Assembly (NCBI RefSeq): GCF_000516515.1
Contig: NZ_KI911784.1
Coordinates: 3,758,633 to 3,822,632 of the forward strand
Direction: 5' to 3'
DNA: 64,000 bases
From: Chloroflexus sp. Y-396-1
GTDB lineage: Bacteria > Chloroflexota > Chloroflexia > Chloroflexales > Chloroflexaceae
The notes beneath the pieces were generated by a model. It worked only from the letters and a program-made list of their open reading frames with translations. It was not told the origin of the DNA and made no database searches. The position numbers and the translations under genes are program-made. Positions 1 to 64,000 of this stretch are shown here, in pieces. Numbering within the stretch: position 1 is the stretch's first letter; every line of letters begins with the position of its first letter.

Positions 1-1422
1 CCACATAAGCAAATTGTCATTCTTGTCATTCTGTGGTGTGTTCTCCCTTTCACGATCACGATTGCCAACAATCCTCCTTTCCGACAATGGCTGCCGGTTG
101 TTTTTGGGCCTTCATCTGACCCAGAATATCTCATCAACGCACCATACTTTCCTGTCGCCAACGTGACCGGTGAGCGTTTCGAGCAGATGGCGATCTTCTG
201 GTTCGGGCAACTGAGTCGTGATACGAACTACACCGATGTTCGGATTGGCTATAACGACACGGCACTGTATCTGTACCTTGCCAGTTTTGACCGGCAACTC
301 TGGTACGATACCACTCCTTCACCTGCCGATCTAACTGCATGGGATGCTGCTACCCTCTTCATCGACACTGCCAACGGTACTCGGCTCAGTGCTACCAGTT
401 TCCGCTTTATTGCTCAGTTACGAGGTGATCCTGAGCCTGATCCAAATTATCAGTTGAGTCAGCGAGCTACCGGTGGAAGCTGGTCAACGACTGCTGTTGT
501 CTTCTCGTCAATTCCCGGCTGGCGCGGGGATCGACTGAACGACAACAATGACAGCGAGGATCGAGGCTGGGCGATGACGTTCCGGATCCCATTTACCAGT
601 CTCGGGCTGAGCGGTCGTCCATCCGATGGCACACGCTGGCGGATAGCGCTGATCCTGCATGACCGCGACAATGCAGCCGGTTCTCCATCAATCCCCAACC
701 AGATGTGGCCACCTGGGATGAATGCTGATCTGCCATCCACATGGGGAGGGATCAGGTTTGGTATCCCAGTGTATACGCCTCCGTCCACTAGTTCAGTTCA
801 GGAGTTTCTGATCCGCCATCGCTTGAATGGAATCACCGTGGTTGATGCTGGGATTGGTGGGGTCAATCCCTACATGTGCGATGATAGTGGTGATTACTGG
901 AATACCTGGGGTAATCGGCCCCGACCTTCAGAGCAGGGCGACGTTAGCATTCAGAATCAATCTGATATTGCCGACTGGCCCTGCTTCGCGAAGTACTATA
1001 TCACCTTTCCGCTCAACACCTTGCCTGCGGGTCGTACCGTTATTTCAGCCAGGTTGGTTCTGAGCCAGATGGGGAATGCTGAACCCAGCCAGGCCCAACG
1101 CTCTTTAATCCAGGCCTTACTGGTTGGTGATGATTGGAACCCGGCAACTCTGACCTGGAATAATGCTCCGTTAGTGCGCGAAAATGTTGGTTCGGGCTGG
1201 GTTGATCCGATTCCCCAATTCCCAGGTTGGGAAAACCTTCCCAAGCGCGAGATCGATGTAACGTGGGGTTTTGTGCAGGCCTATACTCGCGGTCAACCGC
1301 TGCGTCTGGCCCTCTATTCTGCCGATAGCGCGTATCACAGTGGGAAATACTTTGTTTCGAGCAACACAGGTGATTGGAATGCAGAGAATCGTCCGACGTT
1401 GGTCGTGCGGCTGTCTCCGTAG
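1..1422 (+). CDS. Secreted CBM9-like / DNRLRE domain protein (5' end outside window)
   Basis: The frame is open from the first base, so the start codon lies just upstream. Codons 4-21 are strongly hydrophobic and fit a signal peptide or membrane anchor, so the protein is probably exported. Counting from base 1, residues about 55-255 resemble the CBM9-like/DOMON beta-sandwich ('YNDTALYLYLASFD', 'WDAATLFIDTANG'), which usually binds carbohydrate. Residues about 265-473 look like a DNRLRE (CBM96-like) domain, with the typical 'WNPATLTWNNAP' and a terminal 'RPTLVVRLSP'. No catalytic domain is visible in the part present. A cell-surface or matrix role is an inference. The domain calls are from pattern recognition only. 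Confidence 0.7.
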   Translation, partial: PHKQIVILVILWCVLPFTITIANNPPFRQWLPVVFGPSSDPEYLINAPYFPVANVTGERFEQMAIFWFGQLSRDTNYTDVRIGYNDTALYLYLASFDRQLWYDTTPSPADLTAWDAATLFIDTANGTRLSATSFRFIAQLRGDPEPDPNYQLSQRATGGSWSTTAVVFSSIPGWRGDRLNDNNDSEDRGWAMTFRIPFTSLGLSGRPSDGTRWRIALILHDRDNAAGSPSIPNQMWPPGMNADLPSTWGGIRFGIPVYTPPSTSSVQEFLIRHRLNGITVVDAGIGGVNPYMCDDSGDYWNTWGNRPRPSEQGDVSIQNQSDIADWPCFAKYYITFPLNTLPAGRTVISARLVLSQMGNAEPSQAQRSLIQALLVGDDWNPATLTWNNAPLVRENVGSGWVDPIPQFPGWENLPKREIDVTWGFVQAYTRGQPLRLALYSADSAYHSGKYFVSSNTGDWNAENRPTLVVRLSP

Positions 1423-1492
1423 TGAGTGTTTGCGCAAGTTCTATCCCATACGGGGTGAGGAAGGGGGCTGAGGGAAAGGTGAAAATCGCATA

Positions 1493-1607
1493 CTGCACAA
1501 CGTGGGCCACAGGTTCGCGCTCCCAGGGAAACTGCGTGGGTAGGGGATGATCGTAAGCTCGTGCGTGATGTTTTTCGGTGTCACCCCACTTTTGTATCGT
1601 CCGGTCA
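1493..1607. repeat. Dispersed intergenic repeat, family 2, copy A
   Basis: It begins CTGCACAACG, continues with GGGC and CGCGCTCCCAGG, and ends with TTTTGTATCGTCCGGTCA at 1590-1607. The same blocks occur in the same order at 28555-28628, where the end block differs at one base. Partial copies of the middle block lie at 40695-40720 and 41546-41571. Confidence 0.6.
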
Positions 1608-1676
1608 TCGAAGGTGATCCAAAGCTGGGAACGTAGTGAACCCCTACTCAATAACCCATGTCCCGGCATCGCTGGG

Positions 1677-1693
1677 GTAAGGCGCCGCCTTAC
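1677..1693. repeat. Short GC-rich palindrome (family 1)
   Basis: GTAAGGCG and CGCCTTAC form a perfect 8-bp inverted repeat around one base. The arrangement resembles the hairpins at 37174-37192, 37414-37436 and 41467-41497, all in intergenic DNA. Confidence 0.55.
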
Positions 1694-1835
1694 CTCTACT
1701 GGATAGCCTGAGAGGCCTGAATGTGGTTTTATATTTGACATAACAATTCGCGGAATGACGCTACGACATCCTTGAGATCCAACCAGCATTCCCAACTAGG
1801 GCGGCATCCTTATTTCACCCTGGTATGCTGTCTTC

Positions 1836-1844
1836 TGCTATACT
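1836..1844 (+). promoter_or_regulatory. Extended -10 promoter for the GHMP kinase gene
   Basis: TGCTATACT is an extended -10 element (TG-n-TATACT) without a clear -35 box. Transcription would begin near 1851, about 30 bases before the start codon and just ahead of the GAGGAA ribosome-binding site at 1871-1876. Confidence 0.45.
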
Positions 1845-1879
1845 GGCGCAGCGGCATTCAACGTTGGCCGGAGGAACCA

Positions 1880-2926
1880 ATGAAAATCTATAAAGCTCGT
1901 GCACCAATGCGGATCGGTTTTTTCGGCGGGGGTACTGACGTCAGTCCTTACGCTGAAGAGTACGGTGGGAAAGTACTCAACTGTACGATTAATCTCTATG
2001 TGCGTTGTATGCTCACTACGAGCAATACGCCTGGTATTCTGATCCGTTCACTTGATCTGCAGGAGGTGAGTCGGCAGGTTAGTGAACGCGAATGGGATGG
2101 CAAGCTGACCTTACCTCAGGCAGTACTCGATGCTCTACCCCAGTTACGCCCTGCCACTGCCGGTTATAAAATTACGATGTTTAGTGATGCACCGCCCGGT
2201 TCGGGGCTTGGCTCGTCGTCGGCGCTGGTGGTGAGTATGTTGAAACTGCTGTATGCCGTTGCCGGTCAGAGCGCCGACCCTCATCAATTGGCCGAGCTAG
2301 CATATCGGATCGAACGAGTCGATCTGGGTATCCCTGGTGGACGGCAGGATCAGTATTCTGCCGTTTTCGGTGGGATGTGCGTGTATCATTTTGGGCGTGA
2401 TCGGGTGATTGTTGAACCCGTCCTGAGCGATCAGACGGCGCTGCTTGAGCTGGAAAGTTGTCTGATTCTGGGCTACATCGGCGATCGCCAGTTGCTCAGC
2501 CGACACCTGATGACTGATCAGGTACAACGACTGGTAAAGGGAGACACGCTGCGTCTCCATCACGAGACGAAGGCCTTCGTTGATATTGCGGCCCGTTTAC
2601 TTCGGGAACAGCGGATCGCCGATTTTGGTCGGCTGCTCCACGATGCCTGGGAGGTGAAGAAGGCGTTCTCGCCCCATATCGCGCCGCCCATCGTTGAAGA
2701 GGTGTATGCACTGGCCCGCAAGCATGGTGCGTGGGGCGGGAAGATTTCTGGCGCTGGCGGGGGGGGCTTTATGGTCTTTGCATGCCCGTTTGATCGGCGA
2801 CTGGCGGTAGAACGGGCATTAACCGAGGCCGGGGTTATTGTGCGACCTTTTTCTTTCGTGAACCACGGTGTGCAGTCGTGGGTGGTTGAAGAACCAGATG
2901 AGGTGAGCCATCCCGTGGGGCAATGA
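1880..2926 (+). CDS. GHMP-family sugar kinase (D-glycero-D-manno-heptose 7-phosphate kinase-like)
   Basis: A 348-residue GHMP kinase. The N-terminus 'ARAPMRIGFFGGGTDVSPY' is the typical opening of the HddA/sugar-1-kinase branch. The ATP-binding motif 'PPGSGLGSSSAL' lies near residue 110 and the C-terminal glycine motif 'ISGAGGGGFMVF' near residue 295. Members phosphorylate heptose-7-phosphate or related sugars for surface polysaccharide or nucleotide-sugar synthesis; the substrate cannot be read here. The ATG at 1880 was chosen because GAGGAA lies four bases upstream and family homology starts there, although the frame is open further upstream. No heptose-pathway partner adjoins it, so it appears monocistronic. 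Confidence 0.85.
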   Translation: MKIYKARAPMRIGFFGGGTDVSPYAEEYGGKVLNCTINLYVRCMLTTSNTPGILIRSLDLQEVSRQVSEREWDGKLTLPQAVLDALPQLRPATAGYKITMFSDAPPGSGLGSSSALVVSMLKLLYAVAGQSADPHQLAELAYRIERVDLGIPGGRQDQYSAVFGGMCVYHFGRDRVIVEPVLSDQTALLELESCLILGYIGDRQLLSRHLMTDQVQRLVKGDTLRLHHETKAFVDIAARLLREQRIADFGRLLHDAWEVKKAFSPHIAPPIVEEVYALARKHGAWGGKISGAGGGGFMVFACPFDRRLAVERALTEAGVIVRPFSFVNHGVQSWVVEEPDEVSHPVGQ

Positions 2927-3109
2927 ACTGGCGCGTGGAAGAGGAGGCCCGTATTATTGGTAAGAGCGAGTTCCACACCCCTTGCTCCTCTGGTGGGAGC
3001 GGGTTGGGGATCGCCGTGAGGGGGTGAGTGTCGTTCGTCAGCGTATCAAACACGACCGAAACCCAAAACCGTTGAAAAGGCTTATCGGAATGGTAACGGG
3101 TGCGATTGC

Positions 3110-6100
3110 TTACATGCCCACTGCTAGCTCACCATGACGTAACCGTTCGGCGAGGGCAATCGTCTCTGGTGACGGTTCCACATCGAGTTCGCGGGCCAGC
3201 GTTTCACTACAGCGTTGAAAAACACGCAGCGCGGCCGCACGATTGCCTTGCCGGGCGTATGCCATCATCAAGAAACGGTATGCACGCTCCCAGCAATTAT
3301 CGTGGGTGAGGATACGTTCGGCCAGTGCGATCAATTCCTCATCGCGCCCCTCTTCGGACAGGAACTGTGCTAGGCGATCAGCACTGCGCAGAAAGATGTT
3401 CCGTAACCGCTCTCGCTCGGCATCGGCCCATCCTTCGTAAAGGGCATCGGGCAGAAAATCACCGTGATAAAGCTGTAAAGCCGACCGAAGATGCTGCACA
3501 CCGTCGGTCGTCTGACCCTGATCGAGTAGATGCAATCCGGTTGCACATGCGCTACTAAACTCAGCACAGTCAAGCCAGATGTCTGCATTTGGACGCAAGC
3601 GGTACGCGCTCCCATCGCGAGCAACGAATGAGGATGTCGCTTCAGTGCGGTTCGGTTCCAGGACGCGGTAGAGTGTACTCAGCGCCACTTTAAAGTCACG
3701 AATAGCCGCTTCCGGACTGAGTTGTGGCCAGAGAAGTTCTGCCAGTTCATCGCGGTGAACCCAACGCTGGCGGTGAACGATAAGGGCCTGGAACAGTTGA
3801 CGTGCCTTATCGCGTTGCCATTCGCGAGCTTCGATTTCGTGATCACCGCGCCAGACCCGGAATACGCCGAGGGTTTGGATGCGCAACTGGTAACCAGGAT
3901 GAGTTTCTAGCCCACTCAGCCCTATGGATGCCAGCAGACGTTCAATATAATCCCGGTGAACACCACGGGCACGAGCAGCAAGCAGAATTGGTATCGCCCG
4001 TCGTGGCTGGGGGAGACCGAGGAAGGTAGGGCGGGTAAACAGATAGTCGTAGCCATGAGCTGCACTTAATTCGAGTGCCTCGGCGATAGCGGCAATGGCA
4101 GCGGCATCGTGGTGTTGTTCATGATACCCTAGGGCCAGCCAGAGAGCCGCAGCCGCTTGACCAAAGCGATCACTACAGGCGCGCAGATCGGCGCGGGCGG
4201 CGAGCAACAGTTCTTGCCCCTGTGCACATTGACCGGCAAGAACATGACTTGCACCGCGTTGAAGCTGGATCATTGCCCCCAACCAGAGATCACCGGCCCA
4301 GCGACAAAATGCCTGACCATCGGCTGCTGCTCGCTCGGCAGCAGCCAGATCACCGGCCATGCCGTAGAGACGGGTCAAGCCCCACAGTGGCTCTACCCGT
4401 AGTCGATCAACGCCAATGGCCTGACCTTCGGCCAACGCCTGATGGTAGTAGTCGATAGCCCGTTCGCGCGCAGCAATTCCGGTAGTGGCGCTCTTGAGCA
4501 ACCAAGCATGACCAATGCGGGCATAAGCGACTGATATAATGAAGCGTGAGTTGCGCTCGATGCCCACCTGTACACCCTCTTCTGCAAAGGCAAGCGCTTG
4601 ATCTGCATCGCCCTCGAACGCGGCGATCAGCGCCAGCACCAATACTGCTTCGCGATGACCGCGTGGCGCAGGCGTTGCCCCGCGAGCGGTTGCTATCCGC
4701 TCCTGGGCATGCCATGCCTGTAGCAACGTGCGTGCGGCGGCCAGTTGACCGGTACGCAACTTCACTCGTGCACTGAGTAGATCAGCCGCCGGGCTGGCAG
4801 TGCGTAACTGGCGTGCCTGTTGCTGTAACGCCTCGGCCTCTGCCGGTTGACCCATATTAAGCTTATTCTCGGCCAGTAGCTCAAGAACACGTGCCCGTGC
4901 CACCTGATCTTCCAGCCCTTCGCTCACCCGTAAGGCCTCTTGCAAGACACTTTCCGCCTGAACCGGCTGTACCTGATCGATATAGACTTGAGCCTGCCCG
5001 TACAGGGCACGTGCCAGCTCAGCGCGATCCCCGTGCTGTCGACTAATCGTTTCGGCCTGTACATACCAGTTCCGGGCTTCGTCAAAACGTGCTCGAAAGC
5101 GGTAGAGATCACCGAGATAGCACAGTAAACGCGGACGTGTTGCAATCAGATCGGCCGGCAGCGCATCGATCCAATCAGCCAGTGTATCGAGCCGCCCATT
5201 TCGTAGGGCCTCTTCACCGGCGACCGTAATCGCATCGGCAGCCGCAGTCACATCACCGGCGGCAAACCAGTGATAAATTGCCTCCTCCGCATAACCGGCA
5301 GCAGCATAATACGCGGCAGCCCGTCGATGCCGTTCAGCCAGATCGGGATCATGATGCGTTTGCTGACGTAAGAATTCGTGGAACAGGTGATGGTACCGGT
5401 AATGATTGGCATCTAATTCAACCAGGAATAGATCGCGGTCGCGGATGTGGGCCAGCAGATCGGCACTGTCGGTTGCCTGGCGTACCGCATCACAGGCAGC
5501 AGCAGACAAGATACGGAGGGGTGCAGTGGCGCGTAGAAAACCGGCAATCGCCGGTGGCTGACGGTCGAGCACGTCAGATGCAAGAAAATCGAACAAGGCG
5601 GCCAACGATGCCGGACCATTGGCGAGCAATTCGCGGACACTGCGCGCCTGACCACTTCGTAAACCCTGCCAGACCAACTGGAGCGCAATCGGCCAGCCTT
5701 CAGTATGATGATTGAGCAGATCAACCTCGGCATCGCTCAGTGTCATTCCGAACACATCGTGGAAGAGAGTCGCAATTTCATCACGGGTAAAAGCCAGTGC
5801 CTCACGGTGTAATTCAAGCACTTCCCCTCGCGCTCGCCAGCGCATCAACTCACTACTTACAACAGGATAGCGGGTTGCGATCAAGAGACTCAACCACGAT
5901 GGTGCATACGCGATCAGCCGCTCGATCAACGCTCGAATATCGGCAGAGCCGGCAACAAAATGAAAATCATCGAGGATCAGTAACGTTGGTTGTTGATCGA
6001 CACTGGCTAACGCATTGAGCAACCCGTCAATCGTCTGACTCCAGGTGGTGCGGTCGGCTGGATGGGCTTGAAGCGCAGCCAGAGCTGCTAGCTCGCCTTG

Positions 6101-6379
6101 TGGCAACAGCGGTTTACATGCAGCGATCAGGTAAGTCAGAAATGTTACCGGATCACGATCATTTTCACCAATGGTATACCAGCATACCGTTTTTGTACTT
6201 GTTGCCAGTTCGGTGAGCGCAGTGGTTTTCCCGTAGCCAGCCCCGGCTTGCACCAGCGTAACCCGATAGGCAAACGATTCTCGTAACCGGGCTGTGACTG
6301 CCGGACGTACCAGCCGGTAACGGTGTGGCCGCGGCGGTGCGACCTTCGCCTGCAACAACACTGTCTCTGCGCGTGTCAT
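3110..6379 (-). CDS. MalT-like ATP-dependent transcriptional regulator with C-terminal BTAD domain
   Basis: A 1089-residue signal-transduction ATPase (STAND). The N-terminus carries a Walker A motif 'AGAGYGKTT' (about 45-53) and Walker B 'TLLILDDFH' (about 132-140), followed by a winged-helix region and a long helical TPR-like stretch (about 400-820) as in MalT. The C-terminus differs from MalT: instead of a LuxR-type HTH it has an OmpR-like winged helix ('LGVFRVWRGDHEIEAREW') plus a BTAD domain ending 'LDVEPSPETIALAERLR', as in SARP regulators. It probably activates transcription on binding an unknown inducer. The ATG at 6379 starts the typical sequence 'MTRAETVLLQAKVAPPRPHR'; the in-frame extension upstream lacks family character. 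Confidence 0.85.
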   Translation of the reverse strand: MTRAETVLLQAKVAPPRPHRYRLVRPAVTARLRESFAYRVTLVQAGAGYGKTTALTELATSTKTVCWYTIGENDRDPVTFLTYLIAACKPLLPQGELAALAALQAHPADRTTWSQTIDGLLNALASVDQQPTLLILDDFHFVAGSADIRALIERLIAYAPSWLSLLIATRYPVVSSELMRWRARGEVLELHREALAFTRDEIATLFHDVFGMTLSDAEVDLLNHHTEGWPIALQLVWQGLRSGQARSVRELLANGPASLAALFDFLASDVLDRQPPAIAGFLRATAPLRILSAAACDAVRQATDSADLLAHIRDRDLFLVELDANHYRYHHLFHEFLRQQTHHDPDLAERHRRAAAYYAAAGYAEEAIYHWFAAGDVTAAADAITVAGEEALRNGRLDTLADWIDALPADLIATRPRLLCYLGDLYRFRARFDEARNWYVQAETISRQHGDRAELARALYGQAQVYIDQVQPVQAESVLQEALRVSEGLEDQVARARVLELLAENKLNMGQPAEAEALQQQARQLRTASPAADLLSARVKLRTGQLAAARTLLQAWHAQERIATARGATPAPRGHREAVLVLALIAAFEGDADQALAFAEEGVQVGIERNSRFIISVAYARIGHAWLLKSATTGIAARERAIDYYHQALAEGQAIGVDRLRVEPLWGLTRLYGMAGDLAAAERAAADGQAFCRWAGDLWLGAMIQLQRGASHVLAGQCAQGQELLLAARADLRACSDRFGQAAAALWLALGYHEQHHDAAAIAAIAEALELSAAHGYDYLFTRPTFLGLPQPRRAIPILLAARARGVHRDYIERLLASIGLSGLETHPGYQLRIQTLGVFRVWRGDHEIEAREWQRDKARQLFQALIVHRQRWVHRDELAELLWPQLSPEAAIRDFKVALSTLYRVLEPNRTEATSSFVARDGSAYRLRPNADIWLDCAEFSSACATGLHLLDQGQTTDGVQHLRSALQLYHGDFLPDALYEGWADAERERLRNIFLRSADRLAQFLSEEGRDEELIALAERILTHDNCWERAYRFLMMAYARQGNRAAALRVFQRCSETLARELDVEPSPETIALAERLRHGELAVGM

Positions 6380-6418
6380 AACGGTGGCGCCTCTTTGGCA
6401 GACAATATGGTAATAGAT

Positions 6419-6427
6419 ATTATAACA
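6419..6427 (-). promoter_or_regulatory. Extended -10 promoter for the MalT/BTAD regulator
   Basis: On the minus strand the sequence reads TGTTATAAT, a consensus -10 box with the extended TG. No clear -35 box is seen. It lies 40 bases upstream of the chosen ATG at 6379, which supports that start over the longer frame. Confidence 0.5.
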
Positions 6428-6445
6428 GGATGAGCAGTTGTGCAT

Positions 6446-7018
6446 CCCCTCTCGACCTAAGCTAAAGGTTTCAGTTTTCGGCGACTCAACATAGGTCAGG
6501 TGCGAGGAAAGAGGAACCAGAAAAGCGAAACGACCGTAGCAGACGGAGCTTTCTGTTCCGGCAGTAGTCTATAAACAAGCTACTCGTTGGCGTACTGATC
6601 GTGTCAGGTTCAATATTGGTAGGAGCATGGGGGATGCGCCAAACAGTGGATTTCAGTGGCGATTAATGATGGCGAGGGGTTTTCCCATTCTCGGACAGAG
6701 CAACACCGACGAACGTCACATAGGTGCTAATCGTGACTCCCGCTTGTGCGGTTTCCCCGGAAGTGCAGACTGGAGACCCGCGTTGTGTTGCATGTAACGG
6801 CAAGGCATTGCCTGGCGTATCATCCCCTGTAAGGAATATCACAGGGGGAGAACCCGTCTTTATCATACAACGACGGGCCAGATCGTTGCGAGCACGGGGG
6901 TGGTGCTGGTCGGCACCGGAAGCAACACGCATCTGCACGCGCTGAGGTGTGTTTGGAAACGCTTCATTCTGCTCTCGGTCGGGCGAGAACTCGCTATAGA
7001 AATTGTGATAGCGAAATA
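6446..7018. other. Intergenic region between regulator and oxidase
   Basis: This stretch of 573 bases has no gene I can support. An 8-bp inverted repeat TCCCCTGT/ACAGGGGA around a 10-base loop lies near 6825-6850, without a T-run. The small open frames here show no family resemblance. Confidence 0.5.
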
Positions 7019-8140
7019 TTATTCCCGTCCAAGCAAATCGAGCAGCTCTGTATCACCGCGTACTGCCGCATGAGCTACGGCCCGTCCACAAAGAGCACCG
7101 ATCACGTTACCGGTTCCGTTATACGCCCCAATGGCCCAAACCCCGTGCCGAACCTGACGGGCGATCGGCAAGATGCTGTCAGCCCGATAGGATACCTGTG
7201 CGGCCCAACGGTACGCAATCGCAGCACGACTACCGATCCGTTCGCGTAAGATGTGCTCAAGCGCCATCTGCACCGGTTGGGATGGTTCTGGGGCAGCATC
7301 CCATTCCGCAGCGGCAAACCGATCACGGCACCCGCCAAGTGCGATTCGTCCATCTGGCAACTGCTGCCAGTAGTCGTACCCCCAACGGGTATAAACGGGG
7401 CGTGGAATGGTGCAGTGGGGATCAGGTGCGGTTGCCAGCATCTGTAGTCGGGCGGTACGTACCGTACCACGTAATTCGGGAAGCAATCGCTCAAGACCGC
7501 CATCGACGGCGACGATCACGTAGCGGGCGTGGATGCGTCCATTAGGGCAATCAACAGTAGTATCGGTAATAGCGAGGGCAGGAGTATGGGTAAAAAGGAG
7601 TGCTCCTCCTCGCTGTGCCTGTTCGGCCAGCCAGAAGCAACGGTGGAGTGGCTGAAAAGCACCGTCGGTCGGAATAAATAACCCTTCACCCTCCGGACCA
7701 CGGTACGGTTCCACCGGCAGATGGCTGGCGCGCATTGCCTGCATTTGCGCTCGACAATCGGCTTCTTCTTCCGGTGATGCAGCGATACGCAACGATCCGA
7801 CTCGACGCACAATGTTCGGCATCAGCGCCGCCATGCGCTCAATTTCGGCAACGGTCAAGCGGTAGATCGTCGCTGCCCGCTCCCAGCCAATCGCGGCGAC
7901 GGCATCGTGGTAGAAAGCGGCTAGCCCGGCGAGCAAGAAGCCACCGTTTCGCCCGGCAGCGCCACCACCAACCGTCGTTGCGTCGATCCCGACGACGCTG
8001 ACACCGATCGCAAGCAGTTCGTAGATACAGCTCAGACCCGAACCACCTAGACCGATAACGCATACGTCCGTCGCTATCGTATCGGTGAGCGACGGGAAGG
8101 ATGGAGGTGGAATATCTGCCCAGACCGGTTGATTTAACAT
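7019..8140 (-). CDS. FAD-dependent oxidoreductase, DAO family
   Basis: A 373-residue protein of the D-amino-acid oxidase/glycine oxidase fold. The FAD-binding motif 'VCVIGLGGSGLSCIYEL' lies at about 27-43, and 'GGGAAGRNGGFLLAG' (about 58-72) is typical of the sarcosine oxidase/gamma-glutamylputrescine oxidase branch. The C-terminal 'GVWAIGAYNGTGNVIGALCGRAVA' region completes the FAD site. It should oxidise a primary or secondary amine or an amino acid with release of peroxide; the substrate is unknown. The gene is flanked by long gaps and seems monocistronic. The ATG at 8140 has only a weak ribosome-binding site. Confidence 0.8.
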   Translation of the reverse strand: MLNQPVWADIPPPSFPSLTDTIATDVCVIGLGGSGLSCIYELLAIGVSVVGIDATTVGGGAAGRNGGFLLAGLAAFYHDAVAAIGWERAATIYRLTVAEIERMAALMPNIVRRVGSLRIAASPEEEADCRAQMQAMRASHLPVEPYRGPEGEGLFIPTDGAFQPLHRCFWLAEQAQRGGALLFTHTPALAITDTTVDCPNGRIHARYVIVAVDGGLERLLPELRGTVRTARLQMLATAPDPHCTIPRPVYTRWGYDYWQQLPDGRIALGGCRDRFAAAEWDAAPEPSQPVQMALEHILRERIGSRAAIAYRWAAQVSYRADSILPIARQVRHGVWAIGAYNGTGNVIGALCGRAVAHAAVRGDTELLDLLGRE

Positions 8141-8384
8141 AACTATTTACTACAACATTCGCTCTGCTAACCAAGGGAAGACAGCATCTATTTAAGCGCC
8201 GATCCGAATCACCCATACATCATATCACGGCGGACGAACCTCGGCGATGGATGTAATCCGATACACGAGGAGGGGCTAGGCAACTCCCCTCCCCGACAAG
8301 CCCGGAAAAGGGTTCATGACGATGGTCACGGCGCTGATGATACCGACCGTCGTCGCACCACAGGGAGATGACACTTTCGGATGG

Positions 8385-8407
8385 CACTAAGTGCCTATCC
8401 GAAAAAC
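8385..8407. repeat. Left terminal inverted repeat of the IS5-like element
   Basis: The 23-base end contains CTATCCGAAAAAC and is matched in inverted orientation by the right end at 9279-9301 with four mismatches. Confidence 0.65.
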
Positions 8408-8422
8408 TGGTATACTGATGAT

Positions 8423-9348
8423 ATGAGTGCTGAACCAACACCCAAGCGCACGCCTGTGCGCACACCAAACAACACGACCACGACTGGCGTTCGCATCTCA
8501 GACGACTGGCGTTCCATGCTGGAGCAGCTCCTGCTGCTCCACGTGAACACCCATTGGTTTGGTGGCGGTCGTCCCCACGTGTCCGATCGCCGCTGCGCCG
8601 ACGCCATCTTTGATGCGCTCCGTACCGGCTGTCAGTGGGTGGCGTTGAATGCGACAGACCGGTGCGCCACATCCACGGCGTATGATCGCTCTCGGGAGTC
8701 GGTCACCGCCAGCGTGTTCCTGAAACGTCGGCAGGTCGGTGTCGAACGATGTGATGAACGGAAGGGCATTAATTGGGACTAGCTGAGTATGGACAGGGCG
8801 ATGTCCAAGGTGCCGCTAGGGGGGAAAACAACCGGCCCCAATCCAACCGATCGCAGGAAAGCGGGCGTCAAGCGGTCGTTGCTGACCGAGGGGTAGTCTC
8901 CATCGACGTGGCGGTTGATGGGGTTAGTCGCCACGACATGAAATTAGTGCGTGCGACGATCGCGAGCGTCGTCGTGGCGCGACCGGCGCCAACGGAAGAG
9001 TAGCTGTAGGGGATGTTCCTGGATAAAGGCTATGATGATGACGAGGTGCGTGCGACGTTGCACGAATTTGGCTTCACGGCGCACATTCGTAGTTGTGGTG
9101 AGGAAGCAAAGGAGATCGTGCGTGAAGTGGTCAAGCACGCACGGCGCTGGATGATGGAGCGCAGTCACAGCTAGCTTAATCGGTTTCACCGCTTGCTGAT
9201 AGGCTGGGAGAAGAAGCCCGAACAGTATCTTGCCTTCCTCCACTTCGCCTGTGGCTTGATTGCCTTCCGTGTCGCCAGGTTATTCGGATTGGCTCCTAGT
9301 GTGGATGGAGAAGTGTTCGCGGCGCAGCGCATCCCGTACTTGGTCTAG
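8423..9348 (+). pseudogene. IS5-family transposase, disrupted by stops and a frameshift
   Basis: The N-terminal part is recognisable by 'GGGRPHVSDRRCADAIFDAL' and 'RTGCQWVAL' (the helical domain typical of IS5 transposases). The catalytic part continues as 'LSMDRAMSKVPLGG', 'TGPNPTDRRKAG', 'VAVDGVSRHDMKLVRATI', 'FLDKGYDDDEVRATLHEFGF' and 'LNRFHRLLIGWEKKPEQYLA'. In-frame TAG stops occur at 8780, 9001, 9007 and 9172. A one-base frameshift near 8890 joins the first frame (which would stop at TAG 8894) to the second. Judged against the family pattern, the stops replace Trp or Gln codons, so each could come from a single transition. The gene cannot make an active transposase. Confidence 0.85.
9279..9301. 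repeat. Right terminal inverted repeat of the IS5-like element
   Basis: It reads GTTATTCGGATTGGCTCC followed by TAGTG, the imperfect reverse complement of 8385-8407. It lies over the last codons of the transposase remnant. Confidence 0.65.
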
Positions 9349-9539
9349 CAATTTCTAGGTTTTGGTTCCATGGGCCATTTCATCAGATGACAAACTGAGA
9401 TTCTTTTGCTAATGTAGGTAAGTGAGCGTACAAAGTAGTATAGCGGTCACCAGTAATCATTATCATCATGACAATTTTCGTCAATATCGACTCGCTGCAG
9501 TCGATGTACTAGACGTTGGGTGGATAGTTGGAGAGAAAA

Positions 9540-11093
9540 ATGCAACGAAGTTTTCAGAGCAAAGCTTGGATATTGCTGCTCTTTGTTATCCTGATTCTGT
9601 TTAGATTGGTACTCCAATTTGCTCTCTACAAGGCTGGTTTTATATCTTTAACTGCTGATGAGTTTGGGAGAACAATTGCTGCTGCTAGGTGGAGTAAACA
9701 TCCTCACCTATATTGGCACGGACCTTGGTTACCACTTCATAGCTATTTCTTGGGAACAATGCTTTCGATAAATTGGGAATTACTATGGATACCAAGGCTA
9801 ACTAACGTCTTATTTGGCTTAATCTCTATTATGTTTGTGTATTTGTTGGCATATAGTCTGTTTAAGAGTAGACTGATTGGATTACTCAGTGCATTTTTAT
9901 TAAGTGTGAATCCTGCTCATATTTGGTTAAGTGGAGTACCTCTCACAGAAGTTCCATGTACAATGTTCGTATTAATCGGTATATGGGCTTTCAGTCGTTA
10001 TTTAGAGAATGCTAGTAATACTTATCTATTCACTTCTACATTGGCGTTGGCTATAGCAAATGGGTTCAGATATGAAGCTTGGTTTATTTCAGTAATTTTT
10101 ACTGTCGCGATTTTATATGGAATCTTCATAGATTTTCTTAAACAACGGATTAAAGTTAAGAAAATGATAATCATGATTATGGTTGCATGGATTCCGTGGT
10201 TCTTTCCTCTGGGATGGATTATTGGAAGTTATATGTTGACACAAAATCCTCTAGCTTTTTTGGTGACAATTAAAAGCTATAAGGTTCAGTGGTATGGTCA
10301 AACAACGAACTATTACAATTATCTAGAGACATTCCTAAAGATTGATCCATATCTAACTTTTCTGGGGTTAATAGGGGTTATTGTTTGTTTATTCTCTAAG
10401 GATCAAGTTAGTAGTGTGAGATTATGGTACACAATAACTACAGTTATTCCTTTGAGTATTTTTATTGTTTTGCATGGAGGACAATTAGAACCGCCAGGAA
10501 ACTATATTCGCTATCTTTCTCCGCTTTCTTTTACCTTCTATCCTGCGTTAGGATACCTGATATTTGTAAGTGTTAGAAAGCTACGATCTGATAGATTAAA
10601 GGTATGGTTTTTGCTGGGATTACTAATATTAATTGTAGCAACTCAAGTAATTAGAACGTTCCATTTTACCAACGATCCCGCGGCAGATGGTTTAGCCGTT
10701 GGTCAAACTATTAGAGAGCTCCGACAGAACAATCCTGATCTTCACCAGAACCCTGTTGTGATTGAGTTGTCTTATTGGCAGTATCTTGCTATTCATGTTG
10801 GTGCAAATGATTTGGATAACATCATATACGATAGGTCTTTGGATATACAATCCCGCAAGACACAATCTCTACTACTTCTTGACCCCCAACAGTTTGCATT
10901 TTGTCTTATATTCTATGATGTCAGTTATGTTGTTATGAAAGATCCTTTGCTGCGAACTATGATTGAAGATAGGCTAGGACTCCGGCCAATCAAGGAGGTA
11001 AATGGCTACACTTTCTATACTACTGAGGGTTTACCAACCGAGTTGTCAGAAAAAGTTGAAACATGCTCATTATCTTTTGGTTCTGGTTACTGA
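9540..11093 (+). CDS. Polytopic membrane glycosyltransferase, GT39/ArnT-like (GT-C fold)
   Basis: A 517-residue protein with a first membrane segment at about 8-28 and many more hydrophobic helices. The first loop holds an acidic site ('SLTADEFGRTIAAARW'), followed by 'YWHGPWLPLHSYFLGTML', the arrangement of GT-C enzymes that take polyprenyl-phosphate sugars (PMT/ArnT). It probably adds a sugar to a lipid or protein outside the membrane; the acceptor is unknown. The ATG at 9540 is preceded by GGAGAG with good spacing and is preferred over an in-frame TTG at 9528. Base composition and codon use are clearly more AT-rich than in most neighbours, and it sits between an IS remnant and a decayed ParA gene, suggesting horizontal transfer. 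Confidence 0.75.
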   Translation: MQRSFQSKAWILLLFVILILFRLVLQFALYKAGFISLTADEFGRTIAAARWSKHPHLYWHGPWLPLHSYFLGTMLSINWELLWIPRLTNVLFGLISIMFVYLLAYSLFKSRLIGLLSAFLLSVNPAHIWLSGVPLTEVPCTMFVLIGIWAFSRYLENASNTYLFTSTLALAIANGFRYEAWFISVIFTVAILYGIFIDFLKQRIKVKKMIIMIMVAWIPWFFPLGWIIGSYMLTQNPLAFLVTIKSYKVQWYGQTTNYYNYLETFLKIDPYLTFLGLIGVIVCLFSKDQVSSVRLWYTITTVIPLSIFIVLHGGQLEPPGNYIRYLSPLSFTFYPALGYLIFVSVRKLRSDRLKVWFLLGLLILIVATQVIRTFHFTNDPAADGLAVGQTIRELRQNNPDLHQNPVVIELSYWQYLAIHVGANDLDNIIYDRSLDIQSRKTQSLLLLDPQQFAFCLIFYDVSYVVMKDPLLRTMIEDRLGLRPIKEVNGYTFYTTEGLPTELSEKVETCSLSFGSGY

Positions 11094-11912
11094 ACTGATT
11101 TGACCGTTGCAGAGTCTGAGTTTAGTACCGTTAGACGACATAACTGTGTCTACTATAACAGGATGCCACAAATGAAAGAAATGAGATAAGAACTGTCAAT
11201 TTCAAGGGCAGTATTGGCAAAACAACGGTGACCTGGTTTTTTGCCAAATACGCAGCAAAAGAGCAAAAGTGTCCTGGTTGTAGATACCGATGTTCAAACG
11301 AATCTCACGCTCGCCGTACTATTACAAGAAAGTGGTGCAATGTGCGGGGAATTCGAGAACTGGTATGAAAATCAGCATAGAAGAAAAATCTGAATGCACC
11401 TGAGAAATATGATAGGATGGAAGAAAGAAGCCATCTGCACGAGAGTGTTATTTCATTCAGAATATTTTCCCTGAATGCGAACTAGTGGTTAACCCCTTCC
11501 TGGATTCAGGTATTTCCGTCTCGTCTCACGTGCAGTTTAAGTACATAATGCTAGCTGTTCATCATTTGGACGTAACTCAAGAGACGAGGAAAACATTACA
11601 ACTATTTACTATGGCAGGCATAACATCTGTGGTGAGTAAGGAGTTTTGAATATAGCGGATAGGCAATACATCCAAGGCAACCTTGGCCAACCAAGTCGTG
11701 TATTTCTGCGAAGATAGTGCTCTTATCGAAAAAAAAGCGACTATTACATTATTGCTGAATCAATATTGTTGCTGAATCAATGCTCATAGTTGCGTATAAG
11801 AGATAATAGGGTGCATCAAAAATAGAAAGTACAATTCGGATTACTTACATTATAGCGATTTTCGGGTTATTGCTAACGATGATTTGGATTGTTGTACGCT
11901 ATTGCCAATCAA
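11094..11912. other. AT-rich region with decayed gene fragments
   Basis: This 819-base stretch has no intact gene. It holds a ParA-type ATPase fragment (11195-11393). Further on, an open segment (11416-11649) ends in 'FTMAGITSVVSKEF' and I cannot assign it; it may be the rest of the same decayed gene. A 13-base direct repeat TTGCTGAATCAAT occurs twice near 11750-11785. Composition is like the upstream glycosyltransferase gene, so both may have arrived together. Confidence 0.6.
11195..11393 (+). pseudogene. ParA/MinD-type ATPase, truncated and frameshifted
   Basis: The frame from 11195 reads 'VNFKGSIGKTTVTWFFAKYA', a deviant Walker A motif with Gly to Ser in the KGGxGKT signature. Near 11261-11271 a frameshift is needed to continue as 'VLVVDTDVQTNLTLAVLLQE', the Walker A' region of ParA proteins, ending at TGA 11391. 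No start codon or downstream catalytic parts are intact. An intact ParA-like gene of a different kind lies at 27392-28333. Confidence 0.75.
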
Positions 11913-12542
11913 TCAGCCAGCTTCCGCTTCCGATGGCAACATTTGCAACCCCTGGCGAAAGATTCGTACCACCAGATCGGCAGTTTCAGAGGGATTGCTG
12001 GCCGGTGGCAGGTTGCGTCCACCAACGAAAGGGAAGCAGAGCAACGATGAAAAAGTACGAATAATGTCAACCGGCTGGAGATCGGCAGCGACCTCGCCAT
12101 GAGCAATTGCTGCTTCGGCCAGACGCCAGACTCTGGCCTGGGCGCGAAGCAACTCATCACGCGAGTGAGGATGTTTTTCCAGCAGTTCGGCTACTTCAGG
12201 GAGCCAGAGTTGAAATGCAGCCGCCTGATGACGAATTTGAAACTCAATACTGGCGTGTAACAGATCGCAAAGCTGCTGTAAGGGTGAACGATCGGTCGGT
12301 TCACCGATGGCAGCAGCGGCAAAGAGATCGCGGATCAGTCGCGCAATCATGGCGGCGAGCAGATCTTCGCGAGTAGGGAATTGATTATACAGCGTTGGTT
12401 TCGAGATACCAACCCGTGCCGCCAGTTCGTCCATGGCCAGCGCAGCAAATCCACGCTCGGCAATGAGTTGCTGGGTAGCAGCAAGGATTTCATCACGCAG
12501 CATCTGGCGGCGTCGTTCGCGGAGCGTCGTGCTCATAGTCAT
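11913..12542 (-). CDS. TetR-family transcriptional regulator of the RND operon
   Basis: A 209-residue TetR repressor. The N-terminal HTH is clear: 'ILAATQQLIAERGFAALAMD' followed by 'ELAARVGISKPTLYNQFPTR' (about 18-58). The C-terminal part is helical and variable, with no assignable ligand. It is the last of three genes on the minus strand after the RND pump and its fusion protein, 109 bases downstream of the latter. It probably represses the operon through the inverted repeat at 17617-17637, thereby controlling its own synthesis. A second ATG at 12536 is an equally possible start. Confidence 0.85.
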   Translation of the reverse strand: MTMSTTLRERRRQMLRDEILAATQQLIAERGFAALAMDELAARVGISKPTLYNQFPTREDLLAAMIARLIRDLFAAAAIGEPTDRSPLQQLCDLLHASIEFQIRHQAAAFQLWLPEVAELLEKHPHSRDELLRAQARVWRLAEAAIAHGEVAADLQPVDIIRTFSSLLCFPFVGGRNLPPASNPSETADLVVRIFRQGLQMLPSEAEAG

Positions 12543-12651
12543 CTCATATCAGCCGATTAAGGCAACTGCTTTAGCCGGCAATATACCATATTTTCGACAC
12601 GAATGCCGCAGCCAGCAATGTTCCGCGACTGCGGCATCGGTACAACGGAAA

Positions 12652-14202
12652 TTACTTATCGGTGAGGATGGTAATGCGAACACTCATTCCTGCACGCAAT
12701 CCTTGCTGATCATCGAGCTTCACTCGCACGGTAAAGGTTCGAACATTACCCACCACATTCGCAACCGGCGCTACGAAGTCGAGTGTACCGGTGAAGACCG
12801 TACCCGGCAGGGCATCAAGCCGGACTTCAACCCGCTGACCTTCACGGACACGGGCAATGTCAGTATCGCTAATCGCTGCCTCGACGTACATTTCGCTCGT
12901 GTCCACAATGCGCACGACCGGCAAGGCGCCAGTTCCGGCCAGATCGCCAGGATCAACATTTACTTGCGCAACAATGCCGTCAAACGGCGCCCGCAGCACG
13001 GCCTTTTCGAGGTTGAGTTTGGCAGCGGCCAGCGCAGCCTCGGCAATTTTCACTGCTGCTTCGGCAGCAGCCAGGCTCTGTGCCGTTGGTGGGGCGGTAA
13101 TGCGCTGGAGGTTAGCCCGTGCAGCTTCGACGCCGGCCTGGGCTGCGGCCAATGCCCCGGCACGCTGTTCGCCTCGCAAGCGTTCGAGTGTAGCCTGAGC
13201 CTGAGCAACGGCTGCATCGGCGGCTGCTACGAGATCGGCAGTCGGTCCATCGAGCAGGCGCTGTAAATTGCTCTGTGCGGTTCGCAGTTGGGCTTCGGCT
13301 GCTGCAATCCCGTCGATCTCATTCTGACGCGCCTGTTCGTAAGCCAGTTGGGCTTGCTTGTAGCGCGCTTCTGCCGACTCGACGGCACGCAACAGTTGTT
13401 CTTCAGCGTCTTTTGCCTCTTTTGGTAACTCTAAACCGAACTTCGCCAGTTGCTGCTCGCGCTCACGGTTTTTCCAGTAGAGATCGGAATAGGCTTGCTG
13501 AGCGTCACGTAGTGCATTTGCCGCTTGCAGCATTTGTAGCTCGGCGTTACTCTTCGCCGCCGAAAGGTTTGTCCGTTGGATGTTCAGATTGGCCTCTGCC
13601 TGCTCCACTGCTGAACGAGCTGCGGTTAGCTCAGCATTGCTCGGCCCATCGAGGAGATCGTTTCGACGGGCAATCGCCTGAGCCAGCGCAGCCTCGGCAG
13701 CAGCAATGTCGGCATCGGTTACACTACCCCGTGCCTGGCGAAGTGCCGCCTGTGCCTGCGCAACCTGGGCACGGACCGCCGCAATCTCTTCAGGTGTTGC
13801 CCCTTCGATCAGCCGTTCATAGTTCGCACGGGCCTGAGCCAGACTGGCTTCGGCCTGAGCAACCTGCAATTCCAGTTCACGGGCGTCGAGTGCCACCAGC
13901 GGATCACCAGCCTTTACCGCGTCTCCTTCAGCAACGAAGACCTCGGCAACCAAACCGGGAATGCGGAAGCTCAGCTCGGCGCTGTTGCGGGCTACCACTT
14001 CGCCGCTGGCTGTCACGCCCAGGCTGATCGTCTGCGCTGGCAGTTCGAGCGTAATTGGCGCTGTTGTCGGTTGTGGCGCGGATGTTGGTTGTACCTGAGC
14101 AGCAATGGTGGGCACGGGCGTCGGTGCCGGTGTCGGGGCAGCACAACCGACAAGTACCGTGAACAACCCGCCAATGCACGTCGTGACAAGAATACGTCGC
14201 AT
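12652..14202 (-). CDS. RND efflux membrane-fusion lipoprotein (HlyD/AcrA family)
   Basis: A 516-residue periplasmic-adaptor-type protein. It starts with a lipoprotein signal, 'FTVLVGC', with the lipidated Cys at residue 20, then a Pro/Thr/Ala-rich linker. A split lipoyl domain follows ('GEVVARNSAELSFRIPGLV' and later 'APFDGIVAQVNVDPGDLAG'), separated by a very long Ala/Gln/Glu-rich coiled-coil hairpin (about 120-390). The C-terminal beta-barrel contains 'VREGQRVEVRLDALPG'. It should couple to the RND pump encoded 46 bases upstream. The ATG at 14202 is chosen because the lipoprotein signal starts there; the longer open frame has no family character. The hairpin is longer than in typical AcrA proteins. 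Confidence 0.85.
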   Translation of the reverse strand: MRRILVTTCIGGLFTVLVGCAAPTPAPTPVPTIAAQVQPTSAPQPTTAPITLELPAQTISLGVTASGEVVARNSAELSFRIPGLVAEVFVAEGDAVKAGDPLVALDARELELQVAQAEASLAQARANYERLIEGATPEEIAAVRAQVAQAQAALRQARGSVTDADIAAAEAALAQAIARRNDLLDGPSNAELTAARSAVEQAEANLNIQRTNLSAAKSNAELQMLQAANALRDAQQAYSDLYWKNREREQQLAKFGLELPKEAKDAEEQLLRAVESAEARYKQAQLAYEQARQNEIDGIAAAEAQLRTAQSNLQRLLDGPTADLVAAADAAVAQAQATLERLRGEQRAGALAAAQAGVEAARANLQRITAPPTAQSLAAAEAAVKIAEAALAAAKLNLEKAVLRAPFDGIVAQVNVDPGDLAGTGALPVVRIVDTSEMYVEAAISDTDIARVREGQRVEVRLDALPGTVFTGTLDFVAPVANVVGNVRTFTVRVKLDDQQGLRAGMSVRITILTDK

Positions 14203-14248
14203 GATCCTGTTTGCTCCTTGTTCCCTTTGCAAGCTGTTACCCATATCT

Positions 14249-17200
14249 TTAATCTGCCGATGGCTCACCAGCCGGCGCTGATGGCAGTGTTGGACCAGCC
14301 GGTCGTGTTGTTGGCGCAGTAACCGAAGTAGCAGACTGAGCTGCCGTAACCGCTCCAGCAGGCCCAGGCGCCGGTAGCTCAAACCCTTCGTGCACCTGAC
14401 CGATCCCAAACCGCTGTTTCAGCCAGGTGACTGCGGCATCCATCAGGCTATACACTGTTGGTACCACCAGCAATGTTAGGAGGGTTGAGGTAAGCATACC
14501 GCCGATCAAAACCCAGGCCAAACCCTTGCGGAACTCGTTGCCTTCGCCGGTTGCCAGCACATGGATGCCAAGCGCCGTTGGCATTGCACCGGCAACCAGT
14601 GAAAGTGCCGTCATCAAAATTGGTCGCAAACGGATCGCACCGGCCAGTTTGAGCGCCGAATGTTTATCGAGGCCTAGATCGCGCAAACGGTTCGTAAAAT
14701 CGACTAGCAAGATCGAGTTCTTCACTACCAGACCGAGTAGCATGATCAGACCGATCATCCCGGTAATGTCGAGATCGATCCCGACCAGGCGGAGCGCAAG
14801 GAAAGCGCCAATGAAGCTAAATGGCATCGCCATCATAATGACCAGCGGCTGCGTAAAGCTGCCAAACTGTGATGCTAGCACCATATATACGAACAGCACC
14901 GAGAGACCCATCGCCAGGAAGAGCGACGAGAAGCCCTCATTTGTTTGCGCAAAGGTACCGACGTAACTCACTATCACGTTTGGTGGAATGTTGAGCGCTT
15001 CAATACGCGCTTGCAACGCAGCCTGAGCATCGCTGAGATTGACCCCTTCAAGGTTGGCGCCAATCAGAACCTGGTTCAGGCGGTCGTAGCGTCGGATTGA
15101 GACCAGGCTCGATGTCAGTTCGAGCGTACCCAACGAACTGAGCGGCACCACACCGGCGCGGGTTGGAATGCTGATTGCACCCAGTGTTTCGACACCGGTC
15201 CGATCTTCAGGTGCTAACCGTACCACAACATCGAGGTCAGTTTTTTCGGTACGCAAGACTGTCGCCCGATCACCGTTAATCAGAGCACGCACCGACGTGG
15301 CAATATCTTCATTGGTGATACCCAGTTCACCAATCCGGGTTGGATCAGCACGGAGGCGCAGCTCTGGCTTACCCGTTTGCAGGTTGCTATCTATGTCAAC
15401 TAAGCCCGGAATAGCAGCCATTTCTCGCTTAATTGCTTCCACGATAGGAGCTAGCTCAGTCGCCGGGCTGGTTGTCTGTAAACTAACCTGCAACTCACGT
15501 CCTTCGACACCAGCGCTTGACGGTTGGAAACTCGGCACCGAGAAGCTCAAACGAGGTAAGAAATCTAACTGTGCTCGTAAGCGTTCCTGGGTAGGGAGGG
15601 TTGGTGTTCGGCCAACTAGGGTAACAGCAAACTCAGCCCGCTCTGGAAAGCCAGGAAATCCGACACGAGTAATCACATTCTCAACTGCCGGGTCGTTTAG
15701 CAGAATCTGCTCAGCCTGGCGGGCAAGACGGTCGGTTTCAGCGAGTGTTGTACCGGGTGTTGCCTCAAAGCGCATAATAAACTCGTGCGGGTCTTGTTCG
15801 GGGAAGAACGTGAGTTTCAGCCCACTGGCGACCCAGACACTCAGTACCAGCACGGCAATAGCCACGCCGATGACAATCATCCGGTTGCGCAAACTCGCCA
15901 GCGTCCAGCCGAGGAGTTTGCCGTACCAGCGTCCCATCCGCCCAGGGTCTTCATTCGCTTCTTGAAGCAACCCAATATCACGCTCACTGACCTCATCGGA
16001 GATTGGCACCTCGACGATTGGCTGGTGCTTTTCGTTGTGTGGCTTGGGTTTCACCTTAACATTCGGAAACAGATTGGCCGAGAGCATAGGGGCGAAGGTG
16101 AAGGCCTCGACTAGTGAGAGTAGAATGGCTATTGAGACAACGAGACCGAATGATTTAAAGATGATGCCTGCCACCCCCTCGGCAAACGTCACCGGAATGA
16201 AGACGGCGACAATTGTCAGCGTCATCGCTACGACCGATAGTCCAACCTCCCAGGTACCGCGTGATGAGGCAACGCGGGCACTCTCACCCCGTTCGAGGTG
16301 GCGGAAAATATTTTCACGCACGACGATTGCGTCGTCGATCACCAGACCGACACAGAGCGAGAGGGCGAGGAGCGTGACCAGATTGATCGTTAGGCCAAAG
16401 ATCGGCATGAAGATGAACGTACCGATCAGGATGACCGGTAGACCGGACATCGTGATGATGGTGCTGCGTAAATTACCGAAGAAGAACCAGACCACCAGAA
16501 AGGCGGCAATCGAGGCAAACATCAGCTCTTCCAACGAGGAGAGCACCGACGACCGCACCGCCTCTGAGGTGTCGAGCGGAATAGTGTAGGTGAGTTCAGG
16601 GTAGGCGGCAAATGCCTGATCGAGCGCTCGGTAGACATTGTCGGCAACCGTCACCGTATTGGCGCCGGATTGCTTGAGCACATTGAGGATAATTGCCTCG
16701 TTACCGTTAAGACGGGAAATGGTCGTAACGTCGGCTACCCCCTCCTCGACAACGGCGACATCGCCGATCCGGTAAGGTGTCCCTGAAATCTGTACTCGGG
16801 CAATATCTTCGACGCTACGCAGCAAAGATGGTACTCGTAGACTAATCTCGGTGTTGTTTTCCACCAACGTGCCAAGCCCAAGATTCGCGTTTGCCTGCTG
16901 AAGTGAACGACTGATCTGCGCAGGTAGCAAACCGTAGGCCTGAAGTTTAGCCAGATCGAGCCAGACGTTGATCTGGCGCTGCTGACCACCGGATACCGTC
17001 ACCGAACCAACACCAGGCGCACGTTGGATGAGCGGAACAATCTCTTCATCAATCAAGGTTCGCAGTTCAAGCGGTGAACGACCGGAGGTGTCAGCCACTG
17101 CGATCTGCATCACCGGCGATTGATTAGGATCAAAGCGTTGGAAGACCGGTTGTCTAACGTCGCGTGGCAGTTGAGGTAAAATACTGTTCACGCGCTGGCG

Positions 17201-17557
17201 AACATCTTCTTCGAGCTGCTTGGCTTCATTACCAGCCTCAAACTCGAGAATAATCAACGCCGATCCTTCATTAGCTTGTGACGTGATGTGCTTTAACCCG
17301 GCAAGTGTGTTGACCGCATTTTCAATTGGTTTGACGACCTGATCTACAACGCTTTCCGGACCAGCGCCGGGGTAAGTGACACTTACCGCAATGATCGGAA
17401 CATCAATTTCTGGCAGTAGGTTGACGGGAGTCGAGCGGAATGAGAGAATACCGAAGGTGATGAACGCAAGCATCACCATGGTAATAAAGACGGGCTGGCG
17501 AATTGAAATATCTGAGATCCAGATACCGTTCAGTTTTTCCCGACGTTGCGGGGCCAT
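14249..17557 (-). CDS. RND-family multidrug efflux transporter (AcrB/SwrC-like)
   Basis: A 1102-residue RND pump of the hydrophobe/amphiphile efflux type. 'SIRQPVFITMVMLAFITFGI' is the first membrane helix, followed by the porter-domain signature 'PEIDVPIIAVSVTYPGAGPE'. Mid-protein 'LALSLCVGLVIDDAIVVREN' is membrane helix 4 with the two Asp residues of proton relay. The second half repeats the pattern ('GLIMLLGLVVKNSILLVDFT'). It should export hydrophobic compounds using the proton gradient. It is first in an operon with the fusion lipoprotein and a TetR repressor. GGGAGGA precedes the ATG. No TolC-like outer-membrane partner is nearby, which fits a single-membrane (monoderm) envelope. Confidence 0.92.
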   Translation of the reverse strand: MAPQRREKLNGIWISDISIRQPVFITMVMLAFITFGILSFRSTPVNLLPEIDVPIIAVSVTYPGAGPESVVDQVVKPIENAVNTLAGLKHITSQANEGSALIILEFEAGNEAKQLEEDVRQRVNSILPQLPRDVRQPVFQRFDPNQSPVMQIAVADTSGRSPLELRTLIDEEIVPLIQRAPGVGSVTVSGGQQRQINVWLDLAKLQAYGLLPAQISRSLQQANANLGLGTLVENNTEISLRVPSLLRSVEDIARVQISGTPYRIGDVAVVEEGVADVTTISRLNGNEAIILNVLKQSGANTVTVADNVYRALDQAFAAYPELTYTIPLDTSEAVRSSVLSSLEELMFASIAAFLVVWFFFGNLRSTIITMSGLPVILIGTFIFMPIFGLTINLVTLLALSLCVGLVIDDAIVVRENIFRHLERGESARVASSRGTWEVGLSVVAMTLTIVAVFIPVTFAEGVAGIIFKSFGLVVSIAILLSLVEAFTFAPMLSANLFPNVKVKPKPHNEKHQPIVEVPISDEVSERDIGLLQEANEDPGRMGRWYGKLLGWTLASLRNRMIVIGVAIAVLVLSVWVASGLKLTFFPEQDPHEFIMRFEATPGTTLAETDRLARQAEQILLNDPAVENVITRVGFPGFPERAEFAVTLVGRTPTLPTQERLRAQLDFLPRLSFSVPSFQPSSAGVEGRELQVSLQTTSPATELAPIVEAIKREMAAIPGLVDIDSNLQTGKPELRLRADPTRIGELGITNEDIATSVRALINGDRATVLRTEKTDLDVVVRLAPEDRTGVETLGAISIPTRAGVVPLSSLGTLELTSSLVSIRRYDRLNQVLIGANLEGVNLSDAQAALQARIEALNIPPNVIVSYVGTFAQTNEGFSSLFLAMGLSVLFVYMVLASQFGSFTQPLVIMMAMPFSFIGAFLALRLVGIDLDITGMIGLIMLLGLVVKNSILLVDFTNRLRDLGLDKHSALKLAGAIRLRPILMTALSLVAGAMPTALGIHVLATGEGNEFRKGLAWVLIGGMLTSTLLTLLVVPTVYSLMDAAVTWLKQRFGIGQVHEGFELPAPGPAGAVTAAQSATSVTAPTTRPAGPTLPSAPAGEPSAD

Positions 17558-17611
17558 TGGTTATCCTCCCACGAAGCGATAATGCACAGGTTTTGTCACA
17601 CTCTTGTTTTT

Positions 17612-17640
17612 ACTATACCGTAAAGTTTTCTAACGGTCAA
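17612..17640 (-). promoter_or_regulatory. Promoter of the RND operon with TetR-type operator
   Basis: On the minus strand TTGACC (17635-17640) and TATAGT (17612-17617) are separated by exactly 17 bases. An inverted repeat ACCGT-N11-ACGGT (17617-17637) fills the spacer and touches both boxes, the classic position for a TetR-family operator. It lies only 15 bases upstream of the divergent gene at 17653, so a bound repressor could affect that gene too. Confidence 0.65.
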
Positions 17641-17652
17641 GGATAAATACCG

Positions 17653-18627
17653 ATGAAACGGAAATCTCTGCTGATCGTGCTGATAATGCTCTGGTGTCAG
17701 TTGCCCATTCTCACCTTTGCCCAGCCGATGGAAGTATCGCTGACCGATTATGACCGGTTGTTACGAGCGGCATATGCTGCCGCTCAACGTGGTGATCTAT
17801 TAGAGTTACGGGCGTTAGTTGATGAATTGATCGCAATCGGTCATGTGCGTATGCCCAATGGCGAGTTAGCACACGTCGATCACTATTGGCTGGCAGAGGC
17901 GCTGGGGCAGTCGGTACCGGATACACCAGCAATTGCGAGCAGATTAGGGGCGTTGATAGATGCGTTACCACCGGGTACAGCGATTGCCGCCGATGCACTG
18001 CAACAATGGGAGGCGGTCTTGAACGAACCACCCTTCAACCGTGACCGGTCCGAAAGCTGGTTCACCCGCTTTCTCGATTGGCTCCTCGAAGGATTGGCCA
18101 ACTTGATTCCCGATATTCCAGACGTGCCAGTTGCGCCAGAGTTGAGCGATCCCTCGCAGATAACGCCGATTGTCTGGGTGATACTGGCGATCACGGGGCT
18201 ATTGTTCGGTGGCCTGATCTTCTTTTGGGCACGAAATATGCGGCGTGCGCTACGTCCGGTGATCCAACTCGCCAAACCTGATGCAGAAGCAGAACCGGTC
18301 ACCTTTAGCGAAGCGCAGCAACTGGCAGAAGCAGCACAGCGCGCCGGGGATCGTCGGAATGCTGTTCGTTATCTCTACCTGGCTGCGCTGCTCTGGCTTG
18401 ATGAACAGAAGTTGCTATCTTTCCAGCGTGAACTGACTAATCGCGAATACCTGTCCCGGCTTCGCGATCAACCATCACTCTACGCACAACTAACGCCGAT
18501 CATCGCCACGTTCGAAGCGGTCTGGTATGGATTGCAAACCATCGATGAGCACGCCTTTCGCGCATACGAACAACAGGTAGCAACATTGATCGGGCAGACA
18601 GGAACCAGATATGAAGCTACGGCTTGA
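17653..18627 (+). CDS. DUF4129 domain membrane protein
   Basis: A 324-residue protein with a signal peptide (about 1-23, ending 'ILTFA'), an extracytoplasmic helical region, one membrane helix (about 172-195, 'IVWVILAITGLLFGGLIFFW') and a cytoplasmic C-terminal DUF4129 domain recognised by 'NAVRYLYLAALLWLDEQKLL' and 'TNREYLSRL'. The function of DUF4129 is unknown; these proteins usually sit with DUF4350, MoxR ATPase and DUF58 genes. Here the stop overlaps the start of a DUF4350 gene by 17 bases, so the two are probably translated together. AAGGA lies ten bases before the ATG. Confidence 0.75.
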   Translation: MKRKSLLIVLIMLWCQLPILTFAQPMEVSLTDYDRLLRAAYAAAQRGDLLELRALVDELIAIGHVRMPNGELAHVDHYWLAEALGQSVPDTPAIASRLGALIDALPPGTAIAADALQQWEAVLNEPPFNRDRSESWFTRFLDWLLEGLANLIPDIPDVPVAPELSDPSQITPIVWVILAITGLLFGGLIFFWARNMRRALRPVIQLAKPDAEAEPVTFSEAQQLAEAAQRAGDRRNAVRYLYLAALLWLDEQKLLSFQRELTNREYLSRLRDQPSLYAQLTPIIATFEAVWYGLQTIDEHAFRAYEQQVATLIGQTGTRYEATA

Positions 18628-19756
18628 AGTTATCATCCTGCTCGTTCTCTTTCTTGGATTAGGTGCTTTCGCTGCGTACACTGCCGAACAAAGCGGTCAG
18701 CAAACGCTGAATACACGGGCAACATCGTTTAGCAGTGCAGATAACGGTGTTCTGGCGCTCTACCGCTGGCTTGAACGTATGTATACTGGTCGCGTTGATC
18801 GCCTGGCATACCGTCCTTTTATCCTCTCTGAGGGAGATGGACTACTGTTCGTACTAGGGCCGGGTGAACGGTATGAACCATCGCATGTAGAAACTGTGAC
18901 CAACTGGGTTCAGAATGGTGGTGTTCTGGTGATTGCCGATAATCGTCCGACACCGCGTAGTGCTGTAGCGCCGCTCCTCGCAGTCTTTGATCTAGAACTG
19001 AACAGGAGCACGTGTATCTCTTCAGCGACAGCGATTCATCCGGCATTGGGTTCACCAGCGTTAGAGAACTTCTCGCTCGAGACGTGTGTCGCGATAGCGA
19101 GCACTGCACCACAATCAGTGCTGGCGCCACTTGCAATCGCAGAAGGGCAGCCCATCGTTGCCGGACAACGTTTTGGCAACGGCTATGTCATCGTGGTGGC
19201 AAGTCTTTACCCCTTTACCAATACCGGAATACGTGAGCCGACGTCGGCAGCCTTTCTCCTCAATCTGTTGCACTGGCTACCAGCTAACAAGCGCATCGTG
19301 TTTGATGAGTTTCATCATGGGTTTGTTCCGAATGCCGACCTGCGCTCGCTGTTGTTAAACCATTCCCTGGGTTGGGCAGTGCTCTACAGTGTGACGGTCG
19401 TTGGACTTTACCTGCTAGCGAGCAGTCGTCGTTTTGGTCGCCCCTTACCACTACGGAGTGAAGTTGCCCGTCGGAGCAGTACTGAATACATTGACAGCAT
19501 GGCCACGATGTTCCGCAAAACCCGACAGGTTGCCTATGCGGCTGAACACTACCGGTATATGCTTCGGCGGCGCCTTGGTCAGCCGTATGGCATTGCACAG
19601 ACACTCGATGATGACGCATTTGTTACGCAACTGGCGACGATTCGTCCTATTGATCAGCAAAAGCTGCGGCGGATATTTGCTGAGCTACGGCGACCTGATC
19701 TGAGCGAAGCTGAGTTGCTGTGGCTGGTGGCTGAGAGTGATCAGATAGTGTGCTGA
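18611..19756 (+). CDS. DUF4350 domain membrane protein
   Basis: A 381-residue protein with an N-terminal membrane helix (about 5-24), a DUF4350 domain (about 38-215; 'TRATSFSSADNGVLALYRWL', 'VTNWVQNGGVLVIADN') resembling a ThuA/glutamine-amidotransferase-like fold, and a second membrane helix near 253-275 ('LGWAVLYSVTVVGLYLLASS'). The tail is basic and cytoplasmic. The conserved 'RIVFDEFHHGF' motif precedes the second helix, as usual in this family. It overlaps the DUF4129 gene by 17 bases. The MoxR and DUF58 genes that commonly complete this cluster are absent from the window. Confidence 0.75.
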   Translation: MKLRLEVIILLVLFLGLGAFAAYTAEQSGQQTLNTRATSFSSADNGVLALYRWLERMYTGRVDRLAYRPFILSEGDGLLFVLGPGERYEPSHVETVTNWVQNGGVLVIADNRPTPRSAVAPLLAVFDLELNRSTCISSATAIHPALGSPALENFSLETCVAIASTAPQSVLAPLAIAEGQPIVAGQRFGNGYVIVVASLYPFTNTGIREPTSAAFLLNLLHWLPANKRIVFDEFHHGFVPNADLRSLLLNHSLGWAVLYSVTVVGLYLLASSRRFGRPLPLRSEVARRSSTEYIDSMATMFRKTRQVAYAAEHYRYMLRRRLGQPYGIAQTLDDDAFVTQLATIRPIDQQKLRRIFAELRRPDLSEAELLWLVAESDQIVC

Positions 19757-19798
19757 GGAGACAGTGAGAGAGGAGATCTCAAGGACTGAAGTTTTTCA

Positions 19799-19807
19799 TG
19801 CTATAAT
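19799..19807 (+). promoter_or_regulatory. Extended -10 promoter for the membrane glycosyltransferase gene
   Basis: TGCTATAAT is a consensus extended -10. No -35 box is evident at the usual distance. It lies 43 bases before the ATG at 19850. Confidence 0.5.
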
Positions 19808-19849
19808 TCCGAGTCGTGTCTTTGTAGTATTTATTTGGATAGAAAAAAG

Positions 19850-21997
19850 ATGTCAGAGTCAACGTTCTTATTCACCATTGTCAGGGTTATTCTTGGGCTT
19901 ACAATTAACTTCCTAATCTTTGTTAATGCGTTATGGTTTCAGCGGGCATTTTTTAGTCATAGTTATCGAAGATATGAACAAATTATCGTGATTTTCCTTC
20001 TCATTTGGGTGCAAATAGTTTTAAATATAACAATACTGCATTTCTTTGAGTTGATTTCATTACGCTATTCTGCAATCCTCGTGTTACTCACAAGTCTCAC
20101 TGCATATATTTGCGTCAAAGTCTACAGTCCAGGCATACCAGTAAATGATCAAAGCTACGGTTCTATCTTACGACATTGGACGACCATTGAACGGAAGCTC
20201 TTGTTCGTTGGGGTTGGATTCACTGCTTTATTGACAGCGATCAACTTAATAGCACCTCCTGGCAATTGGGATTCATTGAATTATCATCTCTATTTCCCGG
20301 CAACATGGTATCGGGATGGAACCCTTACAATACTACCCCTTCCTTTCGGCGATCCAGCTCCTCCGTACTATCCCATTAACTCTAGTCTCATCTACCTTTG
20401 GCTCATACTACCCTTTGACTCTCTCGCCGTTGCCGATATTGGACAAGCTCCATTTATCTTGTTTAGCGCCCTTGGTCTTTACGCTGTTGCCCGCCAGTGT
20501 GATATGCCGGTAACGACGGCACGATGGGCCGCGTTGTTAACGTTATTTGTCCCAATGATCACCGTTACCGGCACGCTTTGGTCAACAAACGATGTGATCT
20601 TCGTAACAAGCTGGTTAATATCTTTAGCAACCGTCTTGCGTGCCAGTCGCACAAAGAGCATCAGGGACATTGCACTAGCCGGAATTGCCATTGGTCTCAC
20701 CATTGGTGTGAAGGGTTTTGCGATTGCTTTTTGCAGCCTGTTTTTGCCATGGATTGTAGTGATCCTCTGGCGACAATGTCGAGTATCCTGGCGGTACGCT
20801 ATAGCTGGTATAACAGCCATTGCGCTTCCCATAGTGCTCCTTGGAAGTTTCAGTTACGTAAGGAATTGGCTGGTAACGGGTAATCCGTTGTATCCATATC
20901 GCCTGACGGTTGGTCCGTTCTCTTTTCCTGGTGTTATTGATAAGCAATGGTTTGATCAGCATTCTTTTAGTATATATAATTTGCATCTGTTACCGTTCGA
21001 GCCGGGATATTTCAATATAAGCATTTTACTCATCCTGGCAATCCCTTCTATTTTTCGATCAATTCTTCAGAAGAAATGGTCACTTCAACATATATTCTTA
21101 CTCTTGTTAATTGTTTCCTACATATTTATATTCATGGTGCAACTGCCGATCAAATCTCCTCGCTTTCTAGCAGCGCCAATGTTATTGGTTTTGCTATTGG
21201 TCGCTTATTTCGTTTCGGTTGACATCCTTTCTTCTGAACAGATGAAACAGCGATGGCTCATCATAGGTGCATGCATTGGGATTATCGTTAGCTTACTCGC
21301 TAGTGCGCTATCGATGGGAACCAACTTGTTCGAGCCATCACCCAATTCACTTCATCTTGATCTGAAAGCTGGAAAGGCATTGTGGGATTATGCCCAACAA
21401 ATACCGGCCTGGACGGTTATCCAATATCTGCTTGGTATCGTTGCATTTGCTTATCTTATCTGGTATATCTACAATTATTGGTTACAACGACCGCGATTAG
21501 TATCAGTTTGTATCAGCTTTTGCCTCATTTTCGTACTGTCTGCAGGGTTAGAGCGGTACGATCAATACGAATTTTATGCCTATGATCGAGCACATTATGC
21601 CCATCTCGGTCGAATCTGGAGATGGGTGAATGAGCATTCTTCGGGTCAGCGAATTGCCTACATCGGTACGGCTGTGCCATTACCCTTAGTCGGCCATCAC
21701 ATAAAGAATCGCGTTACAGCGATAAATGTTGGCGGGGGACAGCTCCTTCACGAAGTTGAGCGACCGATCCCACCCGACTATCCCATCACTTCATTCCCTG
21801 ACAACCGTAGTAGTGAACCAAATCGAGAGATTTGGTTGCAGAATCTGATTGAACATCAAATCGATCTCATTGTCGTTTTTAACGATAACACAATAATCTG
21901 GCCGGAGATTGAGTGGATGGCTTCAGATCAGTTATACTTTTCTCGGGTATACCAGGATGATAACGGATCAGTATGGCGGTTTAGAAGGAACCCTTAG
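19850..21997 (+). CDS. Large polytopic membrane protein, glycosyltransferase-like (GT-C type)
   Basis: A 715-residue protein with ten or more predicted membrane helices, two of them in the first 70 residues. The loop 'APPGNWDSLNYHLYFPATWY' with an acidic residue followed by 'GDPAPPYYPINSSLIYLWLI' resembles the first extracytoplasmic loop of GT-C glycosyltransferases. A soluble C-terminal domain (about 590-715) contains 'GRIWRWVNEHSSGQRIAYIG'. The acceptor and sugar are unknown and the family call is tentative. The ATG at 19850 is preferred to an in-frame TTG at 19835. Codon use is somewhat AT-richer than in the metabolic genes. It may have a role similar to the gene at 9540. Confidence 0.6.
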   Translation: MSESTFLFTIVRVILGLTINFLIFVNALWFQRAFFSHSYRRYEQIIVIFLLIWVQIVLNITILHFFELISLRYSAILVLLTSLTAYICVKVYSPGIPVNDQSYGSILRHWTTIERKLLFVGVGFTALLTAINLIAPPGNWDSLNYHLYFPATWYRDGTLTILPLPFGDPAPPYYPINSSLIYLWLILPFDSLAVADIGQAPFILFSALGLYAVARQCDMPVTTARWAALLTLFVPMITVTGTLWSTNDVIFVTSWLISLATVLRASRTKSIRDIALAGIAIGLTIGVKGFAIAFCSLFLPWIVVILWRQCRVSWRYAIAGITAIALPIVLLGSFSYVRNWLVTGNPLYPYRLTVGPFSFPGVIDKQWFDQHSFSIYNLHLLPFEPGYFNISILLILAIPSIFRSILQKKWSLQHIFLLLLIVSYIFIFMVQLPIKSPRFLAAPMLLVLLLVAYFVSVDILSSEQMKQRWLIIGACIGIIVSLLASALSMGTNLFEPSPNSLHLDLKAGKALWDYAQQIPAWTVIQYLLGIVAFAYLIWYIYNYWLQRPRLVSVCISFCLIFVLSAGLERYDQYEFYAYDRAHYAHLGRIWRWVNEHSSGQRIAYIGTAVPLPLVGHHIKNRVTAINVGGGQLLHEVERPIPPDYPITSFPDNRSSEPNREIWLQNLIEHQIDLIVVFNDNTIIWPEIEWMASDQLYFSRVYQDDNGSVWRFRRNP

Positions 21998-22037
21998 TTG
22001 ATAACGTTATTTTCAACATCGATTGAATGGTGGGGTA

Positions 22038-22066
22038 TTGTTCGCTTCCTTCAGTTATGATATGCT
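22038..22066 (+). promoter_or_regulatory. Sigma-70-like promoter upstream of the membrane protein/argB/crp genes
   Basis: TTGTTC (22038-22043) and TATGCT (22061-22066) are separated by 17 bases. The predicted start near 22073 is about 34 bases before the ATG at 22107. It could drive the run of three closely spaced plus-strand genes. Confidence 0.45.
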
Positions 22067-22106
22067 ATTGCCCATATACATCTAACCATTATTCAATGAT
22101 AATCTT

Positions 22107-23063
22107 ATGCTAAGTAATTTCCGCGCAACACTTGACGAGGTGATGATCCTGCTCGATGCTGGTGTGATGATCTATCGGCGGTATCTGAGTTCTTTTCTGG
22201 CCCTGGCGGGTATCTTTAGTTTGCCGGCAATGATTGTTACCTTTCAGATCCTCTTGACCATCGAAAATTTGATTGAGGCTAGTGCTGAAGATGTGCTGTT
22301 GCTGGTCAGTAGCCTGCTGTTGGTGCCTCTCCTCATTATGCCTCCGGTCATCCGAGGAATGCAATTGGTGCTCGCTGGACAGACACCATCGTTGCGTAAC
22401 GTGATCTGGCAGCGGCCACAAGTGGGGCGTGGATTGCTGGCTATCGGATATGCTGGCCTGTTGGCGATAATATCGATGATGATCTTTTTTGTTGTCTTTG
22501 GGTTTTTCTTTGGAATAAGTTGTGGATTGATTTTATTTATTATGTATATTGTCGTTTTTGTAAGTATTCTTTCCAATTCATCGTTTGGTGTGTTGTTCTT
22601 GCCAATCTTGTTATTTATGTTTTTGGCAATATATCTTCTTTACTTTGTATTCATAAGTGCAGGATTACTGGCCGCATTGTACGGGGTACAACCACTTCTT
22701 GATGAAAAACTTTCGCTGAGTAGAGCTTTTCGTCTGTCTTGGGGACTTCTTTTTTCTCGTCTCAGATATAATCTGCTGGTTTTTATCAGTGCAGCGTTGA
22801 TCTTTAGTACAATTGCCCTGATCGTTACGGTAGCAGTCGGTATTTTATTACCGGTGCCATTCGGGTTTCTCCTCGGCGCCGAACATCCACTCACCCGTGG
22901 GTTAAGTGCAATCGCGTGGGTGATCGGGTTGGCCATAGCAATGCCGCTGGTCCCGATTTGGAGCACACTCCACTATCAGCAGGCGTTGATAAGATATACC
23001 GGTCGCGACATAGCGCATCGTGTTGTTGTCCAACAGCAGAAATTGGTTGGTCGATCACTCTGA
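22107..23063 (+). CDS. Polytopic membrane protein of unknown function
   Basis: A 318-residue, very hydrophobic protein with about six membrane helices (near 25-48, 62-82, 105-140, 145-185, 215-245 and 262-285). The pattern 'LLDEKLSLSRAFRLSWGLL' between helices recalls glycerophosphodiester-phosphodiesterase membrane-domain or DUF975-like proteins, but I cannot assign a family. It is 17 bases upstream of argB and probably co-transcribed with it. The link to arginine synthesis may be positional only. Confidence 0.7.
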   Translation: MLSNFRATLDEVMILLDAGVMIYRRYLSSFLALAGIFSLPAMIVTFQILLTIENLIEASAEDVLLLVSSLLLVPLLIMPPVIRGMQLVLAGQTPSLRNVIWQRPQVGRGLLAIGYAGLLAIISMMIFFVVFGFFFGISCGLILFIMYIVVFVSILSNSSFGVLFLPILLFMFLAIYLLYFVFISAGLLAALYGVQPLLDEKLSLSRAFRLSWGLLFSRLRYNLLVFISAALIFSTIALIVTVAVGILLPVPFGFLLGAEHPLTRGLSAIAWVIGLAIAMPLVPIWSTLHYQQALIRYTGRDIAHRVVVQQQKLVGRSL

Positions 23064-23080
23064 CAGAATGGGTACGCTTC

Positions 23081-23845
23081 ATGGTGACGATGATTAGCGT
23101 GATGAAGGTTAGTGGTCATGAACTCGATGACCCGACATTCCTCGATAGTTTGGTGGTCGCTCTTCGTGATCTTCAGCAGCCGGCAGTGTTGGTACATGGC
23201 GGTGGGAAAGAGATCAGCGCTGCGGTTGAGCAGGCCGGGTTACCGGTCGAGTTTGTTGATGGCTTGCGTGTAACATCACCGGCGATTATGGACATTATGC
23301 AGCGCGTTGTTTGCGGTACGATTAATAAACGGATTGTGACCGCGCTGGTGCAGGCTGGGGTAAAGGCGTTGGGGTTAAGTGGCCTCGATCTTGGCTTGTT
23401 ACGCTGTGAACCGTACCGTCCGGCTGGTCGCGATTTAGGTCGGGTGGGAACAGTTACGACCGTTGACGGTGCTGCATTACGCGCCTTGCTTGACCTGGGC
23501 TGGTTGCCGGTTATTGCTCCAGTCGGGTTAGGCATAGATGGTTTGAGCTACAATGTAAATGCTGATATGGTCGCCGAAGCGATTGCCGGTGAACTCGGTA
23601 GTACTGAACTAGTTTTTATCAGTAATGTCCCCGGTGTTCTGGTTGAGGGAAAGGTGATCCCAACTCTGACGCCGGCTGCGGTGGAAGCGTACATTGCTAC
23701 CGGTGTTATTAGTGGCGGCATGATCCCGAAAGTGCGGTCAGCCCTGTCAGCCCTGAACCGTGGTGCAGCCAGTGTACGGATTGTCAGCCTGGCCGGTCTG
23801 CACAACGGTGGTACACGCTTTGTAGCCGCAGAGAGGCAAGAATGA
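23081..23845 (+). CDS. argB: Acetylglutamate kinase
   Basis: A 254-residue amino-acid kinase. 'VLVHGGGKEISAAVEQAGLP' (about 38-57) is the hallmark substrate/nucleotide loop of N-acetylglutamate kinase, followed by 'FVDGLRVTSPAIMDIMQRVV' and 'GTINKRIVTALVQAGVKALG'. 'YNVNADMVAEAIAGELGS' and 'GGMIPKVRSALSAL' complete the ATP and substrate sites. It phosphorylates N-acetylglutamate in arginine synthesis. The first glycine motif is short ('VMKVSG' instead of the usual K-x-G-G), so the related LysZ activity is a second possibility. It overlaps the following regulator gene by four bases (ATGA). No other arg genes are nearby. Confidence 0.85.
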   Translation: MVTMISVMKVSGHELDDPTFLDSLVVALRDLQQPAVLVHGGGKEISAAVEQAGLPVEFVDGLRVTSPAIMDIMQRVVCGTINKRIVTALVQAGVKALGLSGLDLGLLRCEPYRPAGRDLGRVGTVTTVDGAALRALLDLGWLPVIAPVGLGIDGLSYNVNADMVAEAIAGELGSTELVFISNVPGVLVEGKVIPTLTPAAVEAYIATGVISGGMIPKVRSALSALNRGAASVRIVSLAGLHNGGTRFVAAERQE

Positions 23846-24510
23846 CGGAGGCAAGCGATATTCTAAATCTGTTTCACGATCTTGATCCGGCTGCTCGCGC
23901 CGACCTAAAGGCGTTGTTGCAGGTCGCATCCTATCCGGCAGGCCACATCTTTCACTTGCCGAACGAGGTCGGTAGCCATGTCTTTTTTCTGCAACAGGGT
24001 CGGGTTCGCATTTACAAGCTGTCGCCCGAAGGACGTGCGCTAACGCTGTTAGTTCTGCATCCGCCGAGTCTCTTTGGCGAGATGGCACTCATTGGAACGG
24101 GAACCTACGACACATGCGCGGAATCAATGACTGACTGTGTAGTGGCACAGATCGAACGAGAGTCGTTACGGCGCTTTCTCAGTCGTTATCCCAGTGCCGC
24201 CATTGATGTGATGGAGCTGATGGGTGTGCGTCTCCGCACTATGGAGCAGCGCCTGGCCGATATTGCATTCAAGAGTGTACCGCAACGCCTTGCTGCCTTA
24301 TTGCTCGATCTGGCCGGTGACCCGGCTGACGGCATGACCCCACCAAGTCTCGTGCGTTACACTCATCAGCAACTGGCTGAGATGATCGGCGCATATCGTG
24401 AGACTGTCACTAAAGCGCTGGGTGATATGCGCGAAGCAAACTTAATCCGCGTTGTTGATGATGCAATCATTCTGGTTGATCCAGCGCAGTTGCGGCAGTT
24501 GGCTTCATAG
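23842..24510 (+). CDS. Crp/Fnr-family transcriptional regulator
   Basis: A 222-residue regulator with an N-terminal cyclic-nucleotide-binding-like beta-barrel (about 12-125, 'FFLQQGRVRIYKLSPEGRAL', 'LFGEMALIGTGTYDTCAESM') and a C-terminal winged helix with recognition helix 'THQQLAEMIGAYRETVTKAL' (about 172-191). No Fnr-type cysteine cluster is present, so it is unlikely to bind an iron-sulfur centre; the effector is unknown. Its start overlaps the argB stop by four bases, implying translational coupling, an unusual pairing. Confidence 0.85.
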   Translation: MTEASDILNLFHDLDPAARADLKALLQVASYPAGHIFHLPNEVGSHVFFLQQGRVRIYKLSPEGRALTLLVLHPPSLFGEMALIGTGTYDTCAESMTDCVVAQIERESLRRFLSRYPSAAIDVMELMGVRLRTMEQRLADIAFKSVPQRLAALLLDLAGDPADGMTPPSLVRYTHQQLAEMIGAYRETVTKALGDMREANLIRVVDDAIILVDPAQLRQLAS

Positions 24511-24714
24511 TCGGTTAGAGCGTCGGTCTGTGTCGTGCGATGACCGGAACTCACCCCTACCGTGCAGTGAACGACGGTGTGCCGGGATATGGTATGGCAG
24601 CGAGATAACCATACCTACACGTGGGAGCAGGGTGGAAATCGCCTCTCCAATCCGCTTCTCTTCCTGCTGCCGGGTAGGATGAAAACGTTGCCATGCCCTG
24701 GATGATAAACAGGT

Positions 24715-24743
24715 TTGCTATCATCGCCAGACTGGGGTACAAT
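24715..24743 (+). promoter_or_regulatory. Sigma-70-like promoter
   Basis: TTGCTA (24715-24720) and TACAAT (24738-24743) are separated by 17 bases. The expected start near 24750 is about 30 bases before the ATG at 24780. Confidence 0.55.
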
Positions 24744-24779
24744 CAAAAGGTTATGATACTGACGCAAGGAGTAGCTTTG

Positions 24780-25406
24780 ATGGTAACCTACGACGATCTC
24801 GTGATGGCGCTGGAAGATGCATGGCTGAGCGTCGGTCTGCACGAGCATGCGCTGATAGAGAGCGTCATTCCGGCGACGCATGATCGTACTTGTAAAATAG
24901 AACTCTTTCCCGAACACGCCGAGCCGTTGACGTTGGCGACGATGCCGCCATGGTTAGAAATTAATTTCACCTGGTCCCCTGTGCATCAATTGATCAGCGA
25001 AGGACGGGACCTTCCTGCTGATCCGCTCGAACTGACTCTAACATACACGGTTACCCTGACCAATCACCGTGATCGCAGCGATATTGAGTTGGTGCGGATG
25101 TTTCAGCGAGCCGTCTATCAGGCATTTGAACGGCACTTTCCAGCCGAGATTGTTGACGGCGAAGGGATCTCGGTTGAAGTGCGTCGAATATATCAACCGG
25201 TCGGTCAGCGTGTCGAATTGGAGGCCGTGCAGTTGGTTAGCTCGACGATGGTTGATTTATTTGAGCAGTGGGAAGATCGTGATGCCCAGACGTTACGCCA
25301 GCTCTTGCGTTCTGAGTTGAATCTGGCCCGCACCATCATCGCGAATCTGAGCGATACGTTTCATCCACATGGGAATGGTGGGTATCGCACGGTGGATGCC
25401 GCATGA
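24780..25406 (+). CDS. Hypothetical protein
   Basis: A 208-residue soluble protein with no membrane segment and no family I recognise. It is acidic, with a regular mix of strands and helices; 'VRMFQRAVYQAFERHFPAEI' and 'TLRQLLRSELNLARTIIANL' look like amphipathic helices. The ATG at 24780 is chosen for the AAGGAG nine bases upstream and for the promoter at 24715-24743. The gene has its own promoter and faces a convergent pair of membrane-protein genes 7 bases downstream. Confidence 0.75.
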   Translation: MVTYDDLVMALEDAWLSVGLHEHALIESVIPATHDRTCKIELFPEHAEPLTLATMPPWLEINFTWSPVHQLISEGRDLPADPLELTLTYTVTLTNHRDRSDIELVRMFQRAVYQAFERHFPAEIVDGEGISVEVRRIYQPVGQRVELEAVQLVSSTMVDLFEQWEDRDAQTLRQLLRSELNLARTIIANLSDTFHPHGNGGYRTVDAA

Positions 25407-25413
25407 ATCAGGT

Positions 25414-26115
25414 TTACCTGACGGGAAATCCGCTTACCAGAAGTGCCATACCGGCGAGTAGATACCGGCTAGGCAACGAGAGATGGCGAGTGCTACCGGC
25501 AGCTATGACGGCCACGATCAGCGTTGCCGGTACCAAGATCAATGGTGGTATCTGATTTATGATGGGAAGGGTGCTCAACCCGGCGATGAGTGGTAGGACC
25601 CCAATGAGCAATAATCCCACCTCGCTACAGGCTCCTGCCAGATCGTTTTGAAGTGAGGTGATTGGCGGCACAGCCGCGATCCACGCCAGTGTCCCAAGTA
25701 GAAAACAAAGTTGGCGTAGTGGTTCGGCTGGCCAGCGTAGCAAACCGCTCAGATCGAGCGTAGTCGTTACGCTGACGAGGGCTGTTGCTGCTATCAGCAG
25801 TGGTAGATACCATTCGAGCATCTGTTGTGGTGCGATCCGTTCCCTTGCTGCCCGACGGAACGATGGCCACAACAGCATTAGAAGCGCCGTTGGGACATCG
25901 AGACCGTAGGCAAACGGTGCGGCCGGTGTCAAGGGCAGCAACGTGATAACGCTCAACGGTGGGAGGAGATCGATCAGGGTGAATGGCTCCAGAGTTGCCG
26001 GTGGTATCCCGCGTAAACGTGCGACGATCAGCACCATCAACAATGCACTGATGCCACCCGGATAGAGCAAGAGTCGCGGCCAGGCCTGACCAAGCGCGCC
26101 GAGAATATCGCTCAT
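25414..26115 (-). CDS. Polytopic membrane protein, unknown function (partner of upstream gene)
   Basis: A 233-residue protein made almost entirely of hydrophobic helices (seven or so). The opening 'AWPRLLLYPGGISALLMVLI' and the helix/loop spacing faintly resemble membrane subunits of complex I or group 4 hydrogenases (NuoH/HyfC-like), but charged signature residues are not evident, so this is a guess. Its ATG overlaps the stop of the preceding gene by four bases, so the two products are probably made together and may form a complex. Confidence 0.6.
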   Translation of the reverse strand: MSDILGALGQAWPRLLLYPGGISALLMVLIVARLRGIPPATLEPFTLIDLLPPLSVITLLPLTPAAPFAYGLDVPTALLMLLWPSFRRAARERIAPQQMLEWYLPLLIAATALVSVTTTLDLSGLLRWPAEPLRQLCFLLGTLAWIAAVPPITSLQNDLAGACSEVGLLLIGVLPLIAGLSTLPIINQIPPLILVPATLIVAVIAAGSTRHLSLPSRYLLAGMALLVSGFPVR

Positions 26116-27344
26116 ACTCCCTCACGCCAGCGGCTGATCACCCAGGCCAGCGCCCCGATCAGTCCTAACATCATCAGGAGTACCAGACCGGGCGCAGTTG
26201 CAGCAGGACGCGACCCGGCATCAAGTGCCAGCAGACCAGCCCACCCCCATGGTTCAATGGCGCCGTAGGGGGTCAGGCCTCCCTGAAGGTGATCGCTTAG
26301 GGGGCGTAACATCCAACGTACCAGGATCGGTGTTGCCAGGCCCGCAGCCAGATTGATGATCGCTGCCATAGCGCCACGTCGCTGCCGTACCCCACCGATC
26401 TGACGTCCGGCGGCTAACATCAGGCAGAGGGCCGTTGCCCAGACCACCATCGCCAGCACGGCGATTCCGGCAGCCATTGCCGCTGCACTGACCGACCAGA
26501 ATGCCATAAAGCCGAGCGATCCCGGCACAGCACCGGTAAGCAGCCAGCCAGCCCATGGCGCGATCCCCAGAGCGGGCTGGCCCAGTTGTCGCACACTGAG
26601 ATGAAGCACAAGCATGCCGACGGCAACCACACCGGCCGGCGTAGCACAGCCAGTTGCAATCAGCGCCAGGCCACTTATGCCACGCTGCAACCAGACTTCG
26701 GTGTCTTGGGCATGTTGAGCAGTCACAGCTTGCCAGGCTGCATGCAAAGATACAGCACCCCCCACCACGAATGTCGCAAATTGCCAGCCCAGATTCCACG
26801 GCCCCACACTGTAAAGACGGAGCAGCGCAGCCAACGCCGTCAGCGCCATCAGCGGTTCAAATGATGAGACGCGCTTCATTGCGCCATCGAGCACCCCGAC
26901 CGCAAGTGCTGCCCCTACCAGCAAGCTGACAAAACTCACACTGTTGAGACCATCACCGCTCAGTGCGATCCACCAAGAAGCGGCATTAACGCCAATGCCG
27001 AGATACCCACCGGCAAATGCCATCCCGGCCAGCCGATACTCCCAACGCCGACTCAGGGCTGTTGTAGCCAGTAACCCACCTGCCAGACCGACAATGTGCC
27101 CACTGGTCATTGCCCCGATCAGCGCCAGCAATTGCCATACTTGTCGCCACTGAACCGGTATTGTTAGCACCAGCAGCCCAGCGCTGAAGAGCACCAGACA
27201 ACTTAAGCCATCAACGACGATAATTCCCTGTGCAATACTCAATGGTCGGTGCTGTATCAACCAGTAGCCGCCAACACCAATCATTATTGTTGCGATACAC
27301 AGCAACCGATACAACAAATGGGAGAACTTTCGCTCAGATAACAC
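26112..27344 (-). CDS. Polytopic membrane protein, unknown function
   Basis: A 410-residue protein with about 11-12 hydrophobic helices and few charges. Segments such as 'LIGAMTSGHIVGLAGGLLAT' recall the proton-channel subunits of complex I-like assemblies (NuoM/N), but the conserved Lys/Glu residues of that family cannot be pointed to, so I leave it unassigned. It starts with GTG and overlaps the next gene by four bases. A ParA-like ATPase gene lies just upstream on the same strand, 47 bases away, so the three genes may form one operon. Confidence 0.65.
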   Translation of the reverse strand: MLSERKFSHLLYRLLCIATIMIGVGGYWLIQHRPLSIAQGIIVVDGLSCLVLFSAGLLVLTIPVQWRQVWQLLALIGAMTSGHIVGLAGGLLATTALSRRWEYRLAGMAFAGGYLGIGVNAASWWIALSGDGLNSVSFVSLLVGAALAVGVLDGAMKRVSSFEPLMALTALAALLRLYSVGPWNLGWQFATFVVGGAVSLHAAWQAVTAQHAQDTEVWLQRGISGLALIATGCATPAGVVAVGMLVLHLSVRQLGQPALGIAPWAGWLLTGAVPGSLGFMAFWSVSAAAMAAGIAVLAMVVWATALCLMLAAGRQIGGVRQRRGAMAAIINLAAGLATPILVRWMLRPLSDHLQGGLTPYGAIEPWGWAGLLALDAGSRPAATAPGLVLLMMLGLIGALAWVISRWREGV

Positions 27345-27391
27345 AGGTGATCCGGTATCCTTATTGCCCCTGCACTCAACAGTTTTGCCTG

Positions 27392-28333
27392 CTATCGATC
27401 ACCATTGATAAGCTCTTGCCAGCGGTACCGACAATTCGTACAGTAGGTAATCCGGTATCCGGCGACCGTCGCTCGTTGCAGAGCGTGACCACAATTCGGG
27501 CAAGTGGTTGTCTGCACAGCGCCATCTCCTGTTACCAACGGTGCAGCCATTGGTGGTGCGGGTGGTTGCGCGGCAACCAGTCGGGCCGGTTGCATATTCC
27601 ACATCTTACTTAACAACTCAACAATCTGCGCGTAATCGATAGCACCACGCGAGCGCGGATCGTGTTCATAAATCGTCTTGCCCACGGCTGAAGCTTCAGA
27701 AAGGCGAACATTCACCCGCACCGGCGGTAACACCAGTTGACCATAGGTGCGATTGAGATGGGCCAGCAACGTGATTGACTGTTTCATGCGGGGATCGACC
27801 ATGGTTGGGATGATTGCCCGCACCACTGTTGTTCCCCCTTTCACCCGACCGATTTGGGCAATCAGTTTCTCAAGACCCTTGATCGCAAACGGCTCGACGG
27901 TAGTTGGAATTATGACATCGGTTGCTGCGATCAACGCATTCTGATTGAGAACCGTCAGCGAACCACCACAATCGAAGAAGATAAAGTCATATTCCTGACG
28001 CAATGGCCGCACCAATTGTTCGAGCACACGCGCCCAATCGGCGCGTCCGGCAATCGCCTGATGGGCCAGCAGTAAGCTCTCGTTGGCAGCGACCAGATCG
28101 AGGTTGGGGCGGGCAGACACGCGCACATCGGCCAATGGCTTGTGATCAACGATGGCTTCATACAGAGTACGCTTTGGCTGCACACCCAGCGCCATTCCCA
28201 GATTACCCTGGGCATCTATATCAATGAGTAGCACGCGGGCGCCTTTCAGCGCCAGACCAGCACTGACGTTTACGACTGTCGTGGTTTTGCCGATTCCACC
28301 TTTGAGATTGATAACGGCAACCACCCGCGCCAT
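27392..28333 (-). CDS. ParA/Soj-like ATPase with C-terminal zinc ribbon
   Basis: A 313-residue ParA-family ATPase. The deviant Walker A 'NLKGGIGKTTTVVNVSAGLA' (about 9-28), Walker A' 'VLLIDIDAQGNLGMALG' and Walker B 'DFIFFDCGGSL' are intact. After the ATPase domain (ending near 255) a Pro/Ala linker leads to a zinc ribbon with 'CPNCGHAL' and 'YCTNCRYRW' at the C-terminus, unusual for chromosome-partition ParA. No parB gene or parS-like cluster is near. AAGGAG precedes the ATG. A role in positioning a protein complex, rather than in DNA segregation, is possible. Confidence 0.85.
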   Translation of the reverse strand: MARVVAVINLKGGIGKTTTVVNVSAGLALKGARVLLIDIDAQGNLGMALGVQPKRTLYEAIVDHKPLADVRVSARPNLDLVAANESLLLAHQAIAGRADWARVLEQLVRPLRQEYDFIFFDCGGSLTVLNQNALIAATDVIIPTTVEPFAIKGLEKLIAQIGRVKGGTTVVRAIIPTMVDPRMKQSITLLAHLNRTYGQLVLPPVRVNVRLSEASAVGKTIYEHDPRSRGAIDYAQIVELLSKMWNMQPARLVAAQPPAPPMAAPLVTGDGAVQTTTCPNCGHALQRATVAGYRITYCTNCRYRWQELINGDR

Positions 28334-28368
28334 GCGATGCTCCTTATGCGGATGCTGTTCAATGCTTT

Positions 28369-28400
28369 GCCAGTGTAGTAGAGCACTGGCGGCTTGTCAA
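28369..28400 (-). promoter_or_regulatory. Strong promoter with operator-like inverted repeat for the ParA-like gene
   Basis: On the minus strand TTGACA (28395-28400) and TACACT (28372-28377) are separated by 17 bases, close to consensus. A perfect 7-bp inverted repeat GCCAGTG-N8-CACTGGC (28369-28375 and 28384-28390) lies over the -10 box and spacer, the position of an operator. Confidence 0.6.
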
Positions 28401-28775
28401 GATAGGAAAGAGGGAGAGGAAAGAGGACGAGAGCAGAAGCACGTGCAGAAGGGGCAGATACCTGTTCTGACGGTGGTCTGAGGCCATGCTCTTCGTCGGT
28501 GCGCCGATCATCCTGTTAGCGCACGGTCGGGGCGGGGTCCAACCCCTGCATACCCTGCACAACGCGGGCTAGCGGCCCGCGCACCCAGGTGTTCATCAAT
28601 GTCCCGCCGTTTTTGCATCGTCCGGTCAAAGTCATACAAACCCTATAGGTATCGACTCCCAAATCCCTCCCCCAAACGAGTGAGCTGAATTCACTGTATC
28701 AAGGGTAGCATACCGATGTCACTCCCTGTATTCTGTTCCTGTACATTCAATTGGATATAGCGGATGGAGCCGGTT
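28401..28775. other. Intergenic region with dispersed repeat
   Basis: The gap between the divergent ParA-like and kinase genes holds a purine-rich stretch (28401-28445), a family 2 repeat copy (28555-28628) and about 140 further bases in which I see no clear signal. Confidence 0.5.
28555..28628. repeat. Dispersed intergenic repeat, family 2, copy B
   Basis: It contains CTGCACAACG, the palindromic core GCGGGCTAGCGGCCCGC, CGCGCACCCAGG, and TTTTGCATCGTCCGGTCA at 28611-28628. The same blocks occur in the same order at 1493-1607, where the core is degraded. Confidence 0.65.
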
Positions 28776-31094
28776 ATGGCAGATCGCGATCAAAGTATCA
28801 GACGCATCGAAATCGTTGCCGCAGCGCTGGTAGTAGTGACGAGCGGGTTTTTAGGTGGATTTGGTGCACGATCCATCGTTATCGGTGATTGGGCAATAGG
28901 CGTCGCGTTTCTGGCAATTGGGATCATCAGCGTACTGCTCTCATTGAGCGTTCGTCCTTCTCAACATCAAAAAGTCTCAACTGCGATGTTGATCATCCTG
29001 ATCCTGAAAGCCGGTTTTGGGGTTCTAGCAGTAACTTCCACGCTCCTGATTGTTGCCGGGCAGGATCTGATCGCCATCTGGTCAGGTTTTCCACCAGCAT
29101 CGCGTCAGGTAATCCGGCTCACAGCCCTGGCAGTCGTTGTTGGGCAGGGAATAGTATTGCTACTGGTAACATTAACCTTACGACAGGCGATCATCCCTCA
29201 GTTGCGGCGAGAAATCGAACTGCGGATGCGCGATCTTGGTGAACAACAATCGGCGCTGATCGCCCAATTGCGCGAGGCTGCCATCCAAGAGGAGCGCAAC
29301 CGCCTGGCGCGTGATCTGCACGATACCATCAAGCAGCAATTGTTCAGCATCAATGTTGCTGCTGCGACGGCGCAAAGTCTGCTTCGTCACAACCCTGAAG
29401 CCATAGTGCAACACCTTCAGCATGTGCGCGACCTGTCGCAGGCGGCGATGGCGGAGATGAAGGCGCTGTTGACCCAACTGCGCCCGCAACCACTGGCAAC
29501 CGTGGGTCTGATCGAAGCCATCCGCGATCAACTCGAAGCGCTACGCTTTCGCGCCGAAGTGACTACTGAGCTGCACTACGATGCGTTGCCTGATGAGGGC
29601 CGCCTGCCGCTCGGCGCGCAGGAAACCATCTTTCGCGTTGTGCAAGAGGCACTGTCGAATGTGGCGCGCCACGCACGGGCTCGCCACACTCAGGTGGCCC
29701 TGACTTGCGAGACGACGAACGGAAGTGAGGTGCTGCACGTTTGTATCACTGACGACGGACAGGGGTTTGATCCGGCGACGACGCCGTCTGGAATGGGACT
29801 CACCAATATGCGCACGCGCATCGAGGCGATCGGCGGAACGTTGGCGGTGTGCTCAACACCGAATAGCGGAACCACCGTATGCTTTCGCATTCCGCTCCTG
29901 AAACTCGAAACTTATAGGGAAAAGGAACGACGTATGAAAGAAGAAAACCTTCAGCATGTCTATGTTGCAGGTGGTCTAACCGCACTGACGGGAATTGCGT
30001 TTGTGCTCGCTCTATTCCCGTTACTGATTGCGATCACCGGAAGCGGGCTATCTTATCTTGCAGGCATCGGGATCGTCGGCGTCATTGTCGGTGTGCCGCT
30101 GGCATTCGCGACGTGGAACTGGCGTCGTCGTGCCCTGAAGCATGACCCTGATTCGATCTGGCGGAAGGTGTTGCGATCATACGACATAATGATAGCCATC
30201 TTTCTGATGGTTTTGCTGGGATGGTTCGCCTTTTCACTACGAAGCATTGCCATAGTGCTGATCATCGCCATTGCTTTGGTTGTTGCCACCGTTAGTCTTG
30301 TGCGCCTTTACCGGGTGCTCGATGCCCGGTTGACTGAATGGGCAACGATACCTGCGCTGCGGATTCAGTTGCGCGAACACTGCTTCCTACTTGCATTTAT
30401 GGTCGCTTTTCAGGTCTTGGTCTACGGCGGATTATTTGGGCCGATACAGGAAGTAACTCTCTTCCACGATAGGCTCGATCAGCGCTGGTTTATCTCATTC
30501 CTTGCGCTCGGATATCCACTATTTATTCCGCTCGGTGTCCTCAGCATCTTTCTTACTCGGCGGCAGATCCGGCGGTTGGAGGCGCTAGAGAATTCGCAAG
30601 TAGTGACTGAACCGGTCTGCGACGCACATGTGCGCCGGTTGCGTATGGTCGCTCGTAGTCTGACGCTGGCATACCACGCGCTCTGTGTTGCGATTGGATG
30701 GTTCATATGGATGCACATTCCGCCAGTCGCGATAGCAATGGGGGTGATTGCTCTCGTGTTACTGGCGATCAAGTGGCGCGTCGAACGTACTCTTACGGCA
30801 CGTGTTGGCGAATGGTCAACCTTTCAAGCGCAACAGTCGGCAATGGCGCTCTACCTCACCTTCCTGCTCGCCAACATTGCCGGCATCCTGGGGGGCATCT
30901 TAGGGTCGGCGATGGTATGGAGCGGACTTGACACATCCAGCGCGGCGTTCGACAACGACGCCGGTATGCTGCCGACCATTGCTCCATGGACGATCTTCGG
31001 GTTCGGAACTTGGTGGCTCGGTACATGGATCTATCTGTCGATGCAGGTGATCATCTCCTGGCAGCGCATCCGCGCCTTGGCGCAGCGGAAGTGA
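28776..31094 (+). CDS. NarL-type sensor histidine kinase fused to a C-terminal polytopic membrane domain
   Basis: A 772-residue protein. Four N-terminal membrane helices (about 13-35, 38-58, 70-93, 113-136) lead to a HisKA_3 dimerisation domain with 'EERNRLARDLHDTIKQQLF'; His182 is the predicted phosphorylation site. The ATPase domain shows 'VVQEALSNVARHARA', 'DDGQGFDP' and 'GMGLTNMRTRIEAIGG'. The kinase ends near residue 380. A second half (about 387-772) then has about ten membrane helices and no enzymatic signature. AAAGGAA lies just before the in-frame ATG at 29934, so the second half may also be made separately. The ATG at 28776 (GGAG six bases upstream) is preferred to the ATG at 28764. 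The likely partner is the response regulator at 32491. Confidence 0.85.
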   Translation: MADRDQSIRRIEIVAAALVVVTSGFLGGFGARSIVIGDWAIGVAFLAIGIISVLLSLSVRPSQHQKVSTAMLIILILKAGFGVLAVTSTLLIVAGQDLIAIWSGFPPASRQVIRLTALAVVVGQGIVLLLVTLTLRQAIIPQLRREIELRMRDLGEQQSALIAQLREAAIQEERNRLARDLHDTIKQQLFSINVAAATAQSLLRHNPEAIVQHLQHVRDLSQAAMAEMKALLTQLRPQPLATVGLIEAIRDQLEALRFRAEVTTELHYDALPDEGRLPLGAQETIFRVVQEALSNVARHARARHTQVALTCETTNGSEVLHVCITDDGQGFDPATTPSGMGLTNMRTRIEAIGGTLAVCSTPNSGTTVCFRIPLLKLETYREKERRMKEENLQHVYVAGGLTALTGIAFVLALFPLLIAITGSGLSYLAGIGIVGVIVGVPLAFATWNWRRRALKHDPDSIWRKVLRSYDIMIAIFLMVLLGWFAFSLRSIAIVLIIAIALVVATVSLVRLYRVLDARLTEWATIPALRIQLREHCFLLAFMVAFQVLVYGGLFGPIQEVTLFHDRLDQRWFISFLALGYPLFIPLGVLSIFLTRRQIRRLEALENSQVVTEPVCDAHVRRLRMVARSLTLAYHALCVAIGWFIWMHIPPVAIAMGVIALVLLAIKWRVERTLTARVGEWSTFQAQQSAMALYLTFLLANIAGILGGILGSAMVWSGLDTSSAAFDNDAGMLPTIAPWTIFGFGTWWLGTWIYLSMQVIISWQRIRALAQRK

Positions 31095-31181
31095 CAGCCT
31101 GAACCTCAACTGGTGGTTTCATTCGTCTTATGAGTTGCAACCGGAGTCTAGTGGCTTACAATGTCAAAGAAAGGAATTGTT

Positions 31182-32429
31182 ATGGAACAGCCCGTAACCC
31201 CAACCCCGGCACGTGAACGGATCGACCTGCTCGACATCCTGCGCGGATTCGCGCTCCTGGGTATCCTGATCGTCAACATGGGTATCTTCAGTTTCCCGTT
31301 CATCGCTCAGTTCACTCGAACACCACGCGGCGATAGTGTCCTCGATCATGCAACCGAGTTCCTCATCATGGCGTTAGCCACCGGCAAGTTCTACCCGTTG
31401 TTTTCATTCCTCTTCGGGCTGGGTATGTGGATGCAAATAGAACGCATCCAGGCGGTTGGCGGCAGTCCTGGGCGTTTTATGGTGCGTCGCTTGCTGGTCT
31501 TGATGGGATTTGGTCTGATACATTCACTGCTCATTTGGAACGGCGACGTTCTGTTTGTCTATGCGCTGGTCGGGCTGGTAGCGCTCCTCTTCCGCAAGGT
31601 TCAACCGCGCACGCTTCTGATCTGGGCTGGTATCCTGGTAGCGATCCCGGTCATCTTTGGTACTGGCTTCGTGGCTCTGGGGACACTGCTGGCGGGCGAT
31701 ATGAGCGGTGCGGCAGAAGGAATGGCGATGTTTCGCGACCTGGAGCAGCGCACCATCGAGATCTACGCCCGTGGTTCGTGGGCAGAGATTTTCGTCTGGC
31801 GTGCCATTGAGTGGCTGCTGTTCCAGTTTTTCTTGTTCCTGAATGGAGGTATGCTCCAAATTCTGGCGCTCTTTCTAATCGGCATGTATTTCGGCAAGCG
31901 CCAAATCTTTCGGAATCTGAACAAGGGGCCAGCATCTGATCGTCGGCTACCTGCCGGAGGCGTGTGCCTCGTGGGAGGACTGATTGCCAATCTTGTCTTG
32001 GCATGGCAGATTCAGGTCACAGATCCTTCTTCGCCACTGGCAGGATTGTGGCCTGTTCTGATACTGGTTGCTGGCCCAATTCTGAGTTACGGGTATCTGG
32101 CCCTGTTCGTAACGTTAACGCGCACCGATGTCTGGCGCCATCGTCTGCAACCACTGGCAGCAGCGGGTCGGATGGCGTTAAGCAACTACATCTCTCAATC
32201 GATCATCTGTACCTTAATCTTCTACAGTTATGGACTAGGATTGTTTGGACAGGTGGGTGCTTTCGCTGGGTTGCTGATCAGCATCGTGATCTGGGTAGTG
32301 CAACTGGGGATCAGCCTCTTGTGGCTCCGCCACTTCCAATATGGCCCATTGGAGTGGGCGTGGCGTAGCCTGACCTACGGCAAATCTCAGACAATAACAC
32401 TACCGGCGCATCGCCCATCGACATTATAG
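31182..32429 (+). CDS. DUF418 family membrane protein
   Basis: A 415-residue polytopic membrane protein. 'RIDLLDILRGFALLGILIVN' at the N-terminus and 'LQPLAAAGRMALSNYISQSI' near the C-terminus are the hallmarks of DUF418 proteins, which often carry about ten helices and are thought to be transport- or acyltransferase-3-related. The end 'FQYGPLEWAWRSLTYG' matches the family terminus. The start at 31182 has AAGGAA seven bases upstream; an ATG at 31161 is possible. It lies between the histidine kinase and the response regulator on the same strand, so it may be part of, or a target of, that two-component system. Confidence 0.85.
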   Translation: MEQPVTPTPARERIDLLDILRGFALLGILIVNMGIFSFPFIAQFTRTPRGDSVLDHATEFLIMALATGKFYPLFSFLFGLGMWMQIERIQAVGGSPGRFMVRRLLVLMGFGLIHSLLIWNGDVLFVYALVGLVALLFRKVQPRTLLIWAGILVAIPVIFGTGFVALGTLLAGDMSGAAEGMAMFRDLEQRTIEIYARGSWAEIFVWRAIEWLLFQFFLFLNGGMLQILALFLIGMYFGKRQIFRNLNKGPASDRRLPAGGVCLVGGLIANLVLAWQIQVTDPSSPLAGLWPVLILVAGPILSYGYLALFVTLTRTDVWRHRLQPLAAAGRMALSNYISQSIICTLIFYSYGLGLFGQVGAFAGLLISIVIWVVQLGISLLWLRHFQYGPLEWAWRSLTYGKSQTITLPAHRPSTL

Positions 32430-32454
32430 GGAACCCTGCTCGGGTATCATTAAC

Positions 32455-32486
32455 CATCCCCCTACGCTCATCGTCGTAGGGGGATG
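32455..32486 (+). promoter_or_regulatory. Stable hairpin ahead of the response regulator
   Basis: CATCCCCCTACG (32455-32466) and CGTAGGGGGATG (32475-32486) form a perfect 12-bp stem around an 8-base loop. It has no T-run, so it is not a normal intrinsic terminator. The 3' arm ends four bases before the ATG at 32491 and contains the only G-rich stretch that could act as its ribosome-binding site, so it could hold that site in a stem or partially stop read-through from the DUF418 gene. Confidence 0.6.
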
Positions 32487-32490
32487 AGAG

Positions 32491-33141
32491 ATGCAAGAAA
32501 CAGAGAGACAGCCTATGAATCCTATCCGTATCGCTCTTATTGACGATCACAGAATCGTTCGGCGCGGATTAAGCGCCTACTTTGCCGCTCAACCCGATAT
32601 TATTGTCGTTGGGGAGGCCAGCAGTGGAGAGGAAGCGTTACAACTCGCCGAAAGCTGGCAGGCGGATGTCATTGTGATCGACGTGCTTATGCCAGGTGGT
32701 ATCGACGGCATTGAAACCACCCGTCGTCTGAAGCGCTTGCTCCCGCGCACACAAATCATCATCCTGAGTGGATACGCTGACGACGCTCGAGTCATTGGCG
32801 CCTTGCGTGCAGGTGCAATCACCTACGTCGAGAAAGACAGCCAGCCGGAGCAGTTGCTTGAAGCAGTGCGGGGAGCAGTGCAAGGTAAAGCAATATTTGA
32901 ACCAACGCTTATGCAGCGTATCCTCCAGGCTCAGACGATGAAAAGCAGCGATGTCTTGACCGAACGCGAGAGCGAGGTGCTAAGATTGCTGGCAGAGGGG
33001 CTGACCAATGCCGAAATTGCGGTACGGCTGTCGGTGAGTGAAGAGACGGTAAAAACCCATGTTGCCGGCATCCTGCGCAAACTTGGTCTGGCACATCGCA
33101 CTCAGGCAGCGATCTATGCGCTACGTAACGGGCTCGTTTGA
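32491..33141 (+). CDS. NarL/LuxR-type response regulator
   Basis: A 216-residue two-component response regulator. The receiver domain starts 'IRIALIDDHRIVRRGL'; Asp64 in 'VIVIDVLMPGG' is the predicted phosphoacceptor and 'YVEKDS' holds the conserved Lys. The LuxR-type HTH is at the C-terminus ('LTERESEVLRLLAEGLTNAE', 'SEETVKTHVAGILRKLGLAH'). It is the expected partner of the HisKA_3 kinase at 28776, which belongs to the matching family. An alternative start is the ATG at 32515, which gives the N-terminus more usual for this family. Its stop codon abuts the stop codon of the convergent TetR gene. Confidence 0.9.
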   Translation: MQETERQPMNPIRIALIDDHRIVRRGLSAYFAAQPDIIVVGEASSGEEALQLAESWQADVIVIDVLMPGGIDGIETTRRLKRLLPRTQIIILSGYADDARVIGALRAGAITYVEKDSQPEQLLEAVRGAVQGKAIFEPTLMQRILQAQTMKSSDVLTERESEVLRLLAEGLTNAEIAVRLSVSEETVKTHVAGILRKLGLAHRTQAAIYALRNGLV

Positions 33142-33729
33142 CTACCGCTGCGCTAATCCATCGAAAAAGGTTGTGATGATCAGGTCGGCAATAACATCAC
33201 CATGCATCTCAGATTTTGCCTGTTCGGTGTGAAAGAACGGGTAAAGCATACCCAGCAGCAACCATGTTGCGGTATGAGGATCAACCGGTCGCAGCTCACC
33301 ACGTTCGATGCCAGCACGAATGATGGCCGAGATCGGTGCGATCAACCCCTTGGCGTAGCAATGCTCGATACTGGCGCGAGCAGTCGTGCTTAAACGAGGC
33401 AAATCGTGATTACTTAGCCGCAGCAGCGCTCGCTGAGCGGGCGCTTGAGTGAACAATCCCCGGATCAATGCCGTCAACTGGCTGCGTGTATCTGGCTGGC
33501 GTTCAGCAGATTGCACGAGTTCCGCCATCTCATTCGCCCAGTTGTTCAGTACTGCGATCAGGAGGTCTTCTTTATCACGAAAATGATGGTAGAGGCCAGC
33601 TTTCGACAAGCCAGCAGCTTCGGCAATCTCACGCATGGCAATGCCATCGTAGCCATACGTCACGATCAAGCGCGCCGCTTCATCGATAATCCGGTTCCGA
33701 ATTTGTTCTGAATGCTGTTGTCGACTCAT
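33142..33729 (-). CDS. TetR-family transcriptional regulator
   Basis: A 195-residue TetR repressor. The HTH is 'IIDEAARLIVTYGYDGIAMR' plus 'EIAEAAGLSKAGLYHHFRDK' (about 14-53). The C-terminal part resembles the TetR_C type associated with small-molecule sensing. It lies downstream of an MFS exporter on the same strand with a 204-base gap and probably regulates it through the palindrome at 35354-35367. It ends exactly where the response regulator gene ends on the other strand. Confidence 0.87.
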   Translation of the reverse strand: MSRQQHSEQIRNRIIDEAARLIVTYGYDGIAMREIAEAAGLSKAGLYHHFRDKEDLLIAVLNNWANEMAELVQSAERQPDTRSQLTALIRGLFTQAPAQRALLRLSNHDLPRLSTTARASIEHCYAKGLIAPISAIIRAGIERGELRPVDPHTATWLLLGMLYPFFHTEQAKSEMHGDVIADLIITTFFDGLAQR

Positions 33730-33933
33730 ACGATGGTTCGTGATAATAATGCCGGTACATACCTATCCTATATTGTACTCCGATGTCGCAGGCAGTTGAC
33801 AACAAGTGTCATCAGGTCGGATGGCCCCCACCACTGCCCTGAGATCGCGGGTCGCTGGCCTGCGTCCTGTTGTGGGAGCTGAGGAATGTGCGAGCAGGGC
33901 AAGTTTGGCCCTGCCCGATAACGACGGTATGTT

Positions 33934-35319
33934 TTACGAATGAACGCCTGCCAGCGCGGTCGCACGTTCAGCAGCCCGACTCTTCAGCCCGAGCGCCAGC
34001 GGTGTGAGGAGCAGCACGACGACCCCAATCACCAGGAATGCAAAGCTATAGCCGGCAACTGCACCGCCACCGGTTGCTGCCAGTAAGCCGACCAACACTG
34101 CCCCTAGCAACTGACCACTGCCCATAGTAACCGTGAGCAAGCCTTGCGCAGCGGCGCGCTCGCTGGCCGGTACTTCGTTGAGCAGGATGTAGCGTAACGC
34201 TGCACCCAGTAGGATTGCCAGTCCTAAGCCGATAACAATTGACGCAATGTAAAACATGACAAGCGTAGTTGACCACACTCCCAGCAGCACCATACCGATC
34301 CCGCTGAGCACAACTCCAACACTCACGACCATCCGCGAGCCAAAACGGTCGAGCATGCGCCCAGAAATCGGCGAACCGACAGCCATTGCCAGCACAATTG
34401 GCAAGAGCATGAAGCTAGCCGTTGAGCTGCTTACCCCGTAGGCTGCGGTCAGCAATGCTGGCACAAAGACGATAGATGACTCGGCGATCCCTGCGCCGAT
34501 GGCTAATGCTGTTGTCAACCAGATTTGCCGTGAGCGAAAGATGGCTGGTTGCAGGATCGGCTCGACAGCCCGTCGCTCGACGGTGATGAATACCGGCACA
34601 AGTGCGGCGGCCACGATCAGCGCACCTATCGCCAGTAGTGGTAATGTTCCGCCGCGAAGCTGATCTGGATCGAGGCTGGTCAACCCGTAAGCCAGTGCCG
34701 TTAGCATGATGCCAAGAGTTACCAGCCCTGCCATATCGAACGGTGTCGTCGTTGTGCGCGTGAGTCCGGGCAAGAGCCGCAGGCTGAACAGAATCAGAAC
34801 TACCGCAATTGGGATGTTGACCAGGAAGAGCCATTGCCAGCCGAGCAGTAATAGCAATCCACCAATAATCGGCCCGATGAGAAAGGCAATCCCGAAGACC
34901 GCCCCGATCAAACCGAGGGCTGATCCGCGCTGCTCAGGGGGGAATGTGTCACCGATCACCGCACTGGCTACGGGAATAACCCCACCGGCGCTGACTCCCT
35001 GTACTAGTCTCCCTGCCAACAGCAGGGTGAAAGATGGTGCGATAGCAACCAACAGCGAGCCGAGGGCAAATCCGCCCAGACTGGCGACGTACAAGAGACG
35101 GCGTCCAAAGCGATCAGAGAGGGCAGCAATGGTGGGTGTACCAACCAGGTTGCCCAATACGTAGATCGAAAAGACCCATGACAGCGCTCGTTCATCGACG
35201 GCAAAGACGCGCTGAATGACCGGCAATGCCGGCCCAACGATCGCAATATCGAGCGCTGCCATTAAGACACCGACAAATAGGAGTCCCAGAATTTGATTCC
35301 GCTGTCGTTCACTGTTCAT
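33934..35319 (-). CDS. Major facilitator superfamily drug-exporter-like transporter
   Basis: A 461-residue MFS protein, with about 14 predicted helices (DHA2-like, EmrB/QacA branch). 'MAALDIAIVGPALPVIQRVF' is the typical first helix, 'ALSDRFGRRLLYVASLGGFA' the motif A loop, and 'GRLVQGVSAGGVIPVASAVI' and 'IGAVFGIAFLIGPIIGGLLL' include motif C of proton antiporters. It should export drugs or other small molecules. The ATG at 35319 has GAGGAG nine bases upstream; the longer open frame crosses the promoter and operator and is not real. Confidence 0.9.
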   Translation of the reverse strand: MNSERQRNQILGLLFVGVLMAALDIAIVGPALPVIQRVFAVDERALSWVFSIYVLGNLVGTPTIAALSDRFGRRLLYVASLGGFALGSLLVAIAPSFTLLLAGRLVQGVSAGGVIPVASAVIGDTFPPEQRGSALGLIGAVFGIAFLIGPIIGGLLLLLGWQWLFLVNIPIAVVLILFSLRLLPGLTRTTTTPFDMAGLVTLGIMLTALAYGLTSLDPDQLRGGTLPLLAIGALIVAAALVPVFITVERRAVEPILQPAIFRSRQIWLTTALAIGAGIAESSIVFVPALLTAAYGVSSSTASFMLLPIVLAMAVGSPISGRMLDRFGSRMVVSVGVVLSGIGMVLLGVWSTTLVMFYIASIVIGLGLAILLGAALRYILLNEVPASERAAAQGLLTVTMGSGQLLGAVLVGLLAATGGGAVAGYSFAFLVIGVVVLLLTPLALGLKSRAAERATALAGVHS

Positions 35320-35353
35320 AAGCTGTGCTCTCCTCAATTTTGTACTCATACCG

Positions 35354-35377
35354 ACCGACCGGTCGGTTTGTATTATA
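35354..35377 (-). promoter_or_regulatory. Promoter -10 and TetR-type operator of the MFS exporter gene
   Basis: On the minus strand a consensus TATAAT (35372-35377) is followed by the perfect 14-bp palindrome ACCGACCGGTCGGT (35354-35367), which would cover the transcription start. A -35 box is not obvious. This placement suggests repression by the TetR protein at 33142-33729. Confidence 0.65.
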
Positions 35378-35806
35378 GCACAAGGGGTGCATAATTGAGA
35401 AGAGAGCGGAGAGAGCGGAAATGAGGTGAGTAGTGAGAAGTGAGCAGGGAGTACGGAGGACAATACCCTTCACCGGAAAGATAGAAGCAGGTTCCCAACC
35501 TGCTCGTGGAAGAGTCTGTAGCCGGTGTACTGGCATGGGGAGAGGCGAGGAAAGGGATGTGTTCATGAGGCGGGCGAGGGTTTCCAGCCGTTCGTCCCAG
35601 AACACGGCCTTTCAGCACGCGCTACCGGGTACCATACGGGTCGGTGATCATCCGTTGGCGTGGTTATGACGTGCGTCCTTGTCGCTCTGTGCGACCACTG
35701 GCGAAGGAAAGAATCTTACCCCCAAATCGCGGTATAATCAGAGCATTCGACGGATGGCAAGCGTGCGTTTTTGCGCTGCCCGATACAGATACAAAGGAGT
35801 ATCACA
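35378..35806. other. Intergenic region upstream of acyl-CoA dehydrogenase
   Basis: It contains a purine-rich stretch (35396-35460), a small palindrome GCAGGTT-CCC-AACCTGC (35487-35503) and a promoter for the downstream gene. The open frames here are compositionally odd and I see no protein family in them. Confidence 0.5.
35733..35738 (+). promoter_or_regulatory. Consensus -10 box for the acyl-CoA dehydrogenase gene
   Basis: TATAAT lies 68 bases before the ATG; no good -35 hexamer is seen at 16-18 bases. A start near 35745 would give a leader of about 62 bases. Confidence 0.4.
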
Positions 35807-37060
35807 ATGGACTTGACGGCAAACTACGATATGTTTCTCGGCCCCGAACACGAGATGCTGCGCCAGACCGTGCGTAACTTCGCCGAACGGGAAGTAGCGC
35901 CATATATCCGCGAGTGGGATCGAAGCGGCGCAAAGGCGGAAGGGCCAGAGGATCGACCGTATCTGCGTCCGGTTTTGAAACGGATGGGAGAGCTGGGTTT
36001 TCTCGGTATCTGCATTCCGCAGCGCTACGGCGGGGCCGGCATGGATTATCTGGCGCTTGCCGTGGTGTGCGAGGAGCTTGAGCGCGTTGATAGCTTTCTG
36101 CGTGTAGTGATGAGTGTGCATACCGGGCTAAACTCACTCTCGATTTTCCAGTGGGGAACGGAAGAGCAAAAACAACGCTTTCTGGTACCGCAGGCGCGCG
36201 GTGAGAAGCTGGCTGCATACTGTCTCACTGAACCCAATAGCGGTACCGATGCCGCAGCGATGCAAGCAACCGCTCGCCGTGAAGGTGATGAATATGTCCT
36301 TAATGGTGAGAAGATTTGGATCAGCCTTGCCGATCTGGCCGATAACTTTCTGGTGTTTGCCAAGACAGATCCCAGCGCCGGGCCACGCGGCATTACTGCC
36401 TTTATCGTCGAGCGCTCTATGCCCGGTGTTCGTAGCTACCCCATTCACGGCAAATTGGGAGTACGCGCTGGCAATACCGGGGGCGTTGTCTTCAACGATG
36501 TACGGGTACCGCTCTCGCACCGGTTGGGCGAAGAGGGAGAAGGCTTTAAGATCGCGATGGCTGCGCTCGACAACGGACGCTATACCGTTGCGGCTGGTGC
36601 AACCGGTTTGATTCAGGCCAGCCTTGAGGCGAGTATTCGCTATGCCCGCGAACGACAAACGTTTGGCGTTCCCATTGCCGAACATCAACTTGTGAAGCGT
36701 ATGATCAGCCATATGGTGCGCAAACTCGATACGTCGCGGCTCCTTGTGTACCGAGCAGGCTGGATGAAGAATAAAGGTATTCGCAACACCCGTGAGACAA
36801 CATTAGCCAAGTGGCATGCAACTGTAAGTAGCTTTGAAGCTGCCGATGATGCCATTCAGATTCACGGTGCATACGGATACGCCGATGAGTATCCGGTTGA
36901 GCGGTATTTGCGCAATGCACGCGGTGCGATTATCTACGAAGGTACTCGTGAATTGCAAGAGTTGTTACAGGCCGATTTTGTGATGGGCTACCGCAAATAT
37001 CCGAAGCTACGCTGTGAACTGCCAGCGTATGATCCGGATTTCTGGGAAAGTGATGGTTGA
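35807..37060 (+). CDS. Acyl-CoA dehydrogenase (glutaryl-CoA dehydrogenase-like length)
   Basis: A 417-residue FAD-linked acyl-CoA dehydrogenase. 'GICIPQRYGGAGMDYLALAV' and 'AYCLTEPNSGTDAAAMQATA' are classic N-terminal and FAD-loop motifs; 'IQIHGAYGYADEYPVERYLR' and 'IIYEGTRELQ' form the C-terminal signature, with the Glu of 'YEGT' as predicted catalytic base. It oxidises an acyl-CoA thioester to the enoyl-CoA, passing electrons to ETF. Substrate chain length cannot be told. AAAGGAG precedes the ATG at 35807, ruling out the in-frame TTG further upstream. It stands alone between two long gaps. Confidence 0.92.
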   Translation: MDLTANYDMFLGPEHEMLRQTVRNFAEREVAPYIREWDRSGAKAEGPEDRPYLRPVLKRMGELGFLGICIPQRYGGAGMDYLALAVVCEELERVDSFLRVVMSVHTGLNSLSIFQWGTEEQKQRFLVPQARGEKLAAYCLTEPNSGTDAAAMQATARREGDEYVLNGEKIWISLADLADNFLVFAKTDPSAGPRGITAFIVERSMPGVRSYPIHGKLGVRAGNTGGVVFNDVRVPLSHRLGEEGEGFKIAMAALDNGRYTVAAGATGLIQASLEASIRYARERQTFGVPIAEHQLVKRMISHMVRKLDTSRLLVYRAGWMKNKGIRNTRETTLAKWHATVSSFEAADDAIQIHGAYGYADEYPVERYLRNARGAIIYEGTRELQELLQADFVMGYRKYPKLRCELPAYDPDFWESDG

Positions 37061-37173
37061 TGTTGCTGCTTTCAGCCCTTGGCTGATTGGGATGAACCAG
37101 GCATCTTCCTGCCATCATCGGGTAATATCAAGCACCTATCCGAAATCTCTCATCGCAGCAGAAGAATGGTCGG

Positions 37174-37192
37174 GGCGCAGCGTCGCTGCGCC
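37174..37192. repeat. Short GC-rich palindrome (family 1)
   Basis: GGCGCAGCG and CGCTGCGCC pair perfectly around a single T. The sequence is closely related to the hairpin at 41467-41497. Confidence 0.6.
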
Positions 37193-37413
37193 GGGAAAGA
37201 GGGTGGCGGGATACGTCTGATGGTAGCGTTGCGGGGTGAGCAGCGTGGGAATGGTCGATACGCCGAGTGGCGGGTACTAATCGGGGTGAGGCGCCCCCTC
37301 GTCCCGACAGGTGTCCACGGCGATGGTCACGGAGCGCCTATCCGACATACCCTGTTGCAGCAACAGATCGGTTCGGGCGTAGCATCGCCGTGCCCGTACA
37401 TTGGGAGGTATTT

Positions 37414-37436
37414 GGGGCGAGGCACCGCCTCGCCCC
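37414..37436. repeat. Short GC-rich palindrome (family 1)
   Basis: GGGGCGAGGC and GCCTCGCCCC form a perfect 10-bp stem around ACC. It ends 38 bases before the kinase start codon. Confidence 0.6.
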
Positions 37437-37474
37437 TATTGACTCGTTCAACATTTGAAAGCAGGTCTTGCGCG

Positions 37475-38431
37475 ATGATAGAACATAACGGTCCGAGCGA
37501 ACGATCGCCATTCCTCATCATTACACCTAATCCAGCAATTGATCGGATACTGGTTGTTCCCGCACTTCAGATTGGCAAAGCGCAACGGGTACAAGAATCT
37601 CGGATCGCTGCTGGTGGCAAAGGATTGAATGCCGGCAGAGCAATGAAGGCTCTCGGTGTTACCGCATCGATCCTGGCCCCGCTCGGTGGCTTTACCGGTC
37701 AACAGGTAACACACCTGGCCCGGCGTGAGGGTTTAGCGCTCAGTGACGTTCCTATCGGCGATGAGACACGAGTTTGTACGCTGGTCGTCGATCTGACCAC
37801 TCAACACGTCACCGTCCTCAACGAAATCGGGCCACAGCTCACCGATGCAGAATGGGCAGCGTTTCGGCAAGCGATCCTCGACCATCCGGCGACGTGGCAT
37901 CTCTTTTGTGGTAGCTTCCCGCCGGGGATCGAACCGTCAACTCTGGCAACGCTGATCAGGGCGTTGCGTGTGCAAGGAAAACGGGTACTGATCGATACTA
38001 GTGGTGCGACACTGGCAATGGCAATTACCGCTCAGCCGGATGTTGTCAAAGTCAATGGTGAAGAGTTAGGAGGTCTGCTCGGCGACCCCATTAACGACGA
38101 ACACACCGCCTGTCAGGCGGCAATCCGTCTTCATCGAGAAGGGATCGGGCAGGTAATTGTTACGCTTGGCGCCGACGGTGCGATCGGCGTCAATCGAACA
38201 ACAGTTGTCAAAGCCACTCCACCAGCAGTACCGGTTCAAAACCCGGTTGGTTGCGGAGACTCATTTTTTGCCGGTTTGGCTATCGCGCTTGAACGCGGGC
38301 AACCACTTGCTACGGCACTCCGGCTGGCTACCGCTTGTGGCGCAGCCGATGCCCAAACGCTGGCTCCCGGCCACATCGACGACGCTACCGTCAACGCACT
38401 TGCCGAACGGGTGCACTTACGCTACTGGTGA
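37475..38431 (+). CDS. PfkB-family sugar-phosphate kinase (1-phosphofructokinase/tagatose-6-phosphate kinase type)
   Basis: A 318-residue ribokinase-fold enzyme. 'IITPNPAIDRILVVPALQIG' and 'AAGGKGLNAGRAMKALG' are the N-terminal signature of the LacC/FruK/PfkB group; 'NPVGCGDSFFAGLAIALERG' contains the catalytic Asp. The usual GAGD reads GCGD here. It phosphorylates a hexose phosphate with ATP; the exact sugar is not readable. The ATG at 37475 begins the family homology, while the open frame continues upstream through repeat DNA. Its last 10 bases overlap the end of the convergent small gene at 38422. Confidence 0.88.
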   Translation: MIEHNGPSERSPFLIITPNPAIDRILVVPALQIGKAQRVQESRIAAGGKGLNAGRAMKALGVTASILAPLGGFTGQQVTHLARREGLALSDVPIGDETRVCTLVVDLTTQHVTVLNEIGPQLTDAEWAAFRQAILDHPATWHLFCGSFPPGIEPSTLATLIRALRVQGKRVLIDTSGATLAMAITAQPDVVKVNGEELGGLLGDPINDEHTACQAAIRLHREGIGQVIVTLGADGAIGVNRTTVVKATPPAVPVQNPVGCGDSFFAGLAIALERGQPLATALRLATACGAADAQTLAPGHIDDATVNALAERVHLRYW

Positions 38432-38745
38432 ACTTCAGCCGGTTGGGGTGGTGAGGCATCGATCAGACGCGCTAACTGCCGCATTTGATCAGCATTCAGA
38501 TATGCACTCCGTTGTCCAGAGACCGTATAAAAGGCTAGATCACCGGAAGCGCCAAGGATGAGACGGTACGATCCCAGCTCACGAATCCGCTTCTGCATCG
38601 AACCGAGCAGTTCGCGTAGTACAGCTACCTCATCAGCATTCAGCACCACAGCATCGTAGCCACGGATTAGATGGTGTAACACCAACGCCGGTGTCGCTTC
38701 AGGATGGTACGCTGCCTCAAATTCACCGATCAGCGCGATCCGCAT
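38422..38745 (-). CDS. Small protein of unknown function
   Basis: A 107-residue protein starting 'MRIALIGEFEAAYHPEATPA' with the look of a small alpha/beta domain; I recognise no family. The ATG at 38745 is preceded by a purine-rich GAGGCAGAGG site. It overlaps the end of the methyltransferase gene by 23 bases and the end of the convergent pfkB gene by 10, so its reading frame is tightly packed. It is probably translated together with the methyltransferase, and may act with it. Confidence 0.7.
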   Translation of the reverse strand: MRIALIGEFEAAYHPEATPALVLHHLIRGYDAVVLNADEVAVLRELLGSMQKRIRELGSYRLILGASGDLAFYTVSGQRSAYLNADQMRQLARLIDASPPQPAEVHQ

Positions 38746-39538
38746 CCTCTGCCTCCCTCGCGACCGGTCGGTCGCGAACTGCAATGACCACCTGCCAGAT
38801 ACTCGTCTCATCGAACGGAACTGGCGGCAAGCTTGTATCGCCAAATACACTGAGCGGGCGTAGTCCGGCAGTGCGTAGCATCGCCGTCAATTCCGGAAAA
38901 CCGTACAGCCGAATCTGGTCGCCTGGATGGGTTACATCAATGCCACGACTGACATCAACATAGCGGTAATCAATTTCAAGCACTGCCCGGCGCGGGTCAA
39001 AGCGGGCTTCGCGTAAAACGAAACCACTTCCAACCGGATACCAGCCACTCCGGAAGTCATGGAGGTATCGACTAATCTGGTAGGGATTAAGACACTGTAG
39101 CAGAAGTTTGCCACCGGGAACCAGGGCACGAGCAATACCATTTAAGACAGCCTGATTTGTCTCATCGTCGAAAAAGCCAAGACTGCTGTTCATCAACAAA
39201 ACGGCATCAAAGCGCTCGTGGTAGGGTAAACAGCGCATATCACCGGTGACAAACTCAACATTCAACCCTCGTTCGGTTGCTGCTGCACGAGCGTGGGCAA
39301 TGACCGCCTCAACAGCATCAAGTCCAACCACCGTCCAGCCACGTTCTGCCAGCACCAGACTATGCCGTCCGCCGCCACACGCCAGATCAAGGATCGTCTC
39401 AACGCCCCGTAAGCTAAGTGCGTTGATCATAAAATCAACTTCACGGTGGGTTAGCTCATCGGCGTATTGCCGATAATGAGCAAATTCATAAACCTGGAAT
39501 AACTCTTCCCACCACTCACGCGAAGCCTGTTCAGGCAT
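38723..39538 (-). CDS. SAM-dependent methyltransferase (class I)
   Basis: A 271-residue Rossmann methyltransferase. Motif I is 'TILDLACGGGRHSLVLAERG' (about 49-68), followed by 'VVGLDAVEAVIAHARAAATE' (motif II) and 'FDAVLLMNSSLGFF' (motif IV). The substrate is unknown. CAGGAG precedes the ATG at 39538, which is preferred to a GTG one codon upstream. Downstream it overlaps the small gene at 38422-38745; upstream an SDR gene ends 18 bases away on the same strand, so the three are likely one transcript. Confidence 0.85.
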   Translation of the reverse strand: MPEQASREWWEELFQVYEFAHYRQYADELTHREVDFMINALSLRGVETILDLACGGGRHSLVLAERGWTVVGLDAVEAVIAHARAAATERGLNVEFVTGDMRCLPYHERFDAVLLMNSSLGFFDDETNQAVLNGIARALVPGGKLLLQCLNPYQISRYLHDFRSGWYPVGSGFVLREARFDPRRAVLEIDYRYVDVSRGIDVTHPGDQIRLYGFPELTAMLRTAGLRPLSVFGDTSLPPVPFDETSIWQVVIAVRDRPVAREAEDADRADR

Positions 39539-39556
39539 CACAAACTCCTGATCCGC

Positions 39557-40276
39557 TTACAGATCGATGGTGCGCGGCATAATTGGCAATTCATCAACGC
39601 GCAGACTGGGCGGCAGGGTACATACCCAGAGCAATGCCTGCGCCACATCATCAACCGTCATCAGACGCTTACGCAAATCTTCAGCCGGGTTTAGCGGTGC
39701 AATATCGGCGTTGATCATCCCAGAGTATACTGTTGTCACGAAGACATTGTACGGGCGTAACTCTTGTGCCAAGGCTTGTGACAGGCCCGATAACGCGAAC
39801 TTGGCGGCGCAAAACGGTGCAATGTTCGCCACGCCCACCTTTCCAACCCGTGAGCCGAGGTTAACAATGGTACCACTCCGCTGACGCTTCATATACGGTA
39901 CCACTGCCCGCATCAAATAAAATACGCCGTTAAGATTGGTATTCATAACCTCTTGCCACTCGGCGTCGGTAAATTGCTCGAGCGGCGCAATCTTCTCGAT
40001 ATTGCCAGCACAGTTTAACAAGATATCGACTCGCCCCAGCATCTGGACGGTCGTGTCCACCAGATATTGGACCTGTGATGAGACCGTAATGTCGGTTGAA
40101 ATTGCGAAAGCGTTGTGGCCCTCGGTTGTGATCATGCTGACCAAATGTTCAAGCCGTTCACGTCGCCGGGCAGCGACCACGACCGTCGCTCCTTCGCGAG
40201 CGAAGAGCCGGGCAGCGGCGTAACCAACCCCACTAGAAGCACCGGTAATAATTGCAACTCGTCCTCTTAACTTCAT
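39557..40276 (-). CDS. Short-chain dehydrogenase/reductase-family protein lacking the catalytic tyrosine
   Basis: A 239-residue SDR. The cofactor motif 'IITGASSGVGYAAARLFARE' is intact, as are 'NCAG' (about 88-91), the Asn in 'NTNLNGVFYL' and the catalytic-position Ser in 'VNLGSRVGKVG'. Where the family has Y-x-x-x-K, this protein reads 'PFCAAKFAL': the codon is TTT (Phe) rather than TAT (Tyr), with the Lys kept. Such a change normally abolishes redox activity, so it may be a non-catalytic NAD(P)-binding protein or use a different residue. It is the first gene of a probable minus-strand operon with the methyltransferase and the small protein. Confidence 0.85.
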   Translation of the reverse strand: MKLRGRVAIITGASSGVGYAAARLFAREGATVVVAARRRERLEHLVSMITTEGHNAFAISTDITVSSQVQYLVDTTVQMLGRVDILLNCAGNIEKIAPLEQFTDAEWQEVMNTNLNGVFYLMRAVVPYMKRQRSGTIVNLGSRVGKVGVANIAPFCAAKFALSGLSQALAQELRPYNVFVTTVYSGMINADIAPLNPAEDLRKRLMTVDDVAQALLWVCTLPPSLRVDELPIMPRTIDL

Positions 40277-40789
40277 GACATTCTCTCCGAATATTGCTGG
40301 AAATCATGGCTTCATAGATATTATACCTGAAGAATAAAATAAAATCGGCGCTGATGAAGGGACGGTCGGCGTTTGCAAAGTTTTCATCGTTTGGACCGAA
40401 CGGTTACCGATGGCCCCCGACCCATGCGCTTGCCTGGGCGCGCAGGTCTCTGGTCTGGGTCTTGCAGTAACATGGCAAGAAACCATCGTGTGTCGCATGA
40501 GGATGCCATCATCCCCCAGGCCCTCGCAAGGCGAGGTCGGGGAAACCTTCCCTTACCATACGGTGACGAGCATGATCGGTGGGACAACCAGAGGTTTGCC
40601 GCAGATGACCGCCGCATCGTCCGTATCAATCGGGCCAACCTATACCAGGACGGTTGAACAGCAGCCTGAACAGGTTTCACCGCTCACGCCAAGCGCGGGC
40701 TAGCAGCTCGCGCTTCCGGGTCATAGGAGCATTCTCAGAGCTTTCTAAGGCAGGCTTGGTTATACTCTGGTAGAATCATTGTGCTACTA
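40277..40789. other. Intergenic region with repeat fragments
   Basis: Apart from a family 2 repeat fragment (40695-40720) and a possible inverted partial copy near 40424-40445, nothing gene-like is visible. Small overlapping open frames on both strands have no recognisable features. Confidence 0.5.
40695..40720. repeat. Dispersed intergenic repeat, family 2, fragment C
   Basis: GCGGGCTAGCAGCTCGCGC followed by TTCCGGG matches the middle block of the repeats at 28555-28628 and 41546-41571, with a degraded stem. Confidence 0.45.
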
Positions 40790-40818
40790 TTGCGTTAGTG
40801 TGCGAGAGATGGTATAAC
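40790..40818 (+). promoter_or_regulatory. Sigma-70-like promoter for the HD-domain gene
   Basis: TTGCGT (40790-40795) and TATAAC (40813-40818) are separated by 17 bases, giving an expected start about 28 bases before the ATG at 40853. Confidence 0.5.
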
Positions 40819-40852
40819 ATAACAGGTAACAACATACAGGAAAAGGGTCGCG

Positions 40853-41422
40853 ATGTACTGGGAAACCATCACTGATCTGTTACACCACCCACGAGTTATC
40901 GAGACACGTTACCATATGCACCACAGTGTTCCCAAGCATGATCATCTTATGCGTTCGGTACACTTCTCGTACTATCTGGCACCATTTTTTGGCGCCGATC
41001 AGGTAACGTGTGTTCGTGCTGCCCTCTTACACGACCTCGACTCGCGTTATGGTACCTTGACCACTCATGGCGCCATTGCGGCACGGGTAGCTGCTGAGCT
41101 GGGCGAGCCGGAAGCAGTTTCGGCAGCTATCATTAGCCACATGTACCCCTTTGGCCCGCGTCCAACCACTCGTGAAGGGTGGGTATTAGCGGTAGCCGAC
41201 AAATTGGCTTCACTGGCCGATCTGAGTGCATTTATCGGTGGGTTGTTCTCTGGACGGAGTCTCCATATTCGCCGCCAGCTCTGCAAGAGTGACCCCTTTT
41301 ACGCCTCGCGCCGTGCCCGACGACGGCACCGCCGTCTGATCAGTTCACTCTGGCGGCGACTGGGCCGCAAGGGCCTTAGCTGGTGGCGTTTCGATGGTCG
41401 TGAAACGGTAGGGCGGGTTTAG
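40853..41422 (+). CDS. HD-domain protein (putative metal-dependent phosphohydrolase)
   Basis: A 189-residue protein. 'HHSVPKHDHLMRSVHFSYYL' contains the first metal-binding His and 'AALLHDLDSRYG' the HD pair (60-61); 'ISHMYPFGPRPTTREGWVLA' followed by 'ADKLASLADL' provides the later His and Asp. This is the YfbR/uncharacterised HD type, with a nucleotide or similar phosphate ester as probable substrate. The C-terminus is strongly basic ('RRARRRHRRLISSLWRRLGR'), so it may touch nucleic acid or membrane. Confidence 0.8.
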   Translation: MYWETITDLLHHPRVIETRYHMHHSVPKHDHLMRSVHFSYYLAPFFGADQVTCVRAALLHDLDSRYGTLTTHGAIAARVAAELGEPEAVSAAIISHMYPFGPRPTTREGWVLAVADKLASLADLSAFIGGLFSGRSLHIRRQLCKSDPFYASRRARRRHRRLISSLWRRLGRKGLSWWRFDGRETVGRV

Positions 41423-41466
41423 AGTTCGTGGTTGGATACAGCTATCAGAGGTCACGATGGGGGGTT

Positions 41467-41497
41467 GGTAGGGGCGCAGCGGTGCTGTGCCCCTACC
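41467..41497. repeat. Long GC-rich hairpin (family 1)
   Basis: GGTAGGGGCGCAGC and GCTGTGCCCCTACC pair over 14 positions, one a G-T pair, around GGT. Part of it is repeated in the direct duplication at 41573. Confidence 0.6.
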
Positions 41498-41634
41498 ACA
41501 TTACGACATAGTGGCGATGAGGGGATGGGTATGGCGCTGTGCAATGCGGGCCAGTGGCCCGCGCACCCAGGCGGCGCAGCGGTGCTGTGCCCCTACCACA
41601 TTATGACATAGTGGCGATGTGGGGATGGGTACGG
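41473..41634. repeat. 62-bp direct repeat separated by 38 bp
   Basis: Positions 41473-41534 and 41573-41634 are near-identical (three differences) with a period of exactly 100 bases. The 38-base interval contains a family 2 palindrome (41546-41571). This looks like a local tandem duplication of repeat-bearing intergenic DNA. Confidence 0.75.
41546..41571. repeat. Dispersed intergenic repeat, family 2, fragment D
   Basis: GCGGGCC and GGCCCGC form a perfect 7-bp stem around AGT, followed by GCACCCAGG, matching the middle block of copies A and B. Confidence 0.55.
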
Positions 41635-41777
41635 GTAGATGGATAACAACGTGATGGCGGGGTTACATCCACATGATTCAGCGAACAGGTTTAGAACCCC
41701 CGTTCGGTGTGGTGAGGGATAGCCGGTATGTAGATGTGATAGATGTCTCACCGCTGCACATCCCGATGCAAAACCTG

Positions 41778-41786
41778 TGTTATAAT
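41778..41786 (+). promoter_or_regulatory. Extended -10 promoter of the cobalamin operon
   Basis: TGTTATAAT is a consensus extended -10. The expected transcription start (about 41793) is about 30 bases ahead of the riboswitch core. Confidence 0.55.
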
Positions 41787-41824
41787 CACTGTACCATTGC
41801 ACACTACCAATTTACCATCATCGC

Positions 41825-41960
41825 GGTGACCCGTAGGCCCGGATGCCAGGGCGTAAAGGTGGAAGCTGGTGAGAGTCCAGCGCTGTGCCGCAACTGTAAC
41901 CGGCTACTACAAGCCGGAAGCCAGGACGCCTGCCGCGATAGAGTGTTCGTTCAGCCCTTC
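41825..41960 (+). promoter_or_regulatory. Cobalamin riboswitch (aptamer)
   Basis: The conserved B12-element blocks are in order: AAGGTGGAAGCTGGTGAGAG, then TCC, GCTGTGCCGCAACTGTAAC (41882-41900), and the closing box GCCAGGACGCCTGCC (41920-41934). It lies directly before the cobalamin operon and should shut it down when adenosylcobalamin is plentiful. The outer boundaries are approximate. Confidence 0.9.
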
Positions 41961-41982
41961 TCGAGCTAAGGAGGATGAACGA
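41947..41982 (+). promoter_or_regulatory. Riboswitch expression-platform hairpin containing an AAGGAGG site
   Basis: TCGTTCA (41947-41953) pairs perfectly with TGAACGA (41976-41982); inside, CCTT can pair with AAGG around CTCGAGCT. A perfect ribosome-binding sequence AAGGAGG (41968-41974) and an ATG (41975) are buried in it. The ATG opens a 15-codon frame ending at TAG 42020. The hairpin may be the one whose loop docks on the aptamer. Confidence 0.55.
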
Positions 41983-42022
41983 GGCCTGCATGAGGTTATC
42001 ATGCGGCGTCATCGTTTCATAG

Positions 42023-42051
42023 CCCCGACCGAGAAGGTCGGGGTTTTTGTT
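42023..42051 (+). terminator. Intrinsic terminator of the cobalamin riboswitch
   Basis: CCCCGACC (42023-42030) and GGTCGGGG (42036-42043) form a perfect 8-bp stem with loop GAGAA, followed by TTTTTGTTT. It sits between aptamer and first gene, so premature termination is the likely mode of control. Confidence 0.85.
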
Positions 42052-42076
42052 TATATGTCAACAGAAGGAGACGGTC

Positions 42077-42685
42077 GTGTCTGAGGAGACAACTGCACCG
42101 ATTGGGCCGGGGTCGTCGCCCGAAGCAGCGGCCCGCCGCAAGGCGGTGAGAGCGAGCCATGCACCGAAAGGGTTGGTCATTGTCAATACCGGTGAAGGGA
42201 AAGGGAAGACAACCGCTGCCCTGGGTATTCTGCTGCGGGCCTGGGGGAGAAATATGCGCGTCGGTGGTGTGCAGTTTATCAAGCACGAGCAGGCAAAGTT
42301 TGGTGAGTTGCGGGCGCTTGAACGAATGGGGATTACACTAACACCACTCGGTGATGGTTTTACCTGGACCAGCCGGAATCTCGACGAGACCCAAGCCCGT
42401 GCATTGCATGGCTGGGAAGTGGCCAAACAACAGATCACTAGTGGCAATTTCGATGTGTTCTTGCTTGATGAGTTTACGTATGTGATGCACTACGGTTGGC
42501 TGCCGGCGACTGAAGTTGTCTCGTGGCTCCGTGCGAACAAACCGCCGATGTTACATCTGATCATTACCGGTCGCTATGCGCCGGCCGAATTGATCGAGTA
42601 TGCCGATCTGGTCACGGAAATGCGTGAAGTAAAGCATCCGTTCCGCGATCAAGGGATTCGCGCCCAGCCAGGGATCGAGTATTGA
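42077..42685 (+). CDS. cobO: Cob(I)yrinic acid a,c-diamide adenosyltransferase
   Basis: A 202-residue CobA/CobO/BtuR-type enzyme that transfers the adenosyl group of ATP to the cobalt of reduced corrinoids. The P-loop '[20 protein letters not shown]' (about 37-56) and the acidic motif '[17 protein letters not shown]' are family hallmarks; the C-terminal '[11 protein letters not shown]' is also conserved. It starts with GTG at 42077, seven bases after AAGGAG; an upstream in-frame TTG lies inside the terminator. It is the first gene after the riboswitch. Confidence 0.93.
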
Positions 42686-42715
42686 CGGCTCTCTAAGCCG
42701 GTACACGGGGGACAC

Positions 42716-45700
42716 ATGGGCGAACAGCTTAAGCGCAATATGGTGCAGCGACTCGATGGGCGGCTCGTGAATGCCGGTGCTCGTCGGGGGATGTTGATCG
42801 TCTGTGCCACCGGTTGCTGCTGTGGTCATACGGAACGTGGTTTTGCACCGGTTCCGACCGATCTGTATCATCAAGAATGGGAACGCCGCCGTTTGCGCAA
42901 TCGTGTGCATCTTAGTCAGGGTGGGTGTTTAGGGCCATGCCCGCTGGCGAATGTTGCCCTCTTGCTGTTCGATGGCCGTCCTTACTGGTTTCACTCGCTC
43001 AATGATCCGGCATTAGTACCAGTTCTGTACGATTTTATCGAAGACCTATTGGCTGCTGAGCGTCCTGTTGGTCCACCACCGGCACTGGCACCACATCTGT
43101 TCAACGGCTTTGCCTGGGATGGCGTAGAAGCTGCGACGGCTACCCTCGACCGTCTGCCGGCGATGGCCGGTAATGGGATTCTCGTTCTAAGTCAGGCCGA
43201 TACTGATCTCCTGGCCCTTGAGCAGGCGCAGGCCTTGCTCCCAGAAGGTTTTGCTCCGCTGTATATGGCGCATATTGGCCGTCTCACCGAACCAGCCGCG
43301 ATTGATCGTCTGCTCGAACAACATCTACCGGCTGCGGCAATTGTAGTGGTGCGGCTCCACAGTCCGGCTGCATTTTTGTACGGTCTGGAACGATTACAGC
43401 AGTGGGCTGCGGCTACCGATGGTTTTCTGCTCTGCCTGCCGGCAGTCGATGAGGTAGACCCCGATCTGATGGCCCGATCAACGGTGGGAGTACCATTGGC
43501 GATGCTGATCAGCGCCTATTTTCGGGCAGGTGGGGCGGTGAATCTGGCCAACGGACTGCAATGTCTGAGTGACCATCTGCTGGTGAGCGGATGGGGCTAC
43601 GATCCGCCAATTGAGCTGCCGTTACACGGGATGTATACCCCGCCACGACCGGCACGCCGTGGTCGCAGACAAGATGCAGCGACTATCACGGCGGCAGCAA
43701 GCGATGCACCGACAGTTGGGGTGCTCTTTTACCGTGCCCATCTTCTGAGCGGGAATACAGCGTTTGTCGATGCGCTGATCGCGGGCTTGCAGGCACGTGG
43801 TATGCAAGTACGTGCTGTCTACACACAATCGCTGAAGGCAACCGCTACCGACGGGTTGCCGATTGGGTTAGGATTGTTACAGCAAGCTGGCCCGCCGGAT
43901 GTGATCGTTTCGACTCTTAGTTTCGCGCTTGGTGCTGATGATCCGCATCCGTTCAGTCGTCTTGATGTTCCGGTGGTGCAGGCACTACTCGGTAGCAGCA
44001 GTCGTGAGGTGTGGCAACGCGATGGTCGTGGCCTTGGGCCGCTCGATACAGCCATGAACGTTGCTCTACCAGAACTCGATGGCCGTATCATCGGGGTGCC
44101 GATTGCGTTCAAGTCGCAGGAAGGGGAAACAGCCGCCCATTCATTACCGGATCACGAACGAATCGAGCGCCTAGCTGGGTTGGTCTGGCGATTGACCCAG
44201 TTGCGCCGGAAGCCGAACAGCCAAAAGCGGATTGCTATCATCTTGACGAATAGCAGCGCGAAAGCGCAACGGATCGGGAATGCTGTTGGCCTGGATGCAC
44301 CGGCGTCGCTGATGCGCATCTTTGCGGCCCTCCGTGAGGCTGGTTATGCCGTGGGTGAATTACCGGAGAGTGGTGATTCGCTGATTGCCAGTCTGATCGC
44401 ACGCTGTTCGTATGATGAGACCTGGCTGACAACTGAGCAGTTGGCACAGGCCTATCGTGTTCCTGGCGAAACCTATCGGCGCTGGTTTGCCGAATTACCG
44501 CTGCCGTTGCAAGAGGCTATGATCCGTCAGTGGGGACCGCCCCCCGGCCAGGCGTATGTACACCGCGGTGATCTGGCGCTGGCCGGAATGGAAGTTGGCA
44601 ACTGCTTTATCGCCCTCCAACCACCACGTGGCTACGATATGGACCCTGACGCCATTTATCACCGACCTGATTTACCGCCACCGCATAACTACTACGCCCT
44701 TTACCGCTGGTTGCGTGATGAATGGCGGGCTGATGCCATGATCCATCTCGGCAAGCACGGTACCCTCGAATGGTTGCCTGGTAAAGGGGTTGGTTTGAGT
44801 GCTCTTTGTTTTCCCGATCCCTTCCTGGCAGATATGCCTTTGATCTACCCTTTCATCATCAACGACCCCGGTGAGGGTACCCAGGCAAAACGGCGCGCCC
44901 ACGCGGTCATTGTGGATCATCTCACCCCACCGATGACAAGTGCCGGCGCATATGGTGATCTGGCCGAGCTGGCTCAACTGGTTGATGAGTACTATCGTAT
45001 GGAGCGACTCGATCCAACCAAGCTACCACTCCTGCAACGGCAGATTTGGAATGTGCTCCAACGTAGTCAATTGGCCGATGACCTGCGCTACATATTGCAG
45101 GCCGATCACGGTGATCATCGTCACGAGTGGGATGGTAGTGTGCTGGAGGATGGCACACCGACCGTTCTGGCCGAGCTAGAGGGGCGCGAGGTGGCCCATC
45201 TCCTCGAAGACATTGAAGGGTATCTGTGCGAGCTGACCGGTGCCCAGATTCGTGATGGGTTGCATATTCTCGGCACGTTGCCAGAAGGCGAGCAGTTCGT
45301 CGATCTCGTATATCATCTGCTGCGGTTGCCAAATCTCGATGCCCCTAGTCTGCCAGCCGCCGTCGCCACTGCACTTGGCGTTGACTGGTCGGCATTACAG
45401 GAAGCGCCAGGGCGGCGGCGCACTGGAGACGCCCACTTTTTGACGAATGCCGATCTGATTGAACACATCGAAACACTCTGTCGAACCCTACTGCGTCAGC
45501 TTTGTGATCACGACTGGGCTGCGTCGGCAATTGGTGAGGTGGTAGCACAGGTGCTACCCGGTTGCAGTGACAGTTCACCTATCTCGCAAGCCCTACACTA
45601 CGCCTGTGACCGGCTTGTGCCACGGCTCCGCCAGAGTGCCGCTGCCGAAATCGATCATTTGCTGGCAGCTCTGGCCGGGCGCTTCGTACCACCAGGGCCG

Positions 45701-46981
45701 AGTGGTGCCCCCACACGAGGAATGGCGCATGTGTTGCCCACTGGACGCAACTTCTACAGCCTTGATCCGCGTAGCGTGCCCAGTATGGCTGCCTGGGAGA
45801 CCGGCCAGGGGTTGGCAAATGATCTGTTACGCCGCTATCAACAAGAATACGGCGCCTGGCCCGAAAGTGTGGGAATCAGCATCTGGGGTACCAGTCTTAT
45901 TCGTACTGCCGGTGATGATGTAGCGCAGGTGATGGCCTTGTTGGGCGTGCGACCGCGCTGGCAACGCGAAAATCGGCGGGTTATCGGCTTTGAGGTTATT
46001 CCGCTCACCGAATTGGGTCGGCCACGCATCGATGTCGTCTGTCGGATCAGTGGTTTCTTCCGCGATGCGTTTCCTCATCTGATTGAGCTGCTCGATCAGG
46101 CGGTACAAACGATCATTGATCTTGAGGAACCGTTTGAGCTGAATTTCCCACGCAAACATGCTCATCTAACGGCGCAGACGTTGGCAGAAGGTGGTATGCC
46201 CATTGAAACGGCACAACGCGAAGCGCGCTACCGCATCTTTGGCAGCCCGCCAGGAAGTTACGGCGCCGGGATGCTCCCGCTCATCGACGGGCAAAACTGG
46301 GTGAACGATGCGGATCTGGCCAGGGTATATCTGCGTTGGGGTGGATATGCGTACACAAGCACTGAACAAGGGATACCGGCAGAGAATGCCTTTGCCGCTG
46401 CTCTCAGCACCGTTCAGGTCGCCACTAAAAATCAGGACAATCGCGAACACGACATCTTCGATAGTGATGACTATTTCCAGTTTCATGGTGGCATGATCGC
46501 GACCATTCGTGCACTTACCGGCCGCAATCCCGCCCGCTACTTTGGCGATAGCAGTGATCCTTCGCGACCACGCACCCGCGATCTACGCGAAGAAGCCCGT
46601 CGTGTCTTTCGGACGCGGGTGGTCAATCCGAAATGGCTGGACAGTATCCGTCGGCACGGCTACAAAGGTGGCCTGGAACTGGCAGCAACCGTTGATTACC
46701 TCTTCGGTTACGATGCAACCGCTCAGGTGCTAGCCGACTGGATGTACGAGCAGGTTACAGAACGGTATGTACGTGATCCGGAGGTACAACAGTGGTTGCA
46801 AGAAGTGAATCCCTGGGCGTTGCAAGCGATGGCTGAACGGCTCAACGAAGCAATTGGCCGGGGAATGTGGCGCAATCCCTCGCCAACAGCTCAGGCTGCC
46901 ATCGCCGAGATTCTGAACCAGGGTGAAGCTGCGCGCGAGGGACTGTCTACGGCAAATGACGACTATCGCGAATCAGCGTAG
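42716..46981 (+). CDS. cobN: CobN-type cobaltochelatase large subunit with N-terminal 2Fe-2S ferredoxin domain
   Basis: A 1421-residue protein. Residues about 85-1421 are the CobN/BchH-type ATP-dependent metal chelatase large subunit ('YYALYRWLRDEWRADAMIHL', 'GKHGTLEWLPGKGVGLS', 'MAAWETGQGLANDLLRRYQ', 'YGAWPESVGISIWGTSLIRT'). The first 80 residues are not part of normal CobN: they hold cysteines at 30, 34-36, 71 and 75 in the pattern of thioredoxin-like [2Fe-2S] ferredoxins ('VCATGCCCGHTERG', 'SQGGCLGPCPLANVALLL'). CobN inserts cobalt in the aerobic route together with CobS and CobT subunits; none is in the window, so BchI/BchD-type subunits elsewhere may serve. GGGGG precedes the ATG. Confidence 0.9.
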   Translation: MGEQLKRNMVQRLDGRLVNAGARRGMLIVCATGCCCGHTERGFAPVPTDLYHQEWERRRLRNRVHLSQGGCLGPCPLANVALLLFDGRPYWFHSLNDPALVPVLYDFIEDLLAAERPVGPPPALAPHLFNGFAWDGVEAATATLDRLPAMAGNGILVLSQADTDLLALEQAQALLPEGFAPLYMAHIGRLTEPAAIDRLLEQHLPAAAIVVVRLHSPAAFLYGLERLQQWAAATDGFLLCLPAVDEVDPDLMARSTVGVPLAMLISAYFRAGGAVNLANGLQCLSDHLLVSGWGYDPPIELPLHGMYTPPRPARRGRRQDAATITAAASDAPTVGVLFYRAHLLSGNTAFVDALIAGLQARGMQVRAVYTQSLKATATDGLPIGLGLLQQAGPPDVIVSTLSFALGADDPHPFSRLDVPVVQALLGSSSREVWQRDGRGLGPLDTAMNVALPELDGRIIGVPIAFKSQEGETAAHSLPDHERIERLAGLVWRLTQLRRKPNSQKRIAIILTNSSAKAQRIGNAVGLDAPASLMRIFAALREAGYAVGELPESGDSLIASLIARCSYDETWLTTEQLAQAYRVPGETYRRWFAELPLPLQEAMIRQWGPPPGQAYVHRGDLALAGMEVGNCFIALQPPRGYDMDPDAIYHRPDLPPPHNYYALYRWLRDEWRADAMIHLGKHGTLEWLPGKGVGLSALCFPDPFLADMPLIYPFIINDPGEGTQAKRRAHAVIVDHLTPPMTSAGAYGDLAELAQLVDEYYRMERLDPTKLPLLQRQIWNVLQRSQLADDLRYILQADHGDHRHEWDGSVLEDGTPTVLAELEGREVAHLLEDIEGYLCELTGAQIRDGLHILGTLPEGEQFVDLVYHLLRLPNLDAPSLPAAVATALGVDWSALQEAPGRRRTGDAHFLTNADLIEHIETLCRTLLRQLCDHDWAASAIGEVVAQVLPGCSDSSPISQALHYACDRLVPRLRQSAAAEIDHLLAALAGRFVPPGPSGAPTRGMAHVLPTGRNFYSLDPRSVPSMAAWETGQGLANDLLRRYQQEYGAWPESVGISIWGTSLIRTAGDDVAQVMALLGVRPRWQRENRRVIGFEVIPLTELGRPRIDVVCRISGFFRDAFPHLIELLDQAVQTIIDLEEPFELNFPRKHAHLTAQTLAEGGMPIETAQREARYRIFGSPPGSYGAGMLPLIDGQNWVNDADLARVYLRWGGYAYTSTEQGIPAENAFAAALSTVQVATKNQDNREHDIFDSDDYFQFHGGMIATIRALTGRNPARYFGDSSDPSRPRTRDLREEARRVFRTRVVNPKWLDSIRRHGYKGGLELAATVDYLFGYDATAQVLADWMYEQVTERYVRDPEVQQWLQEVNPWALQAMAERLNEAIGRGMWRNPSPTAQAAIAEILNQGEAAREGLSTANDDYRESA

Positions 46982-47007
46982 CAATAAACATAGGAAAGGA
47001 GGAAACC

Positions 47008-48075
47008 ATGGATCTGCTGCAAACGACGATCAATCAGATCGGGCCACTCGACGATCAGGCAGCTACTGCTGCGCGTCGCCGCCAGGATACGCTTACGAAG
47101 CCAGCAGGTTCACTCGGACGATTGGAAGAGTTATCGATTCGGATTGCCGGTATTACCGGACGCGAACGGCCACGCTTAACTACGCCGGCTGTGATTGTTA
47201 TGGCTGGCGATCATGGCGTAGCCCGCCAGGGTGTCAGTGCATTCCCACAAGAGGTCACGCCCCAGATGGTCTTGAACTTTCTGCGCGGGGGCGCCGCAAT
47301 CAACGTTCTGGCCCGTCATGTCGGCGCCCGCGTGATCGTGGTTGACATTGGGGTTGCGGCTGATTTGCCTGCCCATCCTGAGTTGATCAGTCGCAAGCTC
47401 GCCTATGGGACAGCCGATTTTACTCAAGAACCGGCAATGAGTCGAGACCTTGCTCGTCAGGCAATTGAAGTTGGTATTACCTGCGCTTATGAAGCCATCG
47501 ATAGCGGAGTAGACCTGCTGGCTACCGGAGAAATGGGCATTGCCAACACCACGGCAGCAAGTGCCATTGTCGCCGCGATCACCGGTCGCCCACCGAGCGA
47601 GGTCACCGGGCGCGGTACCGGGATTGATGATACCGGTCTGGCGCGCAAAATTGCGGTCATCGAAAAGGGGTTGGCGCTCCATCGTCCCAATCCGCACGAT
47701 GGTCTCGACGTGTTGGCAAAGGTAGGCGGCCTGGAAATCGGTGGCCTAGCTGGTGTGATCCTCGGCGCGGCGGCCCGACGGGTGCCGGTTGTCATCGACG
47801 GTTTCATTTCGGGAGCAGCAGCCCTGATTGCGGCCACGTTAGCACCTGCCGTCACGCCGTATCTGATCGCCGGTCACCGGTCAGTTGAGCGTGGGCATAG
47901 TGCCGTCTACAGTCATCTCGATCTCCAACCACTCCTCGATCTCAACATGCGGCTGGGCGAGGGAACCGGCGCGGTGCTGGCAATGTCACTCTGTCAGGCA
48001 GCGTGCAAAATACTCGACGAAATGGCGACATTTGCCGAAGCTGGTGTATCGGAAGGTGAGCAGCAATCGAAGTAA
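47008..48075 (+). CDS. cobT: Nicotinate-nucleotide-dimethylbenzimidazole phosphoribosyltransferase
   Basis: A 355-residue enzyme that makes alpha-ribazole phosphate for the lower ligand of cobalamin. '[20 protein letters not shown]', '[19 protein letters not shown]' and '[15 protein letters not shown]' are conserved family segments. The catalytic Glu is expected in '[13 protein letters not shown]' near residue 318. AAAGGAGG precedes the ATG. This is the CobT of nucleotide-loop assembly, not the chelatase subunit of the same name. Confidence 0.95.
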
Positions 48076-48101
48076 CACCGTATCTACAACGGAGGTCGAT
48101 G

Positions 48102-48848
48102 ATGAAGCGATGGCAGCGGTGGCTCATTGTCTGTGTAGGGGCGGCCCTCTTGCTGGTGTTTGAGGCGCAACCGGTATATGCGATGCACATCATGGAGGGG
48201 TTTCTCCCACCCCTGTGGGCGTTGTTTTGGTTCGTGGCGGTGATTCCCTTTTGGGTTATCGGCGTTCGTCGCCTCCGTGCACTCATCAGCGATACACCCG
48301 AGGTACGCCTCTTGCTTGGCTTTGCCGCCGCATATACGTTTGTGCTGAGCGCATTGAAATTGCCGAGTTTGACGGGGTCAAGTAGCCACCCGACCGGCAC
48401 CGGGCTCGGTACCATCCTGTTTGGGCCATGGGTGATGAGTATTCTCGGCTCGATCGTGTTGCTGTTTCAGGCACTCTTGATTGCGCACGGTGGTCTCACC
48501 ACCCTCGGTGCCAATGCGTTTAGTATGGCGGTCGTTGGCCCGTGGGTGGCATGGCTCATCTGGCGAAGCCTGAACGGACGCGCACCCTTCTGGGTGACCG
48601 TCTTTCTGGCGGCAGCGTTGGCCAATCTCTCGACGTATGTGGTTACGTCACTGCAATTGGCGTTGGCGCATCCCGATCCGGTGGGTGGGATCGGTGCTTC
48701 ATTTATCAAATTCGGTACCATTTTCGCCGTCACGCAACTACCGCTCGCGATCAGCGAAGGGATTCTGACGGTGTTGATCATGAATGCCTTGCAAACGAAT
48801 GCCAAAGCAGAACTGGAAGTCCTTGCGATGAAAGGAATCCGTCCATGA
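48102..48848 (+). CDS. cbiM: Cobalt ECF transporter substrate-binding subunit CbiM
   Basis: A 248-residue membrane protein with a cleavable signal peptide (about 1-27, ending 'QPVYA'), after which the mature N-terminus '[16 protein letters not shown]' carries the Met-His metal site typical of CbiM. About seven helices follow, with '[20 protein letters not shown]' forming the cobalt-binding region. GGAGG lies six bases before ATG 48102; an ATG immediately upstream at 48099 is less well spaced. It is first of the cbiMNQO set. Confidence 0.93.
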
Positions 48849-49144
48849 ACGCACAACCGTTATCCTGGCCGGTGGTGATCATCCTTGGGCTGATCGTCAT
48901 TGCCCTGACCATCACCCCGTTGGTGGTGATCGGTGGTACGGAGTTTGGTGGCGCTGACGTTGCAGCCGAAGAAGCGATCACTGCGATCAATCCCGACTAT
49001 GAGCCGTGGGTGACGCCGCTGTTTGAGCCGCCAGGGAGCGAAACCGAGAGTCTCTTCTTTGCCCTCCAAGCCGGGCTGGGCGCTGGGGTGATCGGCTATT
49101 TCTTCGGCTGGCAGCACGGTCGGCGTCAACGACGAGATCGGTGA
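48845..49144 (+). CDS. cbiN: Cobalt transporter accessory subunit CbiN
   Basis: A 99-residue protein with two membrane helices (about 8-30 and 72-90) and an extracytoplasmic loop '[20 protein letters not shown]', as expected for CbiN. It assists cobalt capture by CbiM. Start and stop overlap cbiM by four bases (ATGA), and cbiQ follows after three bases. Confidence 0.9.
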
Positions 49145-49147
49145 TCC

Positions 49148-49912
49148 ATGCTGCGGGTGATTGATCGCTATGCCTTTACCAATCGACTCCGAACGGTCGA
49201 TCCGGCGCAGAAGAGCGGGATTGCGCTGACCACCATCATCCTCTGTCTGATGCTCGACCGACCGTTGGTCAGTGGGCTGGCGCTCCTGTGGATGATCGGG
49301 CTGACCATCGGCTATGCACGAGTACCATGGCGCGTGATGATGGCGGTGCTGAGCGCCGAAAGTGTCTTTCTGGTGCTATCGGTGATCGGGATTGCGGTGA
49401 GTCTCAGCTTTGACGCATCGGCACATGCACTCCAGCTTGGGCCGATCTATCTGAGTATTCACCGCACATCGGTCCTCGTTGCGCTCCAGGTCTTAAGCCG
49501 TGCCCTCGGCTGCGCGGCTGCACTCAATTTCTTGATCTTGACGACGCCGCTGATCGATCTGATCGATCTCTTGCACCGATGGCGGATACCGGCCATCGTG
49601 ATTGACATCATGATGCTGAGTTATCGGGCTATCGTTCTGTTGCTCGATACGCTCGAGCGCATGGTCATCGCACAAAAGGCCCGACTGGGATATGCTTCCT
49701 GGCGTGCAACGCTGCGTAGCTCGGCGCTCATCGGTAGTCGGTTGTTCATCGCTGCATATCAGCGCAGTCGGATGCTCGAACAGGCGCTGATCGGTCGCGG
49801 ATTCTGCGGCGAGGTGCGCGTGTTACCGCTCAGGTATCGGTACGATCCGGTGTTGTGGGTATTCCTGGCGATGATGGTGATCACTTTCGGCCTGGCAAGG
49901 ATGTGGGGATGA
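49148..49912 (+). CDS. cbiQ: Cobalt ECF transporter transmembrane subunit CbiQ
   Basis: A 254-residue ECF T-component. 'RLRTVDPAQKSGIALTTIIL' opens the protein, followed by about five helices, and the coupling motifs 'MLSYRAIVLLLDTLERMVIA' and 'SRMLEQALIGRGFCG' (the Ala-Arg-Gly type signature that docks on the ATPase) lie in the second half. It links CbiM to the ATPase CbiO and overlaps cbiO by four bases. Confidence 0.92.
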   Translation: MLRVIDRYAFTNRLRTVDPAQKSGIALTTIILCLMLDRPLVSGLALLWMIGLTIGYARVPWRVMMAVLSAESVFLVLSVIGIAVSLSFDASAHALQLGPIYLSIHRTSVLVALQVLSRALGCAAALNFLILTTPLIDLIDLLHRWRIPAIVIDIMMLSYRAIVLLLDTLERMVIAQKARLGYASWRATLRSSALIGSRLFIAAYQRSRMLEQALIGRGFCGEVRVLPLRYRYDPVLWVFLAMMVITFGLARMWG

Positions 49913-50655
49913 CAACGATCCTGGCATTTGAAGATGTTTCGTACCGCTTTGCCGGTTCTTCAGTTCCGGCACTCCAAAACGTTTCCCTGACCATTCCCGC
50001 CGGGCAGCGGGTGGTGATTCTGGGGCGTAACGGCGCCGGCAAGAGTACGTTGCTGTTGGTCGGTGCAGGGCTGCTCCGTCCGCAACAGGGCAGGGTTCGT
50101 CTGGGTGATCGCCCGATCGACTATTCACGCACCGGCCTGCGTCATCTCCGGCACCATGTCGGACTGGTGATGCAATCACCCGATGAGCAGCTCTTCAGTG
50201 CCAGCGTCTGGCAAGACATCAGTTTTGGGCCACTCAATCTCGGATTACGCCCTGCGGCAGCAGAGCAAGCCGTGCGTGAAGCTGCTGCGTTGTGCGATAT
50301 TACCGATCTGCTCGACCGGCCTACCCATGCATTGAGTGGTGGTCAAAAGGCACGAGTCGCGCTGGCCGGAGTGCTGGCGATGCGCCCACAGTATCTGCTG
50401 GTTGATGAAACGACATCCGGTCTTGATCTGTGGGCACGACAGCAGATGGTTCAGGTGTTTGAACGACTCGTTGCGCAAGGACGAACCGTTGTGTTGGCGA
50501 CTCATGATGTGACCCTGGCCAGACGCTGGGCCGATCTGGTGATTGTGTTGCACGCGGGCAGCGTCGCTGCCGTCGGTTCGCCCGAACAGATATTGAACGA
50601 TACCGCACTCCGGTTGCTCATTGCTCCACCAGAGGTATGGTGTGATGGTAATTGA
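49909..50655 (+). CDS. cbiO: Cobalt ECF transporter ATP-binding subunit CbiO
   Basis: A 248-residue ABC ATPase. Walker A is 'ILGRNGAGKSTLL', Q-loop 'VGLVMQSPDEQLFSASVWQD' (the DEQ motif typical of ECF ATPases), signature 'LSGGQKARVALAG', Walker B 'YLLVDETTSGLD' with the Pro of the usual DEPT replaced by Thr, and the His switch 'VVLATHD'. It powers cobalt uptake. It overlaps cbiQ by four bases and cbiB by eleven. Confidence 0.93.
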   Translation: MTTILAFEDVSYRFAGSSVPALQNVSLTIPAGQRVVILGRNGAGKSTLLLVGAGLLRPQQGRVRLGDRPIDYSRTGLRHLRHHVGLVMQSPDEQLFSASVWQDISFGPLNLGLRPAAAEQAVREAAALCDITDLLDRPTHALSGGQKARVALAGVLAMRPQYLLVDETTSGLDLWARQQMVQVFERLVAQGRTVVLATHDVTLARRWADLVIVLHAGSVAAVGSPEQILNDTALRLLIAPPEVWCDGN

Positions 50656-51568
50656 ACAGCTATGCCAGCGTTGCACCATTGCCCTGCTGGCACTGGCAAT
50701 TGATTACAGTCTGGGCGATCCACCAGACCACCTGCATCCGGTTGCGTTGATGGGGCGCTGGTTACGACTGGGCGAACAGTACGCACCGGATACAGCACTG
50801 GCGCGTCTAACCTGGGGCGCTGGTTGGTTAGGCCTAAGTTGGTGGTTGGGCAGCAGCGTTGCGTCCTGGCTGCCGCAGCACTGGTTGGTACAGAGTGGGT
50901 GTGCCTCGTTGCTGATGGCTTACCGTGGGTTAGATCGGGCTGTAGCCGAAGTAGAAGCCGCACTCGCAAGCGGTGATCTGGTTGAGGCGCGTCGATTACT
51001 GGGCTGGCACCTGGTCAGTCGGCCTACCGCCGATCTCAGTGCGGCTGAGGTTGCCGGGGCTGCAATAGAGTCGCTGGCCGAGAACCTCAGTGATAGCGTG
51101 ATCGCACCCCTCCTGGCGCTATTGATCGGCGGTCTACCGGCAATGGTAATCTACCGTTTTACCAACACTGCTGACGCAATGTGGGGCTATCGCACACCAA
51201 CCTACGAGCATCTAGGGAAAATTGCAGCACGCTGCGACGATGGCTTCAACATCATACCGGCTCGCCTGACGGCGATCCTGATTGCACTGGCAGCGCAGAT
51301 CGTCAACCGGCGTGGACGAGAGGCTTGGGACATCGCACGACGTGACGCAGGCAAGACGGCTTCACCCAATGCGGGCTGGCCGATGGCGGCAATGGCCGGG
51401 GCGCTCGATACGATACTCACGAAGCGCGATCACTACGCGCTTGGTAGTGGATCGCATGTTCCCGATGCCGCCATGATCGCGCAGGCCCGACAGATCGTGC
51501 GTGTGGCGGTAGGGATGGTTGTGGTCGGGTTAGGTATCGGCGTGGTATTCCAGCGCCGGCAGAGGTAA
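50645..51568 (+). CDS. cbiB: Adenosylcobinamide-phosphate synthase
   Basis: A 307-residue membrane enzyme of the CbiB/CobD(Pseudomonas) family that joins (R)-1-amino-2-propanol phosphate to adenosylcobyric acid. 'DYSLGDPPDHLHPVALMGRW' at the N-terminus, 'AAIESLAENLSDSVIAPLL' and 'NTADAMWGYRTPTYEHLGKI' in the middle, and 'ASPNAGWPMAAMAGAL' near the end are family hallmarks. About four to five membrane helices are expected. It overlaps cbiO by 11 bases and its TAA overlaps the ATG at 51568. Confidence 0.93.
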   Translation: MVIEQLCQRCTIALLALAIDYSLGDPPDHLHPVALMGRWLRLGEQYAPDTALARLTWGAGWLGLSWWLGSSVASWLPQHWLVQSGCASLLMAYRGLDRAVAEVEAALASGDLVEARRLLGWHLVSRPTADLSAAEVAGAAIESLAENLSDSVIAPLLALLIGGLPAMVIYRFTNTADAMWGYRTPTYEHLGKIAARCDDGFNIIPARLTAILIALAAQIVNRRGREAWDIARRDAGKTASPNAGWPMAAMAGALDTILTKRDHYALGSGSHVPDAAMIAQARQIVRVAVGMVVVGLGIGVVFQRRQR

Positions 51569-51573
51569 TGGCA

Positions 51574-52971
51574 ATGACGAAGACAGCACTTCTCTTGATT
51601 GGACACGGAACCGACGATCCAGACGGCCTTGCTGAATATCACCAACTGGCGAGTTTGGTGCAACAACGGCTCGATTGCTTTGTACAACCCTGCTTTCTAG
51701 AGCTGGCCGATCCCCCGATCGGTCAGGCGCTTGATGAGTGTGCTCGCGCCGGTTATCGGTGCATCATCGCCCTACCATTGCTCTTGGGAGCTGCTGGTCA
51801 TCAGAAGAACGATATTCCAGTGGCCTTGCAGCAGGCGCGATTACGCTGGCCTGACGTCACCATTCACTACGGCGCTCCGCTTGGCGTCCAGTATGCTCTA
51901 CTCAAAGCGTTGGCTGACCGGTTGCATGCGGCTGAAGCGGCAGTACCGCCGGTTCCTCGCGCCGAGACTGCGCTGGCGCTGATCGGACGAGGCAGCAGCG
52001 ATCCCGACAGCAATGCCGACGTTGCACGTATGGCGCGTTTGTTGTGGGAAGGGCGCGGCTATGCTCACGTTATGTATGGCTTTTACAGCATCACCACGCC
52101 AAGGGTGCCCGAAACGATAAACGCTTGTGTTGCGCTTGGTGCTCGTCGGATCATTGTGATACCGTATCTGCTCTTCAGCGGTCGCATTGTGCAACGGATC
52201 AGGGCACAAGTCAACGACGCACGCACACGCTACCCGGATCATGACTTCGTAGTGACTGAACACCTTGGGCTTCACGAAGGTGTCATTACCGCTATCCAAC
52301 AACGGTTTCAAGAGGTAACCGAGGGGTACGCCGCAGTAAACTGTGATCTTTGTAAATACCGACGCCTGTTTCCAGGTTACACCGCCGACTTTGGTCGGCC
52401 ACAGACCAGTGATCACGAACACGGGTTGCGTGGCGAGACCTCAACCGACGGGATAAGAGCCATTTTGCCGCCACGCTACCGTGGCGGTCGTCCGGTAAGT
52501 GCTGCACCGATGAGTGCAGCGCCGCTCGTCTTCGACGAAACCGGGCAAGTCGCCTGGGATCGCATTTGGGGCGGCGATGATCCAAACAACCCCTTCTGTG
52601 AACTGGCATTAGCCGGTGGCCCACCTCATCGCGGTACCCTGCTCGAACCGGTTGATCCGGAAACCATACGGGTCGATCCAGAAGGCTACGCCCGTGTCAT
52701 TGCTGAACTTCGCCGCGCCTTGACGATGGTGACCGATCTGCCGGTCACTACCGATGTCGCACCAGGCTGGATTGGTCTGATTTGCGAGAGCGAAGAGATG
52801 GCCATCTGGCTGTTACGTGCGATCATCGTAGAAAATGTCAGTGTACGACGGGAAGATCGCACCTTGCTGTTGCCCGCAGGCCCACAGTTTCGCCTTGATG
52901 GAGAGATCAAAAACGTGGTCACGGCAGTCGCCAAGACCTACCACTACTGGAAAGAGCATATTCAACGATGA
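51574..52971 (+). CDS. cbiX: Sirohydrochlorin cobaltochelatase CbiX with C-terminal iron-sulfur/DR2241-like domain
   Basis: A 465-residue protein. Residues about 1-255 are two CbiX repeats: 'TALLLIGHGTDD' and 'LLLGAAGHQKNDIP' carry the metal-binding His residues of the first, and 'LALIGRGSSDPDSNADVARM' starts the second. A 'VNCDLCKYR' motif near residue 275 matches the CxxC iron-sulfur site of long CbiX proteins. The remaining part (about 320-465) is an extra domain ending 'NVVTAVAKTYHYWKEH', which I relate tentatively to the domain fused to CbiX in Deinococcus DR2241. It inserts cobalt into sirohydrochlorin, the early-insertion (anaerobic) step. AGAGG suits ATG 51574 better than ATG 51568. 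Confidence 0.88.
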   Translation: MTKTALLLIGHGTDDPDGLAEYHQLASLVQQRLDCFVQPCFLELADPPIGQALDECARAGYRCIIALPLLLGAAGHQKNDIPVALQQARLRWPDVTIHYGAPLGVQYALLKALADRLHAAEAAVPPVPRAETALALIGRGSSDPDSNADVARMARLLWEGRGYAHVMYGFYSITTPRVPETINACVALGARRIIVIPYLLFSGRIVQRIRAQVNDARTRYPDHDFVVTEHLGLHEGVITAIQQRFQEVTEGYAAVNCDLCKYRRLFPGYTADFGRPQTSDHEHGLRGETSTDGIRAILPPRYRGGRPVSAAPMSAAPLVFDETGQVAWDRIWGGDDPNNPFCELALAGGPPHRGTLLEPVDPETIRVDPEGYARVIAELRRALTMVTDLPVTTDVAPGWIGLICESEEMAIWLLRAIIVENVSVRREDRTLLLPAGPQFRLDGEIKNVVTAVAKTYHYWKEHIQR

Positions 52972-53492
52972 ACAGCACTGCATGCCATATCTTTATCCTG
53001 CATGATCTGGGTGATAACATCACCCAATTAGCTCAGGCAATTGCTGATGGCGTCACATCTGTGCCTGGTGTGACGGTCAAGATCAGCCAACCCAATCATG
53101 CCACGAAAGCCGATCTGCTCGAAGCCGACGGTATCATTATCGGTACGCCAAACTGGACGGGGATCAAAGGCACGCTCAAACGCTGGCTCGACACCACCGG
53201 CGATCTGTGGGAAGAGGGTAGCCTGGCCGGGAAAGTAGGTGCCGCCTTCACCAGCAGCGCCGGACGACATTCGGGTACCGAGTTTACTCTACTCTCGGTT
53301 TTACACTGGATGTTGGGGAGCGGCATGATTATCGTTGGTTTGCCGTGGAGTGAAACGATGATCCGATCCGGATCGTACTACGGCGCAACCGCCGTTGGGT
53401 CAGTTACAGAGGAAGATTTGGCTCAGGCGTATGCGTTGGGCCAGCGCGTCGCGCACGTAGCAGTCCAATTACGGCGAGGAGCAACGCCATGA
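52968..53492 (+). CDS. Flavodoxin-like protein within the cobalamin operon
   Basis: A 174-residue flavodoxin/WrbA-fold protein. 'CHIFILHDLGDNITQLAQAI' replaces the normal phosphate-binding loop, 'ADGIIIGTPNWTGIKGTLKR' and 'AAFTSSAGRHSGTEFTLLSV' are the usual FMN-binding loops. It overlaps cbiX and cbiC by four bases each, so it is translated as part of the pathway. The role is not established; likely options are the reduction of cob(II)yrinic acid for CobO or electron supply to an earlier step. The first loop is atypical, so FMN binding should not be assumed. Confidence 0.8.
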   Translation: MNSTACHIFILHDLGDNITQLAQAIADGVTSVPGVTVKISQPNHATKADLLEADGIIIGTPNWTGIKGTLKRWLDTTGDLWEEGSLAGKVGAAFTSSAGRHSGTEFTLLSVLHWMLGSGMIIVGLPWSETMIRSGSYYGATAVGSVTEEDLAQAYALGQRVAHVAVQLRRGATP

Positions 53493-54151
53493 ACAACCAC
53501 GCATCGCCAGCAGCGAGTGGCGCCGAGATCGCCGCACGCTCGTTTGCTATCATTCGTGCCGAGCTGGCTGCCCGCAACGTGATCGTACCATCGCCACTCT
53601 CGGCTATCGTAGAACGAGTCATTCACACTACCGCCGATTTTGAGTTTGCCGAGCTGGTCAAGGCTAGCTCTGGTGCGATTGAATCCGGTATTACCGCCTT
53701 GCAGCGTGGATGTGCGGTCATCACCGATGTGCAGATGGTGCGAGTCGGGATCGATCAACGACGCCTGCACCGCTTCGGCGGTAGCGTCGATTGCTTCAAC
53801 GACAGTGAGCCGGTACTGGCATTGGCAACCGCTACTGGTCTTACCCGCAGTGCAGCAGCTATGCGCTGGGCATATGAGCAAGGTCGCCTGGATGGGGCCA
53901 TTGTGGCGATTGGGAATGCACCAACCGCTCTGCTTGAGGTGATCGCTCTGCTCGATCGTGGTGCACGACCGGCGTTAATTGTCGGTACACCGGTTGGCTT
54001 CGTCAACACTGTCGAGAGCAAAGAGGCTCTCATGGCCTGTACCAACGTCGAGTGGATTGTCACGGTTGGGCGCAAGGGTGGCTCACCGGTGGCAACGGCG
54101 GTTGTCAATGCGCTGCTGCGGCTGGCAACGGGTGAAGATAACAGCGCATAA
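53489..54151 (+). CDS. cbiC: Precorrin-8X / cobalt-precorrin-8 methylmutase
   Basis: A 220-residue CbiC/CobH enzyme moving the methyl group from C-11 to C-12 to give (cobalt-)hydrogenobyrinate. The catalytic His46 lies in 'VIHTTADFEFAELVKAS'. 'GCAVITDVQMVRVGID', 'AIVAIGNAPTALLEVIALLD' and 'PVGFVNTVESKEAL' are conserved. It overlaps the flavodoxin gene by four bases and ends one base into the next start. Confidence 0.94.
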   Translation: MNNHASPAASGAEIAARSFAIIRAELAARNVIVPSPLSAIVERVIHTTADFEFAELVKASSGAIESGITALQRGCAVITDVQMVRVGIDQRRLHRFGGSVDCFNDSEPVLALATATGLTRSAAAMRWAYEQGRLDGAIVAIGNAPTALLEVIALLDRGARPALIVGTPVGFVNTVESKEALMACTNVEWIVTVGRKGGSPVATAVVNALLRLATGEDNSA

Positions 54152-54162
54152 TGGAGATGCCC

Positions 54163-55395
54163 ATGGCCGATATGGTTCCACCACGGAATAAACGCGGCAC
54201 ACGCACCGGCTATACCACCGGCAGTAACGCTGCGGCAGCGGCTAAGGCGGCTACCATCGCGCTCTTGAGTGGACGCTGGCCGGAACAGGTCACGATTACA
54301 CTACCCATCGGCGAGACAGCGACAATGACTCCCGCCATCACCCGCCTCGACACCGATAGAGCATACTGCTGTATGGTAAAGGATGCCGGTGATGACCCTG
54401 ACGTGACCCACGGCGCCTTGATCTGCGCCCAGGTACGGATTGTTGCCACACCGGGGATACATATTGAGGGTGGGCAGGGTGTCGGTCGAGTAACGCTGCC
54501 CGGTCTCGGCTTACCAATCGGCGGTCCTGCAATTAACCCGGTGCCCCGCCAACAAATTACCGCGAATGTTATCGATGCAGTACGTGAATATGCGCCCGAT
54601 GGTGAGGCCTTTCTTGATCGGCAGGGGCTTGAGGTTATCATCAGTGTGCCCGATGGCGAACGGATCGCCCAGAAGACTCTAAATCCCCGACTTGGGATTG
54701 TGGGCGGTATCAGTATTCTCGGTACAACCGGCAAAGTCTTCCCATACAGTACGGCAGCCTGGCGAGCCAGTGTGATCCAGGCTGTGGAAATGGCAGCTCG
54801 GAACGGTGTGCCAAAGATTATCTTATGTACCGGTGGTCGTTCAGAAAAATTTGCTATGCAGATTTTTCCCGAATTACCTGAAATTGCGTTTGTTGAGTTG
54901 AGTGTGTTCACCGGCGATGCGCTGAAGGTATGTGTCAGTCATGGGGTTCCGGCGGCTGCATTTGTAGGTATGATCGGCAAGATGATCAAAACCGCTCAGG
55001 GCCACATGCAAACCCACGTCGCCGGTAATCAGGTTGATTTTACGTTTCTGGCTCAGGTCTGTCGAGAAGTCGGTGCGCCAGATACCTTCGTTGAGGAAGT
55101 AGCACGTGCCAACACCGGTCGGCACTTTCTCGAACTGTGCCAGGCGAATGGTCTGATAGCACCACTGCAACGGATTGTTGAATTGGCGCTCGATCAATGT
55201 CTGCGGTTCATTACCAGTCTGGGTGGAACGATGGATTTTGAGACGATTCTCGTCGATTTCGACGGGAACGTGCTGGCACGTGCGGCCAGAACCGGTATGC
55301 AACCAACGACACCGATAACACCACCTCCACCGCTGATCGAACGTCTACCGAACGAACCGTTGCCTGAGACCGACGAGCCGGTGGAGGATGTATGA
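54163..55395 (+). CDS. cbiD: Cobalt-precorrin-5B C(1)-methyltransferase
   Basis: A 410-residue CbiD, a marker of the anaerobic pathway. 'RTGYTTGSNAAAAAKAATIA' is the signature near the N-terminus; 'CCMVKDAGDDPDVTHGALI', 'GRVTLPGLGLPIGGPAINPV' and 'VGMIGKMIKTAQGHMQTHVA' follow. The C-terminal 60 residues are less conserved and Pro-rich. ATG 54163 has GGAG six bases upstream; ATGs at 54151 and 54157 are in frame but worse spaced. It overlaps cbiET by four bases. Confidence 0.94.
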   Translation: MADMVPPRNKRGTRTGYTTGSNAAAAAKAATIALLSGRWPEQVTITLPIGETATMTPAITRLDTDRAYCCMVKDAGDDPDVTHGALICAQVRIVATPGIHIEGGQGVGRVTLPGLGLPIGGPAINPVPRQQITANVIDAVREYAPDGEAFLDRQGLEVIISVPDGERIAQKTLNPRLGIVGGISILGTTGKVFPYSTAAWRASVIQAVEMAARNGVPKIILCTGGRSEKFAMQIFPELPEIAFVELSVFTGDALKVCVSHGVPAAAFVGMIGKMIKTAQGHMQTHVAGNQVDFTFLAQVCREVGAPDTFVEEVARANTGRHFLELCQANGLIAPLQRIVELALDQCLRFITSLGGTMDFETILVDFDGNVLARAARTGMQPTTPITPPPPLIERLPNEPLPETDEPVEDV

Positions 55396-56612
55396 GTCGA
55401 CGCACACCTATTTTGGTTGTTGGTCTGACTGCTGCCGGCGCCGAGGGCCTGCCCGTTCATCTCTGCGAACGGATTCGGCGCGCCGATTTGCTGGTTGGCG
55501 GTAAGCGACAGCTCGCAGCATTTGCCGATGTTCCCGCTGAACGCCTGACCATCGAAGCCAGCGTTGAACCTGCCCTATCGCGGTTGTATAGCGCCTGGGA
55601 GAGCGGAGAAACCGCCGTCGTGCTGGCATCGGGTGATCCTCTTTGGTACGGTATTGGCAGTAGCTTGCGCCGTCGGTTTCCAGCCGAGGCGCTTGAGATT
55701 ATACCGGCACCCACGGCAGCCCAACTTGCGTTTGCCGCCTTGGCCGAACCATGGCACGACGCTGTCTTGCTCAGTGCGCATGGGCGTCCGCTGGTCAACG
55801 TTATTCCTGCGGTTCTGAGCGCAGCCAAGGCCGCTATCCTGACCGATCACCAGCAGACGCCGGCAGTCATTGCACAGGCGTTGATTACCGCCGGATTAGC
55901 GCCAGATAGTCGCTGTGCGGTATGTGAACAGCTCGGCGGGACACGACAACGAGTTGTACGGGCAAAGCTCGCCGAGATTGTAAACAGCACGTTCGATCCG
56001 TTGAACGTGCTGATCGTCTGGAATGACCATCCGCGTCAGCCAGTTCCACCCGGTTTACCCGATGAAGCTTTTAGCACCGAAGCCGGTCAACTGACGAAAC
56101 GCGAGATTAGGCTGCTCAGTCTGGCTGAACTGGCAATCCAGCCAGGCGAGGTATTATGGGACATTGGCGCCGGCAGTGGATCGGTAGCGATTGAGGCAGC
56201 TCGCGCCTGTCCAACCGCCCAGGTCTATGCGGTCGAGCGCCGGGCAGTTTTCGTTGATCACATTCAGACGAATCTGCGCCGCTTTCCGGCGCCCAATCTA
56301 CACGTGTTCCATGGCGAAGCTCCAGAGGCATGCCAGTCCTGGCCTGACCCGCATGCCGTCTTTGTGGGTGGCAGCGGTGGACGTCTAGCCGACATCGTGA
56401 TGCTGGCCCGCCAACGATTGCAACCTGCTGGACGATTAGTGATCAATCTGGTCATGACGGGTCATCTTGCCCAAGTGATACAGCTCTTGCCAGGTGCACA
56501 GGTCACGCACATCCAGATCAATCGTGGGACACCAATTCAATCCGATCTACGATTTGCTGCTCTCAACCCGGTGTATATCGTTGTCTGGCGAAAAGAGGCA
56601 ACCTATGACTGA
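55392..56612 (+). CDS. cbiET: Bifunctional cobalt-precorrin-7 C5-methyltransferase / precorrin-6 C15-methyltransferase, decarboxylating (CbiE-CbiT)
   Basis: A 406-residue fusion equivalent to CobL. Residues about 1-200 are CbiE, a tetrapyrrole-methylase fold ('ILVVGLTAAGAEGLPVHLCE', 'VVLASGDPLWYGIGSSL'). Residues about 225-406 are CbiT, a Rossmann SAM enzyme ('GEVLWDIGAGSGSVAIEAAR', 'AVFVGGSGGRLADIVMLARQ'). Together they methylate C-5 and C-15 and remove the acetate carboxylate at C-12. It overlaps cbiD by four bases and cbiL by eight. Confidence 0.93.
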   Translation: MSRRTPILVVGLTAAGAEGLPVHLCERIRRADLLVGGKRQLAAFADVPAERLTIEASVEPALSRLYSAWESGETAVVLASGDPLWYGIGSSLRRRFPAEALEIIPAPTAAQLAFAALAEPWHDAVLLSAHGRPLVNVIPAVLSAAKAAILTDHQQTPAVIAQALITAGLAPDSRCAVCEQLGGTRQRVVRAKLAEIVNSTFDPLNVLIVWNDHPRQPVPPGLPDEAFSTEAGQLTKREIRLLSLAELAIQPGEVLWDIGAGSGSVAIEAARACPTAQVYAVERRAVFVDHIQTNLRRFPAPNLHVFHGEAPEACQSWPDPHAVFVGGSGGRLADIVMLARQRLQPAGRLVINLVMTGHLAQVIQLLPGAQVTHIQINRGTPIQSDLRFAALNPVYIVVWRKEATYD

Positions 56613-57333
56613 TACTCCAGAGCTGATCGCCGTCGGACTTGGTCCCGGCGATCCCGAATTGATTACACTCAAGGGACTGCGCGCCATTCAAAGTGCCGAT
56701 GTTATTTTCACTCCTCTCAGTCGCGAAGGCGATACCAGTATTGCCTTGCAGATTGCCACCCAATGGATTGATCAAGAACGCCAGCGTGTGGTGCGCCTGC
56801 CTCTGCCGATGACCCGTGATGCCGGTCAATTGCGTCCGGCCTGGCAGGCGGCTGCCGCGACGATTCAGCAAGAACTGACCGATAGGCAACGGGGTGTCTA
56901 TCTCTTACTCGGCGATCCACTGCTGTACGGCACGTTCAGTTATCTCTGGCGTGAGCTACGCGCCGCCGCCGCCGACATCACGGTCAAGATCATTCCCGGT
57001 ATTACCTCATTTGCCGCGGCTGCCGCCGCTGGTGGTCTCCCACTGACCATGGCCGACGAGCGGTTCATCGTGGTACCGGCCAGCTATGAAACCGACACGC
57101 TCACCCTGCAACGGCTGCTCACCGATTTCAACACCGTCGTGCTGATGAAAGCCGGTACGGCCTTACCGGCAATCGTCACAGTGTTGCAGCAACTCAATCT
57201 ACTCGACTATGCCCTCTACGCCGAGCGAGTCGGGTTGGAGGGCGAATTCATCACTCGCGATCTGCGTACCCTCGATCTCCAACATCGTCCTTATCTTTCG
57301 TTGGTCATCGTTCGTCGTGGAGGATGGCTATGA
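56605..57333 (+). CDS. cbiL: (Cobalt-)precorrin-2 C20-methyltransferase
   Basis: A 242-residue tetrapyrrole methylase. 'LIAVGLGPGDPELITLKGLR' is the N-terminal SAM-binding signature of CbiL/CobI, and 'GVYLLLGDPLLYGTFSYLWR' and 'VKIIPGITSFAAAAAAGGLP' are specific. AAAAGAGG lies before ATG 56605, which is eight bases inside the end of cbiET. It overlaps cbiF by a few bases. Confidence 0.92.
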   Translation: MTDTPELIAVGLGPGDPELITLKGLRAIQSADVIFTPLSREGDTSIALQIATQWIDQERQRVVRLPLPMTRDAGQLRPAWQAAAATIQQELTDRQRGVYLLLGDPLLYGTFSYLWRELRAAAADITVKIIPGITSFAAAAAAGGLPLTMADERFIVVPASYETDTLTLQRLLTDFNTVVLMKAGTALPAIVTVLQQLNLLDYALYAERVGLEGEFITRDLRTLDLQHRPYLSLVIVRRGGWL

Positions 57334-58178
57334 TTTACCCTGCTACTCCGGGTACCGTCTATTTTGTTGGCGCCGGCCCCGGCGCCCCCGATCTCATTAC
57401 AGTGCGTGGACGTGATCTCCTGACCCAGGCTGACTTGATCCTCTACGCCGATAGTCTGGTGGATGCAGCCCTACCGTTGGCGTATGCCCGGCCTGAAGCG
57501 CGCATCATCGGCTCGGTCGAAATGCACCTCACGCAGATCGTGCAGGTGATGAGCGAAGCGGCACGGGCCGGGCAAGTGGTGGTACGCTTACACAGCGGCG
57601 ATCCGGCGCTGTACGGTGCAATTCACGAGCAGATGGCGGCGCTCGATGAAGCCGGTATCCCCTACGAGATTGTGCCCGGTGTGACCGCTGCCTTCGCACT
57701 CGCCGCACGCCTTGGCGTTGAGTTGACAGTGCCCGAACTGGTGCAAACCATCATCCTGACCCGCCCTAGCGGACGAACACCGCTACCAGAACGCGAACAT
57801 CTACGCGGCCTGGCGGCTCACGGTGCTTCGCTGGCGATCTACCTGGGGATTACGCGGATTCAGCAGGTTGTAGACGATCTGCTAGCTGGTGGCGTCTACA
57901 CGCCAGAAACGCCGGTTGTGGTGGCCTACCGTGTCTCCTGGCCCGATGAAGTGATCATCCACGGCACGTTAGGCGATATTGTCGCCAGAGTGAAGGCTGC
58001 TGGCTTTACCCGTCAGGCCCTGATTCTGGTCAGTGCTGCGCTCGATCCGACCTGTAAACGCATTGATCGGCCGACCAGCCATCTCTACAATCCGCAGTTT
58101 AGCCATCGTCTCCGCCGGCGTGTCGTGTCAGATGATGGAAATGGTGAGAACAGCGATCAGTCTGCTTTCCACACTTAA
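57330..58178 (+). CDS. cbiF: (Cobalt-)precorrin-4 C11-methyltransferase
   Basis: A 282-residue tetrapyrrole methylase of the CbiF/CobM type: 'VYFVGAGPGAPDLITVRGRD', 'ADLILYADSLVD', 'VVRLHSGDPALYGAIHEQMA' and 'EIVPGVTAAFALAARLGVEL'. The last 30 residues are a variable polar tail. GGAGG six bases upstream favours ATG 57330 over ATG 57324. A 74-base gap separates it from the next gene, one of the few gaps in the operon. Confidence 0.93.
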   Translation: MIYPATPGTVYFVGAGPGAPDLITVRGRDLLTQADLILYADSLVDAALPLAYARPEARIIGSVEMHLTQIVQVMSEAARAGQVVVRLHSGDPALYGAIHEQMAALDEAGIPYEIVPGVTAAFALAARLGVELTVPELVQTIILTRPSGRTPLPEREHLRGLAAHGASLAIYLGITRIQQVVDDLLAGGVYTPETPVVVAYRVSWPDEVIIHGTLGDIVARVKAAGFTRQALILVSAALDPTCKRIDRPTSHLYNPQFSHRLRRRVVSDDGNGENSDQSAFHT

Positions 58179-58252
58179 GCCTGATAGACGAACGAGAGCG
58201 ATCTCCTGAGCAAGAACAAGCACCTCTTGACCAAGACAGATAGAGATAGCAA

Positions 58253-60649
58253 ATGACGAGGAAACTCAGTGATCAATATACCCTGGCAGAGGCAGCTACG
58301 ACACCATCGTCGATCATTGCCATCAGCCGTGCCGGCGTCGAACTCGCGAACCGGTTGGCAAAACACATCTCGGCAACGATCTGGGTTCCAGAGCGATTCG
58401 TTGCGACAGTTCCTGGCGGACGCACGTACACAACACTGCGCGAAGCGGTGCAGATGGCCTGGCGTCAGAGTAGCGCGATTATCTTCATCGCCGCAACCGG
58501 GATTGCCGTGCGCTTGATCGCACCACTGCTCAACGCGAAAACAGTCGATCCGGCGGTGATCTGCCTCGATGAACAGGGCCAGGTCGTTGTACCCCTGGTT
58601 GGCGGGCATCGTGCCGGTGCGAATGCGCTAGCTCGTCGGATTGCAACCATCACTGCCGGTCTGGCCGCTATCACGACCGCAAGCGACGTTCAGGGCATGC
58701 CAGCACTCGATCTCATCGGAAAGGAACAGGGTTGGCGCCTGGCGCCGGATTCGGCCACGACCCACGTTATGGCTTGCCTGGTGAACGGCGATCCCGTTGG
58801 GGTGTGGGTCGATCCGGTGCTACCGGCGGCGCGTGCGCTGTTAGCCGCCGAGCTAGCCCCGGTGACAACGGTTGAATGGGTAGAGGATGCGGAAGTGCTG
58901 ACCGATCCTCGCTTTGCCGCAGTGATTATTGTCTCGCATCGACGGCTTGATACACTCTGGACAAGAATACGCCACAAGGCGTTACGTTATTTTCTGCCGT
59001 CTCTGGTGATCGGCATCGGTTGTCGCCGTGGTGTCCCGGTTGATGAACTTGCTACCGCAGTCACAACGACCCTGGCGCAAAATGATCTACTGACCGAGTG
59101 CGTCGCCGCTATCGCAACTGCCGACTTGAAAGCCGATGAGACCGGTATCACAGCTCTAGCCGATCATTTCGGTGTTCCGCTTACGGTCATTAACACCGAG
59201 CAACTGCAAGCCCTCGATCCGCAAGCCTTTAGCCCGAGTGCTGCGACTCGCTTCGCCCTACCCGGTGTGGCTGAGCCATGTGCGACAATAGCGGCCCAGG
59301 GGCCGCTCATGGTACCCAAACAGGTCTTTGAGCGATGCACGGTTGCAATTGCCCTCAATCAATCTGTCGCAGTTCCATCATCGTCCTCAACCGGCATCCT
59401 CGTATTGGTCAGCATCGGCCCTGGTGATCTGGCTCATCTCACCGAAGCAGCCCGCCGAGCGCTATGCAATGCGGAGATTGTGACCGGCTATGCTCGCTAT
59501 ATTGACCTGATTCGACCTTTGCTCCGCGCCGATCAAGAGGTGATTGAAACACCGGCTATGGGCGACGAGATAGGACGGGCACAGATGGCGATTGACCTAG
59601 CGCGGGCCGGTCGGCGTGTAGCCTTGGTAAGCAGTGGTGACATAGGGATTTACGCGATGGCTGCTCCTGTGTTCGAGCAATTACAGGCCATTGGTTGGAA
59701 TGGCCGCGATCCGGTCGTTGAAGTTATTCCGGGCGTCAGTGCATTTCAGGCGCTGGCTGCTCGCATCGGCGCACCGATCAATCATGACCTTTGTCTGATC
59801 AGCCTCAGCGATTTACTCACGCCGTGGTCGCTGATCGAACGGCGATTGCGTGCTGCGGCCCAGGCCGATTTCGTCGTCGCACTCTACAACCCACGTTCAC
59901 AAGGGCGCAACTGGCAACTCGCCGCTGCTCTCACTATTTTGCGCGACCATCGCCCGCCAACAACACCGGTTGTCTTTGGCCGACAGGTGAGCCGTGACGA
60001 TGAGCAGATTACCGTTACTACTCTAGCAGCCGCCGATCCTACCCAGGCCGATATGCTTACTTTGGTACTGATTGGAAATAGCCAGAGCTTCCACCTATCT
60101 GGGCATGTGGTCACTCCACGCGGCTACACAACGCGCCCTTATCAACCGGCCACTGCTATGCTGGCAACCGGAGCGAGCGACTACCCGATCATTCTGACCA
60201 AACCCGCTCATTTCCCGGCAGTCGTTATTGGCGGTGGCAATGTCGGTGAACGTAAGGTGCGCGGCTTACTGGCTGCCGGGGTACCGGTACGACTGATTAG
60301 CCCGACAGCGACCACCCAACTGATCGCATGGGCCGAAGAGGGTCGACTAGTCTGGGAACGTCGAACCTACCAACCAGGCGATCTCAACGGGGCAAGACTG
60401 GTGTTCGCGGCAACCAACGACCGTACTGTTAACGCACGGATTGCCACTGCTGCGATTGCCGCCGGAGCACTTTGCAATGTGGCTGATAACCCGACCGAAG
60501 GCGACTTTCATGTACCGGCTGTCTATCGCAGTGGCGGCATCACTGTGACTGTGAGCAGTATCGGTAGCGCTCCCACCCGATCTACCGCCTTACGCGATGC
60601 CATCGCCAGTTGGCTAGAAACTATTGGAGTAAGCACCCATGAGCGGTAA
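58253..60649 (+). CDS. Triple fusion CbiG - CbiH - precorrin-2 dehydrogenase (SirC/Met8-like)
   Basis: A 798-residue protein with three enzymes of corrin synthesis. Residues about 20-375 are CbiG, cobalt-precorrin-5A hydrolase ('[20 protein letters not shown]', '[17 protein letters not shown]', '[13 protein letters not shown]'). Residues about 382-635 are CbiH, the ring-contracting C17-methyltransferase ('[20 protein letters not shown]', '[18 protein letters not shown]', '[14 protein letters not shown]'). Residues about 644-790 are an NAD-dependent precorrin-2 dehydrogenase ('[20 protein letters not shown]', '[15 protein letters not shown]' with Asp723 at the catalytic position). It overlaps cobA by 11 bases, the gene for the enzyme that makes precorrin-2. 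Confidence 0.9.
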
Positions 60650-61421
60650 AGCATACCTCGTTGGCGCCGGCCCTGGTCGGGCCGATTTGATAACAGTACG
60701 CGGTCTGAATGTATTGCGGCAGGCTGATGTCGTGCTCTACGATCGTCTCATTGCCGCATCCCTACTCGACGAAGCACCAGCGCACGCTGAACGTATCTTT
60801 GTCGGCAAGCGTCCCGGTCATCACGCCTGGCGACAGGATGGCATCAATGAGACGTTGGTTCGTCTGGTGCGTAATGGCTTGCAGGTCGTGCGTTTGAAGG
60901 GTGGTGATCCGGGCGTATTTGCCCATGTCGCCGAAGAGGCAGCAGCTCTGGCCGCTGCCGGTCTGCCGTTTGAAATTGTACCTGGCGTTTCGTCGGCGCT
61001 GGCAGTGCCACTCTGCGCCGGTATTCCCCTAACCTGGCGCGGCATCGCCTCGGCGTTCACCGTCGTCTCTGGTCACGAAGTCACCGACCACGGCTGTAGT
61101 GGAATCAGTTGGTCATTGCTTGCCGCTACCCCCACTCTGGTTGTCCTGATGGCACTCGGTCGGATCGAGCAGGTCTGCGCTGCGCTGATCGCTGCTGGCC
61201 GTAATCCTGACACGCCGGCTGCCCTGATCAGTCGTGGGGCTAGTCATCAACAGCGAACCTTACGGGCAACGTTGGGCACGATGGCTGAACATCAACGGTT
61301 AGCGCAACTTCCGCCGCCGGCAGTGCTTGTCGTGGGTGACGTGGCACTGCTGGCCGACACCCTGGCCTGGTACGACCCGGCTCAGTATCCGGCAGAGCCA
61401 ATGCTCTGGGAAGAGATATGA
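60639..61421 (+). CDS. cobA: Uroporphyrinogen-III C-methyltransferase
   Basis: A 260-residue SUMT making precorrin-2 from uroporphyrinogen III, the branch point to corrins and siroheme. '[20 protein letters not shown]', '[11 protein letters not shown]', '[20 protein letters not shown]' and '[20 protein letters not shown]' are typical. It starts 11 bases inside the end of the triple fusion that oxidises its product and ends overlapping cbiA by four bases. Confidence 0.94.
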
Positions 61422-62833
61422 ACACCTTGAGCGAAAAGACAATCCTGCTCCCCAGACTGCTATTCGCCGCACCGATGAGCGGCAGCGGAAAGACGACACT
61501 GACCGCTGGTGTGATCGCTGCTCTCAGACGGCGTGGTTTGCAGGTTGCGCCATTCAAATGCGGCCCCGATTACATCGACCCCGGTTACCATGCGTTGGCT
61601 GCTGGACGGCCATGCCACAACCTCGATTCCTGGCTTGTTGACCCCGAACAGATGACCGGTATCCTGACGCGACGTAGTATTGGGGCCGATCTGGCTCTCA
61701 TCGAAGGCGTTATGGGCCTCTTCGATGGCTACGGCGCTACAGATGATACCGGTAGTAGTGCGCACATTGCTCGTCTGACCGCGACACCGGTGATTATCGT
61801 GCTCGATGCCAGAGCAATGGCGCGTACTGCTGCCGCACTCATCGCTGGCTTACGAGACTTTGATCGTCGATTGCAGATCGGTGGTGTCATCCTGAATCGG
61901 GTTGGTAGTTCACGTCATGCAGCACTCATCCGTAATACAATTGAACAGACGATTGGCGTGCCGGTGCTAGGCTTTCTCGAACGTGCCCCAGAACTGACGC
62001 TGCCCGAACGTCACCTTGGTCTGGTACCGGTCGCCGAGCCGGGGCGCTGGCAGGAATGGCTAACGAACGTTGCCGACCGGGTTGCTGCTACCATTGATCT
62101 CGACCATCTGCTAGACATCGCCCGTACTGCACCACCTCTTGCTGTAACACCGCTCCCAACCGTTTCATCACCTGACACGAACACCAAACCGGTCATCGCA
62201 GTTGCTCGTGATGAAGCCTTTAACTTCATCTACCCCGACAACCTCGATCTCTTACAGGCTGCTGGCGCCGAATTAGCCTTCTTCAGCCCGTTACGCGACG
62301 TTGCTCTCCCGGAACGTACCGCTGCCATCTATCTGTGTGGAGGGTTTCCTGAAATGTATGCCGCCCAACTGAGCGCTAATGCCACACTGCGCCAGGCGAT
62401 TCGCATCGCTGCCGAAGCCGGAATGCCGATATACGCCGAGTGTGGCGGGTTGATGTACCTGACCGAAACCCTCATTGATCAGCACGGTCAGGCTTTCTCG
62501 ATGGTCGGTGTGCTGCCCGGTCAATCACGCATGACCCAGCGTCTGACTCTAGGGTATCGCACCATAACGCCCCAAGCTGACACATGGCTCTGGCGTACCG
62601 GTGAGACTCTGCGCGGTCACGAGTTTCACTACTCGGTGTGGGCAGAGCGACCACCAACACTACCGTCGCTCTACACCTGTTTGCCCGACGAACTACGGCC
62701 TTACACTGCAACCGAAGGTGTGATGATCAAGAATACCCTGGCTTCGTACATTCACCTCCACTTTCTCTCTTTTCCACACGCCGCCGAACGATTCGTTGCC
62801 GCAGCGCTGAGAAATGCCAGTAGTAGTAGATAG
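61418..62833 (+). CDS. cbiA: Cobyrinic acid a,c-diamide synthase
   Basis: A 471-residue ATP- and glutamine-dependent amidotransferase. The P-loop 'FAAPMSGSGKTTLTAGVIAA' and 'FKCGPDYIDPGYHALAAGRP' start the synthetase domain. The glutaminase half shows 'IYLCGGFPEMYAAQLSANAT' and 'IYAECGGLMYLTETLID' with the catalytic Cys near residue 343, and 'LRGHEFHYSVW' with the conserved His. It amidates the a and c side chains. A 135-base gap follows, the largest in the operon. Confidence 0.94.
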   Translation: MNTLSEKTILLPRLLFAAPMSGSGKTTLTAGVIAALRRRGLQVAPFKCGPDYIDPGYHALAAGRPCHNLDSWLVDPEQMTGILTRRSIGADLALIEGVMGLFDGYGATDDTGSSAHIARLTATPVIIVLDARAMARTAAALIAGLRDFDRRLQIGGVILNRVGSSRHAALIRNTIEQTIGVPVLGFLERAPELTLPERHLGLVPVAEPGRWQEWLTNVADRVAATIDLDHLLDIARTAPPLAVTPLPTVSSPDTNTKPVIAVARDEAFNFIYPDNLDLLQAAGAELAFFSPLRDVALPERTAAIYLCGGFPEMYAAQLSANATLRQAIRIAAEAGMPIYAECGGLMYLTETLIDQHGQAFSMVGVLPGQSRMTQRLTLGYRTITPQADTWLWRTGETLRGHEFHYSVWAERPPTLPSLYTCLPDELRPYTATEGVMIKNTLASYIHLHFLSFPHAAERFVAAALRNASSSR

Positions 62834-62968
62834 AGGAGTGAGAAAAGATGTGAGTTCTAAACCTGCACCTGGCGCGTGAGGAATCTCACCTCGCTCAAAA
62901 CACCTGTTTGCGTGTGTCTGCAACCTCCGTGCTATCGCCTGTTTCATCATCCAGAAAGGTTATCGCCT

Positions 62969-63523
62969 ATGAGGAACATCGTCCTCTTCACCGGTGGCGC
63001 TCGCAGCGGTAAAAGTCGCTGTGCCGAACGCTACGCAGCCCGCCTTAGTGAACGGATTGTCTACATAGCAACTGCAACGCCCGATGACGATGAAATGCGC
63101 GAGCGCATCACCAATCACCGTGCTCGACGGCCGGCTACCTGGCATACCATTGAAGCACCGATTGCTGTTGCCAACGCTCTCAACGATCTAACGGCCGGTA
63201 CTGTTGTGCTGCTCGACTGTCTTTCACTGTTGGTCAGTAATCTCTTACTGGCAAATGAATCAGCGCCAGAACCGGCAATTCATCACGAAATCACATCGTT
63301 GCTGTCAACTGCGAGCAGTCGCAACCTCACATTGATTGCCGTTACCAATGAGGTGGGAATGGGTATCGTACCGGCCTACCCACTCGGCAGACGGTATCGC
63401 GATCTGTTGGGATGGGTCAATCAACAGGTGGCGGCAGTGGCACGTGAAGTCTATCTGGTGACCTGCGGTATCGCGGTAGAATTGCGTACCCTGGAGGCAG
63501 CATGGAATCGTACAGTCCAGTAG
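62969..63523 (+). CDS. cobU: Adenosylcobinamide kinase / adenosylcobinamide-phosphate guanylyltransferase
   Basis: A 184-residue bifunctional enzyme. P-loop 'FTGGARSGKSRCAERYA' at the N-terminus; 'NHRARRPATWHTIEAPIAVA' holds the His that is guanylylated; 'VVLLDCLSLLVSNLLL' and 'IAVTNEVGMGIVPAYPLGRR' complete the signature. It phosphorylates adenosylcobinamide and then forms the GDP derivative. ATG 62969 starts the family homology; AAAGG lies upstream. It overlaps the next gene by 22 bases. Confidence 0.93.
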   Translation: MRNIVLFTGGARSGKSRCAERYAARLSERIVYIATATPDDDEMRERITNHRARRPATWHTIEAPIAVANALNDLTAGTVVLLDCLSLLVSNLLLANESAPEPAIHHEITSLLSTASSRNLTLIAVTNEVGMGIVPAYPLGRRYRDLLGWVNQQVAAVAREVYLVTCGIAVELRTLEAAWNRTVQ

Positions 63524-64000
63524 TGCACGGTGCACTCGATGAAACTGAACTAGCCCGCTTGGGATTGAGCGCCAGTCAATTGATCGACTTCAGCAGCAAT
63601 ATTAACCCGTTTGGTCCACCCGACTCGGTCTTGCAGGCGCTACGGAGCCTTAATCCCGCACCATATCCTGACCGAAGTTGTCTCCGTTTGCGGACACAAT
63701 TGGCCGCGCTTCACCATTGTGCCACAAACGCCATCCTGGTCGGAAATGGTGCCAACGAGCTGATCCATCTCGTTGCCCGCGCCTTTGGCGAAGCCGGCGC
63801 CTCTGTGCTCGTTGTCGGGCCGACGTATGGCGAGTATGCGCATGCGTCACGACTGGCCGGTATGCAAGTTGTCGAGCTACGGAGCTCGATTGCGACAGGT
63901 TTTCATCCCGATCTTCCCGACCTCTTCACCACCGTCGAACGGCTCCGTCCCCGCCTATGCTGGCTTTGCGTCCCCAATAATCCCACCGGCATTGATCTCT
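63502..64000 (+). CDS. Threonine-phosphate decarboxylase / histidinol-phosphate aminotransferase-like protein (3' end outside window)
   Basis: The frame from ATG 63502 (GGAGG five bases upstream) stays open to the end of the window, 166 codons. 'QLIDFSSNINPFGPP' is the typical start of CobD(Salmonella)/CobC proteins, 'ILVGNGANELIHLVARAFGE' and 'VPNNPTGIDL' are fold-type I PLP enzyme motifs. It should make (R)-1-amino-2-propanol phosphate for CbiB. The PLP-binding Lys lies beyond the window. It overlaps cobU by 22 bases. Confidence 0.85.
   Translation, partial: MESYSPVVHGALDETELARLGLSASQLIDFSSNINPFGPPDSVLQALRSLNPAPYPDRSCLRLRTQLAALHHCATNAILVGNGANELIHLVARAFGEAGASVLVVGPTYGEYAHASRLAGMQVVELRSSIATGFHPDLPDLFTTVERLRPRLCWLCVPNNPTGIDL

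Follow-up and report, generated by a model that had tools for sequence, protein, structure and literature searches.

The window, by which we mean the whole 64,000-nucleotide stretch of Chloroflexus sp. Y-396-1 DNA that was analysed, holds a cobalamin operon that begins with a riboswitch and continues in the order cobO, cobN, cobT, cbiM, cbiQ, cbiO, cbiB, cbiX, a WrbA-like gene, a cbiC-like gene, cbiD, cbiET and a CbiG/CbiH-like fusion, the end of which resembles the CysG N-terminus (the WrbA, CbiC and CbiG models score under cut-off in this operon). The cobN product carries an additional N-terminal domain, here assigned to the thioredoxin-like [2Fe-2S] ferredoxins (TLFs). The relevant features are:

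41807..41951 (+), cobalamin riboswitch upstream of cobO-cobN (Rfam RF00174, 60 bits)
42047..42685 (+), cobO, corrinoid adenosyltransferase, directly upstream of cobN (PF02572, NF004637, TIGR00708)
42716..43057 (+), predicted N-terminal six-cysteine TLF domain, CobN residues 1-114 (AlphaFold2, PDB matches, cysteine conservation)
42803..42823 (+), first cysteine cluster, residues 30-36 (Cys30, Cys34, Cys35, Cys36; from the translation)
42926..42940 (+), second cysteine pair, residues 71-75 (Cys71 and Cys75, CLGPC; from the translation)
43058..43174 (+), linker, residues 115-153 (pLDDT; TIGR02257 starts at residue 154)
43175..46981 (+), CobN body (TIGR02257 and PF02514; 7c6o and 9uk9 align here)
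47008..48075 (+), cobT, DMB phosphoribosyltransferase and not the chelatase subunit CobT, the gene after cobN (TIGR03160 over cut-off)
48099..50655 (+), cobalt ECF transporter genes cbiM, cbiQ and cbiO (TIGR00123, TIGR02454 and TIGR01166 over cut-off)
51568..52971 (+), CbiX-type (early) chelatase with a CDLC cysteine pair (PF01903; translation)
52968-53489, WrbA/FMN-reductase-like flavoprotein gene (NCBIfam scores under cut-off)

Early-pathway genes thus coexist with CobN, and the C. aurantiacus genome paper reports the same for that species (PMC3150298). That paper names the gene beside cobN as the cobT of the chelatase, apparently having mixed up two genes of one name. The CxxC pair and long C-terminal extension of the CbiX-type enzyme may mark a second Fe-S site on a chelatase of this operon, and the WrbA/FMN-reductase-like gene encodes a possible electron donor. 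ATPase/VWA partner subunits for CobN are represented elsewhere in the genome by two frames over the TIGR02442 cut-off; CobS (TIGR01650) was not found in the source genome.

The open reading frame 42716-46981 (+) encodes, from an ATG start, a CobN of 1421 residues, identified by the TIGR02257 equivalog (1215 bits against a cut-off of 822, spanning residues 154-1404); all other CobN and BchH models listed remain under their own cut-offs on this frame, and the PF02514 match is restricted to residues 267-1390. Cysteines occur at exactly the positions given in the initial annotation (30, 34, 35, 36, 71 and 75), the next being residue 240. That annotation confined the domain to 42716-42960 (residues 1-81), which places it correctly and makes it too short, the conserved domain reaching to about residue 114 (nucleotide ~43057). 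Beyond it, linker residues 131-144 have pLDDT below 50 in a 1190-residue CobN model (overall pLDDT 74.9). A Pfam search with the first 115 residues gave no match at E up to 1, and a known Pfam family for the domain was ruled out after scanning the window and 15 members, which returned stray matches only. That the extension is an artefact, from a false start codon or cysteines placed by chance, has a negligible probability, as both frame and domain are shared by 22 loci belonging to the class of the window (the source genome is one of them) and the domain recurs in further phyla.

Prediction by AlphaFold2 from 65 aligned copies gave an N-terminal domain with pLDDT 90.6 and pTM 0.82. The three Foldseek matches with E below 0.001 are all complex I chains, and the matches ranked after them include HydC, the Aquifex ferredoxin and A. 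vinelandii FeSI. Alignment of the model by VIA-align gave Z 10.4 and 2.0 Å over 82 residues for A. vinelandii FeSI (5abr), Z 10.3 for the Aquifex ferredoxin (1m2a) and Z 10.4 for the HydB N-terminus (7q4v_B), superposition on 5abr and 1m2a lying at Z of about 10 and 2.0-2.4 Å. Profile A4 retrieved 5abr at 2.4e-6 and HydB-type chains at 1e-4 and 1.8e-3, and a single-sequence search matched FeSI weakly (0.0023). Given the structure matches, and the profile matches to FeSI and HydB-type chains, we are confident that the predicted domain belongs to the TLF fold family; a thioredoxin-like fold, on which the initial annotation depended, is indeed what the model returns. The domain falls outside the Azotobacter-type 2Fe-2S ferredoxin equivalog NF041613, against which it scores 21.2 bits (cut-off 195).

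Within this family the domain is set apart by its cysteines. The four that characterise the superfamily (C-x4-C, then C-x3-C) are present, read as C30-x4-C35-x35-C71-x3-C75 or as C30-x5-C36-x34, and compared with the published TLF spacing C-x4-C-x27-34-C-x3-C (PMC6250708) the middle stretch is one residue longer and the remainder matches. Two further cysteines, which create a CCCG motif, distinguish the six-cysteine group from other TLFs. The full pattern C-x3-CCCG-x33-C-x3-C is present in all 84 CobN-class rows (which include L044 and L046, whose fetched pieces showed no CobN body), in 8 of the 9 rows classed as COG0523-linked and in 5/5 classed as nitrile-hydratase-linked, one row of each of the latter two classes (L160 and L086, respectively) being assigned by tree only. 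The tree comprises 111 rows, L171, L174, L176 and L179 having been left out of 115, and has few columns for its rows. In the class linked to YHS domains the first loop is longer (x6 in 6/6; middle x33 in five, x34 in one), and six of seven distant rows combine a shorter first loop with a longer middle (x2, x37).

In alignment A3, with 34 rows, none of the six cysteines varies. Across 115 non-redundant copies of all classes, derived from 138 loci (matches with E up to 1e-8 and a span above 85 residues, identical sequences removed), they are retained at position 30 in 113, 34 in 111, 35 in 112, 36 in 114, and 71 and 75 in 115; the departures amount to seven gaps and one case each of Leu at 34, Val at 35 and Leu at 36. 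Asn79 is kept in 115/115. This conservation, in close and distant relatives alike, excludes a chance origin of the domain and bears out the expectation that the cysteines would be shared. It is in the number of conserved cysteines, six and not four as read from these alignments, that the analysis goes beyond the initial annotation.

In a subset of the distant copies, read at three loci in two genomes, a TGA codon stands in frame at the centre of the CCC triplet:

L171 (-), TGA just above 6258
L179 (+), TGA just before 1737
L180 (-), TGA just above 6237

Both genomes encode SelB, which is over cut-off in 4/4 genomes searched (G000 and G297 included), and an Rfam scan of the three loci returned a single tRNA only. 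This suggests that the TGA may be read as selenocysteine, which, if true, would mark the middle CCC position as chemically active. The TGA variants, together with the Leu at 34 in L161, speak for Cys36 as a putative cluster ligand, and the four-cysteine relatives L208 and L210 (C-x4-C-G) speak for Cys35.

Comparison of CobN architecture across Chloroflexota, proposed with the initial annotation, confirmed the fusion. In the window's own class, full-length CobN matches of at least 56% identity start at query residue 1-6, the sole exception being L028 (genome G029, same family), whose 66% identical CobN matches from residue 154; its frame starts directly behind cobO, and the 1.5 kb fetched upstream of cobN hold no trace of the domain. 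A second set of CobN proteins (L031-L034, ~40% identity) starts at residues 117-190 and likewise lacks it, as do the three further CobN/BchH-family proteins of the source genome. A scan of 400 genomes of the phylum gave a domain match in 56, 31 of the 67 rows lying in frames of at least 900 amino acids and about five of the 67 (E 1e-5 to 6e-4) resembling other TLFs. Restriction of the domain to Chloroflexota was rejected, since other phyla have it on CobN: among 80 of 176 relatives, isolates with the domain belong to Chloroflexota, Deinococcota, Bacteroidota and Acidobacteriota, and metagenome-assembled genomes labelled otherwise are found too. Some of these labels are doubtful, the domain of L079 ('Rubrobacter') reading identical to that of L024 from the window's own class. 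Plasmid records add seven matches (Deinococcus five, Granulicella, Spirosoma), six annotated as CobN and one with no gene listed, and of 101 genomes from the phylum to which G507 (Meiothermus) belongs, seven match CobN, six of them with the domain. The claim that the domain is no part of standard CobN therefore stands for the solved CobN chains, which align only from query residue 188 (7c6o) and 154 (9uk9), and fails as a general statement, as the fusion is a widespread architecture across phyla.

This distribution weighs on the proposal that the domain is a redox or oxygen sensor switching the ATP-dependent chelatase. Deinococcota and Bacteroidota, phyla of aerobic life, carry it on CobN too, and it also occurs in proteins devoid of CobN, where a chelatase switch makes no sense. 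A sensor would suit C. aurantiacus, which is reported to grow with and without oxygen and to have both CbiK/CbiX-type and CobN chelatases (PMC3150298), and we nevertheless regard this role as highly improbable.

Metal handling is indicated by the copies outside CobN. A COG0523 gene is present in 11 of 34 non-CobN loci (10 distinct) and missing from 23, the distant loci L169-L173, L177 and L178 having none as neighbour. In G475, G470, G460 and G391 the distance from such genes to standalone copies is 0.15 to 2.8 kb, with one more gene at 13 kb. In six genomes 13 of 16 CobW_C genes fall within 6 kb of a copy where ~0.03 would be expected, a count made in genomes picked for copies near such genes and partly close relatives, and leaving out two further genomes with nine CobW_C matches. 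The idea that the domain replaces CobW was not kept, PF02492 being found in 13/14 and PF07683 in 7/14 control genomes, so that presence alone carries little information. A WD40 gene is also part of the group: Pfam identifies it in L064 and L168, and inspection by eye in L070 and L071 (L071 being the same contig as L175). Genes for a ZnuA-type transporter and a Fur-family regulator occur in the standalone cluster L070 and, by eye, in L064 too; the metal concerned therefore need not be cobalt. The Herpetosiphon-order genome G042 has a second copy, L174, which lies between COG0523 genes and is interrupted by ~1.5 kb of other sequence (5411-5548 and 7055-7483).

In three loci the six-cysteine domain is fused to NHase_beta_N (5e-14 to 9e-16):

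L069 5368-6849, TLF-NHase_beta_N fusion behind a nitrile hydratase alpha gene
L072 4805-6834, the same arrangement
L113 5057-6567, the same arrangement

The preceding frame in each encodes a nitrile hydratase alpha subunit with VCTLCSC, the reported cobalt-type motif (PMC3323583), and the distance from its end to the start of the aligned part of the fusion is 2 to 29 nt; the alpha subunit is found in 3/3 genomes with the fusion and 0/14 controls. A further copy (L082) lies about 400 nt behind another nitrile hydratase alpha gene. In the YHS class (L162-L167, six members) a YHS domain follows the six-cysteine TLF C-terminally in 5/5 proteins scanned; L164 adjoins CbiM (CbiQ and CbiO by eye), and L162 an HMA P-type ATPase. 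Judged by these settings the CobN domain belongs to a six-cysteine subfamily that appears to recur as an add-on to systems loading transition metals, cobalt in particular, and gene neighbours and sister copies suggest that it may act in metal handling or in electron supply during cobalt loading.

A structural or vestigial Fe-S site, dispensable for catalysis like the 4Fe-4S tail of CbiXL, would agree with a review stating that the Fe-S centres of several chelatases are not required for activity (PMC7689651) and with the L028 CobN, which does without the domain. Such a site is difficult to reconcile with the strong conservation of the six cysteines and Asn79, or with the repeated fusion to other metal-related domains, and we judge it improbable.

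Electron supply is a stronger contender, and for this the neighbouring enzyme CobO is instructive. The window cobO frame has no TLF. In relatives, certain cobO frames just upstream of cobN, with PF02572 or TIGR00708 over cut-off at the C-terminus, have an N-terminal TLF that matches the ferredoxin models NF041612, NF041613 and PF01257, all under cut-off, and whose cysteines (15 distinct sequences) are arranged C-x4-C-x35/37-C-x3-C with no CCCG. Representative fusions, with the separate four-cysteine genes of Meiothermus-phylum genomes, are:

L013 266-1489, cobO-TLF fusion next to cobN
L017 5720-6799 (-), cobO-TLF fusion next to cobN
L018 5736-6923 (-), cobO-TLF fusion next to cobN
L028 333-1424, cobO-TLF fusion next to cobN; others exist
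L208 7650-8033, standalone four-cysteine TLF gene
L210 5103-5510, standalone four-cysteine TLF gene

Because many loci come from the same genomes, the cobO tally uses distinct domain sequences. Of the 87 such sequences of CobN type, 37 have cobO no more than 600 nt upstream, and in 12 of these 37 the cobO frame includes a TLF; in the other 50, to which every Bacteroidota and Acidobacteriota row belongs, cobO is missing from that stretch. The L028 locus has its TLF on CobO and none on CobN, and the Chloroflexus loci on CobN only, so that neither is without one. A separate four-cysteine TLF gene comes immediately after cobO in L208 and L209. The L208 and L210 genes adjoin genes resembling, by eye, a B12-type ABC transporter.

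CobN and CobO, consecutive enzymes of the pathway, can thus each carry a TLF. Between cobalt insertion and adenosylation Co(II) is reduced to Co(I), in the classical aerobic pathway by CobR, a separate flavoprotein (PMC7242693), and the CobO-fused TLF is a candidate built-in reductase for this step. By this account a TLF on CobN, or on CobO in relatives, would reduce Co(II) to Co(I) for adenosylation by CobO in place of CobR. The fold is that of electron carriers, the CobO fusions, the alternation between L028 and Chloroflexus and the separate genes behind cobO all favour it, and the WrbA/FMN-reductase-like gene of the operon would be in keeping. The electron donation proposed in the initial annotation gains weight because CobO, encoded next to cobN, is fused to a four-cysteine TLF in relatives. 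It leaves unexplained, however, the two extra invariant cysteines and the copies in cobalt nitrile hydratase, YHS and COG0523 settings that have no corrinoid enzymes, and the 50 of 87 CobN-type loci with no cobO just upstream also count against it. We consider it a tentative possibility.

We narrowly prefer to electron supply, at a probability of roughly 0.4, the reading in which the TLF domain of CobN is a metal-handling accessory serving cobalt entry, which is favoured because the COG0523, cobalt-type nitrile hydratase and YHS settings have no corrinoid enzyme near. A [2Fe-2S] cluster would most likely be held by four cysteines, Cys30, one of Cys34-36, Cys71 and Cys75, leaving two spare adjacent thiols that could serve transient metal binding or thiol redox. 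Tethered to CobN, the domain would act beside the chelatase site, where it may hold Co(II) bound for the corrin, or keep it reduced, as a step in cobalt insertion. Delivery to it by a CobW-type protein lacks operon support, a COG0523 gene occurring in the fetched flank of only 1 of 74 CobN-type loci and nowhere in the 64-kb window, so that the present CobN is not among the COG0523-linked copies. Against metal handling stands the L028 CobN, and the weight of this reading is lowered, and that of electron supply raised, because the canonical TLF on CobO suits electron transfer better. One redox-active thiol domain could serve both.

A broader reading, which we think rather unlikely, makes the six-cysteine TLF a metal-loading module not described before, employed on CobN and alongside cobalt nitrile hydratase: as a cysteine-rich acceptor, or as a redox relay, it would stand between COG0523 metallochaperones or importers and their client cobalt enzymes. 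Together with the CobO TLFs it would then unite insertion, reduction and adenosylation of cobalt in one built-in relay. The open-access literature consulted yielded no ferredoxin domain on CobN or nitrile hydratase, nor, in what these searches returned, on CobO. Already known are TLFs linked to cobalamin synthesis (CbiW; PMC6250708, PMC5948670) and unexplained Fe-S centres on chelatases (PMC7689651). Cobalt supply to late chelatases under scarcity and the reason why chelatases carry Fe-S centres are described as open points (PMC7689651, PMC7895991), and we infer a further one, namely which reductant acts on Co(II) ahead of adenosylation in the absence of a known CobR. A 116-residue domain common to cobalt chelatase and cobalt nitrile hydratase operons, and adjacent in relatives to a CobO with a ferredoxin of its own, offers a small, expressible handle on these three questions.

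Among known systems the solved CobN chains share the body of the protein (query residue 188 to 1404 for 7c6o, 154 to 1393 for 9uk9), the aligned part lacking a TLF. CbiXL of Bacillus megaterium resembles CobN here, with its predicted cluster, in being a cobalt chelatase to which an Fe-S region of uncertain purpose has been added, but is a class II enzyme with a C-terminal 4Fe-4S site (PMC7689651). CbiW of the same organism, a TLF ferredoxin listed by name among proteins of B12 biosynthesis (PMC6250708, PMC5948670), belongs to the same pathway but is a separate protein. The CobO-fused TLFs of Chloroflexota (L013, L017, L018 and others) share pathway and operon and sit on the neighbouring enzyme, but have the canonical four cysteines in place of CCCG. 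The thioredoxin-like [2Fe-2S] ferredoxins themselves (FeSI, the Aquifex ferredoxin, NuoE, HydC and the HydB N-terminus) have the same fold, placement of the cysteine pairs and GC-x3-C; the CobN domain, with its predicted cluster, differs from them in two more conserved cysteines and in its fusion to a class I chelatase.
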